Positions 1 through 40,517 of a DNA stretch of 40,517 bases are shown here, piece by piece (the stretch's first letter is position 1; every line of letters starts with the position of its first letter). Origin of the DNA: a virus; IMG/VR virus record IMGVR_UViG_3300025293_000009, positions 1 through 40,517 of that record. One strand, given 5' to 3'. The position numbers were made by a program, and so were the translations under genes. The notes under the pieces were generated by a model. The model did not search any database. It was not told the origin of the DNA and saw nothing but the letters and a program-made list of their open reading frames with translations.

Positions 1-3000
1 TTATCATGTTCTGGTCACTTCCCATCAGGGCATAATCAACAGTAACATCCTCTCCCCATGCTGTGGCTCTTCTCAATTCTTCAAGCCTTCTGTTAAATTC
101 AGTCAGCTCTTCCTGCGTAAAAGCAGCGTCATCAGGTTTGGAGATAAGCAGTGTCCTGTTTGCGCCATTGGGTTGCATATAACCAGTAGCAACAGAGTCC
201 TGCATAAAGGCATCTGCCAGAATTGCACCAACATCTTGGGCTTCTGCATAATCCAATGTCGGTAACTTGAGGACAAAGTTCGGACTCAACTCATTTTCGT
301 AAGTGCCAAGCCCCATTTCAAAGGTATGTGGTATTCCCAATTCCCTTAAAAATGTTATCTGTCCATCTCTGTCCACGATGGATTCCTTAACTCGCGAATG
401 ATAGTCTATCCACTCATCCATAGACAGCTCAAAACCCTCTGGCATATACTTTCTCGATCTGCCAACTTTCGTTTCTATAATGACCTTTGGAGCCATAGCG
501 AGCCTAGACAGATAAATCTGCTTGTCCAGATTGTAGGTGCTGTATGGATTGTTGCTTTCACCACCGATGTAATGAGGTCTAGGTGCTTGAATGAAATAAT
601 CTTTTAGTGGTGCATCCCTGTTGATAACCGCTTCAAGCTGTTCCATCTTCTTGGCATTCTTTCTCATAGCCAAGTCAAAATCAGATTCATCAGGCAATGC
701 CCCGCCTTCTTCAAGACCATTTCTTTGGTACGCCCACAACGCTGCTTGGACTTCATGTGGTTCCAGTTTTCTTGTGCGAACAAAATTGCCTTCAGCATCG
801 TAGACATTGTAGGCTTGATCGCTTGCCAACAACTGGATCATTCCCTGAGCATATCGATACTCTCTTTCTGTTGGTGTCTTAGACATTCCAAGAAGATTAA
901 ACATATGGCTGTCCATTACCGCCCAAGGAGAAAATACATTGTCAGCCATATTCAAGACAGTCTCTGCATAGTTTGGAGTTTTCAACGCTCCCTTACGGAC
1001 CGTGGTGTAATAGCCACGCTTGTAAAAATTTAGGATTGCTTTCTTTTTATTGGCAATTGTTCTGCCAGCAAGCACCTTGCCAATTTCCCCAGAAAACTGT
1101 TTGCTTTTTTCAACAGGATCAATCTCTCTGGCAATACGCATGACATCCAGTGTTTCCTGAATGTTTTGAGTAACATTTGTTTCAGGGCTAGTAGCTGCAA
1201 AGAGTGCAGAAAACTCATGCATATTGGCAAAACCAACTTTGGTTGCCACGCCCATGCCAAAATTCCTGTACCAATTAGAGTCTGCCCCTTCTCTCAATGC
1301 GCTGCTTAACTTTCTTCTCAGCGTTTCAAAAGATGGAATGCTGTAGTTTCTGGCTTTTTTCTTCTGTGCATCTGTGGTGAGAGAGTTTATCAAGCCCTGT
1401 TTCAACTGTTCTCCGCTTGGATTCTTCTCGTTTTCGGCATACACGCTATACAATATCTCCTCTGGAATCCCATCTGCCAGATAAGTTGTCTCTCTTTTCA
1501 CTCGTCTTTGCTGTGGGTTTAACCAGAGGGTTTCTGGTTCAGCTCTCTTCGCTGTTGATACAGGTTCCTCAACCATTGATTCGGCAACTGCTATAGCTCT
1601 TTCTATTTCTTGGCGTTCAAACTTATTATTTGGTTTCATCCATGCTCCATCTGGATATATTATCTCCTCCTCTCTTCCCTCAGCAACAAGATCACCAATC
1701 AAAATGCGTTTTTTCAAATGATCTAAATTAAGCCCAGCAACATAAGCTGGATTAGATCGATCAACGAAATCTTTTGCCTCCGATAGTGTTTGGAATATAT
1801 CAGTGTCTCGAGTAAAACTAGAATCACCAAGATGCTTTACCATCCAGTCTTTATATCCATATTCAGGTGTCATTATTTCAAAGCCTTTATAAAGATACCT
1901 AGGACCATAGGTTGAATCATAGGTTGCTGTTGGTTTGAATCCCACACTAGGTCTTCTAGCAGCAACTGCTTCGTCAAGAACCTCTTCTTCACCACCAGCC
2001 TGAACAATAACCTTGCCTTCAACAGTTTGCTTGGCACTTTCACGATCAAGCTCCTTGAGACTGCGGATTTCACCTACCTTTCTTCCACCAATCAATCCAG
2101 ACTCAATGTCTTGGAATATTTCAATAGGCGACCTGAACCCTGCAAGGCTTGATCCATAGATAATGGATCGGAAGAAATCAGCAATTTTTTCCATCAGTGT
2201 TCTGGGTCTGCCAGTAACAACCTCTGGGTTCATTGCGTATTCTTCAAACAATAGGGCTACCGCCTCTTCAGTTTGCTGAACCTCGGTCAAATCAGGATAC
2301 AGGGCTTTGCCCTTATCAAACCAAGTCTTGCCAAGCTGTGCCCCTTTTTCGTCAGCGAGAGAAGAAATCTTTGCCCTCTTTACAAACTTGCTGAGAATCA
2401 TCCATTCCCTGTCTGTAAACAGATCAAGGTCTCTGAGCGCATGGACAGTCTCATGGTTCATTGTCTTGCTGACCTTTTCCAGTGTCTCTTCTTCGCTAAG
2501 TGTGCCATCAGGATTGGCAGCGTTTACACTCAAAAGAATTTCTCCTGTAGGATCACGAAAGTCTTTCTGCACAAGGCTCCAGCTACCAAAATCACCACGC
2601 TTGTTTATGTCTTCAACGATTTTTATTTTAACCCTATTGGGAACATTCAATCGTTTGGCAATCTTATTCATGGCAGCAGTAAAACTAACCTTCCTGTCTT
2701 CAACTGTTTCTTTCTTGTCTTTTACTTTCTGTCTATGCTTGAGAGCCTTTTCTGTAATAATCTTGCCACCAGCATTGACTATAATTGGTCTCGCCTCTTG
2801 TTCCTGCCTCTCTCTTTCGTTTGCCACAAGCTCTTCCACTTGCTCTGGATTAAATCCAAGTGCAGTTAAACGAGCACCATATTCTTCTGAGGTTTCATTC
2901 TTGGCAGTAAGGTCTCTTGTGTACTCTGTGGATAGCTCCTCTGGATTTCTTGGTATCCACTTGCCTTTGTATTTAGGTTTTCTTGTAACCTTGAGTTGTG

Positions 3001-5335
3001 CTTCAGTTTTCAAGAACCCTTGATTGCTTCTATATGGTGCTCCTCTGGTATTGAACAGTCTTCCTTGTGGGGTAAAATATTGAACCTCCTTGGTTGCTGG
3101 AAAAAACTGAGGTTTCAACCTACCGCTTTCAACAAGGTCTTCAAACATTCTTGTAGCAGACTTCTTGTCAAGTCCTGTTTGTCTTGCAATGGTTGTGGGG
3201 GATACAATCCGATCTGGATTGGTAAGGGATCGCTGATAGACAGCGTTGAGTTGGTCAAAGCTATAGGGACGCTTATCAAAATTTGGGAAAGGCATTGGTG
3301 CATTGGAAGTTATGGTTGGCGTAGTACCAATGGCAAAGGTAGGAATGGTTGCCAGTTTAGCGTAAGCCAGTCTTTTCTGTGCAGCACTGAGGTCTCTGAA
3401 ATTCCTCTCTCCAGTGTAGGTTTCTAAAAACTGCTTGAATCCTGAAGAGTTTACATCCAGTAAAATATTCTTTTGTGATGCCAAATCGACAAACATTTCC
3501 TTTGTAACTGTCTGGGGTATATTGGCAGTACCAACCTTCGGTCTGTCTTTTGTTCTTAGTTTCTGTTTGCGAAACCACGCCCTGAACCTATCATCTGTTT
3601 GTCTAAAAACCTTTGGAGATACTTTTCTTTTCAAATCAGCTACAAAAAATGTTCGTGTTATATCGCTGGTATCAGCCATATCATCCATCAGCTCATTAAA
3701 GTCTTGCTTGTCAAGAAGCTCTCTGGCTTCTGCTGGAGAATAAAATCCCTTGACTGGAAGTTTTTTCTTCGCAGCTCTTTCTTTGAAAACTTCAAAAGCT
3801 CCTCTTGCACGAGGAGATGCTGGATCAATAATTTTGGAAGGCAGTCGTCCTTCAGTTCTAACGATTTCACCCAAAACAACTCTGGCATTCTGCACTTGTT
3901 TATCAGTAATCTCGCTATCGTAATTTGCAATTGTTTGTACAGGAATATAAGAATAGTCTGGATCAATCATTCTGTTCAACATAGTCTGTGCTGATCCACT
4001 TCCCTGCAACCCAGCGATACGAAGCCTTTCATTTCCTTCAAGCTCCAAAACATTTTTGTAACTCTGATCTCTAAGCCTTCCTGCCTCTCTGCTTGCTTCT
4101 TCCTGTGTTTGATAGGTGCCAATAACTACATTATTATCTGGATTAACGACATCGAAACCCATTCCATCAGCAGAAACCTTAGAAAAATAATCAACAGCCA
4201 ACCCGGCTTCTGGGTTTCCTATGCCTGCAATCCTCAGTGTTTCCAAGACCTGACCGATGGCATTTGGGTCTGTCTGTAAATTAATAACATCTCCAATTGG
4301 AACTGGAAGATTGGATGTATTCGGCATCAGGTCTTCCTGTTTTTTTACAGCAGGAGCCTGTTTTTCCTCTGCCTGTTTGTTGCGCAGGTTTTCTTCATCC
4401 ATTTTGTTTTTGGAAAATCTTCTGCCACCAATCGCACTCATAAAGAAATCAGAGATAGCACCTACGCCACCACCAACAGTCAGTTCATCCCAAAGACTTC
4501 CAGCAATTTCCTGATTAGGATTGTAAAGACCTTTGGCAACTGCATCCTGCATAACGCTTGCCAAAACTTCCTGACTTCCTTCTGCCACTCCCTGTCCAAG
4601 TGCTGATGCCAAAGCAGGTAAAAGCTCAAACCTCATAGATGATGAAGCACGAACCCCTTTTAAAAGTCTCTCTACAGGAAGCAATTCTGTCAATCCAATT
4701 CCAGCACCACCCAATTCAGAAATAAATTCTCTTACTGTGCCAATTTCTTCTCCTTCCTTTCGAGCCTGCTCAAGCCTTTGCCCTTGTTCTGATATTCCCA
4801 TTGGGACAGCAATGGCTGCCGCACCCAAAGTTTCAACCCTGCGAGGTGCCCCTCTCAGTGTTTTACCAAGAAAAGGAACGCCTGCTATTTTGCTTAATTC
4901 AGGTATCTGGGCAACAGTCTTGCCGCCAAGCCCTGCTGCCCTGAGAGCTAATCCGGGGGTAAAGAAGGTTGCGAAAGAACCGAGTCCCTGACCAAGTTTT
5001 GCCGAATAGGAATCCCGATAGGCTTCATTGGTGCCAAGGAAACTCTCATCCAGAGAATCCTGAAACCCCCTTAAACCTTGGGAAATAAGATTGTCATTAT
5101 CTGTATCAAACAGATTGGCAAGACCTTCTCCAGCAGATGCAAATCCACTGAGAAATCCTCTAGGGATTCCTTTTCCTATTTCTGCTAAGTGACCAAGTGG
5201 TGTTCGCTCCTGAGTTGGAGCATAGTGTTCTGGGTATCGTTCAGCGAGTTCATTAAGAAGCTGATCAGCTTCTGCTTCGCCTATCCCAGTTGGGATATTG
5301 AGAACCTTTCCATCAGGGAGGTTGAGAATTGGCAT
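1..5335 (-). CDS. Giant virion/ejection-type protein with HExxH motif, C-terminus cut by window edge
   Basis: The reading frame is open without a stop from its ATG to the left window edge, so at least 1778 residues are encoded and the C-terminus lies outside. The ATG overlaps the upstream stop as TAATG. Visible parts are: a Gly/Ala-rich N-terminal 250 residues with hydrophobic stretches; a winged-helix-like segment near 700-745 (SPTTIARQTGLDKKSATRMF); a zincin motif NHETVHALRD with H961, E962 and H965; and a Glu pair E1023/E1024 in TEEAVALLFEEYA that could give the third zinc ligand. A later block contains FAATSPETNVTQN near residue 1380, of a kind I associate with phage polyvalent proteins. 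Size, position after the internal virion proteins and mixed domains suggest a protein ejected with DNA into the host, like other giant podovirus internal proteins. That role is inferred. The metallopeptidase motif is direct; activity is not shown. Confidence 0.85.
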   Translation of the reverse strand, partial: MPILNLPDGKVLNIPTGIGEAEADQLLNELAERYPEHYAPTQERTPLGHLAEIGKGIPRGFLSGFASAGEGLANLFDTDNDNLISQGLRGFQDSLDESFLGTNEAYRDSYSAKLGQGLGSFATFFTPGLALRAAGLGGKTVAQIPELSKIAGVPFLGKTLRGAPRRVETLGAAAIAVPMGISEQGQRLEQARKEGEEIGTVREFISELGGAGIGLTELLPVERLLKGVRASSSMRFELLPALASALGQGVAEGSQEVLASVMQDAVAKGLYNPNQEIAGSLWDELTVGGGVGAISDFFMSAIGGRRFSKNKMDEENLRNKQAEEKQAPAVKKQEDLMPNTSNLPVPIGDVINLQTDPNAIGQVLETLRIAGIGNPEAGLAVDYFSKVSADGMGFDVVNPDNNVVIGTYQTQEEASREAGRLRDQSYKNVLELEGNERLRIAGLQGSGSAQTMLNRMIDPDYSYIPVQTIANYDSEITDKQVQNARVVLGEIVRTEGRLPSKIIDPASPRARGAFEVFKERAAKKKLPVKGFYSPAEARELLDKQDFNELMDDMADTSDITRTFFVADLKRKVSPKVFRQTDDRFRAWFRKQKLRTKDRPKVGTANIPQTVTKEMFVDLASQKNILLDVNSSGFKQFLETYTGERNFRDLSAAQKRLAYAKLATIPTFAIGTTPTITSNAPMPFPNFDKRPYSFDQLNAVYQRSLTNPDRIVSPTTIARQTGLDKKSATRMFEDLVESGRLKPQFFPATKEVQYFTPQGRLFNTRGAPYRSNQGFLKTEAQLKVTRKPKYKGKWIPRNPEELSTEYTRDLTAKNETSEEYGARLTALGFNPEQVEELVANERERQEQEARPIIVNAGGKIITEKALKHRQKVKDKKETVEDRKVSFTAAMNKIAKRLNVPNRVKIKIVEDINKRGDFGSWSLVQKDFRDPTGEILLSVNAANPDGTLSEEETLEKVSKTMNHETVHALRDLDLFTDREWMILSKFVKRAKISSLADEKGAQLGKTWFDKGKALYPDLTEVQQTEEAVALLFEEYAMNPEVVTGRPRTLMEKIADFFRSIIYGSSLAGFRSPIEIFQDIESGLIGGRKVGEIRSLKELDRESAKQTVEGKVIVQAGGEEEVLDEAVAARRPSVGFKPTATYDSTYGPRYLYKGFEIMTPEYGYKDWMVKHLGDSSFTRDTDIFQTLSEAKDFVDRSNPAYVAGLNLDHLKKRILIGDLVAEGREEEIIYPDGAWMKPNNKFERQEIERAIAVAESMVEEPVSTAKRAEPETLWLNPQQRRVKRETTYLADGIPEEILYSVYAENEKNPSGEQLKQGLINSLTTDAQKKKARNYSIPSFETLRRKLSSALREGADSNWYRNFGMGVATKVGFANMHEFSALFAATSPETNVTQNIQETLDVMRIAREIDPVEKSKQFSGEIGKVLAGRTIANKKKAILNFYKRGYYTTVRKGALKTPNYAETVLNMADNVFSPWAVMDSHMFNLLGMSKTPTEREYRYAQGMIQLLASDQAYNVYDAEGNFVRTRKLEPHEVQAALWAYQRNGLEEGGALPDESDFDLAMRKNAKKMEQLEAVINRDAPLKDYFIQAPRPHYIGGESNNPYSTYNLDKQIYLSRLAMAPKVIIETKVGRSRKYMPEGFELSMDEWIDYHSRVKESIVDRDGQITFLRELGIPHTFEMGLGTYENELSPNFVLKLPTLDYAEAQDVGAILADAFMQDSVATGYMQPNGANRTLLISKPDDAAFTQEELTEFNRRLEELRRATAWGEDVTVDYALMGSDQNMI

Positions 5336-6732
5336 TACGCGCTCTTCGTTGTCTGAGTTACAATAGCCTCAAGTTCTTCGCGGGATTTTGGAATTTTGTT
5401 TCGAGTAAAGTCACGCCCTTCGCCTGTTGCCAAATATGCCTGTATTCCTTCAGGAAGAGATTCGTAAAAAGCTGCAATAGCTGTTGGGTCTGATGTATCA
5501 ACACCAGCCTCTATCATGGCGGTCAACAAACTTAATTGAAGAGTTATACTCTTTTCTTGTGCAAGCGATGTTGTTCTTTCCCTTGTTGTTTCTGCTTCAA
5601 GCAATGTGCCATAAGCCCTTGCTGCTTGTTCATCTTCCAATGCCTGTGTTTTGGAAACCATTGCGGCAGCGTTTGCCAAGCCACCAGCTACATCTCCGCC
5701 TGCAATACCAGCACCGATCTGAGCTAAAGCAGCCCCTTGAAGTGCTGACCTTCTTTCTTCAGGCGACCTAATTGTTTTTTCCAGTTGTTCTGAAAGGAAA
5801 GAATATCGATCCTGATCCTTGCTCTTGGTGGATTCTAATAATTCTTGATCTGCTGAATATTTATCAAGAAGGGCTTGAGTCTCATCATTCATTTTAGCTT
5901 CAGCTTCTATTCCTACGCCTTTAACAGCATCCAAAACTTTCGTTCCACCAAAAGCTGTTCCAATGGTATATGGATTAGTTATAAATTTACCAACATTCTT
6001 CATCTTTTGTCCAATAGGCAGACCTGAACTCCATAATCTTCCCTTACCTAGAAGTTGTTTCAATGCTTCTGTGGAAGGTATTGATGTTTTATCACCAAAC
6101 TTAAAAGGAAAACCCTTCTTTGAAGCGAGTTTTATTAATGGTGATAATCCCTTATATCCTGCTTTTGCGGTCAACCCAAGACCACTTAATGCTCGCCCAC
6201 CTATTGGTATGGTAGATAAACTAGCTAAAAATACATCAGTAGGATCGGTTGGATCAAAGAACCATCCACCTTCTCCAAAGCCACCCAACCCAAAGATTCC
6301 TGACCTGTCTTCTTCTTGCGATTCAGGAACAAGCCTTGGATCAATTTGCTCACCAAACTGGTATCTGGATGGAATAGCACCGCCTCCTCTCATAGCCATA
6401 GGCTGTCCCTGTGGCATTTGCTGAGGCATCTGTTGTTGCTGTGGCATTTGTTGTGCCATCATTTGATTCTGTATCATATTGGGATCGACATCAGGAATAC
6501 CACCCATAGACTGACCACCACCAAGCTCCATCATGGTTTCCTCAGCCACTGTAGTCTGTGGTTGCTGTTGCTTGGCTAATTCAGCTTCATAAGCCTGACG
6601 CTCCTTGTTTCTTCTCTCACCTTCGGTGACCACCAAGTAGGTTGGCGCAGCACCTGTTGGTTGCTGTGCTTCCTGTATTAGCTTTTGGTCGGGCCAGTAT
6701 TCCAGTTCTGCTTGTATTTCAAGGATGTTCAT
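5335..6732 (-). CDS. Putative internal virion protein, Gln/Met-rich N-terminal linker
   Basis: This 465-residue protein starts with an ATGA overlap with the gene before it and ends in a TAATG overlap with the giant gene. The N-terminus (LEIQAELEYWPDQKLIQEAQ, then APTYLVVTEGERRNKERQ) resembles the start of proteins found beside internal virion genes in marine phages. Residues 70-115 are a Met/Gln/Pro-rich low-complexity linker, followed by the Gly motif GGGAIPSRYQFGEQ that recurs in other proteins here. The middle (about 150-260) is Gly-rich with hydrophobic patches, and residues 285-400 are helical and rich in Ala, Glu and Gln. No enzyme motif is visible. Its place between two other virion candidates and before the giant protein suggests an internal or ejected virion protein. 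That role is inferred. Confidence 0.8.
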   Translation of the reverse strand: MNILEIQAELEYWPDQKLIQEAQQPTGAAPTYLVVTEGERRNKERQAYEAELAKQQQPQTTVAEETMMELGGGQSMGGIPDVDPNMIQNQMMAQQMPQQQQMPQQMPQGQPMAMRGGGAIPSRYQFGEQIDPRLVPESQEEDRSGIFGLGGFGEGGWFFDPTDPTDVFLASLSTIPIGGRALSGLGLTAKAGYKGLSPLIKLASKKGFPFKFGDKTSIPSTEALKQLLGKGRLWSSGLPIGQKMKNVGKFITNPYTIGTAFGGTKVLDAVKGVGIEAEAKMNDETQALLDKYSADQELLESTKSKDQDRYSFLSEQLEKTIRSPEERRSALQGAALAQIGAGIAGGDVAGGLANAAAMVSKTQALEDEQAARAYGTLLEAETTRERTTSLAQEKSITLQLSLLTAMIEAGVDTSDPTAIAAFYESLPEGIQAYLATGEGRDFTRNKIPKSREELEAIVTQTTKSA

Positions 6733-8093
6733 CCGGGTTGACCTCCGCCTCTACCAAAGCCCTGATACAATCCCAAAGCACCCAGACCAGTTCCCAACGC
6801 TTGCTGGAATAGTCCGGGTCTCTGTGCGTACTGGCTTACTGTTTCAGATGGTCTCAGTTGCAATCCCCTGAGGAGATCGCTTTGGAATCCAAGCTGTTGC
6901 TGAGGATAACCAAGCTGTCTCAGGAAGTCTTGATAACCAATATCCATTCCAGCTTGCTGGAATCCGCGTCTTGCCTGACCAGCACCACCCAAGGCACCAA
7001 TTCTTGACAGTGCCATTTGTTGTGCTGATGGCGCAAATGCACCAAGTTGTTGGGCTGCGCCCAGTCTCTGCTGTATCCCAGTGGCATCTAAGCCACCCAG
7101 TTGCTGGGCTGCTGCTAATTGCTGTTGTCCTGAGGCTAACTTGGCTGCTCGATCTGCCTCAAACATCCTTTGGGCATTCTGGTAAGCTGCCTGTTGTCCT
7201 GTTTGCTGAATGTCTCCAATCTGGCGCATTAAATCTCTATTCAGGTTTGACTCAACAAGCCCTTCTCGATAACCGCCAAGACCTCCCATTTGTGCTGCTT
7301 TCAGACCTATATCGGAACGCATCCTGTTTGCATCACGAAATGCCTGTTCTTTCTGCACATCAATAACCCCCTGTTGATAAGGCGACATATAGCGTTGCAT
7401 AGGAGACTGATACATAGGCTGTCCAAATCCAGAGCCTCTGCCACCCCATCTTGGTTGTCTTATTGGTGGTCTTCTTCGTGGTTGCGGGAAAGGTCGCTCC
7501 ACAGGCATTGTTCGTGGTCTCTCATCCCAATCTGGTGGTTGCACAGGAAGCGTAGCTTGTGGTGGTCGAGAAAGATAAGGGTCTTGATTAAAGTAACCAC
7601 CAGCACCCGGAATATTATAAAGACCTCCCCTGAATGTCGGGTCTTGCATCCAAGGTGCTCTCCCTGTTTGATAAGGGTTAAACTGTTGTCTTCCACGACC
7701 CCGAAAAGGATCAAAAGGTCTTCTTTGTTGTTGAAACCCAGTCCAAGGCTCGAAAGGCGTTCCTCTGGCAAACTGACCAGATGTTTGTAATGCCTGATTT
7801 TGTGCCCAAGATGGCATTCCCTGAGCCAGTTCTCCTGCTGTTTGCTGTGCCTGTTGCATTGCCCAAGGTGTTCCCTGTCTTGCAAGGTTTCCTGCCATTT
7901 GAAACGACTCTTCTTCTTCAGGAGAAAACTCAGCTATCCTCTGTGAAGGAAAAGCTGCGTATGGTTGCAGGCTTTCTGCTTCACCTCTTGATAAGAGTCG
8001 CGTGTAATATGGCTTCGCTTCTTCAGGAAACTGAGTCTGCGTTACTGTTTGTTCTACTGGCTGTTGTGATCCGCCTCCACTGCTTCCGCCCAT
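6729..8093 (-). CDS. Putative virion protein, Gln-rich, MGGSSG N-terminus
   Basis: This 454-residue protein begins MGGSSGGGSQQ after a good GGAG ribosome site. The segment FPEEAKPYYTRLLSRGEAES followed by AEFSPEEEESFQMA is of a type repeatedly seen in marine podovirus structural blocks; no enzymatic family is recognised. Residues 60-120 contain three degenerate repeats (ARQGTPWAMQQAQQTAGE and two variants ending in AQG/ARG). Residues 120-225 are Arg/Pro/Tyr/Gly-rich and probably disordered. Residues 230-370 are Gln/Ala-rich helices beginning near YMSPYQQGVIDVQKEQAFRD. It shares the MGGSSG start with the 793-residue protein upstream. A structural or ejected role is inferred from context and composition only. 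Confidence 0.82.
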   Translation of the reverse strand: MGGSSGGGSQQPVEQTVTQTQFPEEAKPYYTRLLSRGEAESLQPYAAFPSQRIAEFSPEEEESFQMAGNLARQGTPWAMQQAQQTAGELAQGMPSWAQNQALQTSGQFARGTPFEPWTGFQQQRRPFDPFRGRGRQQFNPYQTGRAPWMQDPTFRGGLYNIPGAGGYFNQDPYLSRPPQATLPVQPPDWDERPRTMPVERPFPQPRRRPPIRQPRWGGRGSGFGQPMYQSPMQRYMSPYQQGVIDVQKEQAFRDANRMRSDIGLKAAQMGGLGGYREGLVESNLNRDLMRQIGDIQQTGQQAAYQNAQRMFEADRAAKLASGQQQLAAAQQLGGLDATGIQQRLGAAQQLGAFAPSAQQMALSRIGALGGAGQARRGFQQAGMDIGYQDFLRQLGYPQQQLGFQSDLLRGLQLRPSETVSQYAQRPGLFQQALGTGLGALGLYQGFGRGGGQPG

Positions 8094-8104
8094 TATAATC
8101 TCCG

Positions 8105-8557
8105 CTAATAATTAATTCTAACTTCAAAAAAGGTTGCTGGTCTTTTCCAGCCTATGTTCTTAATCCAATTCCAGAAACCGGGTCTCCCGATTCCCTCCAA
8201 TCCATCGTATCCATTTTGCCTGCTGTATTTTTTCAGCATCTCAAGACCATCTGTAAACCATTCATCCATCTTGATTCCAGCAATATGGTCAAAATGTAGC
8301 ATCCTTAACCCTGTTGCATACTCTCTGACAAATGTTACCAGACAGCCTATAATTTTCATGTTACTGGTGTTATATACAATCCACAACTGACTCCTGCCAG
8401 AAGCAACATCCCGATATGCATCATCAATAGTTACTCGACCACCGCTTCTCTTAACAGATTTCTTCAATAGTTTGGCACAATCTTCCCAACACTTGTCCAA
8501 AATATCTGGATGTACCATCGACCATTCAGTCTCGTACTTCAATGCAGGCTCATTCAT
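8105..8557 (-). CDS. GNAT-like acyltransferase-fold protein
   Basis: This 150-residue protein overlaps the gene before it by ATGA. It has the pattern of the small GNAT-fold proteins found in phage structural clusters: an N-terminal helix, GRVTIDDAYRDVASGRSQLW as helix plus first strand, WIVYNTSNMKIIGCLVTFVR as paired strands, then a strand with DHIAG, a helix EWFTDGLEMLKKYSRQNGYD and the end RPGFWNWIKNIGWKRPATFF. That last part resembles the usual GNAT C-terminal half, where a neighbour residue is compared with the grown protein chain. The classic R/Q-x-x-G-x-G/A acetyl-CoA loop is not obvious, so catalysis is uncertain. It may modify a phage or host protein, or be a structural derivative of the fold. 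The fold call is moderately secure; substrate is unknown. Confidence 0.75.
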   Translation of the reverse strand: MNEPALKYETEWSMVHPDILDKCWEDCAKLLKKSVKRSGGRVTIDDAYRDVASGRSQLWIVYNTSNMKIIGCLVTFVREYATGLRMLHFDHIAGIKMDEWFTDGLEMLKKYSRQNGYDGLEGIGRPGFWNWIKNIGWKRPATFFEVRINY

Positions 8558-10935
8558 ACAGGCAATACTTTCTTACTGTCTATTGGCTTTGCTTGTTTTA
8601 TAGTGCCTGTCTTAGCCATCCTTACTCTCTTAGACATACCATCCAGCTTTCTTGAGCCTTCATTAGAATTGCCATCGCCTAACTGGGAAACCACATCTGC
8701 TGGCACTATATATTCTCCCGGTGATGTTGCTATTCTTTCCTGACTTCCAGCAATTCCCGGAACAAAATCATCCATGCCACCACCAAATCCTTCTATCAGC
8801 CCTTCTGTCTGTGCTCCCGGTGATTGCGACTGCAAGACTTGCTCTCTCAGGGACGTAAACGCTTCCTGCCCATAAAGACCAATAAACTTCTGGATGACCG
8901 CATCTACTGTCTGTTGATCTGGAAGCATTCCAAGAATAGCCTGTACTGTTGCCTGAATGAGCTGTTCATTGCCTTCGGTCATCATTGCTTCTTCTCCACC
9001 TGTACCACCAAGCTCTCTGGTCAGCCCAGCAATCCCTTCTCCTGCTTGATAACGAAGCGCCCCCCCTAATTGTTTTCTAGTTCTTGGTTCAAGAATATTA
9101 GTTACAGTTAATCCTTTTTCTTTTCTATCTCTTATTAATTCGCGTCCCTTTTTACCATGAAAAGTTATATTGCCTTCTATATCAACAGTCATACCATCTG
9201 TTTCATCTTCATCTATATATGAATAATCATCTCCTTCTGGTAACGAAGAACTAAAATTTCTTTTATATGCCTGATAATCCTTCCAAGCTGCAATTGGAGC
9301 AGCCACTCCATATTTAGCATAATATGGCCCAGACCCCTCTGAATAACCTCGTCTTGCTTGTCTGTCCTGAAATTCAAAGTAGCCCATAGGTTCATCTTCC
9401 TCTTCAGTCAGCCCAGCAATTCCTTCTCCTTCTTGATACCTTGGTATCTTACCGCCTTTGGCGAAACCCCATCCTGAAGTTCCATAAGGATTCTCAGGAA
9501 CGTATTGTTGAGGCTGAAGTGCATTCAGACTGCCCATAATAGCTGACAAATCCTGTGAATAATCAGGCATTTGATAGGTAGGCATGATCCCTTGTATATC
9601 TTCCAAGCTCGGTCCGCCATAACCAAGACCGCCTATCTGATCCTGTAAATTCTGGAATTGCTGATTGTAGTCTGGCATCTGGAACGAAGGCATATTTCCT
9701 ATTTGCGACCCTAATCCACCAAGACCTGATTGAATATCAGCAAATTGCTGACTGTAATCTGGCATATCAAAAGATGGCATTATTCCCTGAATATCCTCTA
9801 AACTTGGACCACCATAACTAGGCATTATTCCCTGTATGTCTTCCAAACTAGGTCCGCCATAACCTTGATAGCTTGGCATGATACCCTGAATATCCTCTAA
9901 GCTCGGTCCACCATAACCAAGACCACCTATCTGTTGTTGTAAGCCTTCAAATTGCGAGGAATAATCAGGCATTTGATAGCTAGGCATGATTCCTTGTATA
10001 TCTTCTAAACTAGGTCCACCATATCCCTGATAGCTTGGCATATCCCCTATTTGTTGTCCTATCCCACCAAGACCTGTTTGAATATCAGCAAATTGCTGGG
10101 AATAATCAGGCATCTGGAATGATGGAATGTTCCCTATTTGCGACCCTATACCGCCAAGACCAGCTTGAATATCAGCAAACTGTTGACTGTAATCTGGCAT
10201 ATCAAAGCTAGGCATTTGAAGACCGCCTATTTGCTGTCCTAATCCACCGAGGGTTCCTTGTAAATTCTCGAATTGCTGAGAATAATCTGGCATTTGAAAT
10301 GAAGGCATATTTCCTATCTGTGATCCCAAGCCACCAAGACCTGTCTGCAAATTCTCAAACTGCTGTGTATAATCTGGCATCTCGAAAGATGGCATATTGA
10401 TATTGCCCGCTATATTTCCAGCCAAAAGATCGTAATCTATTTCTGGCATTTCATAGGATGGCATTTGAAAATCCTGAAACTGAGACTCAAGACCTCCAAG
10501 ACCAGTCTGAAGATCAAGAAATTGTTGGTTCAACCCTGAGTAATCAGGCATATCAAAAGTTGGCATATCTATTTTGCTTGCCAACAAATCGTAATCTATT
10601 TCAGGTGGAGTATATTCAGGAAAAAACTGTCCAAGATCAAAGCCCCCTCCATCTTCCTGATAATCAATACCCAAATCAATATCATAAGGATTCCATCCCG
10701 GTGGAAAAGTAGGGGCTACACCCGGATAGGTAAAGATAGGATCAGTAATCGGACCAGTCGGGTCGGCAGGAGGGTTCAATGTTGAGCCAAAATAATTCCA
10801 TTCTGGATCGATGCCCGGTCTGTAATCAGCAGGCGGCGCAACAACCCCTCTTCTTTGCACACTAACCGGAGGTGTCCACCCTTCACCTACAGGATCAAAG
10901 TCTTCTGGCAACGTATATCCGCTTGATCCGCCCAT
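8554..10935 (-). CDS. Repeat-rich putative virion protein with GEYIVPADVVS C-terminal motif
   Basis: A TTG lies four codons upstream, but the ATG at 10935 (MGGSSGYTLPEDF) is preferred: it sits two bases after the upstream stop and six bases after GGAG, giving 793 residues. The N-terminal 110 residues are Pro/Gly/Asp-rich. A block of tandem repeats follows (MPDYSQQF, LQTGLGGLGSQIGN, YGGPSLEDIQGIMPSY). Then come two copies of a Gly motif (FAKGGKIPRYQEGEGIAGL and GGALRYQAGEGIAGL). The C-terminal part has MDDFVPGIAGSQERIATSPG and GEYIVPADVVSQLGDG, a module common next to internal virion genes of marine phages, ending in a basic tail. No enzymatic motif is seen. Position in the virion cluster suggests a structural or ejected protein; the exact place in the particle is unknown. 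Confidence 0.85.
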   Translation of the reverse strand: MGGSSGYTLPEDFDPVGEGWTPPVSVQRRGVVAPPADYRPGIDPEWNYFGSTLNPPADPTGPITDPIFTYPGVAPTFPPGWNPYDIDLGIDYQEDGGGFDLGQFFPEYTPPEIDYDLLASKIDMPTFDMPDYSGLNQQFLDLQTGLGGLESQFQDFQMPSYEMPEIDYDLLAGNIAGNINMPSFEMPDYTQQFENLQTGLGGLGSQIGNMPSFQMPDYSQQFENLQGTLGGLGQQIGGLQMPSFDMPDYSQQFADIQAGLGGIGSQIGNIPSFQMPDYSQQFADIQTGLGGIGQQIGDMPSYQGYGGPSLEDIQGIMPSYQMPDYSSQFEGLQQQIGGLGYGGPSLEDIQGIMPSYQGYGGPSLEDIQGIMPSYGGPSLEDIQGIMPSFDMPDYSQQFADIQSGLGGLGSQIGNMPSFQMPDYNQQFQNLQDQIGGLGYGGPSLEDIQGIMPTYQMPDYSQDLSAIMGSLNALQPQQYVPENPYGTSGWGFAKGGKIPRYQEGEGIAGLTEEEDEPMGYFEFQDRQARRGYSEGSGPYYAKYGVAAPIAAWKDYQAYKRNFSSSLPEGDDYSYIDEDETDGMTVDIEGNITFHGKKGRELIRDRKEKGLTVTNILEPRTRKQLGGALRYQAGEGIAGLTRELGGTGGEEAMMTEGNEQLIQATVQAILGMLPDQQTVDAVIQKFIGLYGQEAFTSLREQVLQSQSPGAQTEGLIEGFGGGMDDFVPGIAGSQERIATSPGEYIVPADVVSQLGDGNSNEGSRKLDGMSKRVRMAKTGTIKQAKPIDSKKVLPV
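9545..10570 (-). repeat. Degenerate tandem repeats inside the 793-residue protein
   Basis: Two interleaved protein repeats are visible. One is about 30 residues: MPSFxMPDYSQQFxxLQ followed by a GLGGLGSQIG-type stretch, seen about eight times. The other is YGGPSLEDIQGIMPSY, about 16 residues, seen five times. The units are mixed in order, which suggests expansion and shuffling by unequal recombination rather than a single duplication. Confidence 0.85.
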
Positions 10936-10937
10936 AT

Positions 10938-13148
10938 CTAACTCCAATTCCCGTTTATGTATCTGTCTTTGTATATTGAACCACCGCCAGCATATCCACC
11001 AACTGCACCACCAGAAGCAGCAAGCGCATCTATTGGAAAGTTCTCTGGATAGTATGCTTCAATGTCTCTTTCTCTCTGCTTTCTTTGTTCTTCCATAGCT
11101 AATAGATAATCTTCAAACGCTTCTTGACCCTCGTTTTGTAGTTCTAGTGATTTTAATGCAGTGAAACTAATACCTTCAGGCGTAAATATTGCATCTTTCA
11201 CCCCACCGAAACCTCCACCTTTCACTGCTCCCCATCTATCACTAGGAGTAGCTCCTTTCCAGTCAAACGGATTATTGGCAGCAAAGGTTTCCTTGAAGAT
11301 TCCCAATTGCTTTGGAGTCGCTCCTGCTGTTTCTAAAAATGTCATAGGATCAGCCCCTGCTGTACCCTGAGCTAAAAGATTTGAACCAAGCCCTGCTTTT
11401 GTGAGCGCATCCACGCCCATTGTGCTAGGTATGTTAGAAAGACTTCCCGGAACCGCAGAAGGTATAGTAATAGGAATTGATCCACTTGTTCCTGCAAGTG
11501 CCTGAACGTGCTCTGGTACAGCACCTGTAATGCTAACACCACTAGGATCAAAGGTTGCAGGATCACTCAAAAGATTTTCAACATTTCCAGTATCAGCCAT
11601 ACCTTCAAACGCCTTAGTGCCTAAAGCACTTATTCCTCCTGATATAGCCATATCTTTAAGATCACCGCCCTTCATGGCTGTAATTGCTGCGCTCATCGCC
11701 CAAGGCGGAATACCAACCAATGATCCTAAAAATGGTGCTGCGAACCCAAGTATATCGCCAAACAATCCTGCTTCCGGCAATCCTGTTTCTGGGTTTATGG
11801 TCATCATTCCCGGTGCCAGTGATGCAAGACCCTGTACTTCCTCTGGGGTAACGTGCATAAGCATGGTGTCATCACCGCGCCCTGCTCTGGAGAGCCTGTC
11901 TGCCTGTCCTGTTAATGTGCCGCCTTGTGCGTATCCACCAGCTTGTTCAGCCTCAATCAATGCCTGAATCTCAGGACTCATACCATCAACATCAACACCG
12001 GAAAGAGCCAGTAGCTCTGCCAATTCTTCTTGCCTGTCAGCTTCATTGCCTGCAATAAATTCTTCCAAGTTTCTTTTTTCTTCCCTTCTTCTCTTTACTG
12101 GAGCAAGGGCTGCATTTAATATAGTTGCTCCTGTAACTGCTGACAATGGTGTTAAGACTTCTCGCATCATTTCTCGTTCAGCAGCAGTAGCAGCACTTTC
12201 TACTGTAGGTCTGAGCGCAGTAAGGGCGGAGCGTCCTTTTGCTCTAGCAAGCTGTTCACTTAATGTAAGCCAATCATCAGCACCAGTAAATTGAGGGCTT
12301 AATCTCGGCAACCTGTGTTTTGCGCTTTGCATTGCTTTTATCAAAGCTGTTACACCAGCTTTTCCACCAAGGCTTGTAAGCCCTGCCATTGGTGGCATAT
12401 ATCTTTCAGGGTCAGTTGGATCAAATTCTGCAAGCGCAGCCATTCTTTCTTCATGGAACTTTCTGGCTTTGCTCTTTTTAGATTTTTTGACTTTTTTTCC
12501 CTTGGCATATTGTCCTGCTGGGGTAGTTCTTCTTCCATGGGGGTCAAAAGCAAGCGGTGCTCTTTGACTTTCATGCGGTGAAAAAGATGCTGCAAAATCC
12601 AAAAGCTCATCTCTATATTCGTCTTTCATCCAGTCAGGTAAAAGTTTAATAGCATAATCAGGTCTATATACATCAGGATGTCGCTCCATTGTGCGCCTTC
12701 TTTTTTTAATAGTACTAATTTGGTTGCGCCCCAACTTTAATGACCTAATATCAAATTTTGGCTCGGCTTCTATCCTTTCAGGTCTTCTTTCTGCTGTAAC
12801 TTCAATCTCTTCAATCTCTGGAGCAACTTCTGCTACTGTTGAGGGAACCCTAATTCTTTTCCTTTTTGCTTCTCCTATAACTTCACCAATAACTTCACCC
12901 AATCCAAGAGTTGATGCTGCTGCTGTAGCACTTGCTGGAACAGGATATTTACGCAATGACAAATTATCAAAAAGACCGCGAAGCCCTCCACGAAGTCCAC
13001 CCAAACGCCCAGCCCTAATATCCCTTATCTGGCGTTCAAGCTGTCTTCTTTTTCTCCTGTCGGTTCTGTTTTTTCTGCCAGTCGCATTCAGCTCCTCGTA
13101 AAGAGCATCCAGAACTGGATCGCCTTCTCCCATATATCTTTTAGCCAC
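10938..13148 (-). CDS. Putative internal virion protein, GTG start
   Basis: This 736-residue protein starts at GTG, placed eight bases after a strong GGAGG. The first 60 residues are very basic (RKNRTDRRKRRQLERQIRDI). A Lys-rich stretch lies near 215-230. Residues 404-410 hold the Gly motif GGYAQGG. Next is GDDTMLMHVTPEEVQG then MMTINPETGLPEAG (425-461), a module I associate with phage internal virion proteins. Residues 461-495 form a hydrophobic Gly/Ala-rich stretch (FGDILGFAAPFLGSLVGI) that could insert in a membrane. The C-terminus ends in GGYAGGGSIYKDRY, another copy of the shared motif. The membrane-active segment and cluster suggest a DNA-ejection role, but this is inference. No catalytic motif is visible. 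Confidence 0.82.
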   Translation of the reverse strand: MAKRYMGEGDPVLDALYEELNATGRKNRTDRRKRRQLERQIRDIRAGRLGGLRGGLRGLFDNLSLRKYPVPASATAAASTLGLGEVIGEVIGEAKRKRIRVPSTVAEVAPEIEEIEVTAERRPERIEAEPKFDIRSLKLGRNQISTIKKRRRTMERHPDVYRPDYAIKLLPDWMKDEYRDELLDFAASFSPHESQRAPLAFDPHGRRTTPAGQYAKGKKVKKSKKSKARKFHEERMAALAEFDPTDPERYMPPMAGLTSLGGKAGVTALIKAMQSAKHRLPRLSPQFTGADDWLTLSEQLARAKGRSALTALRPTVESAATAAEREMMREVLTPLSAVTGATILNAALAPVKRRREEKRNLEEFIAGNEADRQEELAELLALSGVDVDGMSPEIQALIEAEQAGGYAQGGTLTGQADRLSRAGRGDDTMLMHVTPEEVQGLASLAPGMMTINPETGLPEAGLFGDILGFAAPFLGSLVGIPPWAMSAAITAMKGGDLKDMAISGGISALGTKAFEGMADTGNVENLLSDPATFDPSGVSITGAVPEHVQALAGTSGSIPITIPSAVPGSLSNIPSTMGVDALTKAGLGSNLLAQGTAGADPMTFLETAGATPKQLGIFKETFAANNPFDWKGATPSDRWGAVKGGGFGGVKDAIFTPEGISFTALKSLELQNEGQEAFEDYLLAMEEQRKQRERDIEAYYPENFPIDALAASGGAVGGYAGGGSIYKDRYINGNWS

Positions 13149-13151
13149 TTA

Positions 13152-14066
13152 TTAGCCTCCGCTACGACCAAATATATCAAAGCCACCTTGCATCGGAGCC
13201 GCTTCTTCAAACCCGACATCCTCATCAGGATACCAAGGCGATTCATCAGCAAGCTCACTCTCTACTGGATAAACAGGTTCTTCAAACTGTCCTCCTGCCT
13301 GCCAGCCTCCGGGTGGAACTGGGCGGGCGGGTGGAACTTGGCGGGCGTATGGAATAGGAACTCCTTGATACCTCATTGGCAATCCACGCGCTGCTAAATG
13401 TTGATTGCGCTTCCGCCGATCAGCGCCAGAAAACCAATTAGTAGTAGGACGAGTCCCTCCTACGGGTAGTGGTGGGATGTAGTCGGGGGGTTGAAGCTCA
13501 ACGTCACCACCTTCTTGGAATCTAGGAATAACGCCACCAGAGTATCCTCCTCCGGGTGGTCTGTTTGGATAAGGCAGGTTTTGATTGTTAAAACTTGTAA
13601 TAGTCTGCCCCGGAACTCTTTTATCAACCGTTCCCCATCCAGAATAAATTGAAGAAAGCCGAGGGACGTTGGGCCAGAACGACCCAACTGGAAAGTGTTC
13701 TGTCCATCTTCCAGAAGATGGATCGCCAGTAATTGATCCATGCAAGGCTCCAGTACGTCTAGGTGCACCACCAGCTCTAGGTGCGCCACCAGCTTGGAAT
13801 CTAGGCACAACACCGCCAGAGTATCCGCCTCCGGGGGGTTGAAGTCGTGGAGGGGGAGCAGAAGGTAAAGGAGATACATAAGGAGTGCCATCAGGGTTTA
13901 AACCTTGTGGGGATTGTTGTGTTCTTCTCCTGCGAGCTTCTAACATTCTTTGCCTGCGAGCTATTACATTATTTATTAAAGCTCTATTCGGCATAACAGA
14001 GCGACCTCCGCCACCAGTTACATCTCCTGTTGTTCTTCCTCTTCTTACACCTGCTAATCCACCCAT
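13152..14066 (-). CDS. Pro/Gly/Arg-rich putative virion protein with two shared Gly motifs
   Basis: This 304-residue protein begins MGGLAGVRRGR after AGGAGA. Residues 25-55 are Arg-rich and helical (NNVIARRQRMLEARRRR). Almost all the rest is low complexity and rich in Pro, Gly and Arg, so it is probably disordered. It carries the two clearest copies of the shared motif, GGGYSGGVVPRFQAGG (79-94) and GGGYSGGVIPRFQEGG (172-187), and a degenerate GGWQAGGQFEEP. The C-terminal 50 residues are acidic (ESELADESPWYPDEDVGFEE). It is adjacent to the 736-residue gene, separated by three bases. A structural, linker or scaffold-like role in the virion is possible; I do not recognise a family. Confidence 0.78.
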   Translation of the reverse strand: MGGLAGVRRGRTTGDVTGGGGRSVMPNRALINNVIARRQRMLEARRRRTQQSPQGLNPDGTPYVSPLPSAPPPRLQPPGGGYSGGVVPRFQAGGAPRAGGAPRRTGALHGSITGDPSSGRWTEHFPVGSFWPNVPRLSSIYSGWGTVDKRVPGQTITSFNNQNLPYPNRPPGGGYSGGVIPRFQEGGDVELQPPDYIPPLPVGGTRPTTNWFSGADRRKRNQHLAARGLPMRYQGVPIPYARQVPPARPVPPGGWQAGGQFEEPVYPVESELADESPWYPDEDVGFEEAAPMQGGFDIFGRSGG

Positions 14067-14075
14067 GATAGTCTC

Positions 14076-14411
14076 CTAATCGTTGGTTGTTTCTACGCCA
14101 AATAAATTAAAACTGAAACTTGCTGAACTGGCATAAACTTTCAGCACATCGGTCTGGTTTAAAGTGATGCCGATCACCACTGTTAAAGTATCTGTTGCGG
14201 CAACAGACTTGTCGTAATAGAGATACTGCATATCATCAGCAGATGCTCCTTCGACATGAACTGTCAGCCTAAATGTTCCTGCACTTCCCGCCTGATTACA
14301 CGCCACAAACGAACTGACTGTGGTCATTGTCTTGTCGGGAACTGTATATAATGTCGTTACTGTCGTAGCCGATGGGTCTAATTGCCCTAAAACCTTTAGC
14401 GCATCAGCCAC
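14076..14411 (-). CDS. Small beta-rich putative virion protein
   Basis: This 111-residue protein overlaps the upstream gene by eight bases. The sequence ADALKVLGQLDPSATTVTTL with YTVPDKTMTTVSSFVACNQ and a final FSFNLFGVETTND is almost entirely alternating beta-strand pattern with few charged residues. That suits a decoration, fibre-base or tail-surface protein. Proteins of this kind occur beside nozzle-like genes in marine podovirus contigs. No enzymatic motif is visible. The structural role is inferred from composition and position. Confidence 0.8.
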   Translation of the reverse strand: MADALKVLGQLDPSATTVTTLYTVPDKTMTTVSSFVACNQAGSAGTFRLTVHVEGASADDMQYLYYDKSVAATDTLTVVIGITLNQTDVLKVYASSASFSFNLFGVETTND

Positions 14412-14607
14412 CTGAAGACCCCATCAAAAGAAATTGATGCCTCTTTATAGAGAGCGATGATTCCTTGTTTCGCATCTTCTTGGCACCAGCAATATCTACA
14501 TGAATGTCGAGAATGGTTCCTTCAAGACCGCTTCTCATATTGGACTGATCCAAAACAGAATACTCTTCAGGAGCCACCGGCAGTGGAATTAAACTTTTAT
14601 CAGCCAT
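14404..14607 (-). CDS. Small conserved-looking protein between nozzle and beta-rich virion protein
   Basis: This 67-residue protein starts with a TAATG overlap on the stop of the nozzle-like gene and ends within the next gene, so all three are probably translationally coupled. It is mixed in charge, with LIPLPVAPEEYSVLDQSNMR near the N-terminus and a basic C-terminal third (KKMRNKESSLSIKRHQFLL). No membrane segment or metal motif is seen. It may be a small head-tail or tail-attached protein given its neighbours, but no family is recognised. Confidence 0.7.
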   Translation of the reverse strand: MADKSLIPLPVAPEEYSVLDQSNMRSGLEGTILDIHVDIAGAKKMRNKESSLSIKRHQFLLMGSSGG

Positions 14608-16454
14608 TATTGCCTCCCGTCCAGCCTAGTGTCCATTCTAAAATATCCCAATCGCCAACCATAACCGCTTCCCGATGTCTCAAACCGCAATGCTGCTTGT
14701 CTTGATCGGCAACGAACAAAGGCTTGCTGGGTTGAACTTGTTAAAGAAGATGTTGACAAGGTAGTCAGACTGTCTGCTGGATAATCTCTTCCCTTGATCA
14801 AAACATCCATTTCATCACTGCTATTTGCATTCTGAAAATCAATATCTGGTATCACTCTTGATATAAGCATGAAATTATTACCATCCTGAATATCAAAATC
14901 TCCGCTCTCAATATATGCGGTCATTGCACTGCCATCGTCATCGTGTCCAGATTCCTGATTGTATAAATAATTGGAGCCAGTTCCTGTTTTCCCAGCAGCT
15001 ATCGGATTATTCTCAAGATGAGCTTCAATCCAAGCAGTCCTGACCATTGTACCTATAGACCAAACATTCTCGACATAATTGAAAATAACGTATCTATCTA
15101 TCTCATCAGACCCAGACGATGGGTAAAACCACATGACTTCATTGAAATCTATGTTGGCTACACCAAAAACTTTGTAAGCCTGTCCCAAATTAATATCACC
15201 ATAAATATAATTCCTGACCGAACATGGCAAAGGATTAACTCGTCCAGAGTACATGAAGAAACTACCACGATCCATAAAATAAACCACACCATTGGCATTT
15301 ACACAGGCATTCGGGGAAATCATCGAAACCCCCGACATCACCTCATTGAATGAGAAAATGAATGGAGCACCCACAAATCTCATTGAATGAAGTCCTGAAT
15401 CTGTCCAGATAAGAATTTCCTGTCTGGTTCTCAACGCCCCAACGATCTCACTGCCACTACTAATCTTGACTCCACCTGCCGAATTGGTTGATGTTGGAGT
15501 CCAGTCAACAGCCGACTCCTGATCAGACCATCGTACCAACAATGGATCAAGGGTTGATGACCCAATTGGGTTAGAGCCAAAGGCAATAATATGCCTGTCA
15601 ATGTCAGAAACCATAATCTGTAAACACTTGGTCGGTGTATTGGAAGCGCTTCCTAATGAAGAAAAAGCAACTGCCCTTGTACTTGTCCCTGAGCTTTGAT
15701 CCCAATAATAAGTACCGCCTGCTCTTGGGCAAAATATTAAATCATCACCAAAATTATCTTGGCTATAAAGTCTTAGCTGATTGGTGTCGTCCAAAGAGGT
15801 AGCTGAACCAAAACCACCAGAACTCCATGCTCCAACTCCCCAACCTGCACCTGAAACATACTCATCCAAGCCTACATTGATCTGGTATGCACCCACAACA
15901 CTGGAACCTCCGTTGCCACTATCGCTGCTGTTGGCGGTAACTGTATCTCCATCTGTATCCTTGGCTTCAATAGTGTAGCTGTTGGCATCAACAATGGTAG
16001 CTATCTGGTATTCTTGGTTTAATACATCGGCTGTAATCAAGCCCCCTAAAGTCGCTGCCCCACTGTAAGTGACAAAATCATTTTGAACTGCGCCATGCGA
16101 AGCATCGGTTACAGTAAGGGTTGCGTCCCCATTGGAAGCAGAAAAAGTAACATCTCCAGCACTGGTTGTGACTCTAATCGGGGTAATATCATTGTAGGTT
16201 ACACCATCAGCTATATAAAACTTCAGATTTGTTCCTAACCCAATATAATGAGTTCCGCTTGCAGACGCATAATTGTAAAGTGATCTGGCTGATCCCAAAA
16301 AAGTATTGGAAGAATATTTTTGCCAACCGCCTATTTTCTCAGGATGTCCTGAACGAAAACGGACTTTATCAGAATTATACCAACCGCCTTCGGCAGTATA
16401 GGCTGTTCCCTCCCGAACAATTCCAGCTTTAAATTTATATATTATTAATGGCAT
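14607..16454 (-). CDS. Tail nozzle/hub-like protein (P22 gp10 or T7 gp12 analogue)
   Basis: This 615-residue protein has an N-terminal pattern typical of the podovirus nozzle/hub group as I know it from marine phages: FKAGIVREGTAYTAEGGWYN then DKVRFRSGHPEKIGGWQKY. The rest is beta-rich with propeller-like short repeats: YWDQSSGTSTRAVAFSSLG, LLVRWSDQESAVDWTP, EILIWTDSGLHSMRFVGAP and VMWFYPSSGSDEIDRYVIFN, each with Trp or Tyr near a turn. Such proteins form the hexameric end of a short tail, below the adaptor ring, and seal the DNA channel. It overlaps the 37-residue gene upstream by one base (TGATG) and the gene after it by one base. The family call rests on pattern recall and context; structural comparison would settle it. 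Confidence 0.72.
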   Translation of the reverse strand: MPLIIYKFKAGIVREGTAYTAEGGWYNSDKVRFRSGHPEKIGGWQKYSSNTFLGSARSLYNYASASGTHYIGLGTNLKFYIADGVTYNDITPIRVTTSAGDVTFSASNGDATLTVTDASHGAVQNDFVTYSGAATLGGLITADVLNQEYQIATIVDANSYTIEAKDTDGDTVTANSSDSGNGGSSVVGAYQINVGLDEYVSGAGWGVGAWSSGGFGSATSLDDTNQLRLYSQDNFGDDLIFCPRAGGTYYWDQSSGTSTRAVAFSSLGSASNTPTKCLQIMVSDIDRHIIAFGSNPIGSSTLDPLLVRWSDQESAVDWTPTSTNSAGGVKISSGSEIVGALRTRQEILIWTDSGLHSMRFVGAPFIFSFNEVMSGVSMISPNACVNANGVVYFMDRGSFFMYSGRVNPLPCSVRNYIYGDINLGQAYKVFGVANIDFNEVMWFYPSSGSDEIDRYVIFNYVENVWSIGTMVRTAWIEAHLENNPIAAGKTGTGSNYLYNQESGHDDDGSAMTAYIESGDFDIQDGNNFMLISRVIPDIDFQNANSSDEMDVLIKGRDYPADSLTTLSTSSLTSSTQQAFVRCRSRQAALRFETSGSGYGWRLGYFRMDTRLDGRQ

Positions 16455-16567
16455 CAGTAATACTTAGTCACTTTCCTGCGGTTTGCCATTACTTTACCGC
16501 AACCAACTGCAATCTTCTTTTTGTATGGTTTTTGTTTTTGTTTTTTTTTCTTATTTTTATTCGCCAT
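16454..16567 (-). CDS. 37-residue Lys-rich protein with GCGKVMANRRKVTKYY ending
   Basis: A short open frame begins inside the end of the holin gene (11-base overlap) and ends with TGATG on the nozzle gene start. The first half is nearly all Lys and Gln (NKNKKKKQKQKPYKKK). The second half, IAVGCGKVMANRRKVTKYY, has a well-defined sequence with one Cys. I recall similar tiny proteins with VGCGKVM and RRKVTKYY in marine phage contigs, which argues that it is real. The charge suggests nucleic-acid binding or a place inside the head. It is missed by usual length cut-offs. Confidence 0.68.
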   Translation of the reverse strand: MANKNKKKKQKQKPYKKKIAVGCGKVMANRRKVTKYY

Positions 16568-16901
16568 TGCTTTTACTTTTCCTGTTTATGAACCCGACAA
16601 CACTTCTGACTCCGAAACTGGCAGCCACAATGACGGAAAGGGTTATCTGGTACCATTGTGGCATTGTTTCAAGTACCACAAAACCTTCTTTCACATAAGG
16701 CACAAGAAAAGGAATGAAGCAACAAATCAATGGAATCGTAAATATTATTGTAAGGTACTCGTCCTTCCACGAAGTTGCACTGTTCTTCATCGCTTCCTGT
16801 TCCCACGAAGCGGCATTGGCAGCTTTGGCTTCGCTCTTTGCAATCTTTCCTTTAAGAAAAGTTGAACCAAGTTTGCCGATTAGTTTTAGTGCTTCAATCA
16901 T
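16557..16901 (-). CDS. Holin-like membrane protein (GTA/3TM holin type)
   Basis: This 114-residue protein has an N-terminal helical, charged part (LKLIGKLGSTFLKGKIAKSE), then two membrane segments at about 49-70 and 84-105 with WKDEYLTIIFTIPLICCF and WYQITLSVIVAASFGVRSVV. The order WKDE, membrane, MPxWYQ, membrane ending in GVR fits the group of phage holins related to gene-transfer-agent holins. Such proteins form holes in the inner membrane to time lysis. A strong AGGAGG lies upstream inside the end of the previous gene, and there is an eight-base overlap. It is the best holin candidate in the membrane-gene cluster. Confidence 0.78.
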   Translation of the reverse strand: MIEALKLIGKLGSTFLKGKIAKSEAKAANAASWEQEAMKNSATSWKDEYLTIIFTIPLICCFIPFLVPYVKEGFVVLETMPQWYQITLSVIVAASFGVRSVVGFINRKSKSNGE

Positions 16902-17160
16902 TTCTGCTGCTGCCTCCTATATATAATCCGAACCAAGCGGCTCCAGCGCCTATAATCACTGATACAAAGGCACTCTGGGCATTGGTCGGGTCAGGTAAAT
17001 TCATGAACCATTCGGTGGTTCGATAAAAAGCCAAGCCATAAAGGGTAATCAAAAGTCTTGGAAAAACACGCCATCTGTCAAAGCCCTCGGCTAAGTTATA
17101 CCATGTAGGAGGCTTTGGATTTACAACGATAGTTGTTGATTTTTCTTCGTTTATGTCCAT
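16894..17160 (-). CDS. Small two-membrane-segment protein, second holin candidate
   Basis: This 88-residue protein has a polar N-terminus (MDINEEKSTTIVVNPKPPTW), an amphipathic stretch with FDRWRVFPR, a membrane segment at about 36-55 (LLITLYGLAFYRTTEWFMNL) and a second at about 64-82 (AFVSVIIGAGAAWFGLYIG). It overlaps the holin-like gene after it by eight bases. Small two-segment membrane proteins with an N-terminal Trp-Tyr-x-Leu motif are common beside phage lysis genes. It could be a holin, an antiholin partner of the next gene, or a membrane protein of entry. Confidence 0.72.
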   Translation of the reverse strand: MDINEEKSTTIVVNPKPPTWYNLAEGFDRWRVFPRLLITLYGLAFYRTTEWFMNLPDPTNAQSAFVSVIIGAGAAWFGLYIGGSSRND

Positions 17161-17163
17161 ACA

Positions 17164-17295
17164 TTAAAGCCAGCCGAATGAGCGAAACATATCCCACAGC
17201 AAATAGGCAAAACATATCCAAAATGCTCTTTGGTAAAAAACAAAATTGTTATATATTTTCTCAGATACTATTCCGTCTTTGTAAAGCTGTTTCAT
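17164..17295 (-). CDS. 43-residue membrane peptide
   Basis: This short frame begins MKQLYKDGIVSEK and has one hydrophobic aromatic segment, AFWICFAYLLWDMF, at about 24-37, then ends RSFGWL. AAGGA lies eight bases before the ATG. It fills the gap between the repeat-bearing 91-residue gene and the two-segment membrane gene, and its stop is three bases before the next start. Position, ribosome site and membrane segment argue that it is translated. Role is unknown; lysis regulation is possible. Confidence 0.6.
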   Translation of the reverse strand: MKQLYKDGIVSEKIYNNFVFYQRAFWICFAYLLWDMFRSFGWL

Positions 17296-17312
17296 CCATA
17301 TTCCTTTTCCCC

Positions 17313-17588
17313 CTATTTTCGTTTGGTTTTTGTGTAGGCTTCGTTGACATTAGGAGTTGATTCGTCATCACCAACATATTGACCTTTGTTATCTCTGGCT
17401 CGCATAAATCCCTCTGGCGAAGTTTCCTTCACCTTAAAAGGTGTATAAGCCTCATTAACATCTGGGGTTGTTTTATCATCCCCAACATATTTTCCTTCTT
17501 CGTCCCTTGTACGGACCATTTGTGTGATATAGATAAAGCGTTCTTTAAACCATTTGCTCAACCCACAGTTCCAATAATTCCTTTTCAT
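17313..17588 (-). CDS. Small protein with tandem GKYVGDDxTTPDVNEAYT repeats
   Basis: This 91-residue protein overlaps the upstream gene by ATGA. It contains two copies of a 25-residue unit: VRTRDEEGKYVGDDKTTPDV followed by NEAYT, and MRARDNKGQYVGDDESTPNV followed by NEAYT. The linker between them is FKVKETSPEGF. I recall peptides with the DD-x-T/S-TP-x-x-NEA pattern from marine phage contigs, generally as single short C-terminal modules. No membrane segment is present, although all its neighbours have one. It may bind a common partner through the repeated module. Confidence 0.75.
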   Translation of the reverse strand: MKRNYWNCGLSKWFKERFIYITQMVRTRDEEGKYVGDDKTTPDVNEAYTPFKVKETSPEGFMRARDNKGQYVGDDESTPNVNEAYTKTKRK

Positions 17589-17746
17589 TTCTGTTTTGCC
17601 CTCCAGACATTAAACGCACATACATCAAGGGCCTTGTAAAGTTTCTTTTTCCAACCCTTTTGTGGTGTTGGCGTAACCGCAGTAACAATACTGCTAATAG
17701 TTACAATAGCCATGAAAATAGCTATAATGTTCGCAATAATTTCCAT
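17585..17746 (-). CDS. 53-residue membrane protein with basic C-terminus
   Basis: This short frame has a strong GGATAGGAGT ribosome site immediately before its ATG and ends in an ATGA overlap with the following gene. Residues 2-24 form a membrane segment (EIIANIIAIFMAIVTISSIV), followed by a cytoplasm-type basic tail with GWKKKLYKALDVCAFNVWRA. One membrane segment plus positive C-terminus resembles small holin or pinholin-like and regulatory peptides, but no family is recognised. Confidence 0.65.
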   Translation of the reverse strand: MEIIANIIAIFMAIVTISSIVTAVTPTPQKGWKKKLYKALDVCAFNVWRAKQK

Positions 17747-17757
17747 ACTCCTATCCT

Positions 17758-18072
17758 CTAATTATTTTCAAGTCGTTCATCAATCCTTTTTTCCAAGCCT
17801 TCCTTTTCTTCCTTGATTGCCTGTAAATGTTCCTTTAAATCTTCATTCTCTGGATTCTGGGCAACCAATTTCAAAAACTCATAATATTCCCTTTCCAATG
17901 TCCTTTTCTTCTCTACATCTATCCTGAGATGAATCTGTGACATTGACTGTTGCATTTCCTGAGCACTCACATATCTGTCATCAATAGCCCATATCCCAGC
18001 AACCATAGCTAACATAGTAGCAACAGAACCTATGGTAATTTTGCTTCCTGTTTTCATAGCTTTTTCAGCCAA
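17758..18072 (-). CDS. Membrane-anchored coiled-coil protein (inner spanin candidate)
   Basis: This 104-residue protein has a membrane segment at about 12-30 (ITIGSVATMLAMVAGIWAID) and then a long charged helix to the C-terminus (EREYYEFLKLVAQNPENEDL, then HLQAIKEEKEGLEKRIDERL). That layout matches inner-membrane spanins, which pair with an outer-membrane lipoprotein to fuse membranes at lysis. No lipobox-bearing partner is seen beside it, so the spanin idea is unproven. It overlaps the upstream gene by 19 bases. Confidence 0.72.
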   Translation of the reverse strand: MAEKAMKTGSKITIGSVATMLAMVAGIWAIDDRYVSAQEMQQSMSQIHLRIDVEKKRTLEREYYEFLKLVAQNPENEDLKEHLQAIKEEKEGLEKRIDERLENN

Positions 18073-18689
18073 CCGCCAACAGTGTTTCCCAGTTTATGCA
18101 CAACAGCAACACTTTGCGTAAGAATTTTCGGTGGTTTCGTTACAATACCCAATGTTGCACCCTCGGCTATGCCGGTAGCTACTGCCCTATCTACATCAGT
18201 AGGTTTATCCAAATCGTCTATTGTTTTCGGGTTGATCACCACCTCCCCGCCAAAATCCACATGGGGAATTACATTGCAGGTAGAGAGCTTCAAGTGCAAG
18301 TCTCCATGTTTGTCGTACCAGACTCCGGCATCCATACTGACCCCTTTTCCCGGACCCCCATCAACGCCTGCCCATACTTTTGCCTGATTGCCATCGGGAT
18401 TGACATAACTCCATTTCATCACATCGGACACGGTAACCCCGATATGGGCAGATACCTTGACTTCCATGCCTCTTCCATCGTGATTGTCCACAGAAACATC
18501 AAAACCTTGTTCGGCATTGACTGTTTCCACATTGCATATATGGTCAAAGTTCCATTTATCTGTGTGTACCCATTCTTTCCCTGTTTCCTTTTTGAATGAG
18601 AAATTGCCGTATTTATCCACATAAAAACAATCTTCATCGGAACTGTTGCTGATGTAGTAACCAGAAGGAACTGTCTGTCCAAAGGACAT
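18054..18689 (-). CDS. Hypothetical protein in lysis region, Gly-rich middle
   Basis: This 211-residue protein starts just after the upstream stop (TAAATG). Its first 150 residues are beta-rich with many Trp, Asp and Gly (YYISNSSDEDCFYVDKYGNF, KVWAGVDGGPGKGVSMDAGV). The last 60 are more helical, ending QSVAVVHKLGNTVGGWLKKL with an amphipathic tail. No muramidase, amidase or peptidase signature is seen, so I do not call it an endolysin despite its place between membrane genes. Beta-rich sequence could mean a virion surface or tail protein. Confidence 0.75.
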   Translation of the reverse strand: MSFGQTVPSGYYISNSSDEDCFYVDKYGNFSFKKETGKEWVHTDKWNFDHICNVETVNAEQGFDVSVDNHDGRGMEVKVSAHIGVTVSDVMKWSYVNPDGNQAKVWAGVDGGPGKGVSMDAGVWYDKHGDLHLKLSTCNVIPHVDFGGEVVINPKTIDDLDKPTDVDRAVATGIAEGATLGIVTKPPKILTQSVAVVHKLGNTVGGWLKKL

Positions 18690-18887
18690 TTAAAAAACCT
18701 GTTTTGACAGAATACCAGCCATTCCCGCAACAATGGACAGTAATGTTGTTAATATTAAAATTTCTAATCTTTTGATTCTATAAATCGTTTCCCGCCATCG
18801 CTCTGCACAGACCGCCTCATGCTTTTCGAGCTTGGAATTTGTCTCGGAAATCTTGGCATTGGTGTCTGCAATTGTAAGTTTGCCCAT
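18690..18887 (-). CDS. Small coiled-coil membrane protein (XhlA-like layout)
   Basis: This 65-residue protein has an N-terminal charged coiled coil (TNAKISETNSKLEKHEAVCA) and a C-terminal membrane segment at 42-60 (EILILTTLLSIVAGMAGIL). The same layout occurs in XhlA-type and other holin-associated proteins in tailed phages. AGGA lies at a proper distance from the ATG. Together with the other small membrane genes it supports a lysis cassette. Family assignment is tentative. Confidence 0.68.
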   Translation of the reverse strand: MGKLTIADTNAKISETNSKLEKHEAVCAERWRETIYRIKRLEILILTTLLSIVAGMAGILSKQVF

Positions 18888-18895
18888 TTCTATTC

Positions 18896-19624
18896 CTAAG
18901 TTATTGCCAATTCTGGCTCAACTTCCCAACAGTTCAGGTTCGTTGCCACTGTCCTGCGTTCACCTTTCCCGAAGAAAGGGTAAACCATGTGTTGCAGCCA
19001 CGAGGGAAACACGAACAATCTGCCCACCTGTGGTTGCACTTCTGCACTCTGTGGAGGTCGCAATCGCTCTACATCCATGATCTGGTTGCGTCCGTAACTG
19101 AACGCCAAATAGCCGTCACAGGCTCCAGAATCATCGTACTTACTGTATTGCGGTGATCCTGCTGTGGGTTGGTCCAGTATCTGCTGTGGCACTTTCGTCC
19201 ATCCCGTGGTCGATATGCCCATCAGGGTTTTGGTGCCGTGGTCGTGGATCGGGTTGTAATCGCCCTCGAAACTGTGCACCGACCAAGCCTCGTCAACTGC
19301 TATTTGCCTCGGTTTTTCCAAGGCGTGTCCTGTGTGTGACATTACTGTGTTTACATAGGAAGCCCCAAGACCTGTTATAAATTGGCAGTATTCCTGTAAC
19401 AGTTCATGTTCTGGGTCCATGTTCAGTTGTTCACCACGATGGATTTGCCCTACTAAAGTCCCTGACAGGGATTCCCTGTCGTCCTGTTTCAGCAGTTCAT
19501 CCAAATAGGTGTTAAGGTCTTTGACCATCTTCTCTGGCATCTGCGTTTCCATCAGAAACACCGAAGGCAGTTGATGTATTTCTACCTCTATGTCCTTGGA
19601 CTTCTTCTTCTTTTTCCTAGCCAT
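18896..19624 (-). CDS. 2OG-Fe(II) oxygenase-like protein
   Basis: This 242-residue protein starts with a Lys run (ARKKKKKSK). The core has EAWSVHSFEGDYNPIHDHG with H127, D128 and H129, a strand MGISTTGW, and late VGRLFVFPSWLQHMVYPFFG with H212 and an Arg pair at 223-224 that could bind the 2-oxoglutarate carboxylate. The pattern double-stranded helix, early His cluster and late PSWLxH matches phage 2OG-Fe(II) oxygenases, which are common in marine phages. Such enzymes hydroxylate or oxidise proteins, nucleic acids or small molecules. Its neighbours are the fibre gene cluster and lysis genes, so modification of a virion or host surface component is possible but not shown. Confidence 0.75.
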   Translation of the reverse strand: MARKKKKKSKDIEVEIHQLPSVFLMETQMPEKMVKDLNTYLDELLKQDDRESLSGTLVGQIHRGEQLNMDPEHELLQEYCQFITGLGASYVNTVMSHTGHALEKPRQIAVDEAWSVHSFEGDYNPIHDHGTKTLMGISTTGWTKVPQQILDQPTAGSPQYSKYDDSGACDGYLAFSYGRNQIMDVERLRPPQSAEVQPQVGRLFVFPSWLQHMVYPFFGKGERRTVATNLNCWEVEPELAIT

Positions 19625-19626
19625 GA

Positions 19627-19950
19627 CTAGCTAGGGATTACATAGTCAGGATCAGGTACTGGGTCATCCGGGGGATTGGTAATCACGCTGTCGTACTGGC
19701 TGGCGAATATATCATCCCACTTGCTTATCGGGCAAAGTGCGGTCAATTGTGCCAACGTCCATGAGCCTTCCGCCTTGGGCGTAAAGTTCACTGTACCATC
19801 ACTATCAGTCGCTGGGATGGTTGTGTGCATATTCGAGGTATAATAAGTGGCATCTGCCCCTTCCTCGTATTTCATCGTAAAATCCCATTGCTGGACTTTG
19901 CTGCTCTTGTTATAGGGGACTGCTCCGGTTAAAGTTTTCGTCACTGCCAT
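19627..19950 (-). CDS. Small protein downstream of the giant fibre
   Basis: This 107-residue protein starts after GGAG and lies two bases beyond the fibre stop. It begins AVTKTLTGAVPYNKSSKVQQ and contains aromatic strand pairs (WDFTMKYEEGADATYYTSNM), a segment WTLAQLTALCPISKWDDIF that may be a helix, and a Pro/Asp-rich tail (NPPDDPVPDPDYVIPS). Small proteins in this place often assist fibre folding or attachment in tailed phages. The family is not recognised with certainty, so assembly-chaperone is only a suggestion. Confidence 0.75.
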   Translation of the reverse strand: MAVTKTLTGAVPYNKSSKVQQWDFTMKYEEGADATYYTSNMHTTIPATDSDGTVNFTPKAEGSWTLAQLTALCPISKWDDIFASQYDSVITNPPDDPVPDPDYVIPS

Positions 19951-19952
19951 TT

Positions 19953-22900
19953 TTATTCTCCGTTATTGTCGCACTTATCATGTGCTTTTTGTTTTAATTC
20001 CTCGACTTCTGCCGAGAGTTCTTGGACTGCTTTTACAAGCATTGGTATCAAACCACCTTTAGCTATTTTCTGCACCTTATCATCGCTTGTTTTCCAAATG
20101 CCTTGTCCATCTTTAATGCTATCGTATTTATCAATGGTCGCTTTAACCTCTTGAGCAATAAATCCATGCCTAAAAGTATCATCCTGTCCAAGACATCTTT
20201 CTTCAGAGTCTTCTTCATAATGTGGCATATCAGATGGAACATCCTTCTTTTTCTTCCATTGATAAGTAATTGGTCTAAGTTCGTTGATAAAGGCTAATCC
20301 TGCTGTTGAGTCCTCTACATTTTCTTTCAGTCTTTCATCTGAAGATGCTGCCCAAGCCTCGTCTGAACCATTTAAATCCAGTTCAGCAATATTGCTTCCT
20401 ATTCCTACAGTTATTCTAGCATCTTGAGTAGCGGTTACACCTTGACCTATAGCAATTCTACTTGCTGCGCTTGATGAACCTGTATCTGATGCTGAACCAA
20501 TACAAGTATTACTATTGCCTGTAGTTTGTGTGTCTCCTGCTCTTTTGCCAATAAAAGTATTATCAGTTCCAGTAGTTATAGCACCTCCTGCTTCATAACC
20601 GACACAAACAGTGCTATCGGCTGTAGTAGCTGCGGTCATGGCATAAGCACCAACAGCAACATTGCCAGATGCCGTAGTTAGAGCATCCAGAGCATAAGAA
20701 CCAACAACCGTATTTGTTCCACCTGTTGTAATTGCACCACCTGCATAATAACCAATAGCAGTATTGTCACTAGGGTTTGTTGCTAGTGTTAATGCTCCTG
20801 TACCAACTGCTGTTTGTCTTTCTCCTGTAGTAGCTGTACCTAAAGCTCCTGAACCTATAGCAGTTGTGCCAGAACCTGTGGTTAATGCATCAGCAGCGTT
20901 TGCTCCAACTGCTGTATTATGTCCTGCGCCACCATTAGTAATATTAAAAGTTCCTAAAGCAGAAGAACCCACAGCAGTATTCTTTGGGGAAGTTGTATTT
21001 TGAGCCAGAGCCGAAGCACCAAGAGCAGTATTGCTTGCACCTGTAGTTAGCGCACTACCAGAATTATAACCAACTAAAACATTATTTCCACCTGTTGTAA
21101 TTGCATCCCCTGCAGCGCCACCAATAACAACCGAAGCATCGGCTGTAGTGCTTGCTGTCATAGCCTGATAACCGATAGCTACATTATTAGATACAGTTGT
21201 CGCTGCATCTAATGCTTGATAACCGATAGCTATATTATTTCCGCCTGTGGTGTTAGCATATAAAGCACTTTTACCAATAGCTACGTTGTTATTGGCTGTG
21301 GTATTACCACTTAAAGCACTATCTCCTAATGCAGTGTTATCAGCGCCTGTAGTATTTGCATCTAATGAATAAGTGCCAATAGCTGTATTTCTCGGTCCTG
21401 TTGTATTTACTCCAAGTGCAGAATGCCCCACTGCAACATTATCATTAGCGGTTGTATTAGCGTCTAAAGCACCATAACCAACAGCAACTTGATTACCGCC
21501 TGTGGTGTTTGCTGTTAAAGCACTGTTACCAATAGCTGTATTATTAGATGCTGTGGTATTAGCCATCAAAGAGCCTTGTCCGACTGCTACATTTGATGCA
21601 CCAGTTGTGTTTACTTTTAATGCTTCAGTACCTACAGCAGTGTTATTGCTTGCTGTGGTGTTTGCTGTTAAGGAATCTTTACCGATAGCGACATTTTGTT
21701 CCCCTGTGGTATTAGCATCTAAAGCTAAAGCACCAACAGCAACATTAGAAGCACCTGTGGTGTTTGCCACCATAGCAGATTTACCCACAGCAACATTATT
21801 AGCTGCTGTGGTGTTTGCATATAAAGCACCATCTCCAACAGCAACATTTGATGCGCCTGTAGTATTGGCTGATAAAGAATTATACCCAATAGCTACGTTT
21901 GAATTCGCTGTGGTATTGGCATCTAAAGCTAAACCACCAACAGCTACGTTGTATGCACCTGTGGTGTTTGCTGTTAGAGCATCCATTCCCACTGCTGTGT
22001 TGTTTGAAGCTGTGGTATTAGCTCGTAAAGCATCTCTACCAATGGCTGTATTGCTTGCTCCTGTTGTGTTAGCAACAAGCGTATAAGCACCGATTGCGGT
22101 GTTGTTCGCAGCCGTTGTAATTGCCACACCTGCGTTCATACCAACAGCAGTATTAGAATTACCTGTAGTAACTCCTGATAAAGCGTTAGAACCAACAGCC
22201 GTATTTTCTACAGCAGTTGTAATTGCATCACCTGCCAGATAACCAATACCTGTATTGTCTGCACCTGTAGTATTAGCTGTTAGAGCAAGATGACCAACGG
22301 CAGTGTTTTTACTAGCGGTGGTGTTTGCTGTTAAAGAGCTATAACCTACAGCTACGTTTGATGTACCTGTGGTGTTTGCTGTTAAAGCTAAAGCACCAAC
22401 TGCGATGTTGTTATCTGCTGTGGTGTTTGCGCCTAAAGCACTATGACCAACTGCTGTATTGCCATCACCAGTTGTATTAGCGCCTAAAGTATTATATCCA
22501 AAGCCATTGTTGCTCGCACCAGTTGTATTAGCATCTAAAGATGTATAACCAACAGCAGTATTCTGTGCGCCTGTGGTGTTTGCTGCTAAAGTCTTAGAAC
22601 CAACTGCTGTATTATTATTGGCTGTTGTGTTTGCTAATAAAGCATTGTAACCAACAGCAACATTATTTTCCGCTGTAGTACTTGCTTGCATGGAATCATA
22701 GCCTACTGCTACATTATAGTTACCAGCAGTATTTGTAGTATTTAGTGCCCTATAGCCAACTGCTACATTTGCAGCGCCTGTAGTATTCGTTGCCATTGCA
22801 CTAGCACCAACTGCCGTATTCTGTGAGCCAGTTGTTTGTGCACCTAGTGCATTTATACCTATTCCAGTATTGTTGCTTGATGTGGTGTTGGCATCTAGTG

Positions 22901-24260
22901 CTGCATAGCCAACTGCAACATTACTGTCACCTGTGGTGTTTGCTCCTAAAGCACTTGAACCAACCGCTACATTGTTAGCTGCTGTTGTATTGGCATCGAG
23001 AGCACCTCTACCTACCGCAACATTATTTGCTCCTGTGGTGTTTACGTTTAAAGCAAAATAACCAACGGCAGTATTGCCGTCTGCTACATTAGCATTCAAA
23101 GATTGTGAACCTACTGCTGTTACATAAGAACCACCATCAGGATAGTTGGCTGCATATCCTACGGCTACGTTTTCTGTGTCATCTACATTTAAAGCACCAG
23201 CAGACTTACCCACAGCAGTGTTATTAGCACCTGTGGTATTTGCTGATAAAGCAGCCTGTCCAACAGCAACATTATTAGCTGCTGTAGTGTTAGCATCTAA
23301 TGCTAAAGCACCTATTGCAACATTCGATCCACCTGTGGTGTTTACTTTTAAAGCATCTGCCCCAACTGCTGTATTATTTGAAGCGGTTGTATTTGCTCCT
23401 AATGCGCTTGCCCCTATTGCCGTATTTGTTGCTCCTGTGCTATTCGCCGTCAAAGCATTATATCCCATACCTGTGTTGTTATTAGCTGTAGTATTCGCAT
23501 CAAGAGCGTATGTTCCCACGGCTACGTTTTGTGTTCCCGAAGTATTTGCACCTAATGCTTCAGCACCAATGGCTGTATTGTTGTCTGCTGTTGTAGCTGC
23601 ATCCAAAGCCTGATAGCCCACCGCAACATTTCTTGCACCAGTTGTTGCTAACAACAAAGCTGCACTACCAATCGCAACACTGGTTGTTCCAGTAGTTATT
23701 GCACCACCAGCATTATCACCCACTGCCGTGTTGTCTGTGCCACTGGTCACTGCATCAAGCGATGCTTCACCAATAGCCACGTTGTCTGTTCCTGTGGTTA
23801 AAGCCGTGCCCAAAGAACCAGAGCCTAAACCTATATTGCCTGTGCCACCTGTCATATCGAGGACATCGGTAACTGCTGCGCCTGATCCTGCGCCATCGGC
23901 AACCACCATCTTGATGCCGCCATTCGGAATTACGACATTGGCTCCTGTGCCTTGGCTGATGGAAACTGCGTAACCGGCAGAGTTCTGAATAACCCAAGTT
24001 TTATTGACTGTATTCGGTGCAAGGGTAACTGTGTTCAGTGCAGTGATCGAGCCTGCAAGGGTCATTGCATAGGCTCTAGCTGCATCGGCTGTGCCATCCG
24101 CCATGGTAATCGTATGCGTAGTGCCGGTTATGGTTTCAGAGCCACTGCCCCATGCTTCCGCGATCAGTTCTAAATTTGTGTTTGTTGATGTGCCCCAAGT
24201 ACCTGACTCATCGCCAGTAGCAATTTCCTTGAGCCTTAGATCATTTACATAAGTTGCCAT
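19953..24260 (-). CDS. Tail fibre with YadA-head-like repeats and S74 self-cleaving chaperone
   Basis: This 1435-residue protein has three parts. Residues 1-140 (ATYVNDLRLKEIATGDESGT...) are the attachment-type N-terminus seen in marine phage fibres. Residues 142 to about 1265 consist of about 66 tandem 17-residue units, consensus NNTAVGxxALxANTTGA, as in trimeric YadA-type adhesin heads. Residues from about 1306 form an endosialidase-type intramolecular chaperone (peptidase S74): SSDERLKENV, LRPITYQW, HGFIAQEV and a C-terminal coiled coil. Ser1307 and Lys1312 are spaced as in the known Ser-Lys cleavage pair, so release of a 129-residue C-terminal piece after trimer folding is expected. GAGGAAA precedes the ATG. 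Function is probably host recognition through a trimeric fibre. Confidence 0.93.
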   Translation of the reverse strand: MATYVNDLRLKEIATGDESGTWGTSTNTNLELIAEAWGSGSETITGTTHTITMADGTADAARAYAMTLAGSITALNTVTLAPNTVNKTWVIQNSAGYAVSISQGTGANVVIPNGGIKMVVADGAGSGAAVTDVLDMTGGTGNIGLGSGSLGTALTTGTDNVAIGEASLDAVTSGTDNTAVGDNAGGAITTGTTSVAIGSAALLLATTGARNVAVGYQALDAATTADNNTAIGAEALGANTSGTQNVAVGTYALDANTTANNNTGMGYNALTANSTGATNTAIGASALGANTTASNNTAVGADALKVNTTGGSNVAIGALALDANTTAANNVAVGQAALSANTTGANNTAVGKSAGALNVDDTENVAVGYAANYPDGGSYVTAVGSQSLNANVADGNTAVGYFALNVNTTGANNVAVGRGALDANTTAANNVAVGSSALGANTTGDSNVAVGYAALDANTTSSNNTGIGINALGAQTTGSQNTAVGASAMATNTTGAANVAVGYRALNTTNTAGNYNVAVGYDSMQASTTAENNVAVGYNALLANTTANNNTAVGSKTLAANTTGAQNTAVGYTSLDANTTGASNNGFGYNTLGANTTGDGNTAVGHSALGANTTADNNIAVGALALTANTTGTSNVAVGYSSLTANTTASKNTAVGHLALTANTTGADNTGIGYLAGDAITTAVENTAVGSNALSGVTTGNSNTAVGMNAGVAITTAANNTAIGAYTLVANTTGASNTAIGRDALRANTTASNNTAVGMDALTANTTGAYNVAVGGLALDANTTANSNVAIGYNSLSANTTGASNVAVGDGALYANTTAANNVAVGKSAMVANTTGASNVAVGALALDANTTGEQNVAIGKDSLTANTTASNNTAVGTEALKVNTTGASNVAVGQGSLMANTTASNNTAIGNSALTANTTGGNQVAVGYGALDANTTANDNVAVGHSALGVNTTGPRNTAIGTYSLDANTTGADNTALGDSALSGNTTANNNVAIGKSALYANTTGGNNIAIGYQALDAATTVSNNVAIGYQAMTASTTADASVVIGGAAGDAITTGGNNVLVGYNSGSALTTGASNTALGASALAQNTTSPKNTAVGSSALGTFNITNGGAGHNTAVGANAADALTTGSGTTAIGSGALGTATTGERQTAVGTGALTLATNPSDNTAIGYYAGGAITTGGTNTVVGSYALDALTTASGNVAVGAYAMTAATTADSTVCVGYEAGGAITTGTDNTFIGKRAGDTQTTGNSNTCIGSASDTGSSSAASRIAIGQGVTATQDARITVGIGSNIAELDLNGSDEAWAASSDERLKENVEDSTAGLAFINELRPITYQWKKKKDVPSDMPHYEEDSEERCLGQDDTFRHGFIAQEVKATIDKYDSIKDGQGIWKTSDDKVQKIAKGGLIPMLVKAVQELSAEVEELKQKAHDKCDNNGE
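20471..23837 (-). repeat. About 66 tandem 51-bp units in the fibre gene
   Basis: The units encode NNxAVGxxALxANTTxx, 17 residues each. Over long runs the ending alternates between NTTG and NTTA, giving a 34-residue (102-bp) higher-order period. Units 13-15, 22 and 57 deviate in length or sequence. The DNA copies are diverged but similar, which favours unequal recombination and assembly errors. Confidence 0.92.
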
Positions 24261-24279
24261 ATTATTTCCTCATAATAAA

Positions 24280-24978
24280 TTATGCTGCCTCATCTTTCCA
24301 GTCTGGAGACTGGGATGGGCTGATTGTTGAATAAGAAGGTGACTGGCTTGGGCTAATCCCAGTCCAGTTTGGTGTCTGGTCTGGAACAATCGAACTCCAA
24401 ACCAATAAAAATCCTGTGCCACCTGTTCCCGCAAGTCCAGTTACTGTGATATTAACATGGGTAGTAGCAGTTATCGAACCAAGCGCAGATGTCATCGCAT
24501 CTTGAGTTACCGCTATAACATTAACAGTAACAGTGCTAACACTGCCTAATGCACTGGTTCCAGCTACCCCGGTTGGATACACATTCGCAGCACCAGTAAC
24601 TGTTTCATCGCCTTGGGAAATCGTGGAAGCTGTACCACTGACTCCTGCAACTGCAAAACCTGCCGCCAGCAGTGTGCCTACCGCGCCTGTGCCAGCAAGC
24701 CCTGTTTCAGCAACTATCGCTCCACCTGTTGCGGTGACACTCGCTACTGCACTGGTTCCTGTGAGTCCTGTTACCGAAACATTGGCTACACCAGTGATTG
24801 TAAGGGAACTTATTGCCCCTGTACCGGCAAGACCTGTTACTGCAACATTTGCCGCAGCAGTAATAGTTAAGGAACTTACCGCACCTGTGCCTGCCAGACC
24901 AGTAAGCTCAACAGGGATTGGCTCACCCCAAGTGAGCTGACCCCAAGTCCCTCGACCCCAGCCAGTAATATTAGCCAT
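24280..24978 (-). CDS. Repeat-bearing appendage protein
   Basis: This 232-residue protein begins ANITGWGRGTWGQLTWGEP, a Trp/Gly start shared with many marine phage appendage proteins. Residues 23-180 have five or more beta repeats of about 24 residues, as VTGLAGTGAVSSLTITAAAN with variants. The C-terminus has a different repeat: IVPDQTPNWTGISPSQSP then YSTISPSQSPDW, ending KDEAA. The absence of charged residues and alternating strand pattern suggest a fibrous or decoration protein. It precedes the giant fibre gene by 19 bases and probably belongs to the same appendage. Confidence 0.82.
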   Translation of the reverse strand: MANITGWGRGTWGQLTWGEPIPVELTGLAGTGAVSSLTITAAANVAVTGLAGTGAISSLTITGVANVSVTGLTGTSAVASVTATGGAIVAETGLAGTGAVGTLLAAGFAVAGVSGTASTISQGDETVTGAANVYPTGVAGTSALGSVSTVTVNVIAVTQDAMTSALGSITATTHVNITVTGLAGTGGTGFLLVWSSIVPDQTPNWTGISPSQSPSYSTISPSQSPDWKDEAA

Positions 24979-24986
24979 GGGCTAAC

Positions 24987-25418
24987 TTACGCTATTCTAA
25001 TAACAGCGTTACTTGCGTCTGCGGTTGGAAAGGTTATGGTAAAACTACCTGCTGTGGATGTCTTGTCACCACCGAAATCAAAGACCGCAACTGCTGGATC
25101 ACCAGTAGCTGTATCATTATAGATCATACAACCTCTTGCAGTGATGGTAGCTGTTCCAAAAGTCAAATCAGCAAAATCGGTAAACGCTGTGGTTCCTGAT
25201 GTTGTCGGGTTTACGTTTGTTAAAGCTGATCCCCCCGCAGTATAGTTCGTTCCTGATGCTTCTTGTCCTGTACTATAGGCTGTAGTAGCAGCACTCATAG
25301 TCGCAGAACTAGTATATAAAGCGAGCTTGAAAGAGTTTCCTCCAGATGCTTTAAAATTATGTACCGCTTGCAAGATTTCACTCTTGAAAGAAGTACACAT
25401 TGCTTGTGTTATAGCCAT
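24987..25418 (-). CDS. Structural protein, tail-proximal
   Basis: The frame extends further upstream, but the ATG at 25418 is preferred because GGAGG lies six bases ahead and it overlaps the previous stop as TAATG; this gives 143 residues. The N-terminus is helical (AITQAMCTSFKSEILQAVHN), followed by FKLALYTSSATMSAATTAY and beta-rich, Thr/Ala/Gly-rich sequence to FTITFPTADASNAVIRIA. Proteins of this type (short helix, then LALYTSSA) are frequent in phage structural clusters before fibres. Fibre-attachment or baseplate-like structural role is inferred. Confidence 0.8.
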   Translation of the reverse strand: MAITQAMCTSFKSEILQAVHNFKASGGNSFKLALYTSSATMSAATTAYSTGQEASGTNYTAGGSALTNVNPTTSGTTAFTDFADLTFGTATITARGCMIYNDTATGDPAVAVFDFGGDKTSTAGSFTITFPTADASNAVIRIA

Positions 25419-25708
25419 TATAGCCTCCTGATTATATTTGCTAAGTCTTTGTGACCTTGCGCTTCCAATTGATTGCATATCGTACAAATATGGTTTTTGA
25501 TTGCCTCTCTCATATAGTATGCAATTATCCTATGACACTGGTTTTTAAAAGCGTGTGCCTGCGCTTTTAACTGATCAGGAGCAGTATCTGCAACCGAAAC
25601 CAATCTGTTGGTTGCCATCTCAGCAACCTCTTCTACTGTATGCCCTCTATTATGGGTGGTTTTTACCCCCAGATTGCCTACAGATAATTCAAAAGCATCT
25701 GTTTCCAT
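25418..25708 (-). CDS. Small helical phage protein
   Basis: This 96-residue protein overlaps by one base at both ends (ATG at the preceding stop, and TAATG at its own stop). It begins METDAFELSVGNLGVKTTHN and has GHTVEEVAEMATNRLVSVAD, then helices with KNQCHRIIAYYMREAIKNHI and QLEAQGHKDLANIIRRL. Similar sequences with N-R-G-H-T-x-E-E and a final LANI/LVPIL are common in marine phages near the MptE-like gene. It has no enzymatic motif. An assembly or DNA-associated role is possible but unknown. Confidence 0.78.
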   Translation of the reverse strand: METDAFELSVGNLGVKTTHNRGHTVEEVAEMATNRLVSVADTAPDQLKAQAHAFKNQCHRIIAYYMREAIKNHICTICNQLEAQGHKDLANIIRRL

Positions 25709-26481
25709 TAAAATTTATTCGGTTCTGGCGGTCTCAAAGAACCTGTATCCACAACCTCTACATTGTCTGTTCTTCCTGAAGTTCCAACTGGAAGTGAATG
25801 CTCCATCTGCACTTCGGAATGTTTTGTTATTTTCAATTGCCCTTCATCAAAATATACCACAGGCGGATCGTCAAGCCTATGATAACCATACAACTTATAC
25901 TTTTCTGGTATGTTTGTATCAAGCAACGATGACTTAGCAGCAATCTTTATATCGATTCCTTTGTCAATGCACTTGGATAACCAGAACTCACAGCAGGAAC
26001 GACCCATCTCTGCAAAATGTCGGTTCCGCTTGTAGGTAAAATCGGCTCCATAAATACTCAGCCTGCCTACCTTATTCCATAAAGCAAACGCAATTGCGTA
26101 GGATATGGTGTTGTTAAAATAACTGCAACCCACATCATCGATCAGGCTCTCAATGGGATAAAGCTCAATCCTTGGAACCCTTTTGTCCTTTACACAGGAA
26201 TAAATGGGGCATTTCAATTTCGGCAAAGTCTCACGCATGATCTCTGTCTGTGGTCCTGCATCTTCGGTATCAAAGAATCTGGATGCTGGGTCCATCATAA
26301 ACACCCGATCAGCCTTGATTACAGCGCACATCGAGTTGATTGCCCACACTTCGTCAAACTTGACGCTGTGGGAAATACTCATGTGGTAATCCAATTGGCT
26401 CTCGCCTAAGGCTACGATGGCAACACTTTTCCCTTCTAGCTTTTTAATAGAAACAGAACGACTACTTCCATTGGTTGCCAT
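25708..26481 (-). CDS. DUF115/MptE-like Rossmann-fold protein
   Basis: This 257-residue protein has an N-terminal Rossmann pattern: GKSVAIVALGESQLDYHMS as first strand and Gly-rich loop, DEVWAINSMCAVIKADRVFM as second and third strands, and MMDPASRFFDT. Later, SYAIAFALWNKVGRLSIYGA and DFTYKRNRHFAEMGRSCCEF form another strand-helix unit. This pattern fits the DUF115 group, which includes 6-hydroxymethylpterin diphosphokinase MptE-like proteins and sugar-transfer-related proteins. In phages it recurs among structural genes with unknown substrate. The C-terminal 50 residues are polar and probably disordered. Start overlaps nothing; the previous gene stops two bases upstream. Confidence 0.68.
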   Translation of the reverse strand: MATNGSSRSVSIKKLEGKSVAIVALGESQLDYHMSISHSVKFDEVWAINSMCAVIKADRVFMMDPASRFFDTEDAGPQTEIMRETLPKLKCPIYSCVKDKRVPRIELYPIESLIDDVGCSYFNNTISYAIAFALWNKVGRLSIYGADFTYKRNRHFAEMGRSCCEFWLSKCIDKGIDIKIAAKSSLLDTNIPEKYKLYGYHRLDDPPVVYFDEGQLKITKHSEVQMEHSLPVGTSGRTDNVEVVDTGSLRPPEPNKF

Positions 26482-26482
26482 A

Positions 26483-27124
26483 CTAACTTACTGGAATTAT
26501 CAACTGACCTGACCTGTAGGCATCTTTCCTGTCTCTCGCATCACCAAGCACCTTGAGCCTTCCCAAAGCACTTTCGTATCTTGCGTTGTAAACCGACATC
26601 ATATCCTGCTCACCCTTCATATAAACATACCCTTCGATCAAACACGCATACAATAAAGCTGCTGGCGCATTTGTCGAAAGCCATGTAGATTCAGAATCAT
26701 CTCCTGCGGTAATCGATGCAGGTCGATAAAAATAGTGCAGTTCCACTGTGTATCCAGAATCTGGCGTTGGCGCAACAATAAAGTAATCGTTGCTAAAAAT
26801 TGCATAATACTCAGGTGCCCCTTCTGTAGATGCATTGGGATACAGCTCTCGAATCCAGTTTACATCCTTGTTTATCAAAAAGGTTTGATTGCTACTGCTT
26901 GTATAGGAAAGGGAATATGGTGCCAAAAAATCTGTCGGGATTCCCAAATACTCATTGCCAGAAGTCACCGCCCCACTCTGGTTCTTCCTGAACACAGGCA
27001 GTTGAACATTCTCAAGAATACGATCTTCAGCCTGTTTAATCATATCTGGAAGATATGTCGTAAACGAGGTTTCAGTATTCTGAAGGTAGTTCTGTATCAG
27101 ATTTTTTAACTCAGCATAGGTCAT
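26483..27124 (-). CDS. Head-tail adaptor-like protein (podovirus neck)
   Basis: This 213-residue protein has the profile of podovirus adaptor proteins: TYAELKNLIQNYLQNTETSF, then YLPDMIKQAEDRILENVQLP as helices, a beta part with GNEYLGIPTDFLAPYSLSYT and YYAIFSNDYFIVAPTPDSGY, and C-terminal helices LLYACLIEGYVYMKGEQDMM and YESALGRLKVLGDARDRKDA. Adaptors of this class (including phage SU10) sit under the portal as a twelve-part ring and link the head to the nozzle. Neighbours on both sides are neck or basic proteins. The family call is moderately confident from pattern. Confidence 0.75.
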   Translation of the reverse strand: MTYAELKNLIQNYLQNTETSFTTYLPDMIKQAEDRILENVQLPVFRKNQSGAVTSGNEYLGIPTDFLAPYSLSYTSSSNQTFLINKDVNWIRELYPNASTEGAPEYYAIFSNDYFIVAPTPDSGYTVELHYFYRPASITAGDDSESTWLSTNAPAALLYACLIEGYVYMKGEQDMMSVYNARYESALGRLKVLGDARDRKDAYRSGQLIIPVS

Positions 27125-27139
27125 TATTTTTTATAACTT

Positions 27140-27376
27140 TTAACCATTCTTACGGAATTTCTGAGGTCTAGCTGCACCACTTCCACGGGCAATTGTATAT
27201 TTCCCATAAGCATCAGTTTCAACTGTTCCGCCTGCTGCAAATCCTCCGGGAGAACGAGAAGCCTGTCGTCCTGCTTGTTTCGCCCTTCGCATTGCCTGTT
27301 GTCTTTTTGTTGGTCGCCTGACTTTTTTAGGCTGTCCCAAATTGGGATCAAATGGTTGTTTTGGTCTTACTGCCAT
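27140..27376 (-). CDS. Small basic protein with shared Gly motif
   Basis: A longer frame reaches upstream to 27604, but the upstream part lies in another frame of the 129-residue gene; the ATG at 27376, after GAGGATAAGATT, is preferred and gives 78 residues. It begins AVRPKQPFDPNLGQPKK and has KRQQAMRRAKQAGRQASRSP followed by GGFAAGGTVETDAYGKYTIA. The SRSPGGFAAGGT part is the same motif as in the next upstream gene, so the two are likely paralogues from tandem duplication. It is strongly basic and may bind DNA in the head or neck. Confidence 0.75.
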   Translation of the reverse strand: MAVRPKQPFDPNLGQPKKVRRPTKRQQAMRRAKQAGRQASRSPGGFAAGGTVETDAYGKYTIARGSGAARPQKFRKNG

Positions 27377-27402
27377 AATCTTATCCTCTAGGTTGTTATT
27401 GT

Positions 27403-27792
27403 TTATATTTTTCCACCGCCATACTTGCGCTTTACTTGGGCACTGTAACTTTCTATAGTTCCCCCTCCTGCAAATCCTCCGGGTGAACGAGTTGCTTGTC
27501 GTTTTGCTTGTTTTCCTGTTCTTACTGTTTTCGCTTTTGCTCTTTTTGCTTTTGCTTTTGCTTTTGCGTAAGCCCTTTTTCTTTTTGTTCTTGCTAATCC
27601 CCATGCTCTTTCTTCCGGTGTTAATGGAATCTCATCAATTCCGCCACCTGCTTGATACCCTCCGGGAGAACGAGAAGCCTTTCGTTTTGCTTGTTTTCCT
27701 TTTCTTGCTGTTTTTGCTTTTGCTCTTTGCTTTCGCCTGTATTCTTTCCCAGCTTCTATCTCAGAAAGCGGTCTTGATGAACGTACTGCCAT
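27403..27792 (-). CDS. Highly basic protein with duplicated Gly-motif module
   Basis: This 129-residue protein begins AVRSSRPLSEIEAGKEYRRK after a strong GAGGAG. It contains two copies of a basic-to-Gly module: KQAKRKASRSPGGYQAGGG near 33-51 and KQAKRQATRSPGGFAGGG near 94-111. Between them is a Lys/Ala run (AKAKAKAKRAKAK). The C-terminus is TIESYSAQVKRKYGGG, nearly repeated in the 171-residue protein upstream. Such composition implies disorder and nucleic-acid binding, for example condensing or holding DNA, while the repeated Gly part may dock to a partner. Function is inferred only. Confidence 0.78.
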   Translation of the reverse strand: MAVRSSRPLSEIEAGKEYRRKQRAKAKTARKGKQAKRKASRSPGGYQAGGGIDEIPLTPEERAWGLARTKRKRAYAKAKAKAKRAKAKTVRTGKQAKRQATRSPGGFAGGGTIESYSAQVKRKYGGGKI

Positions 27793-27803
27793 GATATTCT
27801 CCT

Positions 27804-28148
27804 CTAACTTGTTGTTATTTTAAGCATTCCCACATGACCATGCATTGTCAATCCGACAGTCCTTGAGCCAAGTGATGTTACACCACCGCCTATCGGGTCA
27901 AACGCATACAGCCTTCTGCTGGCTGCCTGTCCCTTGTCTGGTCTTGGGTTCTCCAGAGCAATCGGATCATCTACTGGAACTCTGCCCAACTGATATTGGG
28001 GCTGATCCTGATCCAAACACTCTGGACAAACCAAGAATCCACTTGGAGTCATGTCAACAATCTCTGGCTTTAAGTCATGGAGACCATAACGAAACCCACA
28101 GCGATCACAAAAACCAAATGCATATTGCCCTGCCGCAAACTGGGTCAT
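27804..28148 (-). CDS. Zinc-ribbon-like small protein
   Basis: The ATG at 28148 forms TAATG with the previous stop and gives 114 residues; an ATG six codons earlier is also possible. Two Cys pairs, CDRCG and CPEC (C14, C17, C41 and C44), form a likely zinc ribbon. The end of the protein, DPIGGGVTSLGSRTVGLTMH, is Gly/Thr-rich and beta-like. Zinc-ribbon proteins in this place occur in marine phages between neck genes; they may be structural or contact DNA. No enzymatic residues are seen. Confidence 0.75.
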   Translation of the reverse strand: MTQFAAGQYAFGFCDRCGFRYGLHDLKPEIVDMTPSGFLVCPECLDQDQPQYQLGRVPVDDPIALENPRPDKGQAASRRLYAFDPIGGGVTSLGSRTVGLTMHGHVGMLKITTS

Positions 28149-28840
28149 TAAGTATATCCAGTCCAAGGAACGAAACGAAAAGCCGCTTTCACCCTGTCTT
28201 CTTCAGAAGCCAATCGCCATTGTTCTTCATATTCCTGTTTTAGGAAAGGCAATCTTTCAGCAGATTCTGGCTTCTTCATGGCAATGTAGTAAGCAAGCCC
28301 AGAGACCAAAGCTGGAATAAACCTTTTCGGAACATCCATGTTGTTGCTTCCGGGCTCACCACTATCATAAATCTGGCGAATCCTGAAAAAAACAACAGTA
28401 TAAGTCTGCGTATCGTCAGGGACGGGCCATAGAGTAAACTGGGGGGTTGTCGTCAATCGCTGAATCCATATCTGGGTAGGCTGACCTGTCGATAATTTAT
28501 TTGGTATATCTGCATACATAGTTGTTGAAATTCTTGTCAACTGATAATCAGTCTGATTTGAAGAGTCTCCAGCATCAAGCCTCATATGCGCTTCCATAAG
28601 ATCAATGGTGTCATCTGCCAAAGTATAGGTGGATGTGTCGGCAACACAGGTTTCAGTACCACTTTCAATCGTCCACAGGTTCATCCCACGATTCTGCCAT
28701 TCCAGCATCATCATGTCGATACTGCGTCTTGCAGTCCTGTAGTCGTAGCCTGTGCGGGCTTCTAATCCCGCACGTTCATAGGCTTCTTCGACAATCTCAC
28801 CTATATTGAGATTGAAGGTATTGGTGGTTGCAATAGCCAT
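28148..28840 (-). CDS. Second head-tail adaptor/connector-like protein (P22 gp4-like)
   Basis: This 230-residue protein starts AIATTNTFNLNIGEIVEEAY, with ARTGYDYRTARRSIDMMMLE and WQNRGMNLWTIESGTETCV, the helix-then-beta start of connector proteins of the packaged-DNA-stabilising class. The middle has Trp/Tyr strand pairs (TQIWIQRLTTTPQFTLWPVP) and the C-terminus has helices (LVSGLAYYIAMKKPESAERL). The gene lies in the neck block after the head genes. Like P22 gp4 it could plug or extend the portal. Two adaptor-like genes in one neck suggest two stacked rings; this is an inference. Confidence 0.72.
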   Translation of the reverse strand: MAIATTNTFNLNIGEIVEEAYERAGLEARTGYDYRTARRSIDMMMLEWQNRGMNLWTIESGTETCVADTSTYTLADDTIDLMEAHMRLDAGDSSNQTDYQLTRISTTMYADIPNKLSTGQPTQIWIQRLTTTPQFTLWPVPDDTQTYTVVFFRIRQIYDSGEPGSNNMDVPKRFIPALVSGLAYYIAMKKPESAERLPFLKQEYEEQWRLASEEDRVKAAFRFVPWTGYT

Positions 28841-28859
28841 TTATAGGTCTATCCGACTC

Positions 28860-29375
28860 TTAGTCATCACCGCTAGTGCCTCTTTTTGTCTTACCCTTTA
28901 GCTTTGGCTTTCTTTTTACACCTAATGCAGCAGATTTTCCTGAAGAAACATTTTCCCTTCTGGCTCTTGCAATTTGCCTTACAGTCTTTGGTGCTCCCTT
29001 AAAGCCAATCTTTTCTAGTTCAGCTATATGTTTTTTCATACCTGCTATTCCTCCGGGATAACCGCCAGACAATGGCAATTGCTTGCCAGCCTGTTTCCTT
29101 TTCACAGAGCCTCCACCATATTTACGCTGAACTTGAGCATTATAGCTTTCTATTCCGCCACCAGCATAGCGGGTTTTCTTAGTTTTCTTTGGTTTGCTGG
29201 ATTTTGAATCAAAATATTCTGGCATGATATTTCCTCCCTTTTTTAATTTTGATTTGGATTTACCCGCTTTGGAATGGGCTATAGCAATAGCCTGTTTCTG
29301 CGGATACCCTTCACGCCTGAGCGTTGAGATATTCGCAGAAATAGCCTTCTTGGAAGAGCCTTTCCTTAACGGCAT
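28860..29375 (-). CDS. Basic two-part protein (DUF6496-like N-terminus, Gly-motif C-part)
   Basis: This 171-residue protein starts one base after the preceding stop (TAAATG). The first 45 residues, PLRKGSSKKAISANISTLRR then PQKQAIAIAHSKAGKS, are a familiar small phage domain often found as a separate protein. From residue 51 (MPEYFDSKSSK...) the sequence has RYAGGGIESYNAQVQRKYGG, matching the end of the 129-residue protein, then GGYPGGIAGMKKHIAELEK and a Lys/Arg-rich tail. A strong ribosome site lies just before Met51, so a second 121-residue product may be made. Basic charge suggests DNA or RNA binding. Function is unknown. Confidence 0.72.
   Translation of the reverse strand: MPLRKGSSKKAISANISTLRREGYPQKQAIAIAHSKAGKSKSKLKKGGNIMPEYFDSKSSKPKKTKKTRYAGGGIESYNAQVQRKYGGGSVKRKQAGKQLPLSGGYPGGIAGMKKHIAELEKIGFKGAPKTVRQIARARRENVSSGKSAALGVKRKPKLKGKTKRGTSGDD
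29226..29238 (-). promoter_or_regulatory. Internal ribosome binding site before Met51 of the 171-residue gene
   Basis: The minus-strand sequence GGGAGGAAATATC stands directly before an in-frame ATG at 29225. The GGAGG core is stronger than the site of the full-length start. It would yield a shorter product lacking the first domain, so two overlapping proteins may come from one frame. Confidence 0.5.
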
Positions 29376-29570
29376 TTACTTCTTCTTGGTTTTTTTCTTT
29401 GCCGGTTTCTTGGCGGGAGACAACGCTTTCATTGCTGCGGTTGCCTCCTTTTTAGTCATCAGGCTGGCATCGACAATGACATCTTCGCCATCAACTGTCG
29501 TTGCTACCTGAAAGACAGGTTCGCCACTCGGCACTCTTTCGCCATTTTGGACTACTTTGTACTTAGCCAT
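29376..29570 (-). CDS. Small protein with Lys-rich tail
   Basis: This 64-residue protein starts after AGGAAAATAT. It begins AKYKVVQNGERVPSGEPVFQ with a beta-hairpin-like stretch, then VATTVDGEDVIVDASLMTKK and a helix EATAAMKALS. The last twelve residues are nearly all Lys and Pro (AKKPAKKKTKKK). It sits between a beta-rich structural gene and the basic 171-residue gene. The tail suggests contact with DNA. The family is not recognised. Confidence 0.72.
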   Translation of the reverse strand: MAKYKVVQNGERVPSGEPVFQVATTVDGEDVIVDASLMTKKEATAAMKALSPAKKPAKKKTKKK

Positions 29571-29578
29571 ATATTTTC

Positions 29579-29995
29579 CTAGCTTGGATTGGTGTAATGC
29601 TTGAGCACTTTCATGACAATAGTATAACTATCGCCACTGCTGTGACCCACTGTTGTGAATTGAATATCACCAGTTGTACCACTTCCTGCATTATCAGGAA
29701 CACCACTAAACTCAGAGAAATCAAGCTCATCAGTCCAATCAGCAGGTAGCTGAATGACAAGAACATCGGTACTGGCATCAAAATATATTTTGACACCCAT
29801 ACCAATATTACTGAACCAGATTTTCTCGATGCTTACCGAGTTGCAAGCCATCTTAGTCATTGGATTAGTGGTTAGTGCAGAAACATCAATCTTGGTGACA
29901 GCACTTTCTCCAGTGCCATCACTTACATTGGTGAATCTGAATATAGCTGTTTGACCGCCATCCTGAATGGTTTGTGTTGCTACTGCATCAGCCAT
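29579..29995 (-). CDS. Beta-rich structural protein
   Basis: This 138-residue protein starts after GGGAG. It contains TQTIQDGGQTAIFRFTNVSD, SVSIEKIWFSNIGMGVKIYF and LVIQLPADWTDELDFSEFSG, an alternating strand pattern with aromatic anchors, and ends SGDSYTIVMKVLKHYTNPS. The pattern and the location right after the head genes fit a decoration, neck or tail structural protein seen in many marine phages. There is no catalytic motif. The role is inferred. Confidence 0.8.
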   Translation of the reverse strand: MADAVATQTIQDGGQTAIFRFTNVSDGTGESAVTKIDVSALTTNPMTKMACNSVSIEKIWFSNIGMGVKIYFDASTDVLVIQLPADWTDELDFSEFSGVPDNAGSGTTGDIQFTTVGHSSGDSYTIVMKVLKHYTNPS

Positions 29996-30008
29996 AATTT
30001 ACTCCCTA

Positions 30009-30518
30009 TTAAGCGTCAGCAAATGGTGTTACTAAAGTTCCTGAACCAAGTAGCTGTGCTGCAACATGGTATTTAGCGCTTGCTATTGCAGTAATAACTA
30101 CAATGCTTCCTGCCAAACCACCTTTAGTAGTGCCATTTTGTGTAATAACATCGTTGGATGAGCCAGAAATAAAGGTTTTGCCTGCTGCGCTGTCATCAAT
30201 ACCAGTGTACGCACCACCGACAAATTTGTCTGTGCCATCTGTTACGATGTCCATATCTGTTGCTGCTGTCACAACAACAAAAGTAAATTGAGCACCCAAA
30301 TTGTTAAGTTGATTAGGATCAGTGTCTTCTGTTGGAGCTGTAACAACAATACTAGGTAAAGTAAAAACTCCATCTGCATCATTGCAAAGTAACATTTTTC
30401 CTGCATGAGAGGCGACTGTAATAGTTGTATTAGCTGTTAAGCTAACTACAGCAGCGTTCCCTGCGGAAATAAAACCAGCAAGTGATCTTACAGGACCTGA
30501 AAAGGTTGATTTTGCCAT
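30009..30518 (-). CDS. Beta-rich head/decoration-type protein
   Basis: This 169-residue protein is the first gene after the major capsid gene and starts after GGGAGAAAG downstream of a terminator-like hairpin. It begins AKSTFSGPVRSLAGFISAGN and consists of Thr/Val/Ala/Gly-rich strands (SLTANTTITVASHAGKMLLC, FTFVVVTAATDMDIVTDGTD). The content of charged residues is low. Such proteins next to capsid genes commonly decorate the head surface. The role is inferred from context. Confidence 0.8.
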   Translation of the reverse strand: MAKSTFSGPVRSLAGFISAGNAAVVSLTANTTITVASHAGKMLLCNDADGVFTLPSIVVTAPTEDTDPNQLNNLGAQFTFVVVTAATDMDIVTDGTDKFVGGAYTGIDDSAAGKTFISGSSNDVITQNGTTKGGLAGSIVVITAIASAKYHVAAQLLGSGTLVTPFADA

Positions 30519-30532
30519 AATTCTTTCTCCCG

Positions 30533-30583
30533 AAAAAATAAGTCCTACCGTCTTGGCTTGTCTGCTAGGTCAGTCTGTAGGAC
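30533..30583 (-). terminator. Candidate intrinsic terminator after the capsid gene
   Basis: On the minus strand the arms GTCCTAC and GTAGGAC (seven perfect pairs) enclose a 28-base loop with possible inner pairing, and the second arm is followed by TTATTTTTT. The U-rich tail fits factor-independent termination, though the large loop is unusual. It lies between the capsid gene and the next gene's ribosome site, where partial termination would lower downstream expression. Confidence 0.5.
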
Positions 30584-30602
30584 AAAATTACCCTAGAAGG
30601 TT

Positions 30603-30632
30603 GATGGGGGTTGAGTAAGAAACCCCCCCATC
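30603..30632 (-). promoter_or_regulatory. GC-rich hairpin directly after the capsid stop codon
   Basis: The arms gatgggggtt and aacccccccatc pair with a two-base C bulge around an eight-base loop, ten bases downstream of the capsid stop. No U run follows. It could protect the 3' end of capsid mRNA or mark a processing site. Confidence 0.45.
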
Positions 30633-30642
30633 ACAGGTTCCA

Positions 30643-31554
30643 TTAAGCTCCTGAAGAACCATACGCTCCCAAAGGGTCAGAAACGCCAAACGAATAGCGT
30701 TCCCTTGATTTGTAGCGTACATTTCCAGTGTCGAAGTCACCATCCATACTTGTTTCCATAGAGGTTCTAACAAAATGTTTAAACCCATTTGGAATATCGG
30801 TCATTATAAACCACGCATCAGTATCTGTAAGATAATGATTAACGGCAAAGCCGTCAGGAATAGTGCCCATTGATCTTATCGCATTAATGTCGTTGTCTGC
30901 GGTAGCAACCCGAAGTTCGGATTTTAGTACCCTTTGAGCAACAAACATTAAGTTAGGCGGTATGATCAACTTGCTTGGCTTGCCTGCAATAAGCAAACCA
31001 CGCTCATCCGTCCACCCAGCTATCGTAATGACAGCAGCTTCCAATGAAGTTTCATTCATGTCAGCTTGGGTTGAGGGAGTGTTGGCATTGGTTCCACCAG
31101 AAACAAGAGGGTGAGAGGTGCTGAACAAGTCAACTCCATCACCTGAATCAAAAGAACCACCGCTAAATCCATTGTTAAATGGATTAACAGCTTTCACTTG
31201 TTTCGTGTAAGCCATAGCTCTGGCAAGTGCTTTCGTGTAGCGAGCAGAAAGAGAATCGTAAAGATTATCTTCCATTGCTTCTTCAGTAATCGCAAATCCC
31301 ATCGCAATGGTTTCGTGGTTGTAACGAGCGGTAAATGATTCTTGGGCGTTATCATAGCTGATAGCCGACCCTTCATCTTTCACTGGAGCAGCATTAAAGC
31401 CACTTAATTTGACTTCTTCTTCAAACGATCTGTCAGAAGATTCGGTCTCATAAATGTCTTGATGCTCATTCTCATACTTGGCGTACTCTAATCCGAATAA
31501 CGCATTCAGTCCCGGCAGGAGTTCTTTTAGTAGCTGTGCTCTTGAAATAGCCAT
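30643..31554 (-). CDS. Major capsid protein
   Basis: This 303-residue protein has the typical mix of an HK97-fold-type capsid: an N-terminal arm (AISRAQLLKELLPGLNALFG), a Tyr/Glu-rich E-loop-like stretch (EYAKYENEHQDIYETESSDR), SFEEEVKLSGFNAAPVKDEG, a spine-helix-like part with TEEAMEDNLYDSLSARYTKA, and P-domain and A-domain stretches to LIIPPNLMFVAQRVLKSELR and DAWFIMTDIPNGFKHFVRTS. A strong AAGGAG precedes the ATG. It follows the scaffold and two small head genes and precedes terminator-like hairpins, as expected of the most abundant product. The family is assigned by pattern and context. Confidence 0.88.
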   Translation of the reverse strand: MAISRAQLLKELLPGLNALFGLEYAKYENEHQDIYETESSDRSFEEEVKLSGFNAAPVKDEGSAISYDNAQESFTARYNHETIAMGFAITEEAMEDNLYDSLSARYTKALARAMAYTKQVKAVNPFNNGFSGGSFDSGDGVDLFSTSHPLVSGGTNANTPSTQADMNETSLEAAVITIAGWTDERGLLIAGKPSKLIIPPNLMFVAQRVLKSELRVATADNDINAIRSMGTIPDGFAVNHYLTDTDAWFIMTDIPNGFKHFVRTSMETSMDGDFDTGNVRYKSRERYSFGVSDPLGAYGSSGA

Positions 31555-31566
31555 TTGCTAATCTCC

Positions 31567-32145
31567 TTATAGTCCTGTTGTGTTATCGTAAAGGTGACCA
31601 GCATTAAACTTGACGATAACATCTGTATAGCTATCCCCAACCTCAGAATTCGGACCATCGACAAAATCGATGATACGAACTGGTAGCGTGTTGGTTGTAG
31701 CTGTAGTAGATATATCTACAGTATTCTTGCTGGTACCAATAGAAGTAGAGCCTGCTGTTTGGGTAATCGCACAATTGCTTCCCAAAACGGTCTGTGCGGC
31801 AGTGCCATCACATTGCATTTGGAAAAGAATATTTGGATCATCCATAACATAAGCCACAGCGTCAGAAGCCGAAGTATCGGCAACCCACTGCTGGTTGAAT
31901 GTCAAGTTCTTGGAATTTGGGTCGGTGTATTTACATCCGACAAAAATACCTACAGGAGTCATAGAAGTAGTGCCTTCGTCTTTTTCAACGGTACCGGCAG
32001 CCACTAATTTGACAAAGTCACCATAAAAAATAGCAGTGTCGTAAGCACTTGCAATTTTAATATGACGGACTTTTCCTGTGAAAGAACCATTACAACTCAG
32101 TCCAGCTTGGGGCATTGCGCCATACGGCGTTGCACTACTAGGCAT
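31567..32145 (-). CDS. Putative head decoration or capsid-associated protein
   Basis: This 192-residue protein begins PSSATPYGAMPQAGLSCNGS after AAGGAG. It has VRHIKIASAYDTAIFYGDFV, a strand-rich motif in proteins encoded directly before capsid genes in many phages, then VGIFVGCKYTDPNSKNLTFN and a C-terminal part with DGPNSEVGDSYTDVIVKFNA. It has three Cys in the first 95 residues. The order scaffold, this protein, capsid suggests a decoration or capsid-stabilising role. That is inferred. Confidence 0.78.
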   Translation of the reverse strand: MPSSATPYGAMPQAGLSCNGSFTGKVRHIKIASAYDTAIFYGDFVKLVAAGTVEKDEGTTSMTPVGIFVGCKYTDPNSKNLTFNQQWVADTSASDAVAYVMDDPNILFQMQCDGTAAQTVLGSNCAITQTAGSTSIGTSKNTVDISTTATTNTLPVRIIDFVDGPNSEVGDSYTDVIVKFNAGHLYDNTTGL

Positions 32146-32190
32146 AACTGTGCTCCTTAGTCACAAGATTAAAATTTATAACCACAAGAA

Positions 32191-32655
32191 TTATTTCTTG
32201 CGATTACTCCCGAAAGAAACCCTTGTTTGCCTTTCCGGTTTCATCATAGGCATTCTGGGGTCATTCTCTCTAAGGTAATTATTGTCTATGCCATCCATCT
32301 GTTGATCCGCAGCGTTTTGATAATACTCTCTACGCTGTTGCACAATTTCGGATGGGCATTTACACAATAACAACCCTCCAACTTCAATTGCTCCTTCCTT
32401 CGCCCAACGCGAGTTTTCATCAGACAGAATTTTCAATTCTGGATGATCCTCGGACTTGACGGGTTCCCACCCCTCTCGAAACTTACTGGATACATTGGTG
32501 TTATCAGGTTGACCTACCATACTGGTACGAATCCATCTAAACTCCCAACCATCCCTTGGTTCAGGGTCAGGTAGAACATTTGGTGGAGACCACGATTTTT
32601 TCCGCTCTGTGGTTGCACGGGTTTCCTCCCTTCGGGGGGTGCGCTCTTCAGACAT
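32191..32655 (-). CDS. Acidic/basic mixed phage head-region protein
   Basis: This 154-residue protein overlaps the scaffold gene by eight bases. The N-terminus is polar (SEERTPRREETRATTERKKS), followed by PEPRDGWEFRWIRTSMVGQP, FREGWEPVKSEDHPELKILS, a short strand AIEVGGLLLCKCPSEIVQQR, and a helix ending with RMPMMKPERQTRVSFGSNRK. The W-E-F-R-W-I-R pattern with EGWEPV occurs in hypothetical proteins between scaffold and capsid genes of marine phages. No catalytic residues are seen. Role is probably in head assembly. Confidence 0.78.
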   Translation of the reverse strand: MSEERTPRREETRATTERKKSWSPPNVLPDPEPRDGWEFRWIRTSMVGQPDNTNVSSKFREGWEPVKSEDHPELKILSDENSRWAKEGAIEVGGLLLCKCPSEIVQQRREYYQNAADQQMDGIDNNYLRENDPRMPMMKPERQTRVSFGSNRKK

Positions 32656-33661
32656 TGTTCATATCCTTTATTAGTTGATTAGCATATTGCTGTGGTGTCA
32701 ACCCAAGCCTCTTTGCGAGGGAAACTTGGGTAGCCGTTAACTGCACTTTGCGTGGTCTTGCACTATTATTGCGTGTAGCTGGTGCTACCACGGAACTCTG
32801 GGATGTCGTAGTAGGTGGCTGTCCTTTTTCCACCCCAAAGTAATCAGGAAATACTTCCTTCATGCGTTTGTCAATCCTTGTATAATAATCTTCCGATTTT
32901 GGATCAACATTTTCTTGTCTAACCAGCTTCTCATGGATTCCATAAGCAAAACTGGTCATTTCGGGATCGCTCCCAAACCATTGATTTTTAGCTTGCCAAG
33001 AAACCGCCTCCTCATCTGGAATCGGCACCTGTCGTTGCTGTTGCTGTTGAGCATACTGCTGTTGCGCGTACTGCTGTTCAGCCATTTGAGCATCGTAAAC
33101 TGCTGCATCACTGTATTCCTCTGCACTTGCAGTATCCATTGTTGCTCTGGTCAACGCCTCTTGTGCCTTAACCATTTCGTCTGTGTTGCCCTGCTCGTAA
33201 GCCTCTTTGTATTTTTGTTGTGCTGCTTGGGTAGCAAAAGCTGCTCTTTCTTCAGCCTGTTTCCCCAAATATTGCTGACCATCGGAAACCAATTGGTTCA
33301 AACGATCATTCTCGGATTTAACACGCTGGGCATAAACAATTGCTTCATCACGCAGCTTGGCAGACTGTTCCTTCTTTCTTCGTTCCTGATGAAAGTCGTA
33401 CTTCAGTTTCTTAATACGCTGTTTTGCCAGCTTGCCTACATTGGCTATCTCCTTATCAACAGCCTCGTAATCAGTTTTATCTTTTTGATCCTTTACACGC
33501 TTGTCTTCTCTAGGAGTCTCATCGACAACTTCAATGTCCAACTCCGCTTGGACTTCAACATCTTCATTAGGTTTAGTGCCAATCTGTGATTTGATTCCCA
33601 AAAATTTCTCTTCGGAACTCATGCCTGTATCTTCTTGTGTTGTTTGTTCTGCTTCACTCAT
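32648..33661 (-). CDS. Scaffolding protein candidate
   Basis: This 337-residue protein overlaps the co-chaperonin gene by ATGA. It is highly charged and helical: an acidic N-terminus (SEAEQTTQEDTGMSSEEK), a basic coiled coil (KLAKQRIKKLKYDFHQERRK then EQSAKLRDEAIVYAQRVKSE), Ala/Gln repeats AQQQYAQQQYAQ, and a C-terminal part with PRKVQLTATQVSLAKRLGLT. Low hydrophobic content, coiled coils and position between portal and capsid match podovirus scaffold proteins. The C-terminal KVQLTATQVSLAKRLGL helix could be the capsid-binding end. The call is from pattern and context. Confidence 0.75.
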   Translation of the reverse strand: MSEAEQTTQEDTGMSSEEKFLGIKSQIGTKPNEDVEVQAELDIEVVDETPREDKRVKDQKDKTDYEAVDKEIANVGKLAKQRIKKLKYDFHQERRKKEQSAKLRDEAIVYAQRVKSENDRLNQLVSDGQQYLGKQAEERAAFATQAAQQKYKEAYEQGNTDEMVKAQEALTRATMDTASAEEYSDAAVYDAQMAEQQYAQQQYAQQQQQRQVPIPDEEAVSWQAKNQWFGSDPEMTSFAYGIHEKLVRQENVDPKSEDYYTRIDKRMKEVFPDYFGVEKGQPPTTTSQSSVVAPATRNNSARPRKVQLTATQVSLAKRLGLTPQQYANQLIKDMNNV

Positions 33662-34035
33662 ACTTTTTCTATTCCCCTTGGATCATCGACTACCGCCTCA
33701 ACATTGTCGTCATTGATCATACGAAGCTCCTTGCCATGAATCTTGATGCGCGTACCACTGAAAGCACGAAACAAGACAAAATCCCCAACCTGACACCAAG
33801 GTCCGGTTGGAAATCTTGTTTCATCCTTGTAGCAGTCAGGTCCCATTTTCATAACGAAGCCAACTATACTGGAGACTTCCTCGTATTGCAGGGTTTCCTG
33901 CGCCTTGAGAATGCCGCCTTCAGTCTTTTCTTCCTTGTCTGGGATTGCAATTAGGATTCGATAGCCAGTAGGCTCTGGCAACTGAGTTGCCTGTTTCTGT
34001 TCAATATTGTCATCAATATTAAGAGCGGTTTCCAT
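33658..34035 (-). CDS. GroES-type co-chaperonin
   Basis: This 125-residue protein has the Cpn10 pattern: GYRILIAIPDKEEKTEGG as first strand and approach to the mobile loop, GGILKAQETLQ as the mobile loop with an Ile-Leu pair, a strand SSIVGFVMKMGPDCY, CQVGDFVLFRAFSGTRIKIH as the core barrel, and ELRMINDDNVEAVVDDPRGI at the end. It is longer than bacterial GroES (about 97) because of an N-terminal extension and an insert around 70-80. It probably cooperates with the host GroEL in folding of the phage capsid, like T4 gp31. The next gene is the scaffold, overlapping by four bases, and no GroEL gene is present in the window. Confidence 0.85.
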   Translation of the reverse strand: METALNIDDNIEQKQATQLPEPTGYRILIAIPDKEEKTEGGILKAQETLQYEEVSSIVGFVMKMGPDCYKDETRFPTGPWCQVGDFVLFRAFSGTRIKIHGKELRMINDDNVEAVVDDPRGIEKV

Positions 34036-34048
34036 TGTTCCTCTCTTT

Positions 34049-34072
34049 GCGTGGAAAAAAAAGGGTTTCCAC
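34049..34072 (-). promoter_or_regulatory. Hairpin before the co-chaperonin gene
   Basis: Eight perfectly paired bases (cgtggaaa and tttccacg) enclose an eight-base loop in the 80-base gap ahead of the GroES-type gene. On the minus strand the Ts lie in the loop and no U run follows, so it is not a standard terminator. It could be an RNA processing or attenuation site. Confidence 0.35.
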
Positions 34073-34115
34073 GTTCCCCTTTAAATTCAGCACTTAACCG
34101 AAAAGAAGCACCGAA

Positions 34116-34322
34116 TTAGAGTCGCTCTAGTTCCTCCACAATGTCAAGAAACTCGCGCTCTGCGAGGGCTAACCCCTCGATTACGCCTGTTTGATGTTTG
34201 TATTCATCAAAATCAGCGCAGCTTCCAGTAGCGATATTATCAGCCTTATCGTTCATTAGGTCTCGCAATTTCGACTTAAATTTGTCGATTAGCGAACTGC
34301 CAATAAAATCACTTCTAGCCAT
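34116..34322 (-). CDS. Small helical protein after the portal
   Basis: This 68-residue protein overlaps the portal end by eight bases. It begins ARSDFIGSSLIDKFKSKLRD, then TGSCADFDEYKHQTGVIEGL and AEREFLDIVEELERL. It is helical, mixed in charge, with one Cys. Proteins with GSCADFxEYKxxxGxIxGL followed by AEREFLDLxE are frequent after portals in marine phages, so it is likely real. Its role is unknown. Confidence 0.78.
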   Translation of the reverse strand: MARSDFIGSSLIDKFKSKLRDLMNDKADNIATGSCADFDEYKHQTGVIEGLALAEREFLDIVEELERL

Positions 34323-36795
34323 TATTATTACCAGATGTTATGTCAGATGCAAGTTTAGCAGCAATCTCTGCTGCCTTGGTCGCTTCTTCACTGGTTATCT
34401 TCTCTCCTTTTGTTTTTGCATCAATTACATCACTGATAAGTTTTTGTTCCATTCCAGACTCGGCAATTTTCTCCTGCGACTCAATTCTCGCAAGCTCAAT
34501 TGCATCCTTAGCTTGGGCTTTCTGCATATCAACCTGAGCCTTCATCTGGTCAGCCTGTGCTTTACGTTGCACTTCGGCTTCCTTGATGTCCAGTTCACGC
34601 CTCTTGGCTTGTACCAGTGGGTCTTCCATTTGTTCCTGAATCTTCTGTTCCTGTTCTTCTATCTGCTGTTTCTGCAACAATTTCTCGGCTGCCTCTGCGA
34701 CCAGCGCGGAGAGTCGTTTCTCAATGGTTTCAGGCAATAGCTCACCCAATGGTGGTAATTCGGTGCCAAGCTCCATTTCAATTTCAGCTCGATACTTGAA
34801 TGCCAGATGCTCACGGATATGAGCTTCGACTGCTGCCTGCAATTGTTTCATCCCCTCTGGATTGCTTTCACCCATCTGCGCAAGCTCTGGGTCTTGCATC
34901 GCGGTCATGTGTACAGTAATGTGCGCTTCCTGATCCTGATACTCAAATGCCTTGACTGGTCTGCCATTAATCATGTCCATGTTCTCGGTAATCGGATCGG
35001 TTGGTACGCTCTCATCGTCAGGTGGAATAATCTTGTCGGCATCACGGATGCCAAGTGTGTCCAGCATTTGCCTGTGCAATTCTGGCAAGTTATACATTTC
35101 TGGAGACTGCGATGCCAATTGCAATGCAGCCTGATATTGCATGATTCGTTGTGCCATTGTCGCTGAGTTCGGATCAGAAACAGGCATCACATCGATTCGG
35201 TCATCAAAGTCTTCTATCTTGATGCCTGCTTCTGGCTCAACCTCATAGGGGTACTGAGGCGAGGTAAAATCCTTGATCACATTCACCAAAATATTAAATT
35301 CCTGTCGCATCGAGGCATGGAGCCTCGCTTGGATCGCACTCATTACTTTCATGGTGCGTTCCAGAATTGCCAAAGTGGTACCCACTGGAGCTTCTTGTTT
35401 CATGTCGGCTACATTGAGATCGGAAGCACTGGTAAAACGCCTGCCTTCCTCGACAATGTTACTCAATAACTGGTACAGGACTGTTGATGGTTCCTTGTAA
35501 GGCAGGAACGAAATATTGTCCCTGATTGCCCCACCGGGAACATCCACATCCCTAAACTCACCCGGCATAATCGGGGTATCATCGCCCTTGATCCTTAATC
35601 CTCTGGACTTCAGACCACCGGGAAGATTCGATAAAGTACCTGCATCCACCAATTGTCTTAACAAAGAGGTGGCTGATTTTGCCAATCCGCCAATCAAATG
35701 CACCAGCCCAAACCCATAAAACCCGATTCCGGGCAAATACTGGTAGTGTGCAAAATGCTGGCGCATCATCCTTTTTTCATCCTGTTCGTACCAGTTTCTG
35801 CGAACTGAGAGCACAATATTGCTGGAAAGATCGATGGTCACGACATAAGGCAAAGCAATGCCTGTCTCGTTTCCAGTCTCATCGGTATCTTCAAATCCCT
35901 CAAGGTCTATATTGACCATCATTTCCAGCAATGTGTAGCGATTGTCAAAGTCATACGAGGACCTGTCTCCTGTCAGCTCATCGTATTTCTTCCTGATGTC
36001 GTCAGGATCAGGGGAAGCATCAGGGAGTTTAATATCCCGATAAAATCCAGATACCTGCAATTTACGCACATCGTTGGCATTTTTCTTCATCACATGGGTA
36101 GCACGATCCGCCATCTGCAAGTCGGTTGCCCCATAAGACACAATAAAATCTTCTGCGGGAACGAAAATAGCACAGGGTCGTCCCATGTTCGGGTCGTAAT
36201 AGACTTTCCTGAAAGCCGATCCCGCCAAAGGCAATGAGAACAACAGCTTCTCGGTCTCTGTCCTGTACTCTGTCATTTTGTCGGTCAACAGGTAATTCAT
36301 GTAATTCTGTACCCGCATCGCCTGCTGTTCCTTTTCCTTGGTGTCCAGTCCAAGAACCTTGGTGTTGACGGGTCCAACCGAGGGAAATATTTCGGTAATC
36401 GCTTGGCTCTGGAAACGCACCACCGCTTCGGTGAGCATCGGGTGAAACACCCCACAGGCACCGGGCCATGGAAGGGTTCGATCTTCTATCTTCAATCCAA
36501 GCTGGTCAAGTCCTTTAACGTATGTATCTTCCCACTCACTGCGGGAATCCCGATCCCCTTGGTATTGCCCGATCAATTTTGAAGACAGCTTCTGCAATGC
36601 ATCATCGCTCATCTCATCGGCAAGGTTGGCAAAGAAATCACCAGTCTGTTCAAAGGCATTGGGATCAAAATCAATCAGCATCCCGCCATCTTCTGTTTCT
36701 GTTGCCAAAGCCTCAGGTGGCATAAGGTCAACTTCCACTCCTGCTTCGAGTTCCCCCTCTATCGGGGTTGCTGGGGTTATTCGTTCAATTGCCAT
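34315..36795 (-). CDS. Portal protein (P22-like)
   Basis: This 826-residue protein matches P22-type portals in length and order. It has a polar N-terminus, YQGDRDSRSEWEDTYVKGLD near 75-95, GACGVFHPMLTEAVVRFQSQ with AITEIFPSVGPV, the clip and stem region with YLPGIGFYGFGLVHLIGGLA and a helix TSLLRQLVDAGTLSNLPGGL, FLPYKEPSTVLYQLLSNIVE, and a long Gln/Glu/Lys coiled-coil C-terminus (EKLLQKQQIEEQEQKIQEQM). Twelve copies would form the DNA channel at one vertex, where the terminase docks. The C-terminal extension may form a barrel as in P22. The last 11 bases of the 49-residue gene overlap its start. Confidence 0.88.
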   Translation of the reverse strand: MAIERITPATPIEGELEAGVEVDLMPPEALATETEDGGMLIDFDPNAFEQTGDFFANLADEMSDDALQKLSSKLIGQYQGDRDSRSEWEDTYVKGLDQLGLKIEDRTLPWPGACGVFHPMLTEAVVRFQSQAITEIFPSVGPVNTKVLGLDTKEKEQQAMRVQNYMNYLLTDKMTEYRTETEKLLFSLPLAGSAFRKVYYDPNMGRPCAIFVPAEDFIVSYGATDLQMADRATHVMKKNANDVRKLQVSGFYRDIKLPDASPDPDDIRKKYDELTGDRSSYDFDNRYTLLEMMVNIDLEGFEDTDETGNETGIALPYVVTIDLSSNIVLSVRRNWYEQDEKRMMRQHFAHYQYLPGIGFYGFGLVHLIGGLAKSATSLLRQLVDAGTLSNLPGGLKSRGLRIKGDDTPIMPGEFRDVDVPGGAIRDNISFLPYKEPSTVLYQLLSNIVEEGRRFTSASDLNVADMKQEAPVGTTLAILERTMKVMSAIQARLHASMRQEFNILVNVIKDFTSPQYPYEVEPEAGIKIEDFDDRIDVMPVSDPNSATMAQRIMQYQAALQLASQSPEMYNLPELHRQMLDTLGIRDADKIIPPDDESVPTDPITENMDMINGRPVKAFEYQDQEAHITVHMTAMQDPELAQMGESNPEGMKQLQAAVEAHIREHLAFKYRAEIEMELGTELPPLGELLPETIEKRLSALVAEAAEKLLQKQQIEEQEQKIQEQMEDPLVQAKRRELDIKEAEVQRKAQADQMKAQVDMQKAQAKDAIELARIESQEKIAESGMEQKLISDVIDAKTKGEKITSEEATKAAEIAAKLASDITSGNNNG

Positions 36796-36934
36796 TGCTA
36801 AATTTCATTTCATCCTTTTTCCACAGCCTCAGGTCTTCCCTGTCCAACTCTTTTAGTTTGTTTTCTGGTTTTTTTTCTTCGATCAGCGTATAGCCTCTCT
36901 CATCTGGAAATATCAGGATTCGTTTCTTTTTCAT
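36785..36934 (-). CDS. 49-residue charged protein between terminase and portal
   Basis: The frame begins KKKRILIFPDERGYTLIEEK four bases after the terminase stop (GGAG lies inside the end of the terminase gene), and ends with TGA 11 bases into the portal gene. Nearly half the residues are charged, with a helical second half (ENKLKELDREDLRLWKKDEM). It closes the only gap between the two genes, and coupling to portal translation is likely. Small terminase or portal-accessory function is possible; no family is recognised. Confidence 0.6.
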   Translation of the reverse strand: MKKKRILIFPDERGYTLIEEKKPENKLKELDREDLRLWKKDEMKFSNGN

Positions 36935-36937
36935 AAA

Positions 36938-38434
36938 TTAGTAATACTCCGCTTTGCTTGGGTAAAATGGCTCATCTTCCTCGTCAGTGTAAAGGCTGAC
37001 GAAGCCACCCTGACGAAATCGTAACAGGGCTTGGGTACTGGAGTCCACCAAGTCATCGTGTTCCGCATTCGGAAACGCTGCAAATTCCTCGATCACTTCC
37101 TCTGCCCATCGGGTGTCTGGTGCCCAGACCGCGCCAGTGGCAAACAAATCCGCCACCGCGTTCACCCTTGCAATCTTGTCATTGCCCCTTGATGGGCTAA
37201 ATTCGGAGACTGGAATCCCCATCTGCCGCAGTTCAAAGATCAGGGGGGTACCCGCAGCTTTCGCTTCGACTACAAAGGCATCAGGTTCATACTTCTGCCA
37301 CATTTTGTAGGCTACTTTTTTCAGCTCTGGAAACTCCAGCCGTTCCTTGAACGCATCCAGCAAAATCAAGTTCGGTGCCTTCATCCCGTCTTCGTTGTCC
37401 ATGTAGAACACACCCCATGTGGTACAGGCAGAATAATCCGCCCTCTGGGTTTTCAGGAACGCGGTATCCCATGACTGGATCAAAAACTCGCATTTCGGTG
37501 GGGGTTTCTGTTCCCACACCTTCCACCATTCCCGCTTCACCAACGCACCTTCTTCGGCAGTCGGGTCTTGCTGGTACTGGGCTGACCATTTCGAGATCGG
37601 CAATTCATCCTTCAGGGCTTCCAGTTCTTCCTGTTTCCAAAAGCCGGGCCACAAGGATTTGCCTGAGGGCAAAATCGCTGGCAATTCAATCAGTTCCCAT
37701 TCCTCACCGCCCCTCTGGACACTGGTCTTGATCAACTGACCTGTTAAATCTTTTTGGTGCCATCGGGTCATTACCACCACAATCGAGCCACCGGGCTGCA
37801 ATCTCTGGCGTGGACCTGAGGTGTACCATTCAAATACCTTGTCAAATACCTTCGGATCGGCACTGGCACCTTCTTGCTCGGAATGGGGATCATCAATAAT
37901 CAATAAATCCGCACCTTTACCAGTCACCGCACCGCCAACCCCGATAGCGAAATACTCGCCACCCTTGTTGGTGTTCCAGCGACCTGCCGCTTTACTGTCT
38001 GCTTGCAGGTTCACCTTGTCGAAAACCTGCCGATAATCTTTCGATCCCACCAAGTTACGCACCTTCCTGCCGAATCCCACCGACAGTTCTGCGGTATGTG
38101 CGGTCTGAATGACCTTGCCATCTGGATTTAGCCCCAAAAACCATGCGGGCAAAAGATAGGAGGCAAATTCACTCTTGGTATGACGAGGAGGCATATTGAT
38201 GATCAGGCGTTTCAAATCGCCATTGATCACCCTGCCGAACTGTTCTGCCATAATGTGATGATGATCGCCCTCGATGAAGGCGGGCCACATAGCCCTGACA
38301 AACTTCAGGAAATCTTTCTCGCATCCCTCCCTGAACTGGGCTTTATGCAAAGCATCGAGATCGTTGAGCAACTCCACCTTCTGATCGTAGGGAAGGGAAG
38401 GGAGGATATTATTAATCTGCTGTTCCAGTTTCAT
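36938..38434 (-). CDS. terL: Terminase large subunit
   Basis: This 498-residue protein has both motor and nuclease parts. The ATPase has PPRHTKSE (82-89) as Walker A-like loop, LLIIDDPHSEQ (178-187) as Walker B with the catalytic acidic residue, and SIVVVMTRWHQKDLTGQLI as coupling motif. The RNase H-like nuclease has SWDTA (Asp323), VVEAKAAG (Glu390) and EHDDLVDS (Asp460/461) as metal ligands. It packages DNA into the head via the portal. The start overlaps the preceding gene by ATGA. A small terminase subunit was not recognised; a nearby HNH nuclease may assist cutting. Confidence 0.95.
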   Translation of the reverse strand: MKLEQQINNILPSLPYDQKVELLNDLDALHKAQFREGCEKDFLKFVRAMWPAFIEGDHHHIMAEQFGRVINGDLKRLIINMPPRHTKSEFASYLLPAWFLGLNPDGKVIQTAHTAELSVGFGRKVRNLVGSKDYRQVFDKVNLQADSKAAGRWNTNKGGEYFAIGVGGAVTGKGADLLIIDDPHSEQEGASADPKVFDKVFEWYTSGPRQRLQPGGSIVVVMTRWHQKDLTGQLIKTSVQRGGEEWELIELPAILPSGKSLWPGFWKQEELEALKDELPISKWSAQYQQDPTAEEGALVKREWWKVWEQKPPPKCEFLIQSWDTAFLKTQRADYSACTTWGVFYMDNEDGMKAPNLILLDAFKERLEFPELKKVAYKMWQKYEPDAFVVEAKAAGTPLIFELRQMGIPVSEFSPSRGNDKIARVNAVADLFATGAVWAPDTRWAEEVIEEFAAFPNAEHDDLVDSSTQALLRFRQGGFVSLYTDEEDEPFYPSKAEYY

Positions 38435-39330
38435 GGCAACTGTGCCTCAGGTATCCCGAAAGGCAGTTTTCCGCCTCTTTTCCAATGCCTTGGTGGAGCA
38501 ATAGTAACCACCTTGCCATTGACAACTCTAGGCACTCCAAGATGTTTCGTTGATACCTTGCTGCCTTCGGTCAAGATGTTGTCAATATTGCCCGGCTTAA
38601 TATGAATGTTGTCAACAATGTGCAACGCTTCTTCCAATGTGGTTGCGTTGCTGGTTCCCGGAGCCACGTTGATGCGTACATCGGCATCGATAAACTTTCT
38701 GCCACCTCTGGTTTCCGCGCCCTTGAGGGTTGGCGCATGATCGGAAACACGAACTGCAATCTTCGCTGGGTTGTCGGCTCCCAAACCTACGTTTTTCTCG
38801 ATATACAGATAATTAGATTTTCCGCTTTTCCCTTGCAGGATGTCTTCTGGCTTAAATCCAGCAATACTCTTGTTCTTGGTGGCGTAATCGGTCAGTATGT
38901 CTGTGCTTTTTTCAATTCTTTGCGGATTCAGGTGTGTAGCCAAATCCTGTGGGGTCATTGCTTTCAGGGTATCTGGATTATAGCGGGTAGGAGCGGGCGC
39001 ATCAATACGATTGAAATTCATCGCCTTGTCCCGAATCCCTCTGGCAAAATTTGCCAGCTTTTTGCCTGCGGTTCCAGCTTTTCCAACCTTGCTCACTGTC
39101 TTCAGCCCTGTACCCAAAGCAATACCGATGCCCGGAATCACATAGGACAGGTCTCCAAGCACTCCCAGTCCCTGAAATCCAGCCTGTCCAAGATTCCCTT
39201 GGCGGATATTCTGTAAAATACTGGCTCCCATGCCCTCGTCAGTGGGATACAGCCCCAATGCATCGGCAATGCCAGCACCGGGGGCAAAATACCCCGCAGT
39301 CGTTGCCAAGGACTTGATGCCCTCAGCCAT
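38431..39330 (-). CDS. Protein with SDH-type polyvalent-protein module, upstream of terminase
   Basis: This 299-residue protein overlaps the HNH gene by eight bases and the terminase by ATGA. Residues 10-75 are Gly-rich and hydrophobic (YFAPGAGIADALGLYPTDEG, VLGDLSYVIPGIGIALGTGL), possibly membrane-seeking. Residues 160-255 have SGKSNYLYIEKNVGLG, then KIAVRVSDHAPTLKGAE and ATTLEEALHIVDNIHI, a short module I associate with polyvalent or toxin-associated phage proteins, where R-x-SDH is conserved. It may be a packaged or ejected protein, oddly placed before packaging genes. Neither enzyme nor terminase small subunit is visible. Confidence 0.65.
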   Translation of the reverse strand: MAEGIKSLATTAGYFAPGAGIADALGLYPTDEGMGASILQNIRQGNLGQAGFQGLGVLGDLSYVIPGIGIALGTGLKTVSKVGKAGTAGKKLANFARGIRDKAMNFNRIDAPAPTRYNPDTLKAMTPQDLATHLNPQRIEKSTDILTDYATKNKSIAGFKPEDILQGKSGKSNYLYIEKNVGLGADNPAKIAVRVSDHAPTLKGAETRGGRKFIDADVRINVAPGTSNATTLEEALHIVDNIHIKPGNIDNILTEGSKVSTKHLGVPRVVNGKVVTIAPPRHWKRGGKLPFGIPEAQLP

Positions 39331-39673
39331 CCTGCAATTCCTGTAACTGTTCTAACAAATCGGTCTCCCTGCCATAGCGTTGTTCAAAATCCGTCTTGTG
39401 CGGGTGGCGGGAAACACATTCTGTGGTGTTGATGCCAGAACGATGATGGTTCCAGCAAAGTGGTATGGTCAAAAAATGCGCTCCCGCCTGTGTTTTGCCT
39501 TCCATATGATGGGGTTCACAAGGACTGAACACCCCAATCTCGTTCTGGCAGACAATACATCCCTGCTGGCAGATGAAATCCATCCATTTCTTCTCTTCTT
39601 TGGTCGGAGTGCGACCTTTCACGGCTCTATGCGCAGTCCCAAATACAGGATAATGAACAAAGCGAGCCGCCAT
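39323..39673 (-). CDS. HNH nuclease, Ref/DUF968-like
   Basis: This 116-residue protein has CIVC (Cys39, Cys42), PHH (54-56), CWNHH (Cys73, His76, His77), and the ending FEQRYG typical of Ref-like and DUF968 HNH proteins. Two Cys pairs or Cys/His sets bind zinc and the PHH His is the usual catalytic base. Phage HNH enzymes near terminases, such as HK97 gp74, are needed for specific genome cutting. Recombination use like P1 Ref is an alternative. It is the first gene of the long leftward run and starts 151 bases after the LexA-like gene. Confidence 0.82.
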   Translation of the reverse strand: MAARFVHYPVFGTAHRAVKGRTPTKEEKKWMDFICQQGCIVCQNEIGVFSPCEPHHMEGKTQAGAHFLTIPLCWNHHRSGINTTECVSRHPHKTDFEQRYGRETDLLEQLQELQDG

Positions 39674-39701
39674 ACCATTTTAAACCACATACACACCACC
39701 T

Positions 39702-39809
39702 AGTATAATACCAGTCTGGTATATCCCCTAAACTAAAACTCTGGTATTAATACAGCCTGTATTATTCTGGCTGGTATATTACCAGAGAGAGAATATCCAC
39801 TGGATTATA
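39702..39809 (-). promoter_or_regulatory. Operator array of CTGGTAT-type dyads at the head of the late operon
   Basis: In the 151-base gap between the LexA-like and HNH genes: ATACCAG-T-CTGGTAT at 39708-39722 (perfect, inverted order), CTGGTATTAATACAG at 39741-39755 and CTGGTATATTACCAG at 39771-39785 (the CTG-N9-CAG form, centres 30 bases apart). Degenerate half-sites lie between. A perfect minus-strand TATAAT is at 39804-39809 and TATACT at 39702-39707. These resemble LexA boxes (CTG-N10-CAG) with one base fewer. Confidence 0.7.
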
Positions 39810-39824
39810 GTATTAGACACCTCT

Positions 39825-40052
39825 TCACAGTTTCTTGTCAAGGCTTTTCAGGGTTAAATCGGCAGGACGTACAGTTCGTGGACCCTTTTTCACCAGTAAT
39901 CCCTTCATTACCAGTCCCCTGACGAGAAAATGTATGTGACTTTGGCTCTTTACCTCCAGACCTTGCGCTATTTCCTTGTAAGTGGGGGCACAACAGTGGT
40001 TTTCCCAGTAATTACGTACAAAATCCATTAACTCTTTCTCTCTTGGAAGCAT
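39825..40052 (-). CDS. LexA-type winged-helix DNA-binding protein without protease domain
   Basis: This 75-residue protein matches the LexA N-terminal domain: LPREKELMDFVRNYWENH as first helix, APTYKEIAQGLEVKSQSH as helix-turn-helix, IHFLVRGLVMKGLLVKKG as third helix and wing, ending RTVRPADL. The frame stops there, so the S24 self-cleaving domain and its linker are absent. It could not be relieved by RecA-driven self-cleavage. The ribosome site region has AAGGAATAGG. It is followed at once by the operator array described above, so it is probably its own regulator and that of the late run. It could repress or activate; which is unknown. Confidence 0.8.
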   Translation of the reverse strand: MLPREKELMDFVRNYWENHCCAPTYKEIAQGLEVKSQSHIHFLVRGLVMKGLLVKKGPRTVRPADLTLKSLDKKL

Positions 40053-40164
40053 TCCAGTACCTATTCCTTGCCAAAACCTTTAGCTTAACCCAGCCTGTAC
40101 CCTTCCCTTTACCTATACCTACCTCATCTCCTCCGAAACCCTTTACCAGTAGGCGATACAGAAG
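40053..40164. promoter_or_regulatory. Intergenic region between LexA-like gene and divergent frame
   Basis: On the minus strand this region has two GGTAAAGGG copies within 35 bases and a LexA-array-like half-site, ttaccag at 40143-40149, plus ccagtacc at about 40055. Autoregulation by the LexA-like protein is possible. No clear promoter was found. Confidence 0.35.
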
Positions 40165-40479
40165 ATGCCATGGTCAATGTTTGAACATTATTTGCAAAAA
40201 TATGAAAAATTTTTTTCACAGGATAGGGTTCCTTGGACAAAACCTGAAAACATAAGGGTAGATGATAGCATAATGACAGTAGTTATAAAAACAAAGGGGG
40301 GTAGGTTCATAAAAAATGAAATTCCAGTGTGCAAATCCCTGTTCAAGGGGTTGCGAGTCGTCTACGCTACAAAAGGGGGGGTGTGGGGGGTAGCCTTTGC
40401 TAGTGGGATAGTTAGTCGTTTGGGGGTGGGTTGGAAACTGCGCAGTATCGGATTGGTTGTGGCTATTGGGAACAGATAG
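40165..40479 (+). CDS. Uncertain plus-strand hypothetical protein
   Basis: This 104-residue frame is the only plausible plus-strand gene. Its first two thirds read like a small folded protein (SMFEHYLQKYEKFFSQDRVP, IRVDDSIMTVVIKTKGGRFI), while the last third (VWGVAFASGIVSRLGVGWKL) is Gly/Val-rich and less convincing. The ribosome site is weak. It is divergent to the LexA-like gene, which often marks a switch. A minus-strand frame open from the right edge overlaps the last 114 bases, so one of them is false. The family is not recognised. Confidence 0.38.
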   Translation: MPWSMFEHYLQKYEKFFSQDRVPWTKPENIRVDDSIMTVVIKTKGGRFIKNEIPVCKSLFKGLRVVYATKGGVWGVAFASGIVSRLGVGWKLRSIGLVVAIGNR

Positions 40480-40517
40480 TCTTCTAGTTCTTGTTGAGTA
40501 CCAGTCTTAGTTTCTCT

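Follow-up and report, generated by a model that had tools for sequence, protein, structure and literature searches.

Glycine-alanine alternation in the shaft repeats of a marine phage tail fibre probably reflects packing between stacked layers

Does a higher-order pattern in a repeat array record how the array grew, or how its units fit together? The question is raised by a tail-fibre gene from a marine phage, carried on the stretch of 40,517 nucleotides analysed here at its full length (IMG/VR record IMGVR_UViG_3300025293_000009; hereafter the window), in which some 66 units of 17 residues end, over long stretches, alternately in NTTG and NTTA. The initial annotation had read this alternation as a 34-residue period left by the copying of unit pairs, in an array that may change length quickly to alter fibre reach. 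Our analysis supports that interpretation in part, and for the most part it fails. The best explanation, to which we assign a probability of about 0.68, combines exclusion of Ala-Ala neighbours at unit position 15 between stacked layers of the shaft with replacement of the array and tip as a cassette.

The fibre and its repeat unit

The fibre gene occupies 19953-24260 on the minus strand and encodes an open frame of 1435 residues, which matches PHROGs 23837, 4636 (tail spike) and 6002 with E-values of 5e-183 to 2e-152. Its N-terminal domain (residues 1-141; 23838-24260), presumed to be the virion-attachment end, is kept among relatives with up to 95% identity. The repeat array (20460-23837) separates it from a C-terminal Peptidase_S74 domain, the chaperone of endosialidase (PF13884; residues 1307-1377; 20130-20342), which is matched in Pfam at E 2.1e-12, with 47.6 bits against a cut-off of 22. 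The motif SSDERLK begins at residue 1306 (window 20345) and presumably relates to S74 self-cleavage and chaperone release. Because the protein ends in Peptidase_S74 and its gene lies within a phage structural module, where terminase, portal, major head and virion structural PHROGs are encoded on the same strand, its sequence identifies it as an S74-type phage tail fibre. T5 pb1 and the endosialidases likewise have a C-terminal S74 intramolecular chaperone and a fibre gene in the structural module; the available part of the pb1 description gives its distal domain as a bullet of intertwined sheets, in contrast to the 66-unit array here (PMC4690869). Pfam returned no outer-membrane anchor family at the C-terminus at E 0.01, where S74 stands instead, so the anchor that marks a trimeric autotransporter adhesin was not found. 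We suggest that the array forms the shaft of a probably trimeric fibre serving in host recognition, and that S74 acts as a folding chaperone which trimerises the fibre and would then be cut off.

On the minus strand the array runs from 23837, the first base of unit 1, to 20460, the last base of unit 66, with the unit consensus N-[TV]-A-[VI]-G-x-x-A-L-x-A-N-T-T-[GA]-x-x. Exactly 17 residues make up 61 of the 66 units, bearing out the unit number and length given in the initial annotation. The irregular units that it listed (13-15, 22 and 57) are near to our count, in which units 1 (18 residues), 14 and 15 (16 each), 22 (18) and 57 (21) are odd in length and unit 13 is missing the TTG turn. Because Gly at position 5 is imposed by the unit parser, which also restricts positions 1-4, conservation at positions 1-5 is no evidence. 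Across 81 proteins, 2111 of 2585 parsed units are 17 residues long, with 17 assigned by default to each protein's final unit.

One unit would correspond to one layer of a beta-roll or beta-solenoid. In an AlphaFold2 model of 12 units, strands recur with the unit at modest confidence (pLDDT 68.5, pTM 0.62); AlphaFold2 is reported, in the part of the source available, to invent beta-solenoids for repeats (PMC11795689). Foldseek found no match to the array model in the PDB below E 3. Among the VIA-align rows, GlmU left-handed helices came top (Z 11.7-13.1) and a YadA-like head (3s6l) reached Z 8.6, values that are not decisive for repeats. PDB sequence searches gave weak matches to left-handed helix proteins (E 0.001 to 0.9), the chains being named CA3, CAG1, eIF-2B epsilon and hexapeptide transferases, and a Pfam LbH_EIF2B match fell under its cut-off (23.3 vs 54) and was rejected.

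Short layer repeats with a conserved Gly and an inner-strand motif are also found in the YadA-like left-handed parallel beta-roll (LPBR, Hep_Hag/Ylhead) of trimeric autotransporter adhesins, above all in BpaC. By eye, G15-x-x-N-T-A-V-G5 here resembles G1-x-N3-x-T5-A6-x-G8 of the 14-residue layer, as set out in the accessible part of that work (PMC9543794). The YadA-like layer has 14-15 residues, whereas the unit here has 17 (61/66), and Hep_Hag was matched neither by the whole protein at E 0.01 nor among the families that Pfam lists at E 0.1 for 42 stretches of twelve units. Judged by its residues, the fibre unit resembles the 14-residue YadA-like repeat and is not a member of it. The same repeat type as here occurs in pelagiphages and other marine phages (HTVC111P, HTVC112P, Methylophilales phage Venkman and Roseobacter CRP phages), where the genes that carry it bear the annotation tail fibre, tail structural or adhesion protein; Ala units are scarcer in these fibres, and the sequences compared contain no more than 24 full 17-residue units each. 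Ice nucleation proteins, described in the portion of the source available as carrying 65 tandem 16-residue repeats with a predicted beta-solenoid fold (PMC9418140), also have a long layer-sized array, a likeness in layout between proteins of unrelated function.

Glycine and alanine at position 15

Of the 61 full units of the window, 34 have Gly and 22 have Ala at position 15. Neighbours are alike in 12 of 49 cases, against 25.2 (sd 3.4) expected and with none of 10,000 shuffles that low, so the alternation over long stretches is borne out. Ala-Ala neighbours number 2, against 7.0 (sd 1.8) expected. The longest strict alternation extends over 15 units (27-41; 21747-22511, minus strand), a run reached in 9 of 20,000 shuffles. 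The pattern sits at position 15 and partly at 16-17 and does not involve the whole unit; no V/T alternation was found at unit position 2 of the window array. Moreover, Gly/Ala parity at lags 1 to 8 fits simulation by a first-order, nearest-neighbour chain. Since parity past the nearest neighbour is that of such a chain, 'period' is too strong a term, and the alternation stands while the 34-residue period proper does not. The 102-bp signal that the initial annotation proposed to seek in a DNA self-comparison is present locally, at 21704-21971 (2.6 copies, 72% matches), and missing across the rest of the array.

For the relatives, 80 loci were retained from 593 found in viral contigs. After removal of 14 arrays short of 12 full units and of 11 sharing more than 30% of exact units with another, these loci and the window gave a first set of 55 arrays plus the window; a second set was drawn from 110 later loci, which supplied 72 reading frames with 8 or more canonical units, 53 of them non-redundant. 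Adjacency counts exclude units not 17 residues long, as well as neighbours across such units. The 55 arrays hold 1275 Gly/Ala neighbour pairs (GG 483, GA 406, AG 374, AA 12), giving Ala a probability of 0.457 after Gly and 0.031 after Ala. Within-array shuffles yielded 100 (sd 8) AA pairs, and without the conserved ends the count is 10 against 80 (sd 6). The second set behaves alike, with 14 AA among 1066 pairs against 92 (sd 7) expected, and Ala following Gly in 46% and Ala in 4% of cases. Given these 12 and 14 Ala-Ala pairs, the rule is strong, not absolute. Among non-redundant pairs (up to 900 at lags 1 and 2, and 834 at lag 3), AA occurs 14 times at lag 1 against 50.3 expected; beyond neighbours, the 108 arrays gave no effect (61 vs 58.8 at lag 2, 53 vs 55.7 at lag 3). 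Ala is too rare to bear on the rule in the named phages (AA 2, GA 19, AG 15, GG 60) and in bacterial loci (AA 1, GA 8, AG 7, GG 89). A literature search by title found no description of a Gly/Ala rule, which may still exist in print.

Adjacent units co-vary mainly at the same position, with a mean of 0.088 bits compared with 0.014 at other positions. Stacked beta-roll layers would predict this, and the signal decays to 0.018 bits when units are two apart and to 0.005 at lag 3. The first signal at positions 6, 10 and 12 came partly from conserved first units common to relatives; positions 10, 12 and 15 keep co-variation in non-redundant pairs. Asp-Asp is avoided between neighbours at position 10, and neighbour avoidance is restricted to position 15 and Asp/Gly at position 10.

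Packing, copying and selection

These data make the alternation look like a packing rule rather than a trace of pair copying, the apparent 34-residue period being most likely a product of Ala-Ala exclusion between stacked layers. Position 15 would sit in the turn between layers, with Gly as the default; Ala would be allowed, and common, provided that the layers directly below and above carry Gly, plausibly for steric reasons. Frequent Ala combined with exclusion gives G-A-G-A runs resembling a 34-residue period. An old duplication of a two-unit (34-residue) block, with the alternation as its eroded trace, would also account for alternation spanning up to 15 units, and it draws some support from lags 3-6 of the window, which lean slightly past first-order parity with none significant (P 0.13-0.17), and from two-unit copies in two relatives, one tandem at 92% DNA identity (L033, 1 of 56 arrays) and one lying 22 units away (L065). 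We consider it unlikely: synonymous-codon identity at lag 2 in the window (0.458) does not differ from that after shuffling (0.461; z -0.16), Ala has no lag-2 parity in the 108 arrays, and Asp-Asp at position 10 is lowered, not raised, at lag 2 (19 vs 29.7 expected). Related arrays differ by the gain or loss of 1, 2, 2, 3, 3, 3, 5, 10, 14 and 14 units (both 14-unit differences coming from one array compared with two copies of the same relative), numbers that are not mostly even. The most similar two units of the window array share 84% DNA identity; two-unit copies are seen in L033 and L065, and growth by pair copying is not apparent in the array for which it was proposed. In BpaC the higher-order layer pattern consists of GDN-GEN-GSN triplets, nearly identical and read by its authors, in the part of the paper available, as expansion (PMC9543794), whereas the units here are diverged and their pattern is one of neighbour exclusion.

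Selection against identical neighbours as such, whether directed against slippage, recombination or out-of-register folding, is in keeping with the strong divergence of units in DNA (no two reach 92% in 54 of 56 arrays) and with the avoidance of Asp-Asp at position 10. It would have to coexist with Gly-Gly pairs that are tolerated freely (483 of 1275) and with a lack of neighbour repulsion at freely varying positions, with no anti-persistence at 6, 7 and 17 and with neighbours agreeing at 9 and 12 more often than chance, and we judge it distinctly improbable.

A general exclusion code for beta-roll shafts can be proposed tentatively: the turn would carry Gly in one layer out of two or more often, Ala would take up about half of the open sites, and position 10 would be directional, with Asp then Gly/Ser. 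Such a code would constrain shaft evolution, because a disfavoured step would arise when one Ala unit is copied, but not when the copy is of a Gly unit or of Gly and Ala units together. The difference between 3-4% Ala after Ala and 46% after Gly is sharp enough to constrain models of repeat fibres directly, and where a fibre has no solved structure, the exclusion lets stacking be tested from sequence alone. It also cautions against taking for granted that an apparent higher-order period of a protein array reflects growth history.

Array length and cassette replacement

Copy number is not fixed across relatives: 38 with an in-contig stop codon have 26 to 73 units, the window counting 68 with the same parser. 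This range would suit a repeat locus whose rapid length change tunes fibre reach, as the initial annotation had supposed. However, unit number is equal in all 12 near-identical array pairs, which may include re-assemblies of one sample, and across 60 complete units of L134 in a 99.97% identical contig, possibly also a re-assembly. Slippage is further disfavoured because adjacent units are too diverged in DNA; the near-identical neighbouring copies of a slippage locus are absent from the window array, where lag-1 identity averages 0.572 and the best pair reaches 0.84. We regard a rapidly changing locus that tunes fibre reach as very doubtful.

Differences in length and tip would arise mainly from swaps of an array-plus-tip cassette behind the conserved N-terminal domain, so that shaft and tip replacement, not slippage of identical repeats, is indicated as the source of length differences between these phages. 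In the clearest close relative (L003), the array and tip have apparently been replaced, and the flanking genes for the most part remain 79-96% identical to those of the window. Its upstream genes match at 91-96%, except for the variable neighbour (24280-24978) at 55%, its fibre N-terminus at 95% and its downstream genes at 79% and 89%; the array falls to ~53% and the S74 region to 40%, and the DNA match stops near 23566.

The available part of a study of metaviromic islands describes a conserved fibre N-terminus, a fibre-specific repeat pattern, a variable C-terminus and genes that include Fe(II) oxygenases (PMC3909814). The fibre here matches these islands in its conserved N-terminus, its variable remainder and its Fe(II) oxygenase; a layer rule is not described in that part. 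The 2OG-Fe(II) oxygenase beside the fibre gene lies at 18896-19624 on the minus strand (PF13759, E 1.4e-12; phrog_81), and a small downstream gene of 107 residues (19627-19950, minus strand) adjoins the fibre gene in many relatives. An NCBIfam search of six proteins gave no match. The upstream neighbour (24280-24978, minus strand; 232 residues) varies from 34 to 76% identity in relatives and has 22-residue repeats of its own, encoded by a 66-bp tandem repeat.

The fibre gene and its repeat array

The 40,517-base virus record carries a tail-fibre gene at 19953-24260 (-), and the whole repeat stretch reported in the initial annotation lies inside it. The 1435-residue product comprises a conserved N-terminal domain (residues 1-141), an array of 66 repeat units (residues 142-1267; 20460-23837, (-)) and, C-terminal to the array, a Peptidase_S74 domain (PF13884; residues 1307-1377, E 2.1e-12). 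The protein's PHROG matches are to families of tail spikes and virion structural proteins, and the surrounding genes include those for the terminase, portal and major head protein. The best relatives of the portal, at 41-43% identity, belong to phages of Pelagibacter, Roseobacter, Planktothrix and a gammaproteobacterium, and the repeat is also present in Pelagibacter, Methylophilales and Roseobacter phage tail fibres. The portal relatives and the hosts of phages sharing the fibre repeat thus suggest that the virus is likely a marine tailed phage.

Exactly 17 residues make up 61 of the 66 units, with the consensus N-[TV]-A-[VI]-G-x-x-A-L-x-A-N-T-T-[GA]-x-x. Position 15 is Gly in 34 and Ala in 22 of the 61 full units, and the two-unit alternation proposed for this site was borne out: 12 of 49 neighbouring pairs carry the same residue where 25.2 would be expected, a count as low in none of 10,000 shuffles. 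The longest unbroken Gly/Ala alternation, units 27-41, was equalled in 9 of 20,000 shuffles. The irregular units listed initially (13-15, 22, 57) were all confirmed; unit 1 is irregular too.

A nearest-neighbour rule at position 15 and the case for pair copying

Among 80 relatives of the N-terminal domain, reduced to 55 non-redundant arrays (set 1), the 1275 Gly/Ala neighbour pairs comprise 483 Gly-Gly, 406 Gly-Ala, 374 Ala-Gly and only 12 Ala-Ala, against 100 (sd 8) Ala-Ala expected from within-array shuffling. Ala therefore follows Gly in 46% of cases and Ala in 3%. Removal of the conserved ends leaves 10 Ala-Ala pairs versus 80 (sd 6) shuffled. Across set 1, two non-Gly residues of any kind adjoin 28 times versus 157 expected. 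Set 2, 53 arrays from loci found via the S74 region and two neighbouring genes, gave 14 versus 92 (sd 7), with P(A|A) 0.041 and P(A|G) 0.458. When only pairs less than 68% identical to each other were counted, Ala-Ala occurred 14 times versus 50.3 expected between adjoining units, with no effect at two or three units apart (61 versus 58.8 and 53 versus 55.7). Only directly adjoining units show the effect, and a first-order chain reproduced all lags from 1 to 8 in the window. Position 10 (108 arrays) also departs from chance, with Asp-Asp found 15 times versus 31.6 expected; here the pattern is directional, Asp then Gly occurring 51 times versus 13.4 and Gly then Asp at chance (19 versus 19.4).

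The initial annotation attributed the alternation to growth by copying of unit pairs. Recent two-at-a-time copying should leave shared synonymous codons between units two apart, but in the window their synonymous identity was not raised (0.458 versus 0.461 in shuffled order), and the small lag-2 DNA excess (z 2.3) is due to the amino acids (z 2.5). The 102-bp signal anticipated in the DNA does appear as a local period at 21704-21971 (Tandem Repeats Finder), but with matches of only 72%, and the most similar unit pair in the window reaches 84% DNA identity. Pair copying as the source of the alternation is thus mostly wrong. A unit pair of at least 92% DNA identity was found in only 2 of 56 arrays: one relative's locus, L033, has two units copied in tandem, and another, L065, carries an exact second copy of two units (102 bases) at a distance of 22 units (parsed indices 14-15 and 36-37), reflecting either intra-array gene conversion or an assembly artefact. 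Two-unit copying therefore does occur, but does not explain the family-wide alternation.

Stacked layers and a packing constraint

Between adjacent units, excess mutual information averages 0.088 bits at equal positions and 0.014 at unequal positions, falling to 0.018 bits at a lag of two units and 0.005 at three. Judged from sequence, this pattern is that of putative stacked layers 17 residues apart. An AlphaFold2 model of units 35-46, built on an alignment with 41 stretches from relatives, is strand-rich and repeating at middling confidence (pLDDT 68.5). By VIA-align the model lies close to left-handed helices (GlmU, Z 11.7-13.1) and, with a lower score, to the head of a YadA-like adhesin (3s6l, Z 8.6); a Foldseek search gave no match below E 3. 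As AlphaFold2 is reported to over-predict solenoids for repeats (PMC11795689), co-variation is the better argument for stacking.

The best account of the alternation is a packing constraint. The 14-residue beta-roll layer of BpaC, with the frame G-x-N-x-T-A-x-G, was matched by eye to G15-x-x-N-T-A-V-G5 of the fibre; its reported structure has a layer rise of 4.8 Angstrom and, in one place, a neighbouring-layer Gly that accommodates Asn at a core position (PMC9543794). By analogy, position 15 would lie in the turn ahead of the inner strand, where a methyl group would need the layer below and the layer above to carry Gly. A shaft of 66 such layers would measure about 32 nm, and the S74 domain may trimerise the fibre before being cut off, as described for T5 (PMC4690869). 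This packing reading has so far been tested in this fibre family only, since position-15 Ala is too rare in the named phages and bacterial proteins compared.

Array length and turnover

Array length varies among relatives, but the quick length change proposed for the array is unlikely. Counted with one parser, the array of the window comprises 68 units, and those of 38 relatives whose frame runs to a stop codon range from 26 to 73; however, none of 12 near-identical array pairs has gained or lost a unit, and the L134 locus is 99.97% identical to the window over 7348 bases at equal length, covering 60 complete units. Moderately similar arrays differ by gaps of 1, 2, 2, 3, 3, 3, 5, 10, 14 and 14 units, the two 14-unit gaps coming from one array compared with two copies of one relative. 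The L003 locus shares 91-96% identity with the window across upstream genes, save a variable neighbour at 24280-24978 (55%), 95% at the fibre N-terminus, and 79% and 89% in the downstream genes; identity is about 53% in the array and 40% in the S74 region, and DNA similarity above the repeat background stops near 23566. One full unit of the window recurs unchanged in the relative L061; the other 11 of the 12 best-ranked relatives share no exact unit with it. On these comparisons, replacement of array plus tip would fit the turnover data best; comparable turnover of fibre repeats has been described in marine phages (PMC3909814).

Other repeats occur in the window. The gene at 24280-24978 (-), which precedes the fibre gene, encodes 22-residue repeats of its own, seen in the DNA as a 66-bp tandem repeat at 24767-24900, and an SPSQSP tail; at 34-76% identity among relatives, it is more variable than the gene before it (57-93%). 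At 27140-27792 (-), two overlapping Lys/Ala/Arg-rich frames contain short tandem repeats; the close relatives L003, L135 and L138 show 88-95% DNA identity on both flanks, with part of the stretch unaligned. Within the ORF at 8554-10947, which has no PHROG match, a 45/54-bp tandem repeat at 9776-9918 (-) encodes repeated YGGPSLEDIQGIMP-like segments.
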